From positions 1-28,747 of IMG/VR virus record IMGVR_UViG_3300036668_000095: 28,747 nt of DNA, one strand, 5' to 3'. Origin of the DNA: a virus. Below are positions 1 to 28,747 of the stretch, in pieces. The notes under the pieces are model-generated. The model had not been told where the DNA came from. It ran no database searches and worked only from the letters and a program-made list of their open reading frames with translations. Positions within the stretch are counted from its first letter, which is position 1. Each line of letters starts with the position of its first letter. The translations under genes were made by a program, and so were the position numbers.

Positions 1-300
1 CTAATATGGCTAGTATGTTCCTAAGCGCAACATCATTTAACCAAGACATCGGAGCTTGGAACACAGGTGAAGTTACTAATATGGCTAGTATGTTCCAAAG
101 TGCGACAGCATTTAACCAAGACATCGGTGCTTGGAATACAAGTGAAGTTACTAATATGGCTAGTATGTTCCAAAGTGCGACAGCATTTAACCAAGACATC
201 GGTGCTTGGAATACAAGTGCAGTTACTAATATGTCTGCAATGTTCCGCAATGCATCAGCGTTTAACCAAGACTTATCGGGCATGGTAACGGGTCTAACAG
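1..300 (+). repeat. 75-bp tandem repeats encoding DUF285 units
   Basis: Four consecutive 75-bp units occupy 1-75, 76-150, 151-225 and 226-300. Units two and three differ at a single base (GAA versus GCA in the final codons), unit one differs at several mostly silent bases, and unit four is strongly diverged. The near-identity points to recent expansion by slippage or recombination. More copies may lie to the left of the window. Confidence 0.9.
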
Positions 301-404
301 CACAGCCAGCATTATTCTCCTCGGGCGCAAACGCTACTTTCGCTGACAATGCCAATGCGCTGAAGCCATACTTGGCGGGTGGCGTAACTCAAATCAACAC
401 ATAA
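1..404 (+). CDS. BspA/DUF285-repeat surface or fibre protein (C-terminal part)
   Basis: The reading frame is open from the first complete codon at base 3, so the start lies outside the window. It encodes tandem 25-residue units with the signature NMxxMFxxAxxFNQDIxxW. This is the DUF285/BspA-type leucine-rich-like repeat found in bacterial surface proteins and in some phage adhesion proteins. The last unit degenerates, followed by about 35 non-repeat residues. Its position just upstream of the lysis cassette is where many siphophages keep tail fibre genes, so a host-binding role is likely but inferred. The first three units are nearly identical in DNA. Confidence 0.75.
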
Positions 405-414
405 GGAAAACAAA

Positions 415-732
415 ATGATTGACTTATACCTAAAATTTGTTGACGAAGAGCAAGCGCAAGAGGTGCTCTACACTAAAGTAGTAGACGAGTGGAGCGAAGA
501 CCCTGAGGTTGAACCTATCCCTTTGCGGTGGCATTATGTGCCGAATTATGCGAACATTGATACAATTGGTGTGATCTACGAGCCACAGCCTGACCCTTTA
601 CCAGAGCCACCACCAGAGCCTGTTCCGTATGATGGTTGGTTTGTTAATGTGCGGGTAGTTAGCGAAGACCCAGAGCCTCTGTTACCGTTTAGTATCGACC
701 CACAGCCATACCCAATTAGAATTTGGGCTTAA
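415..732 (+). CDS. Small proline-rich protein next to the fibre gene
   Basis: This 105-residue protein has no family that I recognise. The N-terminal half is acidic and charged. A proline/glutamate-rich linker (residues about 58-77) leads to a C-terminal segment ending in RIWA. It starts 10 bases after the repeat protein, with AAGGAAA as ribosome binding site, so the two are probably co-transcribed. Small genes between fibre and lysis genes are often fibre chaperones or attachment proteins; nothing here demonstrates that. Confidence 0.6.
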   Translation: MIDLYLKFVDEEQAQEVLYTKVVDEWSEDPEVEPIPLRWHYVPNYANIDTIGVIYEPQPDPLPEPPPEPVPYDGWFVNVRVVSEDPEPLLPFSIDPQPYPIRIWA

Positions 733-745
733 CAAGGTAGCTATA

Positions 746-997
746 ATGTCGCAAGAAATCTACAACATAGTTCTCGGTCTAGCAGGTACACTTGGCGGTT
801 GGTGGCTAAAAGTGATGTGGGAATCGCTAAAAGAATTGCAAGCTGCTGACAAAGATTTAGTCGAAAAAGTCAGCCGTATTGAAATTTTAGTTGCAGGCAA
901 TTATGTCAAGCGCGAAGAATTTGACCGAGTAGTCGAACGTCTTTTTGTCAAACTAGATAATATCGAGATTAAAATTGACGCTAAGGCTGACAAATGA
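746..997 (+). CDS. Small membrane protein with coiled-coil tail (lysis cassette)
   Basis: The 83-residue protein has one N-terminal hydrophobic helix (about residues 6-24, with a GGWW patch) followed by a highly charged amphipathic helix to the C terminus. This resembles the small one-TM proteins that precede holins in many proteobacterial phages, similar in layout to haemolysin XhlA-type lysis accessories. Its stop overlaps the start of the holin-like gene (ATGA). A role as holin partner or anti-holin is inferred from position. Confidence 0.6.
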   Translation: MSQEIYNIVLGLAGTLGGWWLKVMWESLKELQAADKDLVEKVSRIEILVAGNYVKREEFDRVVERLFVKLDNIEIKIDAKADK

Positions 998-1200
998 AAC
1001 TTGATGCGCAATGGTCGATGATTCTCAAGCGTGCTTGGTCTGTTAGATTTATTGCGCTAGCTGGGTTGCTAAGTGCAACCGAAGTTGTCCTACCGATGTT
1101 TGAACACGATATACCTAGAAACGTTTTTGCCGTTTTATCTTTAATATTTATAGCGAGCGCATTCATTGCTCGGGTAATTGTGCAAAAAGATTTGCTATGA
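994..1200 (+). CDS. Holin-like protein, two transmembrane helices (DUF7940 type)
   Basis: A 68-residue protein with a short charged N terminus, hydrophobic segments at about 17-33 and 45-63, and a charged C-terminal tail. Size, layout and sequence style fit the small holin-like family found directly upstream of endolysins in proteobacterial phages. It overlaps its upstream and downstream neighbours by ATGA junctions, indicating translational coupling of the lysis genes. It would permeabilise or depolarise the inner membrane to trigger release of the SAR endolysin. Confidence 0.7.
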   Translation: MKLDAQWSMILKRAWSVRFIALAGLLSATEVVLPMFEHDIPRNVFAVLSLIFIASAFIARVIVQKDLL

Positions 1201-1652
1201 AACGATCAAGCATTGCAGCTTTGTCTCTTAGTGCCGCAGCACTGGTTGGATTAGCTGTGCATGAGGGCTATCGTGAGCAGGCTTATGTTCCAGTGCAGGG
1301 TGATGTATTAACAATAGGTTTTGGTACGACAGAGGGCGTTAAATTAGGCGACAAAACAGACCCAGTAACATCTTTGCAAAGAAAGTTAAAAGATATTGAA
1401 AAGTTTGAAAACGAAATTAGGTCGTGTGTAAAAGTTCCGCTTAAACAAAACGAATTTGATGCATATTTATCATTAAGTTACAACATTGGATCAAGCGCAT
1501 TTTGTCGTAGCACATTAGTTAAAAAACTTAACGCGGGCAATTATGAGGGTGCGTGTTTAGAAATATTGCGCTGGGATAAATTTAAAGGCCAAGCATTAGC
1601 AGGCTTAACCACTCGTCGTAAAGATGAATATAACAAATGCAAAGGTGATTAA
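1197..1652 (+). CDS. SAR-type endolysin, GH24 lysozyme
   Basis: This 151-residue muramidase has an N-terminal weakly hydrophobic Ala/Ser/Leu-rich segment (residues about 5-21), typical of a signal-anchor-release domain. The GH24 active-site region follows directly: catalytic Glu at 23 (HEGYREQAY) and Thr at 39 before IGFG. Asp36 lies closer to the Thr than the Asp of T4 lysozyme does. The C-terminal lobe contains YNIGSSAFCRSTL and ends in a lysine-rich tail; four cysteines could form disulfides in the periplasm. It would cleave the glycan backbone of peptidoglycan after membrane depolarisation. Confidence 0.9.
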   Translation: MKRSSIAALSLSAAALVGLAVHEGYREQAYVPVQGDVLTIGFGTTEGVKLGDKTDPVTSLQRKLKDIEKFENEIRSCVKVPLKQNEFDAYLSLSYNIGSSAFCRSTLVKKLNAGNYEGACLEILRWDKFKGQALAGLTTRRKDEYNKCKGD

Positions 1653-1895
1653 ATGTTTTTGTGGCTAAAGTTTAAAGTTTACATTATTGGATTATTTGGC
1701 ATCATTGCAACGATGTTGTCAATTTATTTTGTTGGCAAAAGAAGCGGAGTGCAAAATGAATTCAATCGACAGTCACAAATCGACAACAAGCAGGCGCGTA
1801 AAATCGAAGATGCGGCTGATCGTGCTCGCAATGCTGACGGTGATAATGTTGACGCTATTGAACGGTTGCGCAGCGCAGGCAAACTACGAGACTAG
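1653..1895 (+). CDS. i-spanin (Rz-like inner-membrane subunit)
   Basis: The 80-residue protein starts immediately after the endolysin stop. It has one N-terminal transmembrane helix (about residues 7-27) followed by a charged, helical periplasmic segment rich in Asn, Asp, Arg and Gln, and it ends in GKLRD. This is the Rz i-spanin layout, though shorter than lambda Rz (153 residues). Its 3' part overlaps, in another frame, the lipoprotein gene expected of an o-spanin. Together they would fuse inner and outer membranes after peptidoglycan degradation. Confidence 0.8.
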   Translation: MFLWLKFKVYIIGLFGIIATMLSIYFVGKRSGVQNEFNRQSQIDNKQARKIEDAADRARNADGDNVDAIERLRSAGKLRD

Positions 1896-2016
1896 CAGAG
1901 CAATTTGCCGAGAACTTGCGCGTGACTTGCCGACTTACAGCACAAAAGATACGCCCGAAACTCTCGAATCGGGCGCACGGTTTAATGATGTTTTTAATGC
2001 GGTTTGTCCTAATTGA
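1756..2016 (+). CDS. o-spanin lipoprotein (Rz1-like), overlapping the i-spanin
   Basis: This frame encodes a hydrophobic signal peptide ending in the lipobox LLNGC, a site for lipid attachment and signal peptidase II cleavage, followed by about 48 mature residues. I placed the start at 1756 because GGAG lies 6 bases upstream; ATG at 1810 would give a more typical 20-residue signal peptide but has a poor ribosome site. The gene begins inside the i-spanin gene in the +1 frame, the classical embedded Rz/Rz1 arrangement. Two cysteines besides the lipidated one are present. Confidence 0.8.
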   Translation: MNSIDSHKSTTSRRVKSKMRLIVLAMLTVIMLTLLNGCAAQANYETSRAICRELARDLPTYSTKDTPETLESGARFNDVFNAVCPN

Positions 2017-2088
2017 TGATGGCGACAAGAGTAACAACCCACACGAGAACATTTATAGATATTATTGTGGCTAGAAAGTGTAAGCGAT

Positions 2089-2403
2089 TCAATGATTTTT
2101 TTCCTTTAGTTTTGCTTCTATCATAGACATTTGTTTAATAATTGTTGCGGATGAGTTGTATATCTTAAAAAATTCTTCTTTAGTTAGCCCGACCCATTCA
2201 CGCTTTGGTGGTGCTGTGTATAGATCAACGCCCCCTTTAGGGTAAGACCCTTTTGGGTAAACTAAAATGTGACTACGGTCATCTGAAATAAATCCCTGCA
2301 AATCATTGCTTTCAACAGGTTGGTAGCTGTTTTGGTTGTGGCCGTCTTTGCACAGCGCTTGCAACGGCTCGTATGATTGGCAGGATCGGCAGGCTGCGTT
2401 CAT
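2089..2403 (-). CDS. Hypothetical protein with TAPPKREWVGLT motif
   Basis: A 104-residue protein. Its N terminus carries cysteines (CRSC, then a third Cys near residue 18) that could bind metal. The middle contains the DLYTAPPKREWVGLT string that recurs at the ends of many unrelated small phage early proteins, followed by a helical tail. It is the last gene of the leftward operon and overlaps its upstream neighbour by ATGA. The function is unknown. Confidence 0.6.
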   Translation of the reverse strand: MNAACRSCQSYEPLQALCKDGHNQNSYQPVESNDLQGFISDDRSHILVYPKGSYPKGGVDLYTAPPKREWVGLTKEEFFKIYNSSATIIKQMSMIEAKLKEKNH

Positions 2404-2822
2404 TTTGCCTCCATTATTGCTTGCTTAATCATGGTTTGTATGGCTGTGTTCTGTTGCGTAGCACCATCTCTTGTAAAATGGGCTTTTCCTAATCTGACGC
2501 TTCTATAATCGTAATCATCACCAGCCCATTCCTTCCCGATAACATCTTCTCGTTGCCTAAATTCCAGTATCCAATACATTTGGCCGACATTCATCACAGT
2601 CGCATCAACAAGAGGCATTGGAAACTTTATACCCGCCAGATCGCACATTTTGATGGGTGGGCTAGTCGGCTCATCACCCACTACATATACCAAATTTGGA
2701 TAATCAAAAAGTCTGTTAGCTTTGGTGCTAATCCATTTACATTGATTAGTTTCCCAGTGCCATACCTGCAACGACATATCATCTAATAGTTGCTTGATTA
2801 GTTCTGCTTGTGGGTGCTTCAT
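2400..2822 (-). CDS. Hypothetical early protein
   Basis: This 140-residue soluble protein is unrecognised. It starts MKHPQAELIKQLLDD, contains Trp-rich stretches (VWHWET, YWILEF) and ends in a helical segment. It has a good ribosome site (AAGGA) and ATGA overlaps on both sides, so it is a real member of the leftward operon. Phage proteins beginning with this kind of helix followed by WxW are often small operon accessory proteins of unknown role. Confidence 0.6.
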   Translation of the reverse strand: MKHPQAELIKQLLDDMSLQVWHWETNQCKWISTKANRLFDYPNLVYVVGDEPTSPPIKMCDLAGIKFPMPLVDATVMNVGQMYWILEFRQREDVIGKEWAGDDYDYRSVRLGKAHFTRDGATQQNTAIQTMIKQAIMEAK

Positions 2823-3031
2823 ATTATTTCCTTACTTTTTGATTGTTTAGGAATGTTGCTCTTGCTTTTATCTATCTTGGCAATTATGTGATTGCTTACA
2901 TCAAAGCCATAATTTTCAATTATTCGTAGCTTGATTTTGTCAATCTGCATGTGTTCAGAATCCGTGCCCTGATACTTATAAAGCAAATAATTAAGGAACT
3001 CCATATCGCTTTTTAGCTTAATGCGGGTCAT
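2819..3031 (-). CDS. Hypothetical small basic protein
   Basis: A 70-residue lysine-rich protein, mostly predicted helix, with a basic Ser/Lys tail (KSKSNIPKQSKSKEII). It starts 1 base after the stop of a 17-codon reading frame (TAAGATG) and ends in an ATGA overlap with the next gene. No family is recognised; it might bind nucleic acid because of its charge, but nothing more can be said. Confidence 0.55.
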   Translation of the reverse strand: MTRIKLKSDMEFLNYLLYKYQGTDSEHMQIDKIKLRIIENYGFDVSNHIIAKIDKSKSNIPKQSKSKEII

Positions 3032-3032
3032 C

Positions 3033-3086
3033 TTATTCCTGTATATGGTTTAAATACCGCAGATTAACGACACGTTGTTGCTTCAT
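3033..3086 (-). pseudogene. 17-codon frame, duplicated tail of the 3282-3707 gene
   Basis: This frame encodes MKQQRVVNLRYLNHIQE. It closely matches the C-terminal peptide MNQQRVANLRYLEHIKG of the protein encoded at 3282-3707, and the DNA around it (to about 3031 and past 3086) is also similar. It is preceded by AAGGAG and an ATGA overlap, so it could be translated. It is most simply a remnant of a duplicated gene end, though a retained leader peptide is possible. Confidence 0.5.
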
Positions 3087-3127
3087 GTGTTTTTCTCCTT
3101 AAGTTTGGCTTCAATCGCATCGTTCAT
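3083..3127 (-). CDS. 14-codon mini-ORF in an overlap chain
   Basis: The frame encodes MNDAIEAKLKEKNT. Its start overlaps the stop of the 53-residue membrane protein (ATGA), and its stop overlaps the start of the next 17-codon frame (ATGA). The last residues are dictated by the downstream AAGGAG ribosome site. The DNA resembles the 3' end of the gene at 2089-2403, which ends IEAKLKEKNH. It may be a coupling peptide or gene debris rather than a functional product. Confidence 0.35.
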   Translation of the reverse strand: MNDAIEAKLKEKNT

Positions 3128-3285
3128 AGTGAATCCTTTGCACAAAAATATAAGATAACCGAAAGCACTAAAACAGCACCAGTGATTGCGCCCATGTCTC
3201 CAAACAATCTGTACCCGATGTAAGTCGTTGCTAACATAGCAATTGGTATAGACGCTATTCCTAGCGCAAATTTATTGATTTTCAT
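3124..3285 (-). CDS. Small two-helix membrane protein
   Basis: A 53-residue protein starting MKINKFALGIASIP. It has two hydrophobic segments, about residues 6-26 and 32-48, joined by a short turn containing YRLFGD. The start overlaps the stop of the upstream gene (ATGA) and its stop overlaps the next mini-ORF, so it is embedded in the operon. Small membrane proteins of this kind in early operons can act in superinfection exclusion or host takeover; this is inference from layout only. Confidence 0.6.
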   Translation of the reverse strand: MKINKFALGIASIPIAMLATTYIGYRLFGDMGAITGAVLVLSVILYFCAKDSL

Positions 3286-3707
3286 CTTATTCCTTTTATA
3301 TGTTCCAAATATCGCAGATTAGCGACACGTTGCTGATTCATGTTTCTCACGGGTACAAGTGCACGATTAATTGCATCGTAACGCGCACCGATTTCTCTAC
3401 TCACAATTTCTGCATCGCTCAGCTTACGAGCTTCAAGTCTGCAAGAAATCGGAAATTCTGCGTCAATTTCGTCTCCGATACTAAACGCAGCCAAAGATCG
3501 GGTGCATTTAGATTTTTTCCAACTTGAAACGTAAATAATGTGGTGTTTTCGCAAAGCAGCAACGGCAACATTAATCGCTCGAGCAAGTAAATCGGGCAAA
3601 AGCTCGCCTATTGCTTCGCGTGTTAAATTTTTATTTTTCTGCAACAATATTAGAATCTGCGATGCAGCAGAATCTTTTTTATCGTAGTAATACTCAACAT
3701 CTCTCAT
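3282..3707 (-). CDS. Putative winged-helix DNA-binding protein
   Basis: This 141-residue protein starts MRDVEYYYDKKD. I chose this start, not the ATG 30 bases upstream, because it forms an ATGA overlap with the preceding 50-residue gene and follows a G-rich ribosome site. Residues about 15-65 look like a winged helix: helix SQILILLQKN, helix TREAIGELLP, a recognition-like helix and a strand IIYVSSW. The C-terminal peptide QQRVANLRYLEHI is duplicated downstream. It could be an early regulator; the target is unknown. Confidence 0.6.
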   Translation of the reverse strand: MRDVEYYYDKKDSAASQILILLQKNKNLTREAIGELLPDLLARAINVAVAALRKHHIIYVSSWKKSKCTRSLAAFSIGDEIDAEFPISCRLEARKLSDAEIVSREIGARYDAINRALVPVRNMNQQRVANLRYLEHIKGIR

Positions 3708-3856
3708 AATGCCCCCAAAGATTTGTAATAAGCCCATTTGTCCTGGTACTCAGGCAACTCACTAGGTGGCACAAAGCCAAGCCGTTTAAAAGTTGACAAC
3801 ACGTCGGTTGCTGCTGCTGGAACGTATGCTTTATGATCTTGCGGGTAATTTAACAT
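3704..3856 (-). CDS. Small conserved-type protein with VPPSELPEYQ motif
   Basis: A 50-residue frame beginning MLNYPQDHKAYVP and ending in an ATGA overlap with the winged-helix gene. It follows a strong ribosome site (AAGGAGAAA, 7 bases before ATG). The motif GFVPPSELPEYQDKWAYY is like short segments shared by various phage early proteins. Its function is unknown. The strong ribosome site and the overlap support it as a real gene. Confidence 0.6.
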   Translation of the reverse strand: MLNYPQDHKAYVPAAATDVLSTFKRLGFVPPSELPEYQDKWAYYKSLGAL

Positions 3857-3874
3857 TTGGTTTCTCCTTGGGTT

Positions 3875-4063
3875 TTATTTCAATTTGTATCTATCACGAC
3901 ACGGCGCACAAGCACCATCTATCAACCGACCTGACCATTCACCACACAAATCGCAATCACCCTCCACGCCAGGGTCAAGTTTTGCCACATCGCTGATTTG
4001 CTTAACTTTAGAGTCAATGGCAAGTTGAGTTCTGTCATTGGTTATGTCTATTTCGTCGGCCAT
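3875..4063 (-). CDS. TraR/DksA-like C4 zinc-finger protein
   Basis: A 62-residue protein opening with MADEIDITNDRTQ, an acidic N-terminal helix typical of phage TraR-like proteins. It is followed by a four-cysteine zinc site (C37, C40, C52, C55) and a basic tail. TraR family members insert their acidic N-terminal helix into the RNA polymerase secondary channel and change promoter choice without ppGpp. The zinc loop here is shorter (11 residues between cysteine pairs) than in DksA/TraR, so a divergent or merely related zinc-ribbon protein is possible. It overlaps the alpha-CTD-like gene upstream by 16 bases. Confidence 0.65.
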   Translation of the reverse strand: MADEIDITNDRTQLAIDSKVKQISDVAKLDPGVEGDCDLCGEWSGRLIDGACAPCRDRYKLK

Positions 4064-4494
4064 GTATTTTTTTCCTTTAGAATTAACGCAACCAAACGTA
4101 ACAATTCACGTCTTGTTTTATTTTCTGTTAATTTAAGTATTGCATCTTCTTGATGTGGCAAAAGTTTTTGCCAATTTCTGTTTAACTTATCATTGTTATT
4201 AGATTCATCAATTATCATAGCTTTTGCCAAATAAGCATCAACCATGTGTTCTCTTTTCCATGGGGGCGTAACATTTACTTTACAATCAGAATCAGCAAAC
4301 GATAAATTATTTTCATAAAGTTTGTTTTCAATGTGGTTGAAAGTGTTTCTTCCAAGCTCTGGAATTTTCATTACTTGATTTTTTGTTAATTTTGTAAGTT
4401 CTAATATTGTGTATATGTTGTCGTTTTTTAAACTATTTATTGCTCTGTTTGTAAGCATTAAATTGTCAATTGGTAATGATAAATCAATGTTCAT
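4048..4494 (-). CDS. RNA polymerase alpha C-terminal domain-like protein
   Basis: Residues 5-64 of this 148-residue protein match the alpha-CTD of bacterial RpoA. The segment LPIDNLMLTNRAINSLKNDN aligns with the domain's first helices, and IPELGRNTFNHIENKL with its helix-hairpin-helix. Residues equivalent to the E. coli DNA contacts R265, N268, K271 and G296 are present as R17, N20, K23 and G48. The remainder is a charged domain of unknown type. The domain could bind UP elements or touch host regulators. It overlaps the TraR-like gene downstream and its upstream neighbour by 11 bases. Confidence 0.75.
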   Translation of the reverse strand: MNIDLSLPIDNLMLTNRAINSLKNDNIYTILELTKLTKNQVMKIPELGRNTFNHIENKLYENNLSFADSDCKVNVTPPWKREHMVDAYLAKAMIIDESNNNDKLNRNWQKLLPHQEDAILKLTENKTRRELLRLVALILKEKNTWPTK

Positions 4495-4789
4495 TTGTTT
4501 TCCTCAATAAATATTTAATTTCAACCGTTTTGGTGGCTTCACGCAATTTGCTTGGGTTAGTTTTTTTAAACACTTCTAGCGCAACCGCAACAAATGTTTC
4601 TATCTCTGCTCGTTCATCGTCACCCCAACCAATTAAGGTAGCAACGCACGCTTTTAATCGCTCGTCTTTCAATTTTGCAACCGCTTGCACTGTGTACTCT
4701 AGGTCTTCACGACTAAGCGTGTGCCGTTCTTTTAAAAGCCGAATCATGTCTTGCGTGATTGCGGACACGATTGCTTCTGCGGGTTTCAT
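4484..4789 (-). CDS. Hypothetical helical early protein
   Basis: A 101-residue protein starting MKPAEAIVSAITQD. This start forms an ATGA overlap with the 37-codon membrane gene upstream, so I prefer it to an in-frame ATG 57 bases earlier. The sequence is mainly helical and charged (MIRLLKERHTLSREDLEYT, KLKDERLKACVATLIGWGDD). No family is recognised. The 3' end overlaps the alpha-CTD-like gene by 11 bases, so the two products may be made in a fixed ratio. Confidence 0.55.
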   Translation of the reverse strand: MKPAEAIVSAITQDMIRLLKERHTLSREDLEYTVQAVAKLKDERLKACVATLIGWGDDERAEIETFVAVALEVFKKTNPSKLREATKTVEIKYLLRKTNEH

Positions 4790-4899
4790 GCAAAGCAAGC
4801 CAGTATGATCGTCAGGAACGCCATAGAAGCCACGCAGTAAGACCACCTTGGTGTAATGTTAGCCTCGTGCTTTTCTTTGCTGTATTCGCCTGTAATCAT
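4786..4899 (-). CDS. 37-residue single-helix membrane protein
   Basis: The frame encodes a hydrophilic N terminus (MITGEYSKEKHEANITPRW) followed by one hydrophobic helix ending ILACFA. It is joined by ATGA overlaps to both the gene before and the gene after it, which supports translation. The role is unknown; small single-pass proteins in early phage operons are sometimes lysis inhibitors or exclusion factors. Confidence 0.55.
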   Translation of the reverse strand: MITGEYSKEKHEANITPRWSYCVASMAFLTIILACFA

Positions 4900-5297
4900 A
4901 ATTGCACCTGATAATTTGTACGAACCACTTTATACACGATGGCGTCTTGTGCTTCTGTCAATCTTAGTATTTTTTTCCCGCCGTCTTTGTAAACTTTGGT
5001 TGAAACCGCATCAGTTAAAAACCAGCCAGTTGGTTTACGCGTCAAAGTAACGCGCGTACCGTCGCGAGAATATTTGTAAGCATTCGGCACTGATGCGCTA
5101 CTAGTCGCATCAAATATCGCGCCAGAAAAATGCTTTTTTGCGCTGAGTAGCTCTGTCAATCTGCTTTCAGCATCTACCGTCAAATTTTCGATTTGATCAA
5201 AGCGCACATAAGTATGCGCGGTAGAGCGTAAATTGATTTCACGCAAAACTGCTTCGACTTTTTGCGAGTTTGCTTGTGTGATTTTGATTTCTTTCAT
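4896..5297 (-). CDS. Hypothetical protein, first gene of a leftward sub-operon
   Basis: This 133-residue protein starts MKEIKITQANSQKVEAVLRE after the strong ribosome site CGGAGAAAC. It looks like an alpha/beta protein; the segment RVTLTRKPTGWFLTD resembles part of a small nucleic-acid-binding fold, but no family is recognised. It is preceded by a 95-base gap with promoter- and operator-like sequence, so it probably heads a separately transcribed group that includes the alpha-CTD-like and TraR-like genes. Confidence 0.6.
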   Translation of the reverse strand: MKEIKITQANSQKVEAVLREINLRSTAHTYVRFDQIENLTVDAESRLTELLSAKKHFSGAIFDATSSASVPNAYKYSRDGTRVTLTRKPTGWFLTDAVSTKVYKDGGKKILRLTEAQDAIVYKVVRTNYQVQL

Positions 5298-5314
5298 TTT
5301 GTTTCTCCGTTAAT

Positions 5315-5344
5315 GTGTAAACAATATTAACACACTATTTACAC
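5315..5344. promoter_or_regulatory. Operator-like inverted repeat
   Basis: GTGTAAA at 5315-5321 is repeated in perfect inverted orientation as TTTACAC at 5338-5344, separated by 16 bases. It lies just upstream of the gene starting at 5297 and overlaps the shared leftward module at 5335-5360. The spacing would place both half-sites about two helical turns apart, as for a dimeric regulator. No protein partner is identified. Confidence 0.4.
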
Positions 5345-5360
5345 TTATTTATAGGTGTTT
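5335..5360 (-). promoter_or_regulatory. Leftward promoter-like module, copy 1
   Basis: On the minus strand this region reads approximately ACCTATAAATAAGTGTAAA. It contains a good -10-like TATAAA but no convincing -35 hexamer. Nearly the same sequence occurs at 10518-10544, ahead of the other leftward gene that follows a long gap. Both copies sit 40-80 bases before a leftward start codon. This is therefore a candidate phage-specific or activator-dependent promoter. Confidence 0.45.
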
Positions 5361-5392
5361 ACCCTATTTGGTGTTGTAATTACGGTAGCATC

Positions 5393-5599
5393 TTATGTCA
5401 GGTAATACACATAAATTTGCTTCGGCCCACAAACGTATTGCTCTTTGTCAACTTTCTTGCGATTTACTTTGTTTGATTTTACATAGCGCACCAAAGTGCA
5501 TTGAACGGTAGACATCATTAGATTTAAACTTGTCGCAATTTCTTGCGTGTCGCAATTTGGGTGTTCACGAATGTAGTCAATAATTTGTGATGAAATCAT
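5393..5599 (-). CDS. Small winged-helix (MarR-like fold) protein
   Basis: A 68-residue protein, essentially one helix-turn-helix domain. A first helix (SQIIDYIREHPN) is followed by the HTH (DTQEIATSLNLMMSTVQCTLVRYVKSNKV) and a wing (NRKKVDKEQYVCG...YVYY). It is the size of a minimal phage transcription regulator. It has an AAGGA ribosome site and follows the VRR-NUC gene by 9 bases. It lies directly upstream of the promoter-like gap at 5298-5392, which it could regulate. Confidence 0.7.
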   Translation of the reverse strand: MISSQIIDYIREHPNCDTQEIATSLNLMMSTVQCTLVRYVKSNKVNRKKVDKEQYVCGPKQIYVYYLT

Positions 5600-5608
5600 A
5601 ATTTTTCC

Positions 5609-5938
5609 TTAAAGTTTTAAGATTTGTAACATTGCGTCTTGCCAGCCCTTGCCGACAATAACTTTGTGGTCAATTGAGGTGAGGTAAGCAATCCAATCCT
5701 TTTGTGCTGGGCTTAAAACGCCTCCAGTCTGCCGTTTCATCTCAACCCATACATTCCATTCAGGAACATATAAATCAGGAACTCCTGCGGTTGCTCCTGT
5801 TGCCTTTAACCGTGTTGCGGTCACAATATTACGTTTCCCGCCATTAGGAATTGAAAATATTCTTACTCTTGGGTATTCGGTTCTAAACCACCTAATAAAC
5901 ATAGTTTGTTCCCAATCTTCAGTAGGATTAGTATTCAT
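5609..5938 (-). CDS. VRR-NUC domain nuclease
   Basis: The 109-residue protein is a complete single-domain VRR-NUC endonuclease of the PD-(D/E)XK superfamily. Visible signatures are E10-Q11 in the first helix, the PNGG loop at 31-34, G52-V-P-D55-L, E66-x-K68 and Q79 in the closing helix. Phage VRR-NUC proteins act on branched DNA or in recombination and replication. It shares an ATGA overlap with the Ref-like HNH gene and sits in a recombination cluster. Confidence 0.9.
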   Translation of the reverse strand: MNTNPTEDWEQTMFIRWFRTEYPRVRIFSIPNGGKRNIVTATRLKATGATAGVPDLYVPEWNVWVEMKRQTGGVLSPAQKDWIAYLTSIDHKVIVGKGWQDAMLQILKL

Positions 5939-6189
5939 AATATCTGCCCTAAAACTTTGTTAAGCGCATCTAACTCCGTCATCTTCATAACTCGCCACAT
6001 ATTTTTCTGCCCGTGAATGCCATTTAAAGAACCCTGGTGGCAATCTTTGCACAGGGGCAAGCATAAGTATTGTTTGTGTTGCTCAATGTGGTGTGCATCG
6101 CTTGGCGGGGGCGCATCGCACACAGCACACGGTAGTGACTTAATCATGCCAAGGTGTTTGCGTTCTTTTGCGTTCAATTTATTGTTCAT
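5935..6189 (-). CDS. Ref-like HNH nuclease / recombination protein
   Basis: From ATG 6189 this gives 84 residues. A basic N-terminal helix (NAKERKHLGMIKSLP) precedes a zinc-bound HNH core: C21-x2-C24, H33-H34, C47-x2-C50-H51 and H59 in NGIHGQ. The C terminus MTELDALNKVLGQIL is typical of this phage family, related to the P1 Ref RecA-dependent nuclease. Longer starts at 6240 and 6210 fall in a 24-bp repeat and are less likely. It overlaps both neighbours and probably works with the recombinase genes upstream. Confidence 0.75.
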   Translation of the reverse strand: MNNKLNAKERKHLGMIKSLPCAVCDAPPPSDAHHIEQHKQYLCLPLCKDCHQGSLNGIHGQKNMWRVMKMTELDALNKVLGQIL

Positions 6190-6355
6190 CGCCGTACATC
6201 TTTTGTAGTTCATCGTCATACATCTTTTGTAGTAGCACAATTGCGTCTTTCAATATGTCTAACCGTGTAATCGTATGCGTATTACTAAAATACTCACTAC
6301 TTTTTAACGTTACTTCGTCTTTATTTTCATCAAAGAATATTGCAATCGCTCTCAT
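6179..6355 (-). CDS. Hypothetical small acidic protein with repeated C terminus
   Basis: A 58-residue protein starting MRAIAIFFDENKDEV, chosen over an ATG 42 bases upstream because CGGAG lies at proper spacing before 6355. The C terminus repeats an 8-residue block, LQKMYDDE then LQKMYGDE, encoded by a 24-bp DNA duplication. No family is recognised. Its 3' end overlaps the Ref-like gene by 11 bases. Confidence 0.55.
   Translation of the reverse strand: MRAIAIFFDENKDEVTLKSSEYFSNTHTITRLDILKDAIVLLQKMYDDELQKMYGDEQ
6185..6232. repeat. 24-bp tandem duplication at a gene junction
   Basis: Two adjacent 24-base units, 6185-6208 and 6209-6232, differ at two bases. Read leftward they encode the 8-residue repeat at the end of the upstream protein. 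In another frame they supply alternative ATG codons ahead of the Ref-like HNH gene. The duplication therefore created competing start codons for the downstream gene. Confidence 0.8.
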
Positions 6356-6539
6356 TTTTCTGCTCCGTGTATTCTTTATAAAGTGTTGCTCGGTCAATGC
6401 GTGTCGCGTGTTCTAAAAAGTCAAACATTCTTGCGCCTTGTGCTTTGTTTGGGTACGCAGACTTAACTAGTCGGTAGCGACAACCTACACACTTATTGTT
6501 GTAGGTTGAACCGCTAAAGTTACATTTGTTGCATTGCAT
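6330..6539 (-). CDS. Small zinc-ribbon protein
   Basis: This 69-residue protein begins MQCNKCNFSGSTYNNKCVGC, a compact four-cysteine zinc ribbon (C3, C6, C17, C20), followed by a helical basic region. The start is the ATG at 6539, which overlaps the stop of the DUF736-like gene (TGATG). The 3' end overlaps the next gene by 26 bases. Zinc ribbons in such operons usually bind nucleic acid; the specific role is unknown. Confidence 0.65.
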   Translation of the reverse strand: MQCNKCNFSGSTYNNKCVGCRYRLVKSAYPNKAQGARMFDFLEHATRIDRATLYKEYTEQKNESDCNIL

Positions 6540-6784
6540 CAAAAAGGTAAATCTGAACCTATATCAGCTAATTCTTGTGGCTTTGCTGGTTGCACCTTAA
6601 CCTTTGGGACTTGTACGGAGCCGGAGATAAACTTGCCACCGTCATCCTTTCTAGTTTTGATCCAGCCCGACAGTTCATAATCCTTGCCGTCAATATTGAC
6701 AGTGCCTCTGTAGTCGGGTCGTTTTTCATTGTCACCCTTGTCATTCTTTGAAATAATGAAAGTGTTGGTGTTGTCATAAGCCAT
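6539..6784 (-). CDS. DUF736-like protein with SSB-type acidic tip
   Basis: An 81-residue beta-rich protein. Residues 3-58 (NTNTFIISKNDKGDNEKRPDYRG through GSV) match the DUF736-type pattern of a short OB-like single domain. The C terminus IGSDLPF closely resembles the acidic tip of single-stranded DNA-binding proteins, which recruits replication and recombination partners. It sits between the YqaJ exonuclease and nuclease genes and has a good AAGGAAG ribosome site. A role as phage ssDNA-binding protein is a reasonable inference. Confidence 0.65.
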   Translation of the reverse strand: MAYDNTNTFIISKNDKGDNEKRPDYRGTVNIDGKDYELSGWIKTRKDDGGKFISGSVQVPKVKVQPAKPQELADIGSDLPF

Positions 6785-6786
6785 TT

Positions 6787-7410
6787 TTATACTTCCTTTG
6801 TGGTTAATTGTTCAAACATCTGCTCAACTTCATTTAAAAACTTTACAGCTTCAATTTCTACGTTTTTAATCTCCTCAATTGTCGGTTCGTACAATCTAAT
6901 AAACAATGGTATTTTTTTGTTATTTATATCGTATGAAACAAACCAAACTTTTTTTCCTGTGCAAGCACTTTGAACCAACATTTGAGGTTTGTATTTATCA
7001 GGAATTACACTTTCATATAAATACCGTGTATGAGTTGAACTTGTTGGACATTTAATTTCAATTAAATTTCCATCATTTACAAAACCGTCTGGGCTTGCAC
7101 CAAAGTGTTCAATCATTGGGTGGTCAACAAAGCCAACATCTGTAATTTTTAAACCTGTCTTTTTTTCAAACGCTTCTTTTGCTAAAGGCTCGTTTTCAAT
7201 GCCATCTTTCATTGGCTGACTTACAAATTTTGGAACAATACAATCAGTCATTCTTTCAGCTAAAACTTCACATTTTAAAGCGTATCTAGCTTGGCTATCT
7301 TTTCCGTTTTTAAGGTAAGACATTGCCGATTCCATTCTAGAAGCTGTCAGTTTGCCTGTTCTTGCGCTAAACCATGCCCCAGTACCTTGCTGTGCGTTTT
7401 CCTCTCTCAT
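6787..7410 (-). CDS. YqaJ-type viral recombinase (lambda Exo-like 5'-3' exonuclease)
   Basis: The 207-residue protein shows the YqaJ/lambda-exonuclease fold of the PD-(D/E)XK group. It opens with GTGAWFSARTGKLTASRM and has conserved IENEP (70-75), GASPDG with catalytic D108, E118-x-K120 in LIEIKCP, and the PQMLVQSA helix. It would resect linear duplex DNA to 3' overhangs for the annealing protein encoded just upstream. The start overlaps that gene's stop (ATGA), so the two are translationally coupled. Confidence 0.92.
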   Translation of the reverse strand: MREENAQQGTGAWFSARTGKLTASRMESAMSYLKNGKDSQARYALKCEVLAERMTDCIVPKFVSQPMKDGIENEPLAKEAFEKKTGLKITDVGFVDHPMIEHFGASPDGFVNDGNLIEIKCPTSSTHTRYLYESVIPDKYKPQMLVQSACTGKKVWFVSYDINNKKIPLFIRLYEPTIEEIKNVEIEAVKFLNEVEQMFEQLTTKEV

Positions 7411-7955
7411 TCTTTATTCTCAATTTGATTTTTTCTAAAGTCGTTAATCATAGCAACAGCTTCAGCCCGAATTAAATTGCGTTCTGTTTCTGTCAATGTC
7501 GTTCTAAATTCTTTAACTTTGTTTTCAGTATCCATGCCTGACAACAATGCTAACAACTGAGGCTTACCTCGTGGCTCAGGTTCTGCTACAGGCTCAGAGT
7601 GTGGCAAGTCTTCACCCGCATAAATATACAAACCGAGACCGTGACACGCGATAGCTTTGACCAGGCAACGCATCATGTTTTTGTTGACCTGAAACGAATC
7701 TGGGTTTTTGATTGCCTGGTTGCGATTATCCATGACTGGTAGGTGCATGGTTATAGGCTTTTCAAATGCGGTAACGGTGCATGACACCATCATTGATTCA
7801 CCAAACATTTGCGGTTCGTGAAACACCCAGTTGGCAGTTTGGTCTTGACGCATAAGTTGGTCAACAGCGTGTGCCCAAGAAAGGTAAGATAAATTATTTT
7901 TTTTCTCAATGTGCTTAGACACATCAATTTTTGCAAGTTGTTCAAAGTGGTTCAT
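7407..7955 (-). CDS. Sak3-type single-strand annealing protein (DUF1071)
   Basis: This 182-residue protein carries the DUF1071/Sak3 core: NNLSYLSWAHAVDQLMRQD near the N terminus, a central beta region (VSCTVTAFEKPITMHLPVMD), then VNKNMMRCLVKAIACHGLG and LYIYAGEDLP. This family anneals complementary single strands and pairs with YqaJ exonucleases, exactly as arranged here. The C-terminal 60 residues are a variable helical region. The ribosome site is GGAGAAAC, matching several other leftward genes. Confidence 0.88.
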   Translation of the reverse strand: MNHFEQLAKIDVSKHIEKKNNLSYLSWAHAVDQLMRQDQTANWVFHEPQMFGESMMVSCTVTAFEKPITMHLPVMDNRNQAIKNPDSFQVNKNMMRCLVKAIACHGLGLYIYAGEDLPHSEPVAEPEPRGKPQLLALLSGMDTENKVKEFRTTLTETERNLIRAEAVAMINDFRKNQIENKE

Positions 7956-8152
7956 TTTTGTTTCTCCAATTTATATTTTGCGTAACGAGTGCCGTTACCG
8001 TCTAGCATTATGGTCGTTATATCAAAGCCTTTGCCCCGCAGTTTAAATACAATGTCAGCAAGCCGTGTTGCACGAAATAATTCAAACGCTTGCCAACTCG
8101 TAATTGTTTTGCCTTTTTTAAGGTGGGCAAACACCGCATCGGTCTTAGTCAT
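7952..8152 (-). CDS. Small helix-turn-helix domain protein
   Basis: A 66-residue protein with a single wHTH-like domain. MTKTDAVFAHLKKGKTITSW forms the first helix, QAFELFRATRLADIVFKLRG the HTH, and the ITTIMLDGNGTRYAKYKL hairpin looks like a wing. This matches the small HTH domain often encoded near phage recombinases. It has a strong GGAGG ribosome site and overlaps neighbours by 4 bases on each side. It may regulate transcription; the target is unknown. Confidence 0.75.
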   Translation of the reverse strand: MTKTDAVFAHLKKGKTITSWQAFELFRATRLADIVFKLRGKGFDITTIMLDGNGTRYAKYKLEKQK

Positions 8153-8337
8153 AGTGCCTCCACTGTTATACGGTACTGTGTGCCGTTTTTATCTACGACA
8201 TCGAGCATACGCTTACCTACCTGTGAATAAACGTCATACGCGTGCTCTACGTGCTCTACACGATCAGAGTCACGCAATGCGTTTAGGCACACGTCTGCCA
8301 ACTCGTCAGCGTAAACAAACATGGATTTAGTTTTCAT
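8149..8337 (-). CDS. Hypothetical small protein
   Basis: A 62-residue protein starting MKTKSMFVYADELADVCLNA. This start was preferred because CGGAGG lies 7 bases before it; an in-frame ATG at 8361 lacks this. It seems to be a helix followed by a beta hairpin (VDKNGTQYRITVEAL). The 5' end overlaps the upstream gene by 11 bases and the 3' end overlaps the HTH gene by 4. No function is recognised. Confidence 0.6.
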   Translation of the reverse strand: MKTKSMFVYADELADVCLNALRDSDRVEHVEHAYDVYSQVGKRMLDVVDKNGTQYRITVEAL

Positions 8338-8530
8338 TGGTGTCCTCCGAAAACTCATCACGATTTACCCCAAAAAAAACTTCAACTTCTTCGGGTTCAT
8401 TTGTGTATATAACATCCCATTGATCGGGAGTCACGTCTAGCAACGCATCATCAATATGGTCATCGTCTTTTGCGTACACAACTGCGCACACTTTTTGCAC
8501 GCGGGTTGAGTAAATTTTGTACATTGGCAT
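8327..8530 (-). CDS. Hypothetical small acidic protein
   Basis: A 67-residue strongly acidic protein (DDDHIDDALLDVTPDQWDV, then a Glu-rich C terminus). It is preceded by CGGAGAAACC, a consensus-like ribosome site repeated across this operon and the best match to the anti-SD loop of the RNA predicted at 10578. Acidic small proteins in early operons can be DNA mimics, but nothing here proves that. Confidence 0.6.
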   Translation of the reverse strand: MPMYKIYSTRVQKVCAVVYAKDDDHIDDALLDVTPDQWDVIYTNEPEEVEVFFGVNRDEFSEDTNEN

Positions 8531-8551
8531 TTGGTTTCTCCGTTGTATGGT

Positions 8552-8704
8552 TTACAATTTTTTAGTGTATTGGGCTATGGCTTGTTTTAAAAACAACAAA
8601 GATTGTTGAGAGGTGTTGCGTGACTCTTTCTCCGCAATCTTACGCAACTGATCAAGCGTTTCTTTCTCAATGCGAATGTTTAAAAATTGATTTTTTAATA
8701 ACAT
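8552..8704 (-). CDS. Ribbon-helix-helix (Arc/CopG-like) protein
   Basis: A 50-residue frame starting MLLKNQFLNIRIEKETLDQL, with ribosome site AAGGAG at good spacing. The pattern of a short beta strand (FLNIRI), helix (KETLDQLRKIAEKES), turn (NTS) and second helix (QQSLLFLKQAIAQY) is that of a dimeric ribbon-helix-helix repressor similar in size to P22 Arc. It probably autoregulates or controls part of the leftward operon. Confidence 0.75.
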   Translation of the reverse strand: MLLKNQFLNIRIEKETLDQLRKIAEKESRNTSQQSLLFLKQAIAQYTKKL

Positions 8705-8716
8705 GATTACTCCTTT

Positions 8717-9256
8717 TCAATGTAACGATTGAGCCGCACTGTTTGCAGTTGCTAACGCTTTCATCACAATTCGAATTGTTGCCATTTTCATAGCGTCAAC
8801 GTTAACATTTTTAGCCAAATTTTCAAGTTCATTAAGCGATGCTAATGCCGCATTTATTCGTATTTGCACGTCATAAACCGCGTTTGCATAAAGGTCTGGG
8901 CGTTTAATGACAATTTCCATTGGCTGATAATTGCGCTTACCCGTTTCGTTTATAACGTTAACAAATGCGGTTTGTGACTGATTTTCATTGTCTAACACAA
9001 CCTTAACTGAGCGAATTAGATTGCGGGCTGTGTGAGTTCTCCATTCCTCTGCTGCAATCCCATCGTTCCACTCAAACGCAGGGTGCAGTGGGGCTTTTTC
9101 TGGTCGCGATTCGTTAACTACATCTGATGCGATTAAAGCATTGTTTTTTGAATAAATGCGATCAAGTTCGTTGCCAACTAAATCGGCTGACACGTTTAAT
9201 CGTGAACCTTCTTTAAATACAAATTTTCTTGCGTTGATTACTTTTAAGTTGCTCAT
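8717..9256 (-). CDS. Conserved-type phage protein of unknown function
   Basis: This 179-residue protein contains a distinctive central block, APLHPAFEWNDGIAAEEWRT, followed by an arginine-containing helix. The C-terminal half is a long helical region (PDLYANAVYDVQIRINAALA onward). This layout recurs in phages next to recombination genes; I know of no assigned activity. It lies immediately downstream of the GGCNN array in the leftward transcript and has an AAAGGAAA ribosome site. Confidence 0.7.
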   Translation of the reverse strand: MSNLKVINARKFVFKEGSRLNVSADLVGNELDRIYSKNNALIASDVVNESRPEKAPLHPAFEWNDGIAAEEWRTHTARNLIRSVKVVLDNENQSQTAFVNVINETGKRNYQPMEIVIKRPDLYANAVYDVQIRINAALASLNELENLAKNVNVDAMKMATIRIVMKALATANSAAQSLH

Positions 9257-9282
9257 TTTATTTCCTTTGATTTAGATTAAAT

Positions 9283-9542
9283 TGCCTGCCTTGCCGCTCC
9301 TAGCCCTGCCAGTCCGTGCCTTGCCCCGCCTGCATTACCTTGCCATGCCCTGCCGCGCCCCGCCATGCCTGCACTGCCACGCCTGCCTTGCCTTGCCATG
9401 CCTCGCCGAGCCTTGCCTCGCCTGCCTTGCCGCGCCCAGCCTCGCCTGGCCATGTCCTGCCACGCCTCGCCTGACCTCGCCTTGCCTGCCTTGCCTTGTC
9501 CTGCCTTGCCGAGCCTTGCCAAGCCCCGCCATGCCTGCCATG
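9283..9542 (-). repeat. GGCNN pentanucleotide array (about 260 bp)
   Basis: On the plus strand the region is an almost unbroken series of NNGCC pentamers (TTGCC, ATGCC, TCGCC, GAGCC and so on), broken at intervals by 4-base TGCC units and a few 6- or 9-base units. Read in the direction of transcription it is GGCNN. It is very GC-rich inside an AT-rich genome, shows strand asymmetry (C+T on the plus strand), and fills the gap between two leftward genes. All frames stay largely open because the repeat rarely makes stops, but none has a ribosome site. Confidence 0.95.
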
Positions 9543-9569
9543 TAAAACCAAGTTAAAAAAATAAATCGA

Positions 9570-10196
9570 CTAATCTAACTTAAAAGTACCCCAGCCCAAC
9601 CCTGCGCTGTCTCGTGAATCCGGGCGACCTTCACCAATACCAACCTGCAAACCTACGCGCGACATGAGGTTAGTCACATCTTGCAAAGTAAACTGGTCAG
9701 CATCGTATGCAACACGTACTTTTGATGTCCATTGACGCCACATAGGCCGAATTCGAATATCAGCAACACCTGTAGCATTGCGAACGGCCATTTCGGTGCG
9801 TTCAGGTGTGCCTTCAAATCGAATGAGTGGAATACCATCAATTCGGTCAAATCCGTCTGCTTGCACAAATACCGACAATTTAGCCAAGGTCATTTTGAAT
9901 CCAACTAATCTGCAAGCTGAAATCATGGCTTGTCGAAATGCTGAAGCAGGAATACCTTGCCAGCCTTCAACCGAAATATGTTTAGCCTGCTCTAAATCGT
10001 CGTCAAAGTCTCGTGCAGGCTTGGCTCTTGATTTGTTAGCCACGCTTCCCATTGCCATTTTTGCCATCATTGCTTGCATAGCCTTGCCTGAAAATCTTGC
10101 TTGCACCATGGGTGCTGTGCCTGTGATGTTAAATTGAGCTGTTTGAATATTAGCTGGTTTAATAGTTACTACGTTTGATTTAATTACTGTTGTCAT
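9570..10196 (-). CDS. Conserved-type phage protein with glycine-rich C-terminal motif
   Basis: A 208-residue protein. Features are a beta-rich N terminus (VVTIKPANIQTAQFNITGTA), a basic helical region with KAMQAMMAKMAMG, a middle segment IPASAFRQAMISACRLVGFKM, then a C-terminal glycine-rich segment GIGEGRPDSRDSAGLGWGTF. This glycine-rich closing motif recurs in a family of phage proteins near recombination genes. It looks superficially like the G-rich loops of RAMP/ferredoxin-like RNA-binding proteins, but that is a weak impression. The ribosome site is CGGAGAAAC. The function is unknown. Confidence 0.65.
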   Translation of the reverse strand: MTTVIKSNVVTIKPANIQTAQFNITGTAPMVQARFSGKAMQAMMAKMAMGSVANKSRAKPARDFDDDLEQAKHISVEGWQGIPASAFRQAMISACRLVGFKMTLAKLSVFVQADGFDRIDGIPLIRFEGTPERTEMAVRNATGVADIRIRPMWRQWTSKVRVAYDADQFTLQDVTNLMSRVGLQVGIGEGRPDSRDSAGLGWGTFKLD

Positions 10197-10213
10197 TTAA
10201 GTTTCTCCGTTAA

Positions 10214-10441
10214 TTAATTTAATTGAAACCATGCCCGTGGCAAAGTCAATGTCTCAGCGTTGCCGGTCAAAGATTCCAGCTTGCTTACTTCTAAAATAAT
10301 GTCATCATGGTTTTGAGTGTGCATTGCTACGGCTTCGGCATGGCTAACCCAAGCATCGAAATCGTGATTTTCAAAATCATCAACATATTCGTACAAAAAT
10401 GATTCTAGATTGGCTGTGCCCGTTTGATTTAGTATTAACAT
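10214..10441 (-). CDS. Hypothetical acidic protein, first leftward gene
   Basis: A 75-residue acidic protein (LYEYVDDFENHDFDAWVSHA) with no recognised family. It is the first gene of the leftward operon, 76 bases after a promoter-like module at 10518-10544. Its ribosome site is CGGAGAAAT. First genes of such operons often counter host functions; no evidence beyond position supports this here. Confidence 0.6.
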   Translation of the reverse strand: MLILNQTGTANLESFLYEYVDDFENHDFDAWVSHAEAVAMHTQNHDDIILEVSKLESLTGNAETLTLPRAWFQLN

Positions 10442-10517
10442 TTGATTTCTCCGTTTAGGTCAGCTAATTTGCTAACCATGACACATTACAACACATAATT
10501 TAACCATTGTGTAGCTA

Positions 10518-10544
10518 TTATTTACATTTATTTTTATAGGTTTT
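10518..10544 (-). promoter_or_regulatory. Leftward promoter-like module, copy 2
   Basis: On the minus strand this reads approximately AAAACCTATAAAAATAAATG then TAAATAA. It is nearly the same as 5335-5360, and both precede leftward transcription units. The TATAAA hexamer is a credible -10; the -35 is unclear. It abuts the rightward promoter at 10543-10571, so leftward and rightward transcription would diverge from this point. Confidence 0.45.
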
Positions 10545-10571
10545 GCACAAGCTATAAATTTTAGCTATAAT
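10543..10571 (+). promoter_or_regulatory. Rightward sigma-70-type promoter
   Basis: TTGCAC at 10543-10548 and a consensus TATAAT at 10566-10571 are separated by exactly 17 bases. The predicted transcription start is about 10578. Transcription from here would run straight into the hairpin at 10595-10623. Confidence 0.65.
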
Positions 10572-10577
10572 TGGGTT

Positions 10578-10631
10578 GGGTTTCTCCGCCCTGTGGCTCG
10601 CAAGTGAATATTCCTTGCGAGTCTTTTTTTT
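10578..10631 (+). ncRNA. Candidate short RNA with anti-Shine-Dalgarno loop
   Basis: From the predicted start near 10578 to the T tract at 10624-10631 the RNA would be about 54 bases. It would have a 5' hairpin GGG-UUUCUCCG-CCC, a short linker and a 10-bp terminator stem. The 8-base loop is fully complementary to CGGAGAAA, the ribosome-binding sequence of several leftward genes (before 5297, 8530, 10196 and 10441). The structure is read from sequence; expression and pairing are inference. Confidence 0.5.
10595..10631 (+). terminator. Rho-independent terminator 1
   Basis: A 10-bp stem (10595-10604 with 10614-10623, one G-U pair) encloses a 9-base loop and is followed by eight T residues at 10624-10631. 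It lies only about 17 bases downstream of the predicted start of the rightward promoter, so it acts as an attenuator or defines a very short RNA. Confidence 0.85.
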
Positions 10632-10641
10632 AGTGTATAAT
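10615..10641 (+). promoter_or_regulatory. Second rightward promoter
   Basis: TATAAT at 10636-10641 is a consensus -10. The best -35 is TTGCGA at 10615-10620, inside the stem of terminator 1, with a 15-base spacer that is shorter than ideal. The predicted start, about 10648, falls just before the structured RNA. Confidence 0.5.
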
Positions 10642-10647
10642 TACGTT

Positions 10648-10754
10648 AACCCTTGGCAGGGAAATTCAGCAAGACTTAGACGAGATTCTGCTGGTGCTGA
10701 CCAGTCTGCCAACACCTTTAAAAAGGTGAGAATCTCGCCTAAGTCTTTTTTTTT
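10648..10754 (+). ncRNA. Candidate structured RNA with nested pseudoknot
   Basis: The segment forms a long closing stem: 10671-10679 with 10739-10747 (9 bp), then a single A-C mismatch, then 10681-10689 with 10729-10737 (9 bp). Inside are a 5-bp hairpin (10691-10704, loop GCTG) and a 6-bp hairpin (10713-10728, loop TAAA). Between them CTGCCAA at 10706-10712 is perfectly complementary to TTGGCAG at 10653-10659, outside the stem, giving a 7-bp pseudoknot. A nine-T tract (10746-10754) ends it. It lies directly upstream of the replication operon. I do not recognise it as a known RNA class. Confidence 0.6.
10671..10754 (+). terminator. Rho-independent terminator 2 (3' stem of the structured RNA)
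   Basis: The 18-bp interrupted closing stem of the structured RNA is followed immediately by nine T residues. The start codon of the first replication gene comes 11 bases after the T tract. No further promoter is visible between them, so replication gene expression appears to require readthrough. Confidence 0.75.
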
Positions 10755-10764
10755 GGACTTATAT

Positions 10765-11472
10765 ATGCACTACTATCAATTTAATATTGGTGACTATCAA
10801 ACCCACACAAATCATTTGACTGAACTCGAAGATTTAGCTTACAGACGAATGATAGATTGGTGTTATTTGCACGAAAAACCGTTGCCAAATGATGTTGATG
10901 AAATAGCTAGATTAATTCGTATGCGAACGCATTGCGATTGCATTGCGAACGTTTTGCGAGAGTTCTTTTATTTGACAAATGATGGTTATATGTCTGAACG
11001 CGTCACACATGAGTTAGAACAAATTTATAGCAAAAGTGATAAGGCAAGGTTTAGCGCAAACAAAAGATGGAATAAAATCAAAGGTTTAGATAAAGATGCG
11101 AACGCAATGCGAACGCATAGCGAAGGCAATGCTACACATAACACATTACCTAATAACACAATACCTAATATAAAAGATAAAAAAACAGGTGACACATTCC
11201 AAAGACCTGAGAAAATAGATAATGAATTGTGGTCTGAATTTAATAAGATTTGCAAAGTAAAAAACAAACCAATAGGAAACCGTGTTTGGAAGAAAATGCT
11301 TGATGAAGCAAATCTTGCGGGCTGGTCAATTGATCAAGTACTTGAGTATTGTTGCGAAAAGGGTTACGCAAGGTTTGAAGCAGAATGGCTAAAACAACCA
11401 AACAATTCATTTGGAAACAAACAAGCGCAATCTGATACTAAATACTTTTCTGACTTAATGGTGGGCACATGA
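10765..11472 (+). CDS. DUF1376/DnaT-like replication protein (helicase loader or initiator)
   Basis: The 235-residue protein starts MHYYQFNIGDYQTHTNHL, the hallmark of DUF1376 (YdaU-type) proteins. The family region runs to about residue 100. A low-complexity linker follows, then a C-terminal domain (about 150-220; WSEFNKICKVKNKPIG...WSIDQVLEYCCEKGYARFEAEWL) like the DnaT/loader-type domains of phage replisome organisers. The frame is open upstream to 10576, but that part crosses the terminators and is not credible. Only GGA serves as ribosome site. The gene carries two clusters of 11-bp iterons and overlaps the next gene by ATGA. Confidence 0.85.
   Translation: MHYYQFNIGDYQTHTNHLTELEDLAYRRMIDWCYLHEKPLPNDVDEIARLIRMRTHCDCIANVLREFFYLTNDGYMSERVTHELEQIYSKSDKARFSANKRWNKIKGLDKDANAMRTHSEGNATHNTLPNNTIPNIKDKKTGDTFQRPEKIDNELWSEFNKICKVKNKPIGNRVWKKMLDEANLAGWSIDQVLEYCCEKGYARFEAEWLKQPNNSFGNKQAQSDTKYFSDLMVGT
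10922..11190. other. Putative replication origin: 11-bp iterons and AT-rich stretch
   Basis: Cluster one: TGCGA-type repeats start at 10922, 10933, 10944 and 10955, exactly 11 bases apart. Cluster two: repeats start at 11097, 11108 and 11119, again 11 bases apart. The best units read TGCGAACGCAT, with dyad symmetry TGCG-AA-CGCA. Because 11 is not a multiple of 3 the repetition is not caused by the protein sequence. An AT-rich stretch, about 11131-11190, follows, containing TACCTAATA twice (11147 and 11162). The layout parallels lambda ori inside gene O. Confidence 0.65.
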
Positions 11473-11795
11473 AAGGTTATCAATCATTGCTGAATGCAAG
11501 AATGAATGGCTACAAACCGCTAGATGTTTGGGTGTTTGTTGATGCTGACCCACACGCAGGTCACTTCATTAATCCTGAAAACAATTTGCATGACGGTTAC
11601 ATGACAGAAGTTTGGTTGCCTGAAAACAGCGTTATAGGAACGCTAGACTTGCGAGCATTACATGGCGTCACTACTCACATCATTGGTGACAATAAAGCAC
11701 GTGTGTTGCAAACTGGCAAGCGTATACAACAATTTAAACCCGCAAAAGTTATCTGCTCAGGTGACTGGGGTATCGACACAATGGAGACAATATGA
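11469..11795 (+). CDS. Hypothetical protein of the replication operon
   Basis: A 108-residue alpha/beta protein. It begins MKGYQSLLNARMNGYKPLDV and contains a VFVDADPHAGHF segment and a C-terminal ICSGDWGIDTMETI. The pattern of acidic residues after beta strands is suggestive of an enzyme, but I know no family. It sits between the loader and helicase genes and overlaps both (ATGA on each side), so its product is probably made with them and used in replication. Confidence 0.6.
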   Translation: MKGYQSLLNARMNGYKPLDVWVFVDADPHAGHFINPENNLHDGYMTEVWLPENSVIGTLDLRALHGVTTHIIGDNKARVLQTGKRIQQFKPAKVICSGDWGIDTMETI

Positions 11796-12736
11796 ATAAA
11801 TTTTTAATACCTGACGACATAGACTTTGCGAATTATATTGTTCAATCTGAAGGCGTATCTAAAATTGTACAGGCTAATGCTTGGCGCGATGAAGTCATAG
11901 AACGATTAAATAGCCCAGAGCAGATAACTGGAGCAAAGCTACCTTGGGGTGTTACTCATGACAACCTGCGATTTAGAACGGGTGAGGTGACACTATGGCA
12001 AGGCATTAATGGTCACGGCAAGTCACAGCTACTAGGCATGGCAGCACTAGGTTTTATGGCTCAAGGCGAATCGGTTTGCATAGCGTCGTTTGAGATGCGA
12101 CCATTGTCAACAATTATGCGTATGCTTAGGCAATGTGCCATGACTAACAAACCCGCTACAGCTTATGCGGACAAGATATTAGATTGGTTTGAAGGCAAGT
12201 TTTGGCTATACAACCAACTGGGCACGGTTAGCCCTGCGATGATTTATGGTGTTATTAGGTATTGTTCAAGGGAATTAAAGATTAAACACATTATTGTAGA
12301 CAGTCTTATGAAGTGTGTAAAAGGTGAAGATGATTACAATGGGCAAAAAGACTTTATTGCAGAAATTACTACTTTAGCCCGTGAATTTGACGTTCATGTT
12401 CACGTTGTTCACCACGTTCGCAAATCGGACACAGAAGAAAAGATACCTGGCAAGTTTGACAGCAAAGGAAGCGGTGCAATTGCTGACCAAGTCGATCAAG
12501 TGTTAACTGTTTGGCGTAACAAGAAAAAAGAGCGAATCTTACAGGCCGACCCAACCAATGCAGACGCATTAAGTTCACCCGATGCAATGTTATCTTGCGA
12601 TAAGAACAGGCACGGTGAATGGGAAGGCAGAGTGCCACTGTGGTTTAACCCAGAGTCTTTACAGTACTCTGCGATGGCAAAGTGCAGGGGCATAGACATG
12701 ATGACAATGAAGTTTGAATACAGACATGGGGCATAA
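11792..12736 (+). CDS. DnaB/Twinkle-type replicative helicase, RecA-like core
   Basis: A 314-residue protein consisting of the RecA-like C-terminal helicase domain without a primase domain. Visible motifs are Walker A GINGHGKS (71-78), FEMRP after the second strand (100-104), Walker B HIIVD (166-170), VHVHVVHHVRK (201-211) and KGSGAIADQVDQV (225-237), the latter typical of DnaB-family motif 4. It would form a hexamer unwinding DNA, loaded by the DUF1376 protein. The lack of a primase suggests use of host DnaG. Confidence 0.88.
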   Translation: MNKFLIPDDIDFANYIVQSEGVSKIVQANAWRDEVIERLNSPEQITGAKLPWGVTHDNLRFRTGEVTLWQGINGHGKSQLLGMAALGFMAQGESVCIASFEMRPLSTIMRMLRQCAMTNKPATAYADKILDWFEGKFWLYNQLGTVSPAMIYGVIRYCSRELKIKHIIVDSLMKCVKGEDDYNGQKDFIAEITTLAREFDVHVHVVHHVRKSDTEEKIPGKFDSKGSGAIADQVDQVLTVWRNKKKERILQADPTNADALSSPDAMLSCDKNRHGEWEGRVPLWFNPESLQYSAMAKCRGIDMMTMKFEYRHGA

Positions 12737-12737
12737 G

Positions 12738-12944
12738 ATGAACACAAAACAAGTAGGTGGTACACATTACTTACTAAACATCGAGCCATGGGATTACATA
12801 ATTGCAAACAACATTGGCTACCTGGAAGGCAACGTCATTAAGTACGTTACACGACACAAGAAAAAAGGTGGGCGTGCGGACATACTGAAAGCAATGCACT
12901 ATCTTGAGAAAATACTTGAAGTTCAGTATAAGGGTGAATCATGA
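12738..12944 (+). CDS. DUF3310 family protein
   Basis: The 68-residue protein opens with MNTKQVGGTHYLLNIEPWDY, the diagnostic start of DUF3310, and continues with NVIKYVTRHKKKGGRADILKA and a terminal helix. The start at 12738 follows the helicase stop (TAAGATG); an in-frame ATG at 12714 inside the helicase gene is less likely. DUF3310 proteins are common in phage replication and nucleotide-metabolism regions; their biochemical role is not settled. Confidence 0.85.
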   Translation: MNTKQVGGTHYLLNIEPWDYIIANNIGYLEGNVIKYVTRHKKKGGRADILKAMHYLEKILEVQYKGES

Positions 12945-13117
12945 AAGAAACAGTTTACTTTGACATTGTTGATAAGCGAATCGTATGCAAAGAATGCAGT
13001 ACGCAAGAGTGTGTCAATTTCCCGATTGATGCCAAGCTACTGCAAGCCCAGTTCGATTTATTTGCGCGTAATCACATGGGGTGCGTGCGTAACTTGTACC
13101 GCCCACTGGCTGATTGA
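12941..13117 (+). CDS. Small Cys-containing protein, possible zinc ribbon
   Basis: A 58-residue frame, MKETVYFDIVDKRIVCKECS onward. It has C16-x2-C19, C24, H45 and C48, which could coordinate zinc. It overlaps the stop of the DUF3310 gene (ATGA), which supports translation. No family is recognised. Confidence 0.6.
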   Translation: MKETVYFDIVDKRIVCKECSTQECVNFPIDAKLLQAQFDLFARNHMGCVRNLYRPLAD

Positions 13118-13122
13118 TTACA

Positions 13123-13281
13123 ATGATATTTGAGATAACCCAAGAGCATATACAGCATGAAAGTCTTGCGTACACAAGCGTCGGTTCTTGGTGTTACATA
13201 TCACCTCAATCAAAGGTATGGCACATCAGGCCAACAAGAGCTGAAGTGTTAATCATAAAACAACTACTGGAACACCAATAA
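13123..13281 (+). CDS. Hypothetical 52-residue protein
   Basis: A frame beginning MIFEITQEHIQHESLAYTSV, starting 5 bases after the preceding stop, with no strong ribosome site. The sequence looks like a compact alpha/beta domain (GSWCYISPQ, KVWHIRPTRAEV, terminal helix). Codon usage resembles its neighbours. It is the last small gene before the HNH nuclease. The function is unknown. Confidence 0.5.
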   Translation: MIFEITQEHIQHESLAYTSVGSWCYISPQSKVWHIRPTRAEVLIIKQLLEHQ

Positions 13282-13287
13282 AAACAT

Positions 13288-13755
13288 ATGCCAACAGTCC
13301 CATCAGCAACCGTATGTAGCACCTTAGGTTGCAAGAACACTAAGGCACGCTTTAGTAGCCTATGCGTAGAGCATGGGGGTAGGGACACATTCAATCACAA
13401 GAAATACAACGACACTAAACATCGCAAAGAAGCAGGAAGCAAGTACAACAGCTCTCAGTGGCGTTCGTTTAGGCAGATACAGCTAAGTAAGCACCCTATA
13501 TGCGCATCGTGCGCTACAGAGGCTGTAATCACCCCTGCGTGCCATATAGATCATGTGTTCCCATGGTCACACTTAGGTGATCACGCTTTCATTCGTAATA
13601 TCTTTCAAAGTTTATGTGCAAGTTGCCACACACATAAGACACAGCTAGAAGCTAAGGGAATATTCCGCAGATATGGAAAACCTAACAAAGATTACACGTT
13701 AAAAGACTATCGAATGGTCGTTAATCATAGCTATAAGGTATTAAATGATAATTGA
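13288..13755 (+). CDS. HNH endonuclease (packaging-associated)
   Basis: A 155-residue protein. The N terminus holds a possible zinc site (C10, C15, C26, H29). The HNH core follows: C72-x2-C75, HIDHVFPW (86-93) with the catalytic His, N104, and C110-x2-C113-H114. HNH proteins located just before terminase genes assist cos cleavage in HK97-like phages; this one lies one gene away because a GIY-YIG gene intervenes. It contains one copy of the 21-bp direct repeat. Confidence 0.88.
   Translation: MPTVPSATVCSTLGCKNTKARFSSLCVEHGGRDTFNHKKYNDTKHRKEAGSKYNSSQWRSFRQIQLSKHPICASCATEAVITPACHIDHVFPWSHLGDHAFIRNIFQSLCASCHTHKTQLEAKGIFRRYGKPNKDYTLKDYRMVVNHSYKVLNDN
13381..13401 (+). repeat. 21-bp direct repeat, copy in the HNH gene
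   Basis: This 21-base sequence recurs without mismatch at 13821-13841. Here it is read in frame as RDTFNHK. Flanking bases differ from the other copy on both sides. Confidence 0.9.
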
Positions 13756-14491
13756 ATATAAAAACGTTGAATTACAAACCAAGGGCAGTTCTGTAGTCTA
13801 TTGGATACATACGCCAAATCAGGGACACATTCAATCACAAGGCTATGTAGGCATTACAAAGAATGATGTTAAAGCAAGATTTACAGCGCATAAAGGAGCA
13901 ATAAGGAACAACAGAAAGAACAATCAAATCTACAAAACCTTAGCCAATGAACAGCATTTAATATTTGATGTTGTTTTAATAGCAGACAACCGTGATTACT
14001 GTCACTACATAGAACGGCTATTAAGACCTAATGCCAACATAGGTTGGAACTTAGCACCGGGCGGTAGAGATGGCAGTACACAGCTAGGTGGCGAAATAAT
14101 GAGGCAACGATGGCTAAAGATACATACACCATGTGACCGATGGTTTAAACAACAAATGACGTTGCTTAATAAATTACATAGAGATAATAAGAAAAAAATA
14201 GCAAAATTATTTAAACAAGAACATTATCCTAATCGTTGGCAATCACGTAAACAACCAAGGAAAGGAAGCATGTTAGGTATAACAGGTGCTACTTATTACC
14301 CTAAATATAATTTATATAGGTCACAAATTATGATTGATGGTAAACTTGCGACTCTCGGTTATTACAAAACCAAAGAAGAAGCACACGAAAAATATTTAAT
14401 TGCAAAGTCATTGATTACAAAATTTAGAGAGAGCCAAGCTACTACCAAATGGCTTATTAAACAAGTAAACGCAATACAAACTACAGTTTGA
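13745..14491 (+). CDS. GIY-YIG homing endonuclease with AP2-like DNA-binding domain
   Basis: The 248-residue protein has an N-terminal GIY-YIG nuclease domain: VYWI (18-21) as the GIY element, GYVGI (33-37) as YIG, then R45, E90 and NLAPGG (102-107). A basic linker leads to an AP2/integrase-like three-strand DNA-binding domain (about 178-222; GITGATYYPKYNLYRSQIMI then LGYYKTKEEAHEKY). Such free-standing enzymes cut a cognate site and spread by homing. It overlaps the HNH gene by 11 bases and separates it from the terminase genes, so it looks like an insertion. Confidence 0.88.
   Translation: MIIEYKNVELQTKGSSVVYWIHTPNQGHIQSQGYVGITKNDVKARFTAHKGAIRNNRKNNQIYKTLANEQHLIFDVVLIADNRDYCHYIERLLRPNANIGWNLAPGGRDGSTQLGGEIMRQRWLKIHTPCDRWFKQQMTLLNKLHRDNKKKIAKLFKQEHYPNRWQSRKQPRKGSMLGITGATYYPKYNLYRSQIMIDGKLATLGYYKTKEEAHEKYLIAKSLITKFRESQATTKWLIKQVNAIQTTV
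13821..13841 (+). repeat. 21-bp direct repeat, copy in the GIY-YIG gene
   Basis: Identical to 13381-13401 but read in a different frame, giving QGHIQSQ between the GIY and YIG motifs. The frame change excludes shared protein ancestry as the cause, so this is a DNA-level copy. Confidence 0.9.
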
Positions 14492-14588
14492 AACTTATTT
14501 GTAAGGGTAAAACCCTACAGCAACCTTGGAAACCAAAAGGGCACAGGGTAATTTGACCAGTTTAGGTTTTTAAGATTAAACTAGTTTT

Positions 14589-15065
14589 ATGAATAAGAAA
14601 CCGCCTGAGCTTCACCTGATCGATGGGACTAGACCGCGAGGCAAGTCCACTAAAAATGTTGCGTCTATTCCTAACAACATTAAAAAAAGAATTCCTAAGG
14701 CTGACTGGCTTGATGACCCAACCACTTGGGATAAAGACAAGTTCATTCAAGAAACCGCAGAGTTCTTACACGAAGTGTACGGAATCGGCAGCGATCAAGA
14801 TAAACACACGTTGTCAATGCTGGCTGGCTATGTAGATAAATATGTGTTTTGTGAAATCGGGATAAAGAAAACTGGGTTAGTTATGAAGCTAAACAACGGT
14901 GCAGCTATTGGCCCGAGTCCTTTTGTATCTTTACAAATGAAAGTCACTACACTTATTATCCAACTAATGAACGAGCTGGGGTTAACACCTAGAGGTCGTT
15001 TAAGTTTAAATAAATCAGGTGATCAAGGTGATGCTAGTAAATTTATGCGCGGGCCAAAAGGGTGA
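14589..15065 (+). CDS. Terminase small subunit, P27 family
   Basis: A 158-residue protein opening with PPELHLIDGTRPRGK, a typical P27-family start, followed by a predicted helical DNA-binding region and the oligomerisation helices (FVSLQMKVTTLIIQLMNELGLTP). The tail ends in FMRGPKG. It recognises the packaging site and hands DNA to the large subunit. The stop overlaps the GTG start of the large subunit gene. The 97 bases before the gene contain a small dyad (14504-14516) and are a plausible place for the cos site. Confidence 0.9.
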   Translation: MNKKPPELHLIDGTRPRGKSTKNVASIPNNIKKRIPKADWLDDPTTWDKDKFIQETAEFLHEVYGIGSDQDKHTLSMLAGYVDKYVFCEIGIKKTGLVMKLNNGAAIGPSPFVSLQMKVTTLIIQLMNELGLTPRGRLSLNKSGDQGDASKFMRGPKG

Positions 15066-16726
15066 TCTGGCAAACTGGCGTTGTCTACGCTAAAGAGGTT
15101 GCGAAGGGCAACGTTAACGTATGCCGAGATGTACGATTAGCCTGTCAACGGTTTTTAAATCAATACGAAAATAAAGACTGGCGCTGGGTATTTGATCAAG
15201 ATTACCCGCAACATGTTTTGGAATTTGCTACCCAGCTACGGCACACAAAAGGGCATCAAGCAGGCCAGCCCATTATTCTAGAACCATTTCAAATATTTAT
15301 TATTTGTGCTGTCTATGGTTTTAGAGACAAGAAAGACCGCGAGAAACGCATGGTTTCAGACGTCATTGTCTACATACCACGCAAGGCAGGCAAGTCTACA
15401 CTGACGGCTTTGATTGGGTTGTACGAGCTTTTCTGTGGCGAAGCTGGCGCAGAGGTCTACACACTAGCAACTAACAGGGAGCAAGCTACTATCGTCTTTG
15501 ATGCGGCTAAAGGCTTCATAGACTATATGCCTGCTGACTTTGGCAAATTGTTTATGCAATCTAAGTACGAGATTAAGAAAGTTGGTGACGCGCAAAGTAT
15601 GTTTAAAGCGCTAAGCAGAGATACAAAGAAAACGGGTGACGGTAAGAACCCATCCTGCGTAATCGTTGACGAAGCTGCGCAGATTGTTGATCGCAACTCG
15701 ATTGAAGTCCTGCATTCAGGCATGGTGGCTCGGCAAAACCCATTGAGAATTTACATTACTACAGCATCATTTACTAAGGACACAAAGTTTCACGAAGATA
15801 TGTCAATGATGCGTTCGATGCTAAATGGCGAAGCTGTAGATAACCCAAAATGGTTTGGCCTGCTCTATGGGCTTGACCCGCAAGATGATTGGCAAGACCC
15901 TAAAAGTTGGTTAAAAGCAAATCCTATGCACGGCATATCAGTATTTGATGAAGCGATTGCACAGCGAGCAGAGGAAGCAAAACACAAACCTGCTGCGCTA
16001 AATGATTTTCTTTGTAAAACACTTAACATATTTGTGTCGGCTAACACGGCTTGGCTTGATCGCGCGTTTTGGGACAATGAAAAATCTATTGGCCTAACAG
16101 ACCGACAGCCAGAATCTGTATTCATTGGGTTTGACTTAGCAGCCACGCGGGACTTAAATGCAGTGTGCACGCTTAAACGATACAGTGAATTAGACTACGA
16201 ATCGCAATGGCAATTCTTTTTGCCCGAAGCTGGGTTTGATTTAATACCAAAACATTATTCTGATATTTTTAGAGTTGCCATCGCAAGCGGAATACTAAAG
16301 TTGACCGAAGGTAACGTTATGGACGATAGAGAAATAAGCGAATACATAAAACAACAATGTAGCGTTTATGATGTTAAGGAAGTAGGCTACGACTCTTATA
16401 ATTCTGCTGCGCTAGTGTCAAGATTGTATGAAGCGGGTATACCCGTTAAAAAAGTTGGGCAGTCTATGGCGGTTTTAAACAATCCAAGTAAACAAGTAGA
16501 AAAGTTGATACTTAATCACCAAATCAAACATGACGGTAATCCTTTCGTAGGTTGGCAGCTAGGAAACTGTGAGGTTTACACTGACGTAAACAGTAATATC
16601 AAAGTTCGCAAAAACGAAGCGGACAAAGCAGCAAAAGTCGATGGGATAATTGCGCTCATAATTGCTATGCACTCTAGCCTTGACACGCCAAGCGTTTCAA
16701 ATAGTTTTGGTTTTCGTAGCTTTTAG
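15062..16726 (+). CDS. Terminase large subunit
   Basis: A 554-residue packaging motor and nuclease. It starts at GTG overlapping the small-subunit stop (GTGA). The N-terminal ATPase shows the Walker A variant PRKAGKST (106-113), Walker B CVIVDEA (199-205) and ITTAS (232-236) as motif III. The C-terminal RNase H-like nuclease begins at about 350 with IGFDLAATRDLNAV (D358) and includes EVGYDSYNSA and a final KVDGIIALIIA helix. This is a Terminase_1-type enzyme of the HK97 lineage, pairing with P27 TerS. Confidence 0.93.
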   Translation: MIWQTGVVYAKEVAKGNVNVCRDVRLACQRFLNQYENKDWRWVFDQDYPQHVLEFATQLRHTKGHQAGQPIILEPFQIFIICAVYGFRDKKDREKRMVSDVIVYIPRKAGKSTLTALIGLYELFCGEAGAEVYTLATNREQATIVFDAAKGFIDYMPADFGKLFMQSKYEIKKVGDAQSMFKALSRDTKKTGDGKNPSCVIVDEAAQIVDRNSIEVLHSGMVARQNPLRIYITTASFTKDTKFHEDMSMMRSMLNGEAVDNPKWFGLLYGLDPQDDWQDPKSWLKANPMHGISVFDEAIAQRAEEAKHKPAALNDFLCKTLNIFVSANTAWLDRAFWDNEKSIGLTDRQPESVFIGFDLAATRDLNAVCTLKRYSELDYESQWQFFLPEAGFDLIPKHYSDIFRVAIASGILKLTEGNVMDDREISEYIKQQCSVYDVKEVGYDSYNSAALVSRLYEAGIPVKKVGQSMAVLNNPSKQVEKLILNHQIKHDGNPFVGWQLGNCEVYTDVNSNIKVRKNEADKAAKVDGIIALIIAMHSSLDTPSVSNSFGFRSF

Positions 16727-16767
16727 TTTAAAATTGATAAACAATTGTTATCTTATTGGGTGTAAGC

Positions 16768-18162
16768 ATGGGCGTTTTTGATATATTCAAAAGTAAAAAA
16801 CCAACTCAACTAGAAGCTAATACTCTTTTTGGTCAAACTCAGCTTGGCAATAGCGTCTTGTACCAAGGCGCAAACGGCAAGCAAACAGTAAGCCAGCAGT
16901 TGTTATACGTAACAACATCAAGCACCACCACAGCAGGTCGTGTTGTTGATATGTCTATGCTTACCCGTAACAGTACGGTGATGGCGGCATGTGGCGTTAA
17001 GGCGCGGGCACTGGCGCAACTACCGATAAGCATAATGACCAAGACTGATGATGGTACATTTGTCGACGCGCTGGCATCATCAAAAGTAGGTGTGCGTGAC
17101 AAAGCAAAAGCCAAGCAAGTTTTAAACTTATTGCGTTGCCCTAATAACTTTCAAAGTCAATATGAGTTCTGGTATCAGTGGTGCTTATGGCAAGATTTAT
17201 CAGGCGAAACGTTTACTTTGTGGTGGCGTGCCAAGCAAGATGACAGTTTACAAACACCGATTGAAATGTATAACCTTGACAGCACTTTAATCAGCGCACG
17301 GCTGACCGAAGCGCGTTACCCGAGCTACCAACTTTCTACACCGAGCTACGGATTTAATCATAACGAGCCGCTATCCGCTCACCAGGTTATGCACATTAAA
17401 GAGGCTGCATGGCAAGGTAGCGCGGGTTTTAATAAGGGCATATTGGCTACCGAGCTTGTTGCGCTTGACCAAGACATTGATTTATACGCAAACTTTATTA
17501 TGCAAAACGGTGCAAAGCCTAGTGGTATGTTTGTGACCGAACAGGTTATCCCAGATGCAAAATATAAAGAAATTGCGGCAAGGTTAAAAGAAGCATGGTC
17601 AAGTATGACGGGTAGCAGATCAACCGATCAATCTAAGCCTGGTCAAGGTATGCTTTTAGATCAAGGCATGAAGTACCAACCGCTAGATGTTTTAACCTTG
17701 CAGGACACGCAAACGCAAGCTCTGAAAGAGCAGACAATGAAGCGTATCTGTGGATTATTCGGCGTACCACCAAGCATGTTAGGTATTGCTGATCAAAAAT
17801 ATAACAATACGCAAACCATGATGGATGAGTTTTACAAAGCGACAATGTATCCGATGATTATTAACATCGAGCAAAAGCTAAACAGCCATTTATTTAAAGG
17901 TTTTCCAAATCTAGTTGTGCGGTTTGACACTAAAGACTTTTTAAAAGGCGCTGCGTTAGACCAAATTAACTTTGTTGCACAGGGCGTTAGCGCAGGCATC
18001 ATGACTCAAAACGAAGGTCGAGAGTATATGAACATGCCTAAAATTGACGGGTACGATGACTTAACAACGGGTGGAAAGTTTGAGCCTGTCAGCGGTAGCT
18101 CACCACAGGATACGGGCGGAGGCGGAGGCAATCAAACGCGCAAACGCGCAAAGGCAATATAG
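16768..18162 (+). CDS. HK97-type portal protein
   Basis: A 464-residue portal starting MGVFDIFKSKK. I prefer ATG 16768 over an in-frame TTG 12 bases upstream. Portal hallmarks include the N-terminal TRNSTVMAACGVKARALAQLP segment, VMHIKEAAW, FNKGILATELVA and a conserved ICGLFGVPPSMLGI region near two-thirds of the length. A Gly-rich, basic C-terminal tail follows. It forms the dodecameric vertex ring through which DNA is packaged and to which the connector binds. Confidence 0.92.
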   Translation: MGVFDIFKSKKPTQLEANTLFGQTQLGNSVLYQGANGKQTVSQQLLYVTTSSTTTAGRVVDMSMLTRNSTVMAACGVKARALAQLPISIMTKTDDGTFVDALASSKVGVRDKAKAKQVLNLLRCPNNFQSQYEFWYQWCLWQDLSGETFTLWWRAKQDDSLQTPIEMYNLDSTLISARLTEARYPSYQLSTPSYGFNHNEPLSAHQVMHIKEAAWQGSAGFNKGILATELVALDQDIDLYANFIMQNGAKPSGMFVTEQVIPDAKYKEIAARLKEAWSSMTGSRSTDQSKPGQGMLLDQGMKYQPLDVLTLQDTQTQALKEQTMKRICGLFGVPPSMLGIADQKYNNTQTMMDEFYKATMYPMIINIEQKLNSHLFKGFPNLVVRFDTKDFLKGAALDQINFVAQGVSAGIMTQNEGREYMNMPKIDGYDDLTTGGKFEPVSGSSPQDTGGGGGNQTRKRAKAI

Positions 18163-18178
18163 GTACTACATAATATGA

Positions 18179-18207
18179 TTGACAAAACAATATATAATTT
18201 ATTAAAT
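18179..18207 (+). promoter_or_regulatory. Possible promoter before the protease-capsid genes
   Basis: In the 139-base gap between portal and protease, TTGACA (18179-18184, perfect -35) is followed after 17 bases by TTAAAT (18202-18207, 4 of 6 for -10). A perfect TATAAT at 18193-18198 also lies here, but its 8-base spacing from TTGACA is too short. It could boost capsid gene expression. Confidence 0.35.
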
Positions 18208-18301
18208 TCGCAAATAAAGACACCTAGTGTTAAAATACCGAAAATAATAGATTTGCCTACAATACAAGATAACGACCAGTCGATAAATCTTGGGGCAATC
18301 A

Positions 18302-19093
18302 ATGAAAAATATCACTCTAGTTTGCGAGGCAAAACTACAGTTAGAACCAAACGCAAACGAAGCGATAAATAGTTTAGGAACAATTGAAGCACGCGTAACT
18401 ACTTGGGGCGCGAGAGAAGGCGCAGACGGGCGCAAGTTTAACTACCAGCCCGAGGGCTTCGCTGATTGGGCAAAAGAGTTTGCAGATGTAGGCAAACCGA
18501 TGCCAATGTTTTTAAACCATAATGACATGGGTATGCCTGTCGGACAATGGGAATCAGTAACCTTTGATGAAGAAGGCATGACAGCGTCTGGCAGATTGTT
18601 TGTAGAAACAACTGTGGGCATGGACATGTACAAAGTTTTAAAAGAATCACCTAATTTATTTGGCGGTGTAAGTGTTGGTGCATATGCTGATGAGGCTTGC
18701 TACGTCGACGCTGAAGGCATAATGATTGACCCGACAAGCGAAGGTGACGATGCTTACTTTCAAATCACCAAAGGCGGTTTGCGCGAAGTGTCTGTCGTTA
18801 TGTACCCAAACAATTTAGAAGCAAGCATACAAAAATTAGAATACTTTGATGACGAGGGAAAAACCAACCCTCGCGCAATTGAGATAGTCTTGCGTGATGC
18901 AGGATTATCGAAAAAAGATGCGACCACCGCGTCTTCTATTTTGAAGAAAGTTTTAGAACAGCGTGATGCTACTAAGCCTATTCAAAAAGCCCCAGCACAG
19001 AGTGATTCTGACGCGGTGGTAAACGAAGCTGATTTAATAATCGCTGCTTTAGAAGCACGAGAGTTAATGAAAGCCCTTTCAAAACGCATTTAA
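18302..19093 (+). CDS. Prohead (HK97-family) serine protease
   Basis: A 263-residue protein starting MKNITLVCEAKLQLEPN after GGGG. The protease core includes a GTIEARVTTWGAREGADGRK region, MFLNHNDMGMPVGQWESVTF carrying the likely catalytic His, and a conserved Ser-containing GVSVGAY region. The C-terminal 70 residues (KTNPRAIEIVLRDAGLSKKD and a helical tail) are accessory. It matures the capsid by removing the N-terminal scaffold region of the major capsid protein encoded directly downstream. Confidence 0.85.
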   Translation: MKNITLVCEAKLQLEPNANEAINSLGTIEARVTTWGAREGADGRKFNYQPEGFADWAKEFADVGKPMPMFLNHNDMGMPVGQWESVTFDEEGMTASGRLFVETTVGMDMYKVLKESPNLFGGVSVGAYADEACYVDAEGIMIDPTSEGDDAYFQITKGGLREVSVVMYPNNLEASIQKLEYFDDEGKTNPRAIEIVLRDAGLSKKDATTASSILKKVLEQRDATKPIQKAPAQSDSDAVVNEADLIIAALEARELMKALSKRI

Positions 19094-19103
19094 GGAAATA
19101 ATC

Positions 19104-20444
19104 ATGTCAGAACAAATCATTGCAAAACTAGATGAAATTGAAGCCAACACAATTACCAAGATTGAAGAGGGCAAAGTTTCAGCCATCGCAGCAGTAGAAG
19201 AGGCTCGATCATCTTTTGAGGAAAAGGTTGCAGCACTAGAAGCCAAAGTTGCATCCATTCAAGCCCCTGCTGTTATCAAAACTTATAAAACTATTACGCA
19301 AGAAGTTAATCGTTCAGTTAAAGAGCAGATTAGTAACTTCTATAAATCAGGCGCAAAAGTTGAAAAAGAATTAACCATGTTTGCAGATGAGTCGCAATAT
19401 GACGCATACATGAAAGAAGCCTCAACTTTAACTGGCGGTGGCGCAGGTGTTGGTGGTCGTACAGCTTACGACCCTGTATTCGTTGCTTTGCGTTTAGCTA
19501 ATCCAATGAGAGGTTGTGCACGTACCGTTGCTACTGACGGTTCAACATACCAGTTCCGCGCTAAGACAGGCAACACGGGCGCAGCATGGGGCTATGCAAT
19601 TCAAAACAACGGTGCAACGACAACTGTAAGTACAAACATTTGGCAACTGACATTGCAAGATTTAAATGTACAGTTCCCGATTCGTACCGCAGCGCTTGAC
19701 GATATCGATGGTTTAGAATCAAATGTTGTTAGCGATATGATGGCCGAGTTTAGCCAAGCCGAAGCATTTTCAATGATTCAAAACAACGATCAAGGTGCAA
19801 CCAGCTTACCTTACGGTGGCTCCAACGGCCTACGTGGTTTAAATCAGTACGCAGGCGCAGCAGCTACATATGCAGGTGGCAAAACTACTGTTGCAGCGTT
19901 CGGTTCAAGTGGCACAGGTTCAAGTGCTGGTTTGCATAGTCTTGCAACTTACGATCAGTTAACTTCAAACGTTAATACAGTTGGTGCTTCTAACGTGACG
20001 TATAAAGACCTAGTTAACTTTATGTTTGCACTAGCGCCTCAGTACCGTGTGCCGACATCTAAGTTTATGGTTAACTCAACATTTATGTCACAAATTCGTG
20101 GCCTAGTTGATGGCAATGGCGCACCAATCTTTAACCGCAATATGGGTTTATCGGTTGATGGCGTGATTGGAACAATGCTTGGCTACGATGTTGTTGAAAG
20201 TACTTACCTCGATTTGCCAAGTCAATCGGCAACGGGTACGGCTGGCACTACTAGTTTGTACCCAATTTACTTTGGTGACTTTCAAAAAGGGTTTACCATC
20301 GTTGATCGTTTAAATATGATTCTGCGTAGGTACGATCAAACCTTACCCGGCAGCATCACGTTCTACGGTGAAAAGCGTTTAGCAACTTCGGTTGTTGACC
20401 CATTTTCAATAGTTCGCTACCGTAGCACCGGCACAGCTACTTAA
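19104..20444 (+). CDS. Major capsid protein, HK97 fold, with N-terminal scaffold domain
   Basis: A 446-residue HK97-fold capsid protein. Residues 1-85 form a charged coiled coil (delta/scaffold domain) likely removed by the protease. The mature core begins near EASTLTGGGAGVGGRTAYDP and includes IWQLTLQDLNVQFPIRTAAL, the SQAEAFSMIQNNDQ spine helix region, GLRGLNQY, and a C-terminal DFQKGFTIVDRLNMILRRYD to RLATSVVDPFSIV segment. Ribosome site AAGGAA. It is paralogous to the next gene. Confidence 0.92.
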   Translation: MSEQIIAKLDEIEANTITKIEEGKVSAIAAVEEARSSFEEKVAALEAKVASIQAPAVIKTYKTITQEVNRSVKEQISNFYKSGAKVEKELTMFADESQYDAYMKEASTLTGGGAGVGGRTAYDPVFVALRLANPMRGCARTVATDGSTYQFRAKTGNTGAAWGYAIQNNGATTTVSTNIWQLTLQDLNVQFPIRTAALDDIDGLESNVVSDMMAEFSQAEAFSMIQNNDQGATSLPYGGSNGLRGLNQYAGAAATYAGGKTTVAAFGSSGTGSSAGLHSLATYDQLTSNVNTVGASNVTYKDLVNFMFALAPQYRVPTSKFMVNSTFMSQIRGLVDGNGAPIFNRNMGLSVDGVIGTMLGYDVVESTYLDLPSQSATGTAGTTSLYPIYFGDFQKGFTIVDRLNMILRRYDQTLPGSITFYGEKRLATSVVDPFSIVRYRSTGTAT

Positions 20445-20452
20445 GTACGAAC

Positions 20453-20475
20453 GGGGGGGGCGTAAAGCCTCTCCC
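20453..20475 (+). other. G-rich hairpin between the two capsid genes
   Basis: Eight G residues plus C (20453-20461) can pair with GCCTCTCCC (20467-20475) around the loop GTAAA, giving 9 bp with two G-U pairs. It follows the first capsid stop by 8 bases. Only a weak T-rich stretch follows, so full termination is unlikely; attenuation or RNA protection is possible. Confidence 0.55.
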
Positions 20476-20501
20476 TCACTTTAATTATTTGGACAAAGAC
20501 T

Positions 20502-21533
20502 ATGAGCTTAATCCTTGAATCAGTAAAGAAAGCCCTCACCGAAGGCGAAGCCACTGTTAATTTAAAAGAGGCATCATCTCTTACTGGCTCGGGGCAAAAT
20601 GTAGGTGGTCGAGTTATATATGACGTTGCCTTTGCATCCGCACGTGAACATAATCCATTGCGTAAAGGTGCACGGCTTATTGCCGGTATAGGCTCAGAGC
20701 AGGCCTTTGTTGTTAAAACGGGTAACGCTACATTAATTGAAAATGCATCAAATAACCCGTGGGGATACCCGCTAAATAACAATGCAGGCTCGCCAAATAT
20801 TGCAACATCATTTTGGCAATTGCCCACACGTTCAATAAACGCAGGTGTTCCAGTTCGCACAGCAGTTCTATCAGATATTGATGGACTTGAAGAGTCGATT
20901 GTTGACGATTTAATGTTTGAGTTTTCTCAGCAAGAAGCCTTGTCAATGATGTTTAACAACGATCAAGCTGGAAGCACAACTGTGAATTACGGTGCAACTG
21001 AGGGCTTGCGTGGTTTAAATTATTATCCTGGTTCAACAAGCGCAGCCGGATTCGGTACAAGTGGGTCAGCAATTACGAACGGCCTGCATACTGTTTTACA
21101 AGTAACGCAAGCAACAGCAAGCGCAGTTATTTATAATGACTTAGTTAATTTGCAAGCAGCTTTACCGCCACAGTATTTGCATAAAGAATTCACTGCTTAC
21201 ATGATGCACCCGTCAACTATTAGTGAATTGCGTAAATTAAAAGTGTCAGGCACAGCTAACAATTTTATTGAGGTTGGCGACGATGACGGTGGCGCAGCGG
21301 TGTATATTTTTGGTCATCGTGTTGTACCTAACCCGTACATGAGCGTGGCAGGTTCAGGCAAGTTTCCTGTTTATCTTGCAGACTGGTCAAGATTTATGAC
21401 CATTGCTGACGATGAAATGATGACTATCAAGCGCTTTGATCAAACTTCACCCGGCTTTATTTATCTGTTTGCAGAGAAACGAGTTTGCTCGACAGTGCGA
21501 GACGTATTTGCAGGCGTGCGGTTAGTTGGTTAA
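20502..21533 (+). CDS. Second HK97-fold capsid protein (paralog without scaffold domain)
   Basis: The 343-residue protein aligns along its length with the mature part of the preceding capsid protein. Shared elements include EASSLTGSGQNVGGR, VPVRTAVLSDIDGLEESIV, EFSQQEALSMMFNNDQ, GLRGLN, and a C-terminal TIKRFDQTSPGFIYLFAEKR. It lacks the N-terminal coiled coil, starting only about 20 residues before the homologous core. It could be a minor capsid subunit such as a vertex protein, comparable in concept to T4 gp24, or an alternative shell protein. Ribosome site is weak. Confidence 0.85.
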   Translation: MSLILESVKKALTEGEATVNLKEASSLTGSGQNVGGRVIYDVAFASAREHNPLRKGARLIAGIGSEQAFVVKTGNATLIENASNNPWGYPLNNNAGSPNIATSFWQLPTRSINAGVPVRTAVLSDIDGLEESIVDDLMFEFSQQEALSMMFNNDQAGSTTVNYGATEGLRGLNYYPGSTSAAGFGTSGSAITNGLHTVLQVTQATASAVIYNDLVNLQAALPPQYLHKEFTAYMMHPSTISELRKLKVSGTANNFIEVGDDDGGAAVYIFGHRVVPNPYMSVAGSGKFPVYLADWSRFMTIADDEMMTIKRFDQTSPGFIYLFAEKRVCSTVRDVFAGVRLVG

Positions 21534-21543
21534 AGGTTAAACA

Positions 21544-22200
21544 ATGTCAATTGAAACCCCATTTTTAGGCACTAGCAGAAACCCATTCAACTATCAAAAA
21601 GTTGAACAGGTTAGCCGCGACATTGTTACGCAATGGTTAAGCCTTGATGAGATTACGCAACAGCTAAATTTATTTCAAGATGAAAGTCAAGACGCTTATT
21701 TAAGCAGTATTGAATTAGCGACCCGTATGGCGATTGAAGACTACTTAGGTATGTCCATATTTCCTGTAACCTACGAGGCTTACTACGGCTCGTTTAGTGA
21801 CCTCAGCACGTCACAAGTTTACTTAGACTTACCAGAAATATCGCAATCGTTTAATGGACAGCCGGGCGTTATGATTAACTCGGTCAAATACTATAACGGT
21901 GCAACACCACCAGTACTGACAACATTGGCAAGCTCTAATTATTATTATGATGCTTCAGGTAACCGTGTAGTTGCAACTGGTTTACCGCAGACAAACAATA
22001 CGGGAAACGCTAACCCAATTATTGTTAATTACACTTGTAACGCTAACCCAATTTCACAGTACCCAGTTATCAAGCAGGCTGGTTTGATGTTGCTTACTCA
22101 CATATACAATCAGCGTAGTGATACAACTACCGAGAATTTACGAAACATACCTTTTGGCGTTTCAACTTTGCTTCGACCTTACAAACCTTTGGTGATGTAA
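21544..22200 (+). CDS. Head-tail connector (gp6/phiE125 gp8-like)
   Basis: A 218-residue protein. The N-terminal half is helical and contains LSLDEITQQLNLFQDESQDA and the conserved TRMAIEDYLGMSIFP, typical of gp6-like adaptors that bind below the portal. A beta-rich insertion follows, then a C-terminal helix (VIKQAGLMLLTHIYNQR) with NIPFGVSTLLRPYK, also characteristic. It is longer than HK97 gp6 because of the beta domain, fitting the phiE125 gp8 subgroup. Confidence 0.85.
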   Translation: MSIETPFLGTSRNPFNYQKVEQVSRDIVTQWLSLDEITQQLNLFQDESQDAYLSSIELATRMAIEDYLGMSIFPVTYEAYYGSFSDLSTSQVYLDLPEISQSFNGQPGVMINSVKYYNGATPPVLTTLASSNYYYDASGNRVVATGLPQTNNTGNANPIIVNYTCNANPISQYPVIKQAGLMLLTHIYNQRSDTTTENLRNIPFGVSTLLRPYKPLVM

Positions 22201-22544
22201 TGAGCATTGCAAGATTTGAAAACGTAGTTATAAACAACGTTACAAATACTATAAATTTGTACGGTGAACAAACTACTTCAATTGCAGAATGGTTTACATC
22301 ACGCGCTATTGTTAAAGATGTGCGTAATAGTTTGCTTATCTCTGAAAGGTATAGAATTTACAGCGATATGGTAACGTTAACGTTTAATTACACACCAAAT
22401 ATAAAGCAAATTGTAGACAATCAAAACTTATTTTCTATCATTTGGCGAGGCAATGAATGGCGTATTGCAGATACATTTGAATCAGATGATCGAATGAAAA
22501 TAACTTTTAATTGTTATCGTAATGACCCGAGCACGCCAGTATGA
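22200..22544 (+). CDS. Head closure / head-tail joining protein
   Basis: A 114-residue beta-rich protein (MVTLTFNYTPNIKQIVDNQN and NEWRIADTFESDDRM) with the size and position of head-closure proteins in the Phage_H_T_join group. It starts within the stop of the connector gene (TAATG) and overlaps the next start by ATGA. Assignment rests mainly on gene order, with moderate support from the sequence pattern. Confidence 0.7.
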   Translation: MSIARFENVVINNVTNTINLYGEQTTSIAEWFTSRAIVKDVRNSLLISERYRIYSDMVTLTFNYTPNIKQIVDNQNLFSIIWRGNEWRIADTFESDDRMKITFNCYRNDPSTPV

Positions 22545-22954
22545 GCCAAAATAACCCATCAACGTATGCTCAAGCTATTCAGTATCAATTGGCAAATATC
22601 GTTACGCCAATACCGGTGTATGCAAACTTTAATCGTAACTTTGCAACTGAGCCAAAATTTATAACTTGGAATTTGCGTAACATACATCAAGAAGTGTTTA
22701 CAGGCACAAACCAAAACAACAAAAGTATTGACCGACCAATATTTCAGATATCAATATTTACAACGTTATTTGAAGATGCTATGAATGTAAGTAATTTAAT
22801 ACTACAATCATTGCATGGTTATAGCGGTCAATTCGGTGGGGCTTCGGGTTTTTACATAGCCAAGGCTGACGTAGATTGGCTTTACAATACATATGATAAT
22901 GAAATCGGGTTACAGCAAGTCATTTTAGATTGCACACTTGATATTCCGACATAA
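22541..22954 (+). CDS. Tail completion / tail terminator protein
   Basis: A 137-residue alpha/beta protein, with N-terminal helix (TYAQAIQYQLANIV), strands around FITWNLRN and FQISIFTTLFEDAM, and a C-terminal strand LQQVILDCTLDIP. This layout fits gp17/DUF3168-like tail completion proteins that cap the tail tube at the head end. It lies directly before the tail tube gene, as expected. Confidence 0.65.
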   Translation: MSQNNPSTYAQAIQYQLANIVTPIPVYANFNRNFATEPKFITWNLRNIHQEVFTGTNQNNKSIDRPIFQISIFTTLFEDAMNVSNLILQSLHGYSGQFGGASGFYIAKADVDWLYNTYDNEIGLQQVILDCTLDIPT

Positions 22955-22994
22955 GACAATATTTAAAATTTACTGTTAAATAGAGGAATTTATC

Positions 22995-23489
22995 ATGGCA
23001 CTTCCAAATAAAATTTTACCTGGCTTTAGCGCAAGTTTGTACGCGCAACCTACAGCTACTCCAACACCTTTAGCAAATGCTGCACTTTCAACAGTCGCAA
23101 CAGTGGCAGCGTTAGCAATTCCTGCAAACTTGGTTAATGTTGAGGCGGTTCCTGCGTTCGGTCAAGATGACGCAATGGCTAGTTTTTCAATTGCTGGTTC
23201 ACGTCAATCAGATAAAATACCGACTCAATCAGCACCTACAAGTTTAACCATTACTGCGGCTTGGAATCCTAGCGATGCACAATTGTTAATCTTACGTGGC
23301 GATTCATACAACGGCACTATTGACCGCACGTTTGTTATTAGCGCAACCGATGGTACAAATACAATTTACTATGCGTTTAATGGCCGTGTCTCACAGTTTC
23401 AAATTGATGCACAGCCGGGCGCTGAAGCAAAAGTCATTTTTACCGTTCACCCACGTGGCAATCAATTTGGTTGGAGTAATAGTGCATGA
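22995..23489 (+). CDS. Major tail tube protein
   Basis: A 164-residue protein with a strong ribosome site (AGAGGAA). It is beta-rich with an Ala/Thr-rich N terminus and a core containing ASFSIAGSRQSDKIPTQSAP, SLTITAAWNPSDAQLLIL and AYNGR-like FNGRVSQFQIDAQPGAEAKV. This is the tail tube fold pattern of siphophages such as lambda gpV-like proteins. Its strong translation signal fits a high-copy structural subunit. Confidence 0.8.
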   Translation: MALPNKILPGFSASLYAQPTATPTPLANAALSTVATVAALAIPANLVNVEAVPAFGQDDAMASFSIAGSRQSDKIPTQSAPTSLTITAAWNPSDAQLLILRGDSYNGTIDRTFVISATDGTNTIYYAFNGRVSQFQIDAQPGAEAKVIFTVHPRGNQFGWSNSA

Positions 23490-23686
23490 AGTTAACCGAT
23501 GCAGTTAAAACTCTCGCAACTACGAACAGGTCTTTGGACTCGGTAGCTCAGACTTTAATTGTTGACGCTAACGAAGTCCAGGCTGCTTTAAAAACCGTAG
23601 AGTTAGGAAGCGTTGACGAAACTTGTTTACAATACTTAGCAAAATTTAACCCTGCTCCTAAACCGAAAGTTAAAAAAGAAGATTAA
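23486..23686 (+). CDS. Small hypothetical tail-region protein
   Basis: A 66-residue helical protein (MKLTDAVKTLATTNRSLDSV) with a basic Pro/Lys tail, overlapping the tail tube stop (ATGA). Its tight coupling to the tube gene suggests a tail assembly role, perhaps a chaperone-like partner. No family is recognised. Confidence 0.55.
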   Translation: MKLTDAVKTLATTNRSLDSVAQTLIVDANEVQAALKTVELGSVDETCLQYLAKFNPAPKPKVKKED

Positions 23687-23688
23687 AT

Positions 23689-23934
23689 ATGACCACAACA
23701 ATACAAAATAATAATCAACTTTTAGACTACCTTTTATCCCAAGCCAATTCCGGCACAAAGAATTGGTTTGGGTTCACTCAGCAACGAATAACGGGCATCA
23801 TGCTCGCGCATGAAATTGCCTCGCGCCACGCCTATCACATGTCACCCGATGAGGTGACAGATTACGTTATGAAGCTCAATAACAGTATTTACCATCGGTT
23901 AATCAAAGGTGATGGTAATGGCAACGGTTGTTAA
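23689..23934 (+). CDS. Small hypothetical tail-region protein
   Basis: An 81-residue protein starting MTTTIQNNNQLLDYLLSQAN, predominantly helical, with ITGIMLAHEIASRHAYHMSP in the middle and a Gly/Asn-rich tail (KGDGNGNGC). The 3' end overlaps the gp10-like gene by about 17 bases. No family is recognised. Confidence 0.55.
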   Translation: MTTTIQNNNQLLDYLLSQANSGTKNWFGFTQQRITGIMLAHEIASRHAYHMSPDEVTDYVMKLNNSIYHRLIKGDGNGNGC

Positions 23935-24454
23935 AGTTGAATTTGAAGGTTGGGCTGAAACAACCGAATTATTTAAACAAATAAGTAATGATTTTGGTGA
24001 AAAAGACGCAAGTAACATCATGCGTAGCGCGGTACGTTTATCAATGAAAACCGTGTTAGAAAAAGCGCGTTCCTTAGTATCAAAAGACACGGGCGCATTA
24101 GCTGCAAGCCTACAAGTTGAAGCAAGAAAGCCGGGAAAAAAAGATTTTCGTTCCAAATATATATTTCCGGGCGATGTTGTGATAGGAGCAGTAACTACTG
24201 CAAGTGGTAAAGTTTTAGCAAAAAAGGCGTTTAAGAATCTTAAAAGTGGTAACAGTAAATTTAAACAAATTGGAATTAAAAGCGATGCAAGAGCAATGAT
24301 TTTAGAATTTGGAACAGGTCAAAGAGCACCCAAACCATTTATGCGACCCGCATTGGAAAGTTCAGCAGCACAAGTTACTGGCACACTAGGGAAGTCACTT
24401 GGTGTAGCTCTCGAAAAATACAAAGCAAAACAAGCCAAGAGGTTATTAAAATGA
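23918..24454 (+). CDS. HK97 gp10-like tail/head-tail protein
   Basis: A 178-residue protein starting MATVVKVEFEGWAETTELFK. The start at 23918 is chosen because AAGG lies 8 bases upstream; GTG 23909 would add three residues. The N-terminal EFEGWAETTELF, the amphipathic helix MRSAVRLSMKTVLEKARSLV, KDTGALAASLQV and the C-terminal LEFGTGQRAPKPFMRPAL motif are diagnostic of the HK97 gp10 family. Such genes usually precede the tail tube gene; here it follows it. Confidence 0.85.
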   Translation: MATVVKVEFEGWAETTELFKQISNDFGEKDASNIMRSAVRLSMKTVLEKARSLVSKDTGALAASLQVEARKPGKKDFRSKYIFPGDVVIGAVTTASGKVLAKKAFKNLKSGNSKFKQIGIKSDARAMILEFGTGQRAPKPFMRPALESSAAQVTGTLGKSLGVALEKYKAKQAKRLLK

Positions 24455-24909
24455 ACAGTTTTTCAAAAGCATTTAATATTAACAAAGACGAATTACGCAT
24501 CAGGTCATTTGAATTTGCTGGCCACACGTTTAAAGTTCGCGTGCCTTTAACTGTTGAATCTGATTTGATGAATGAGCGTTTAAAAACACCGAATGAATTG
24601 TTAATTAAAAAATTCTTTGAAGAAATGAGCAAAGATTTAACAGAAGAAACGGACAAAGTTGTTATTACTGAAGATGACATTATTTATGATGGCAATTCAA
24701 TTAAAAAGTTTTGTAAAGATAAGGCAATCGTTCAAGAGCGCATTACCATCATGTTGCAATACTTAGTGCCAGAGGAAGATAATTTCGACATGAGTACTAT
24801 TACTTACGAAATGATTGACGAGCTTTTTCCCTATGCCATTCAATTAGAATTAGTAAAGTTAATTAGCGAAACGATCAGCCCGTCTTATAATGTTACTAAG
24901 GGAAAGTAA
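24451..24909 (+). CDS. Tail assembly chaperone (gpG-like)
   Basis: A 152-residue protein, acidic and helical in the C-terminal half (DKVVITEDDIIYDG, FDMSTITYEMIDELFPYAIQ). It sits immediately before the tape measure module and ends NVTKGK at a GGGAAAG slippery heptamer abutting the stop codon. The following frame in the -1 register encodes the T domain. It would coat the tape measure protein before tail tube polymerisation. Confidence 0.8.
   Translation: MNSFSKAFNINKDELRIRSFEFAGHTFKVRVPLTVESDLMNERLKTPNELLIKKFFEEMSKDLTEETDKVVITEDDIIYDGNSIKKFCKDKAIVQERITIMLQYLVPEEDNFDMSTITYEMIDELFPYAIQLELVKLISETISPSYNVTKGK
24900..24906 (+). other. -1 programmed ribosomal frameshift site
   Basis: GGGAAAG at 24900-24906 is positioned as G GGA AAG in the zero frame, the same heptamer used by the lambda G/GT pair. 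The zero-frame stop TAA follows directly at 24907-24909. A -1 shift continues into the frame ending at 25256, giving a fusion of about 268 residues. Confidence 0.85.
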
Positions 24910-24917
24910 TTGGGTCA

Positions 24918-25256
24918 GTGCGAAGGCAAGTGAAAGCGTTTATGATCGCTCACGGTGCTGACCCTTCGGTAGTAGATGAGGAAACATTTTCAGATATAGT
25001 TGTGATGTACCACGCAGGGCTGATTGGTAACATTGGGTTGCTTGAAGTTTTGGGCAACCTAACCGCAGGGCAGTTTAATAAAATGTTACCTAAAGGCAAG
25101 ACTGGCTATAAATTGCGCGACATCATACCAAATTCTTACGATTACATTTACCCGCCATTAAGCGAACAAGACAAGAAAACACAAGTTAATCAAAGTCTTT
25201 TAGCTTTTGCGCTTATGAGTCCGGGCGCACCTGCAATTTTAACGAAGGGTATGTAA
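24918..25256 (+). CDS. T domain of the tail assembly chaperone fusion (gpGT-like)
   Basis: The frame at 24906-25256 encodes about 116 residues joined to the gpG-like protein by -1 frameshifting; the coordinates given start at a GTG that is probably not used for initiation. It contains AHGADPSVVDEETFSDIVV, a helical region and LLAFALMSPGAPAILTKGM. The T part recruits the tape measure and tube proteins. It ends in a TAATG overlap with the tape measure gene. Confidence 0.75.
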   Translation: MRRQVKAFMIAHGADPSVVDEETFSDIVVMYHAGLIGNIGLLEVLGNLTAGQFNKMLPKGKTGYKLRDIIPNSYDYIYPPLSEQDKKTQVNQSLLAFALMSPGAPAILTKGM

Positions 25257-27331
25257 TGGCAAATATTGCAAGGCTTGGTGTAGCGCTTGGTCTTAACACT
25301 GCTGAATTTCAGTCAGGGTTAAAAGGCGCAATGGCTGGGCTAGAAAAGGTTAAAGATGCCGCCAAAGTTGTAGGCGTTGCTATCTTAGCTGCTGGCACGG
25401 CTATGGCTTACATGACCAAAAAGTCTATTGACAACATGGACAAGTTAGCCAAGCAAGCACAAATGGCGGGCGTTACAACGGAAAGTTTATCAGCGTTGGC
25501 TTATGCAGCAGACCTGGCCGGCGTTAGCCAAGACACCCTTGTACTTAGCATGGCCAAGCTATCGAAGGGCATGAGCGACGCTGCAATGAACACTGGCGAA
25601 GCGCTAAAAGGTTTTAATGCACTCAATATCGATTACAAGAATTTAGAAAGCACTGACGAAGCGATGCTGCAAATCTCAGAAAGATTTGCAGGTATGGCAG
25701 ACGGTGCTAATAAAACTGCTATTGCTATGAGCTTGTTTGGTCGTTCGGGCGCACAATTAATTCCGCTATTAAACGGTGGGCGTGATGGTGTAGAAAAGTT
25801 GCGTGCAGAGGCCGAAAAATTAGGGTTAGTAATTGGTGGTGATACAACAAAATCAGCCGAGCAATTTAATGATAGCCTTACACAGTTAGGTTCTATTTTT
25901 ACGGGGTTAGCTAATGAAATAGCTACAGCCACGTTGCCATTGCTTAATAGTATTACCCAAGCATTGTTTAATTCTTATTTAGAATCTGGTCAATTCAGGG
26001 TTGGCATACAAGAAATTATACGTACAGATTTACCTAGATGGCTAAATAATGTGGCGTATGGTTTTGCGTTTACTGCGGACATAATCGGTAACGTCATAAA
26101 CATTGTACGCGGGTTCATACAAGTGCTTCAACATGCGGGTGACGTCATTAGTTACGTCATGGCTAACGTTGAATACTCTATGGCTATTACAGATAAAGCG
26201 CAAGAATTAGCCTTAGCTAAACAATCAAGCGTTTTACTTAAACTTAAACAAAATGAAAAAGATTTTGATCAATTTCAAAAAGAAAAAATTGCTAATGCTT
26301 TTCGTTACTCAGATGAATTAGAAGCAATACAAAACCAAACTAGCGATGATGCAGGCATAGGTTTATCTATTATAAAACCGCAAGCGCCACGCATGGTAGA
26401 CCCTAACGCTGTCGACAAAACCGCAAACATGCTTAAAGAAGCGTCACTAGTATCGGCAGAATTTGATCGTGAACGTCAACATGCTATTGGAATGCTGCAA
26501 ATCAAAGCGGATATGGCAGGACTCGCAAACAATGAAAAACGCGTACAGGAAGCTGTAAATGCGGTGCTAGACGCTACAAGTGCGAAGCTACAGGAAATAT
26601 CAGACAAGCGCGAGAAGGCAGCAGGACAGGGCGCAGACTCTAAAACACTAGCAGAGTACGACAGACAAGCATTAGAGGTTGAACGATTAGGTAGTATGTA
26701 CGAAATTATTACACGCCAAATGGAAGAAGCTACCATTGCCTCACAAATGACTTTTAGTTTTGGGTGGAACAAAGCGTTTGCACAATTTAGCGAAGATGCA
26801 CAAAACTACGGAGCAATGGCGGCTGATATGTTTGGGAGTCTAGTCAGCAACATGAACACGGCAATTGATAACTTTGTAGACAACGGCAAGTTGTCATTTA
26901 GCGAATTTGCAGAAAGCGTAATTAAAGACCTAATAAAAATTCAGCTTAAGATGCAGGCTAACAAACTACTAGAAATGGGTATTAAGTTTGCCATCGGCGC
27001 ATTTAGCGCCGGCGCAACACCGTCGGGTGGCGTGCCGGGTGGCGATGTGGGTTCATACTCTACCTTTGCTTCAGGTGGCACGATTACCGGGCCAAGCATT
27101 GTGGGTGAGAATGGCCCAGAGTTATTTATACCCGGCAGGTCAGGCGCGATTATTCCAAACAATAATATAAATGATTCAATGGGTGGCGGTGGCGTAACTT
27201 ACAATGGCCCAGTCATTCAAAATATGCAAGCGATTGATACGCAGAGCGGTATACAGTTTTTAGCAAAAAACAAGATGACGATTTGGAGTATGAATCAATC
27301 GGCTAACCGCAGTATTCCAGCAGGCAGATAA
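25256..27331 (+). CDS. Tail tape measure protein
   Basis: A 691-residue protein with the tape measure pattern. An N-terminal ANIARLGVALGLNTAEFQSG block and an amphipathic region are followed by a hydrophobic segment (about 38-54), the conserved MAGVTTESLSALAYAADLAG motif, then long alpha-helical coiled-coil stretches, a second hydrophobic region near 280, and a Gly-rich C-terminal domain (GGTITGPSIVGENGPELFIP). Taking about 1.5 angstrom per residue predicts a tail near 100 nm. It determines tail length and probably aids DNA ejection. Confidence 0.92.
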   Translation: MANIARLGVALGLNTAEFQSGLKGAMAGLEKVKDAAKVVGVAILAAGTAMAYMTKKSIDNMDKLAKQAQMAGVTTESLSALAYAADLAGVSQDTLVLSMAKLSKGMSDAAMNTGEALKGFNALNIDYKNLESTDEAMLQISERFAGMADGANKTAIAMSLFGRSGAQLIPLLNGGRDGVEKLRAEAEKLGLVIGGDTTKSAEQFNDSLTQLGSIFTGLANEIATATLPLLNSITQALFNSYLESGQFRVGIQEIIRTDLPRWLNNVAYGFAFTADIIGNVINIVRGFIQVLQHAGDVISYVMANVEYSMAITDKAQELALAKQSSVLLKLKQNEKDFDQFQKEKIANAFRYSDELEAIQNQTSDDAGIGLSIIKPQAPRMVDPNAVDKTANMLKEASLVSAEFDRERQHAIGMLQIKADMAGLANNEKRVQEAVNAVLDATSAKLQEISDKREKAAGQGADSKTLAEYDRQALEVERLGSMYEIITRQMEEATIASQMTFSFGWNKAFAQFSEDAQNYGAMAADMFGSLVSNMNTAIDNFVDNGKLSFSEFAESVIKDLIKIQLKMQANKLLEMGIKFAIGAFSAGATPSGGVPGGDVGSYSTFASGGTITGPSIVGENGPELFIPGRSGAIIPNNNINDSMGGGGVTYNGPVIQNMQAIDTQSGIQFLAKNKMTIWSMNQSANRSIPAGR

Positions 27332-27333
27332 AC

Positions 27334-28014
27334 ATGAGTTTAAATTTAATCTTAGCTAACAGCGAATCAGTCGGTATAAACGATCAACGTTTTGTTGGGC
27401 AAGTTGTTAGCAGAAATCAAAGAATAAGCACAAGCGAGATTGTTACCGTTGTGCCTTTTGCGTTTGAAATGAAACCCATGAATTACTTGCTTTATAGTCA
27501 ATCAAGGGGCTTGCTTAATTCACTGCGTATACCTGACAAAGCCTTGCCTCAATACATTAATTTTGGTTCTACGGGTTGGATTAACTACATACAGTATCAA
27601 GGTGAGTTAAGCGCAGGACAAATTGCATCGTGCCAATGGCAAACAAGCTCGGCTAATAAAAACCTAGTTCTTGGCAATTTACCTACTATTAGCTCAAGTT
27701 TTTTTATTGTGCGCGTAGGTGACTTTTGCCAAGTAGGATTGTATTCTTATATAGCCACCGCAGACGTGACAAGGGGAAGCGGCTCAACTGTTACCATACC
27801 CGTGCATAGAAATTTAATAACACCTGTGACAAGTGCAATCAATGCAGTCATTGGTGAATTTGGCACAACCGTTTCTATGGGTGGGCAAACTTATACAGGT
27901 GTAACCTTTCAGGTAGTTTTACGGGATTACCCTACATACACATTAGTTCCGATGACTAACGATTCTTTTATACAATGGTCGGGAACGTTTAAAGCATTTG
28001 AGAGTGTCTTATGA
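27334..28014 (+). CDS. Tail tip protein, distal-tail-like
   Basis: A 226-residue beta-rich protein directly after the tape measure gene, the usual place for the distal tail or baseplate hub-adaptor protein. It includes VSRNQRISTSEIVTVVPFAF and RIPDKALPQYINFGSTGWIN, and ends FIQWSGTFKAFESVL, a pattern frequent in gp-type tail tip proteins of proteobacterial siphophages. Assignment is mainly by position. It overlaps the next gene by ATGA. Confidence 0.6.
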   Translation: MSLNLILANSESVGINDQRFVGQVVSRNQRISTSEIVTVVPFAFEMKPMNYLLYSQSRGLLNSLRIPDKALPQYINFGSTGWINYIQYQGELSAGQIASCQWQTSSANKNLVLGNLPTISSSFFIVRVGDFCQVGLYSYIATADVTRGSGSTVTIPVHRNLITPVTSAINAVIGEFGTTVSMGGQTYTGVTFQVVLRDYPTYTLVPMTNDSFIQWSGTFKAFESVL

Positions 28015-28616
28015 ATGTAATTCCAGAAGTAGTTGGAACTAACAATATCCGTTACGCTGACTTTGTGCGCGTGACCACGCCTGACGCGGTTTATAGGTTT
28101 GCCACGACACCGAAAGCCATAACAGTAACTGCGGTAGACAGCCAGCCTTTTGACGCTGTGGGCTTACTTATGAAAGTAGGCGACACACAGCGCGATATTA
28201 AAAGTACCGCAAATGAGACCACATTTACATTAGTCGGCATTGACACCGCGATGCTTGGTTGGGTATTAGGCAACCAAATTAAAGGGTCACAAATAGAAGC
28301 ATGGAAAGGGTTTTTTAACACCAATGGCGCATTAATTACAACTGGCGGGCAAGGTGGCTTGTACCAATTCTTTAATGGCTACGTTAACTCATTTGCTATT
28401 AACGAAGAATGGTTTGAAGAATTGCGGCAATTTGTTGGCGTCGTAAGTGTTGCAGCATCATCTATACAATTAATTTTAAAAAACCGTACGGCAGGCAGAT
28501 TTACCAACGATAACAATTGGCAATTCTTTGCACCAGGCGATACAAGCATGAACAGGGTTTCGTTTATAACAAACATAAATTATCAATTCGGCAAAGGTGC
28601 TACTGCAAATTCATGA
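28011..28616 (+). CDS. Tail tip protein (DUF2163/BR0599-like)
   Basis: A 201-residue protein with an N-terminal YADFVRVTTPDAVYRFATTP and a C-terminal NRTAGRFTNDNNWQFFAPGD region. The latter resembles the conserved C-terminal part of phage tail proteins of the DUF2163/BR0599 type. Such proteins follow the distal tail protein in gene transfer agent-like and related tails. It ends with an ATGA overlap onto the acetyltransferase gene. Confidence 0.6.
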   Translation: MNVIPEVVGTNNIRYADFVRVTTPDAVYRFATTPKAITVTAVDSQPFDAVGLLMKVGDTQRDIKSTANETTFTLVGIDTAMLGWVLGNQIKGSQIEAWKGFFNTNGALITTGGQGGLYQFFNGYVNSFAINEEWFEELRQFVGVVSVAASSIQLILKNRTAGRFTNDNNWQFFAPGDTSMNRVSFITNINYQFGKGATANS

Positions 28617-28747
28617 TAAGACAAGCCACACGACAAGATAAGCCACAAATAATCGAGATGATGAAGTTGTTTCGGGCTGAAGCGGACATCGTGCAATACC
28701 GCACTCTAGACAATGAACCATACTGGAATCGGCTACTAGACACAATA
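28613..28747 (+). CDS. GNAT-type acetyltransferase (N-terminal part)
   Basis: The window ends inside this gene after 45 codons. The start MIRQATRQDKPQIIEMMKLF fits the N-terminal beta strand and first helix of GNAT N-acetyltransferases, in which a short strand (IRxAT) precedes a helix with xDxPxI. GNAT-like genes are sometimes found in siphophage tail operons at this position; the substrate is unknown. The acetyl-CoA-binding motif lies outside the window. Confidence 0.65.
   Translation, partial: MIRQATRQDKPQIIEMMKLFRAEADIVQYRTLDNEPYWNRLLDTI

Follow-up and report, generated by a model that had tools for sequence, protein, structure and literature searches.

The leader and the genes around it

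The window, by which we mean the whole stretch of DNA that was analysed, is a 28,747-base virus record (IMG/VR IMGVR_UViG_3300036668_000095). The left arm, on the minus strand, encodes recombination proteins, a RecE-like exonuclease and a Sak-like annealing protein, and the right arm, on the plus strand from position 10765, carries genes for a DUF1376/primosomal protein, a DnaB-like helicase, HNH endonucleases, terminase, portal, capsid and tail. A leader RNA of roughly 105 bases (10650-10754, plus strand), which ends in a transcription stop signal, occupies the divergent gap between the two arms, immediately 5' of position 10765. The minimum free energy of the segment 10640-10764 was -42.2 kcal/mol (z -4.4), a value equalled by none of 200 shuffled sequences. 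A first-pass annotation of this DNA had proposed a compact leader RNA that lies close to its promoter and carries a terminator, and this proposal was borne out. The features, all on the plus strand, are as follows.

10636-10641, plus strand: -10 box TATAAT, read from the sequence, with a predicted transcript start at about 10648-10650
10650-10661, plus strand: P0 hairpin CCC-TTGGCA-GGG, 3 bp (10650-52/10659-61), which covaries
10653-10659, plus strand: P1 5' strand TTGGCAG, the exact complement of 10706-10712
10666-10671, plus strand: K 5' strand TCAGCA, which directly abuts P2 and pairs with the P3 loop
10672-10688, plus strand: P2 5' strand of the terminator closing stem, with A10680 unpaired, identified by covariation
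10691-10704, plus strand: P3 hairpin CTGG-TGCTGA-CCAG, the columns of which covary
10706-10712, plus strand: P1 3' strand CTGCCAA, identified by sequence and covariation
10713-10728, plus strand: P4 hairpin CACCTT-TAAA-AAGGTG, variable in sequence, loop and length
10730-10746, plus strand: P2 3' strand, identified by covariation
10746-10754, plus strand: U-tract of the intrinsic terminator, nine T, read from the sequence and kept also in the relatives found through proteins
10765-11472, plus strand: first operon gene, DUF1376/primosomal-type, 235 aa (Pfam PF07120, 1.1e-22; PHROG primosomal protein, 1.4e-33)

The P2 closing stem, AAGACTTAG-A-CGAGATTCT paired with AGAATCTCG-C-CTAAGTCTT, has 9+9 bp and one A/C mismatch. 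All of the pairings claimed in the first-pass annotation, the closing stem, both internal hairpins and the 7-bp TTGGCAG/CTGCCAA pseudoknot, could be read from the sequence, as could the leader's own TATAAT; the helices named there are real, but P0 and K had been missed. The nine T residues were also correctly placed before the gene, except that the distance from the end of the U-tract to the ATG at 10765 is 10 nt rather than 11.

The helices follow one another in the order P0, a variable linker, K 5', P2 5' (with no gap), 0-3 nt, P3 (with a loop that is usually 6 nt), 0-2 nt, P1 3', the P4 hairpin, 0-2 nt, P2 3' and the U-tract. TTGGCA is a 6-nt hairpin loop because P0 (CCC/GGG) closes it, and the whole of this loop serves as the P1 5' strand. 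Similarly, the entire P3 loop (TGCTGA, 10695-10700) pairs with TCAGCA (10666-10671) to form the 6 bp of K. The layout is thus reciprocal; the P0 loop and the strand after P3 form P1, and the P3 loop and the strand after P0 form K. P1 and K are mutually nested and both cross P2, so that the pairs could belong to a single knotted fold or be divided between two alternatives. The earlier description of a nested pseudoknot was right in that the crossing pairs are real, but the single simultaneous fold that it implied is only one possibility, and P1 and K may instead be alternatives to P2.

A second promoter-terminator unit lies just 5' of the leader (10566-10631, plus strand), with a TATAAT at 10566-10571 and a terminator at 10598-10630. 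The loop of its first hairpin contains TTTCTCCG, which is complementary to CGGAGAAA, the Shine-Dalgarno region of the left-arm minus-strand genes that start at 5297, 8530, 10196 and 10441, with a near match at 7955. There are 6 copies of TTTCTCCG in the window where 0.53 would be expected, and none of 100 shuffles had as many. In the counterpart of this unit in L001, a viral locus that also has the leader, the loop is kept (GGTTTCTCCGACC) and one stem pair is changed. The short RNA (10574-10631) is a possible antisense small RNA directed against several genes of the recombination arm.

Relatives and covariation

The DUF1376 gene, used as a protein query, led to 80 viral loci, of which a few have the same leader (L001, L026/L027 and L052), most carrying another one. 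Further relatives were obtained with the DNA pattern TTGGCAG ... CTGCCA ... CTTTTTT, and 17 relatives from this stage were used to build a covariance model, R1, that served as a search tool and the E-values of which are rough. When R1 was applied to loci fetched solely via proteins (the DUF1376 protein of L103 and the gene following in L052), many new leaders were found, with scores of 61-108 bits, among them P1 variants that were beyond the reach of the pattern (TTGGCGG/CCGCCAA, TTGGTCG/CGACCAA and TTGGCGA/TCGCCAG). Patterns for two P1 variants then added many contigs, nearly all of which were confirmed by R1. Since the patterns enforce the U-tract and P1, these two features are represented without bias in the set obtained through proteins.

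The collection comprised at least 161 matches and at least 129 distinct cores of about 101-119 nt, of which 128 were usable once a chimeric copy had been removed. That copy (L235:1932-2044), in which P1 is broken, seems to have been joined from two different ones; it was left out of the helix and folding tests and included in the A2 covariation and placement counts. Two weak matches with a longer or altered P2, L105 2554-2676 (26 bits) and L129 5331-5437 (36 bits), probably represent distant members of the class and were excluded from the statistics. L105 is a 109-kb phage contig, in which the match precedes a prim-pol gene and seems to have no P4. L126, L127, L128 and several pattern matches within genes were rejected as chance occurrences without P2, and the pattern matches in genome contigs were likewise due to chance.

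The leaders came from viral contigs, mostly metagenomic, from one complete phage record, MW202520.1, which was reached by the protein route, and from one bacterial assembly. A search with R1 of 399 bacterial genomes, belonging to the order of the genome of the Curvibacter MAG locus (G001), gave a single real copy (L377, 56 bits), immediately 5' of a DUF1376-like gene. Nucleotide similarity searches among cultured phages gave no match to the leader itself, and R1 detected no leader in Limnohabitans phage DC33, which was found by the protein route. The latter record (PQ492659.1, L376) is filed as Inoviridae despite its 39 kb, and its taxonomy line seems doubtful.

Both alignments of the relatives were made with the structure of the model as a guide, a procedure that gives an advantage to P0 and P2 and not to P1 or K (absent from the model): in A2 (33 distinct sequences; P0, P1 and P2), 96.2% of the cells were paired, 22 of the 26 pairs had changed on both sides and the covariation score was 0.576, compared with 0.187 when shuffled and 0.04-0.11 with slid partners, while in A3 (83 further distinct rows, 2 antisense), 96.1% were paired and the score was 0.690, compared with 0.202 when shuffled. 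P2 had two-sided changes in 17 of 17 aligned pairs in both alignments. P0 occurred as CCC/GGG, CGC/GCG, GCC/GGC, CAC/GTG, TGC/GCA, TCC/GGA, ACC/GGT and CCT/AGG. In addition to the three P1 variants given above and TTGGCAG/CTGCCAA, the second copy in L432 had a P1 that was wholly replaced (CTGCAA/TTGCAG) with the pairing intact. For K, 74 distinct pairs had a mean of 5.7 contiguous pairs, compared with 3.9 for swapped partners, a difference reached in 0 of 3000 permutations, and in 0 of 20000 for the first set. The P3 columns also covaried, and the P4 hairpin was kept with a varied sequence. No covarying helices beyond P0, P1, K, P2, P3 and P4 were found. A helix CCUUG/CAAGG at the 5' end was considered and rejected; it is frequent through conservation and fails in many members. 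The first-pass annotation had proposed a covariance search with Infernal across relatives as a check of the pairing, and had named stem-breaking differences among them as the outcome that would speak against it; the pairing passed the search, and compensatory changes preserve it.

The class also appears to be new, as the same annotation had supposed. No Rfam 15 family matched the window above its gathering cut-off, the int-alpA RNA included, permissive thresholds produced only sub-threshold chance matches to the leader, and no family matched the leader in nine loci that carry relatives. A description of this RNA was not found in the literature, in which subscription papers were thinly covered, so that an earlier one is possible. 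Judged by sequence and pairing, the leader appears to be an undescribed class of structured RNA, of a functional kind that is known, located before phage replication genes.

The order P1 5', P2 5', P3, P1 3', P4, P2 3' is formally that of the HDV-like ribozymes, and a self-cleaving ribozyme of this type, which cuts 5' of P1, could trim the 5' end. The topology had been recognized in the first-pass annotation, and both the order and the covariation of the pairings stand, but the likeness is a formal one. J4/2 is 0-2 nt (a single A in the window) and has no conserved cytosine, there is neither a P1.1 nor a catalytic core, the leader has the additional helix K and a terminator as its 3' end, and the Rfam HDV models were unmatched at any threshold tried. 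A ribozyme is, in our estimation, extremely improbable.

Placement and downstream genes

A -10 box with at least 4 of 6 matches to TATAAT was present in 119 of the 127 leaders scored, and in 112 of the 127 its end was 7-10 nt (most commonly 8) before the first base of P0, a spacing that would place the start of the RNA at P0. An ORF followed 127 of the 129 leaders, with its start codon 8-14 nt past the modelled core in 111 of 127. Promoter, leader, intrinsic terminator and gene, the combination expected of an attenuator, thus fall within one predicted transcript. The nearly constant order of -10 box, RNA, U-tract and start codon argues for a cis-acting operon leader, and points to a cassette unlike a free small-RNA gene.

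The first genes behind the leaders belong to 27 unrelated families (single linkage), which include DUF1376 and linked replication proteins, HTH_36, SNF2-methylase, HNH, GIY-YIG-like, T5orf172, Rha and proteins of unknown function. This diversity argues for the control of an operon, not of one gene. Several contigs (L235, L394, L432 and L406) have two copies of the leader, each with its own gene block.

Another role suggested at the outset was that of an abundant small RNA. The terminated RNA of about 105 nt would then be the product, a stable trans-acting RNA, and the operon would depend on leaky read-through. The leader does have its own promoter, its own terminator and a very stable fold, and the adjoining upstream RNA (10574-10631) resembles a trans-acting antisense RNA. 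However, nearly all of its bases lie in covarying helices, so that there is no conserved single-stranded seed, and the start codon that almost always follows the U-tract is unexpected for a free RNA gene. As a main role this was not upheld, and we consider it quite improbable.

Several other observations were made in the course of comparing the loci. The leader is often followed first by an HNH, GIY-YIG-like or T5orf172 gene (L386, L452, L457, L343, L470 and L406), and L406 has a second leader ahead of its replication gene, a pattern that may reflect capture or copying of the leader by mobile endonuclease genes. In L117, L334, L336, L338 and L372, an inverted repeat like CACCGGAAAGACGGTG, possibly an operator, lies upstream of the leader between the -35 and -10 boxes. 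L001 has a series of RNAs before one operon, a terminator-ended RNA (855-940, plus strand) with its own TATAAT, a crossing helix TGTGGAAGGC/GCCTTCCACA and a stem ACCGTTTTAATCTG/CAGATTAAAGCGGT, then a Betaproteobacteria-1 RNA (RF02932, 103 bits, 955-1071) and then the leader. In MW202520.1, a deposited hypothetical protein (6498-6716) overlaps the leader (6535-6651, equivalent to L372 2893-3009) and is probably spurious; the leader model allows annotation in such places, where genes have been miscalled.

Folding order, mechanism and comparison with known systems

The folding programs used represent no pseudoknots, so that a choice between P1 and P2 is partly built into the following results. 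When the nascent RNA was truncated where P1 ends, the best fold contained P1 in 124 of 128 leaders and also K in 79. In the window, the nascent fold with P1 had -20.4 kcal/mol compared with -7.6 kcal/mol for P0 and P3. The full-length fold contained P2 in 127 of the 128 leaders, and the change-over from P1 to P2 was predicted at a transcript end 0-12 nt before the U-tract. RNA polymerase covers roughly the last dozen bases of the transcript, and consequently the decision would fall at the U-tract itself.

The reading that we favour, with slightly better than even confidence, is that the leader is a cis-acting transcription attenuator, in which an antiterminator (P1-K) competes with a terminator (P2-P3-P4). 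Attenuation was one of the three functions suggested in the first-pass annotation and is the one that was supported. We infer a competition of folds, a regulated read-through and a sensor, which could be polymerase speed or a trans factor of the phage or host. A sigma70-type promoter would start the RNA at P0, and the nascent RNA would first form the long P1+K hairpin, with the P2 5' strand held in a closed loop. Once the 3' strand of P2 becomes available, at the U-tract or shortly before it, the RNA could rearrange to P0+P3+P4+P2, the intrinsic terminator, and transcription would stop 10 nt short of the first gene. The polymerase would instead continue into the replication operon if P1-K were to hold. 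The loops of P0 and P3 supply strands of P1 and K, so that these helices could form again as pseudoknots once transcription has terminated and lock the RNA.

Two considerations bear on whether the folds exclude one another: 1) with its 5' strand in a loop and its 3' strand attached to the polymerase, there would hardly be a way for the 18-bp P2 to form while P1-K stayed closed, which favours the attenuator, and 2) the lengths of the P0 and P3 loops exactly match the pairing strands, a fit that agrees with a simultaneous kissing fold no less than with an exclusive switch. P1 and K covary, nest and cross P2, and their coexistence with P2 as pseudoknots is also conceivable.

A simultaneous double pseudoknot could serve as a recognition site, at which a bound protein of the phage or host, nut/Q-like or autoregulatory, alters termination. 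All of the helices are compatible in the knotted fold, in which the 6-nt loops are fully paired, the P1 core TTGG/CCA is nearly invariant, and the two copies in some phages would suit a regulon. Against this, the 27 first-gene families offer no common first gene as a candidate factor, no gene for such a factor was recognized, and the sequences of K and P2 vary almost without limit. On balance, a protein-binding site is not a likely explanation.

Antitermination of the HK022 put type, the remaining function proposed earlier, would require that the 5' double-kiss domain (P0, K, P3 and P1), on emerging from the exit channel, bind RNA polymerase, which would then pass the leader's own terminator and any that follow without a protein. 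In put itself, the suppression of downstream terminators depends on the beta' zinc-binding domain. The leader lies at the promoter of an early/replication operon, as does putL, its compact fold is complete before the terminator is made, and several contigs contain a pair of copies, each at a separate gene block, much like the putL and putR of HK022 (PMC9378689). However, put is an RNA of about 70 nt with two stem-loops and neither a terminator of its own nor a conserved closing terminator helix (PMC9378689), whereas the terminator helix P2 is the most extensive conserved helix of the leader. Moreover, a search of the plus strand between 10.5 kb and the window end gave only two strong intrinsic terminators, that of the leader and that of the short upstream transcript (10624), with no others in the 18 kb downstream of the leader within the window. 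Specific support for this mode of action was not obtained, and we think it unlikely.

The leader might be a widespread, RNA-only phage switch, an attenuator or antiterminator built of two hairpins with 6-nt loops, each loop pairing with the strand that follows the other hairpin, a proposal that we put forward tentatively. With the same reserve, co-transcriptional folding alone would perhaps gate the replication operon, free of protein and ligand, as a promoter-leader-terminator cassette placed before unrelated genes. More than 100 distinct examples and the strong covariation mean that point mutations and their compensations would give a clean test of the mechanism.

The leader can be compared with several known systems. 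A ligand-binding riboswitch was considered and rejected; the conserved columns lie in helices, the junctions vary or measure 0-2 nt, and the aligned relatives share no conserved unpaired nucleotides that would indicate a ligand site. The int-alpA RNA (RF02996) occupies the same slot directly before DUF1376 in sister phages and was the alternative leader in 11 of 11 DUF1376 loci sampled, as well as in L045 and L074, but it has its own sequence and pairing, and its model was unmatched by the RNA of the window and its relatives. The int-alpA leaders (L045 2909-2973, L053 2908-2976, L057, L035, L022, L008 and others) scored 27-38 bits, mostly below the gathering score, and by this sequence measure the Rfam cut-off understates the breadth of the int-alpA family.

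In type III toxin-antitoxin systems, a promoter, a pseudoknot RNA (ToxI) and a terminator precede a gene that is expressed by read-through. The leader likewise has a promoter, a pseudoknot-type RNA and a terminator before a gene, but it has no tandem repeats, and the downstream proteins are replication, HNH or unknown proteins and, in the families tested, not ToxN-like. Attenuators share with the leader the series of promoter, leader, intrinsic terminator and start codon, and the crossing helices are mutually exclusive if unknotted. It differs from them in that no leader peptide was found, in having no tRNA or ligand site, in the near absence of conserved unpaired bases and in the first genes, which are unrelated to one another.

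Like putL and putR of HK022, the leader is a phage RNA beside the promoter of an early operon that would act on termination. It differs from put in having five to six covarying helices, in two of which (P1 and K) a loop pairs with a strand, and a terminator as an integral part. It may function like put though structurally distinct. If switching by folding alone is true, the leader would join the very few RNAs, HK022 put among them, that steer RNA polymerase without protein.
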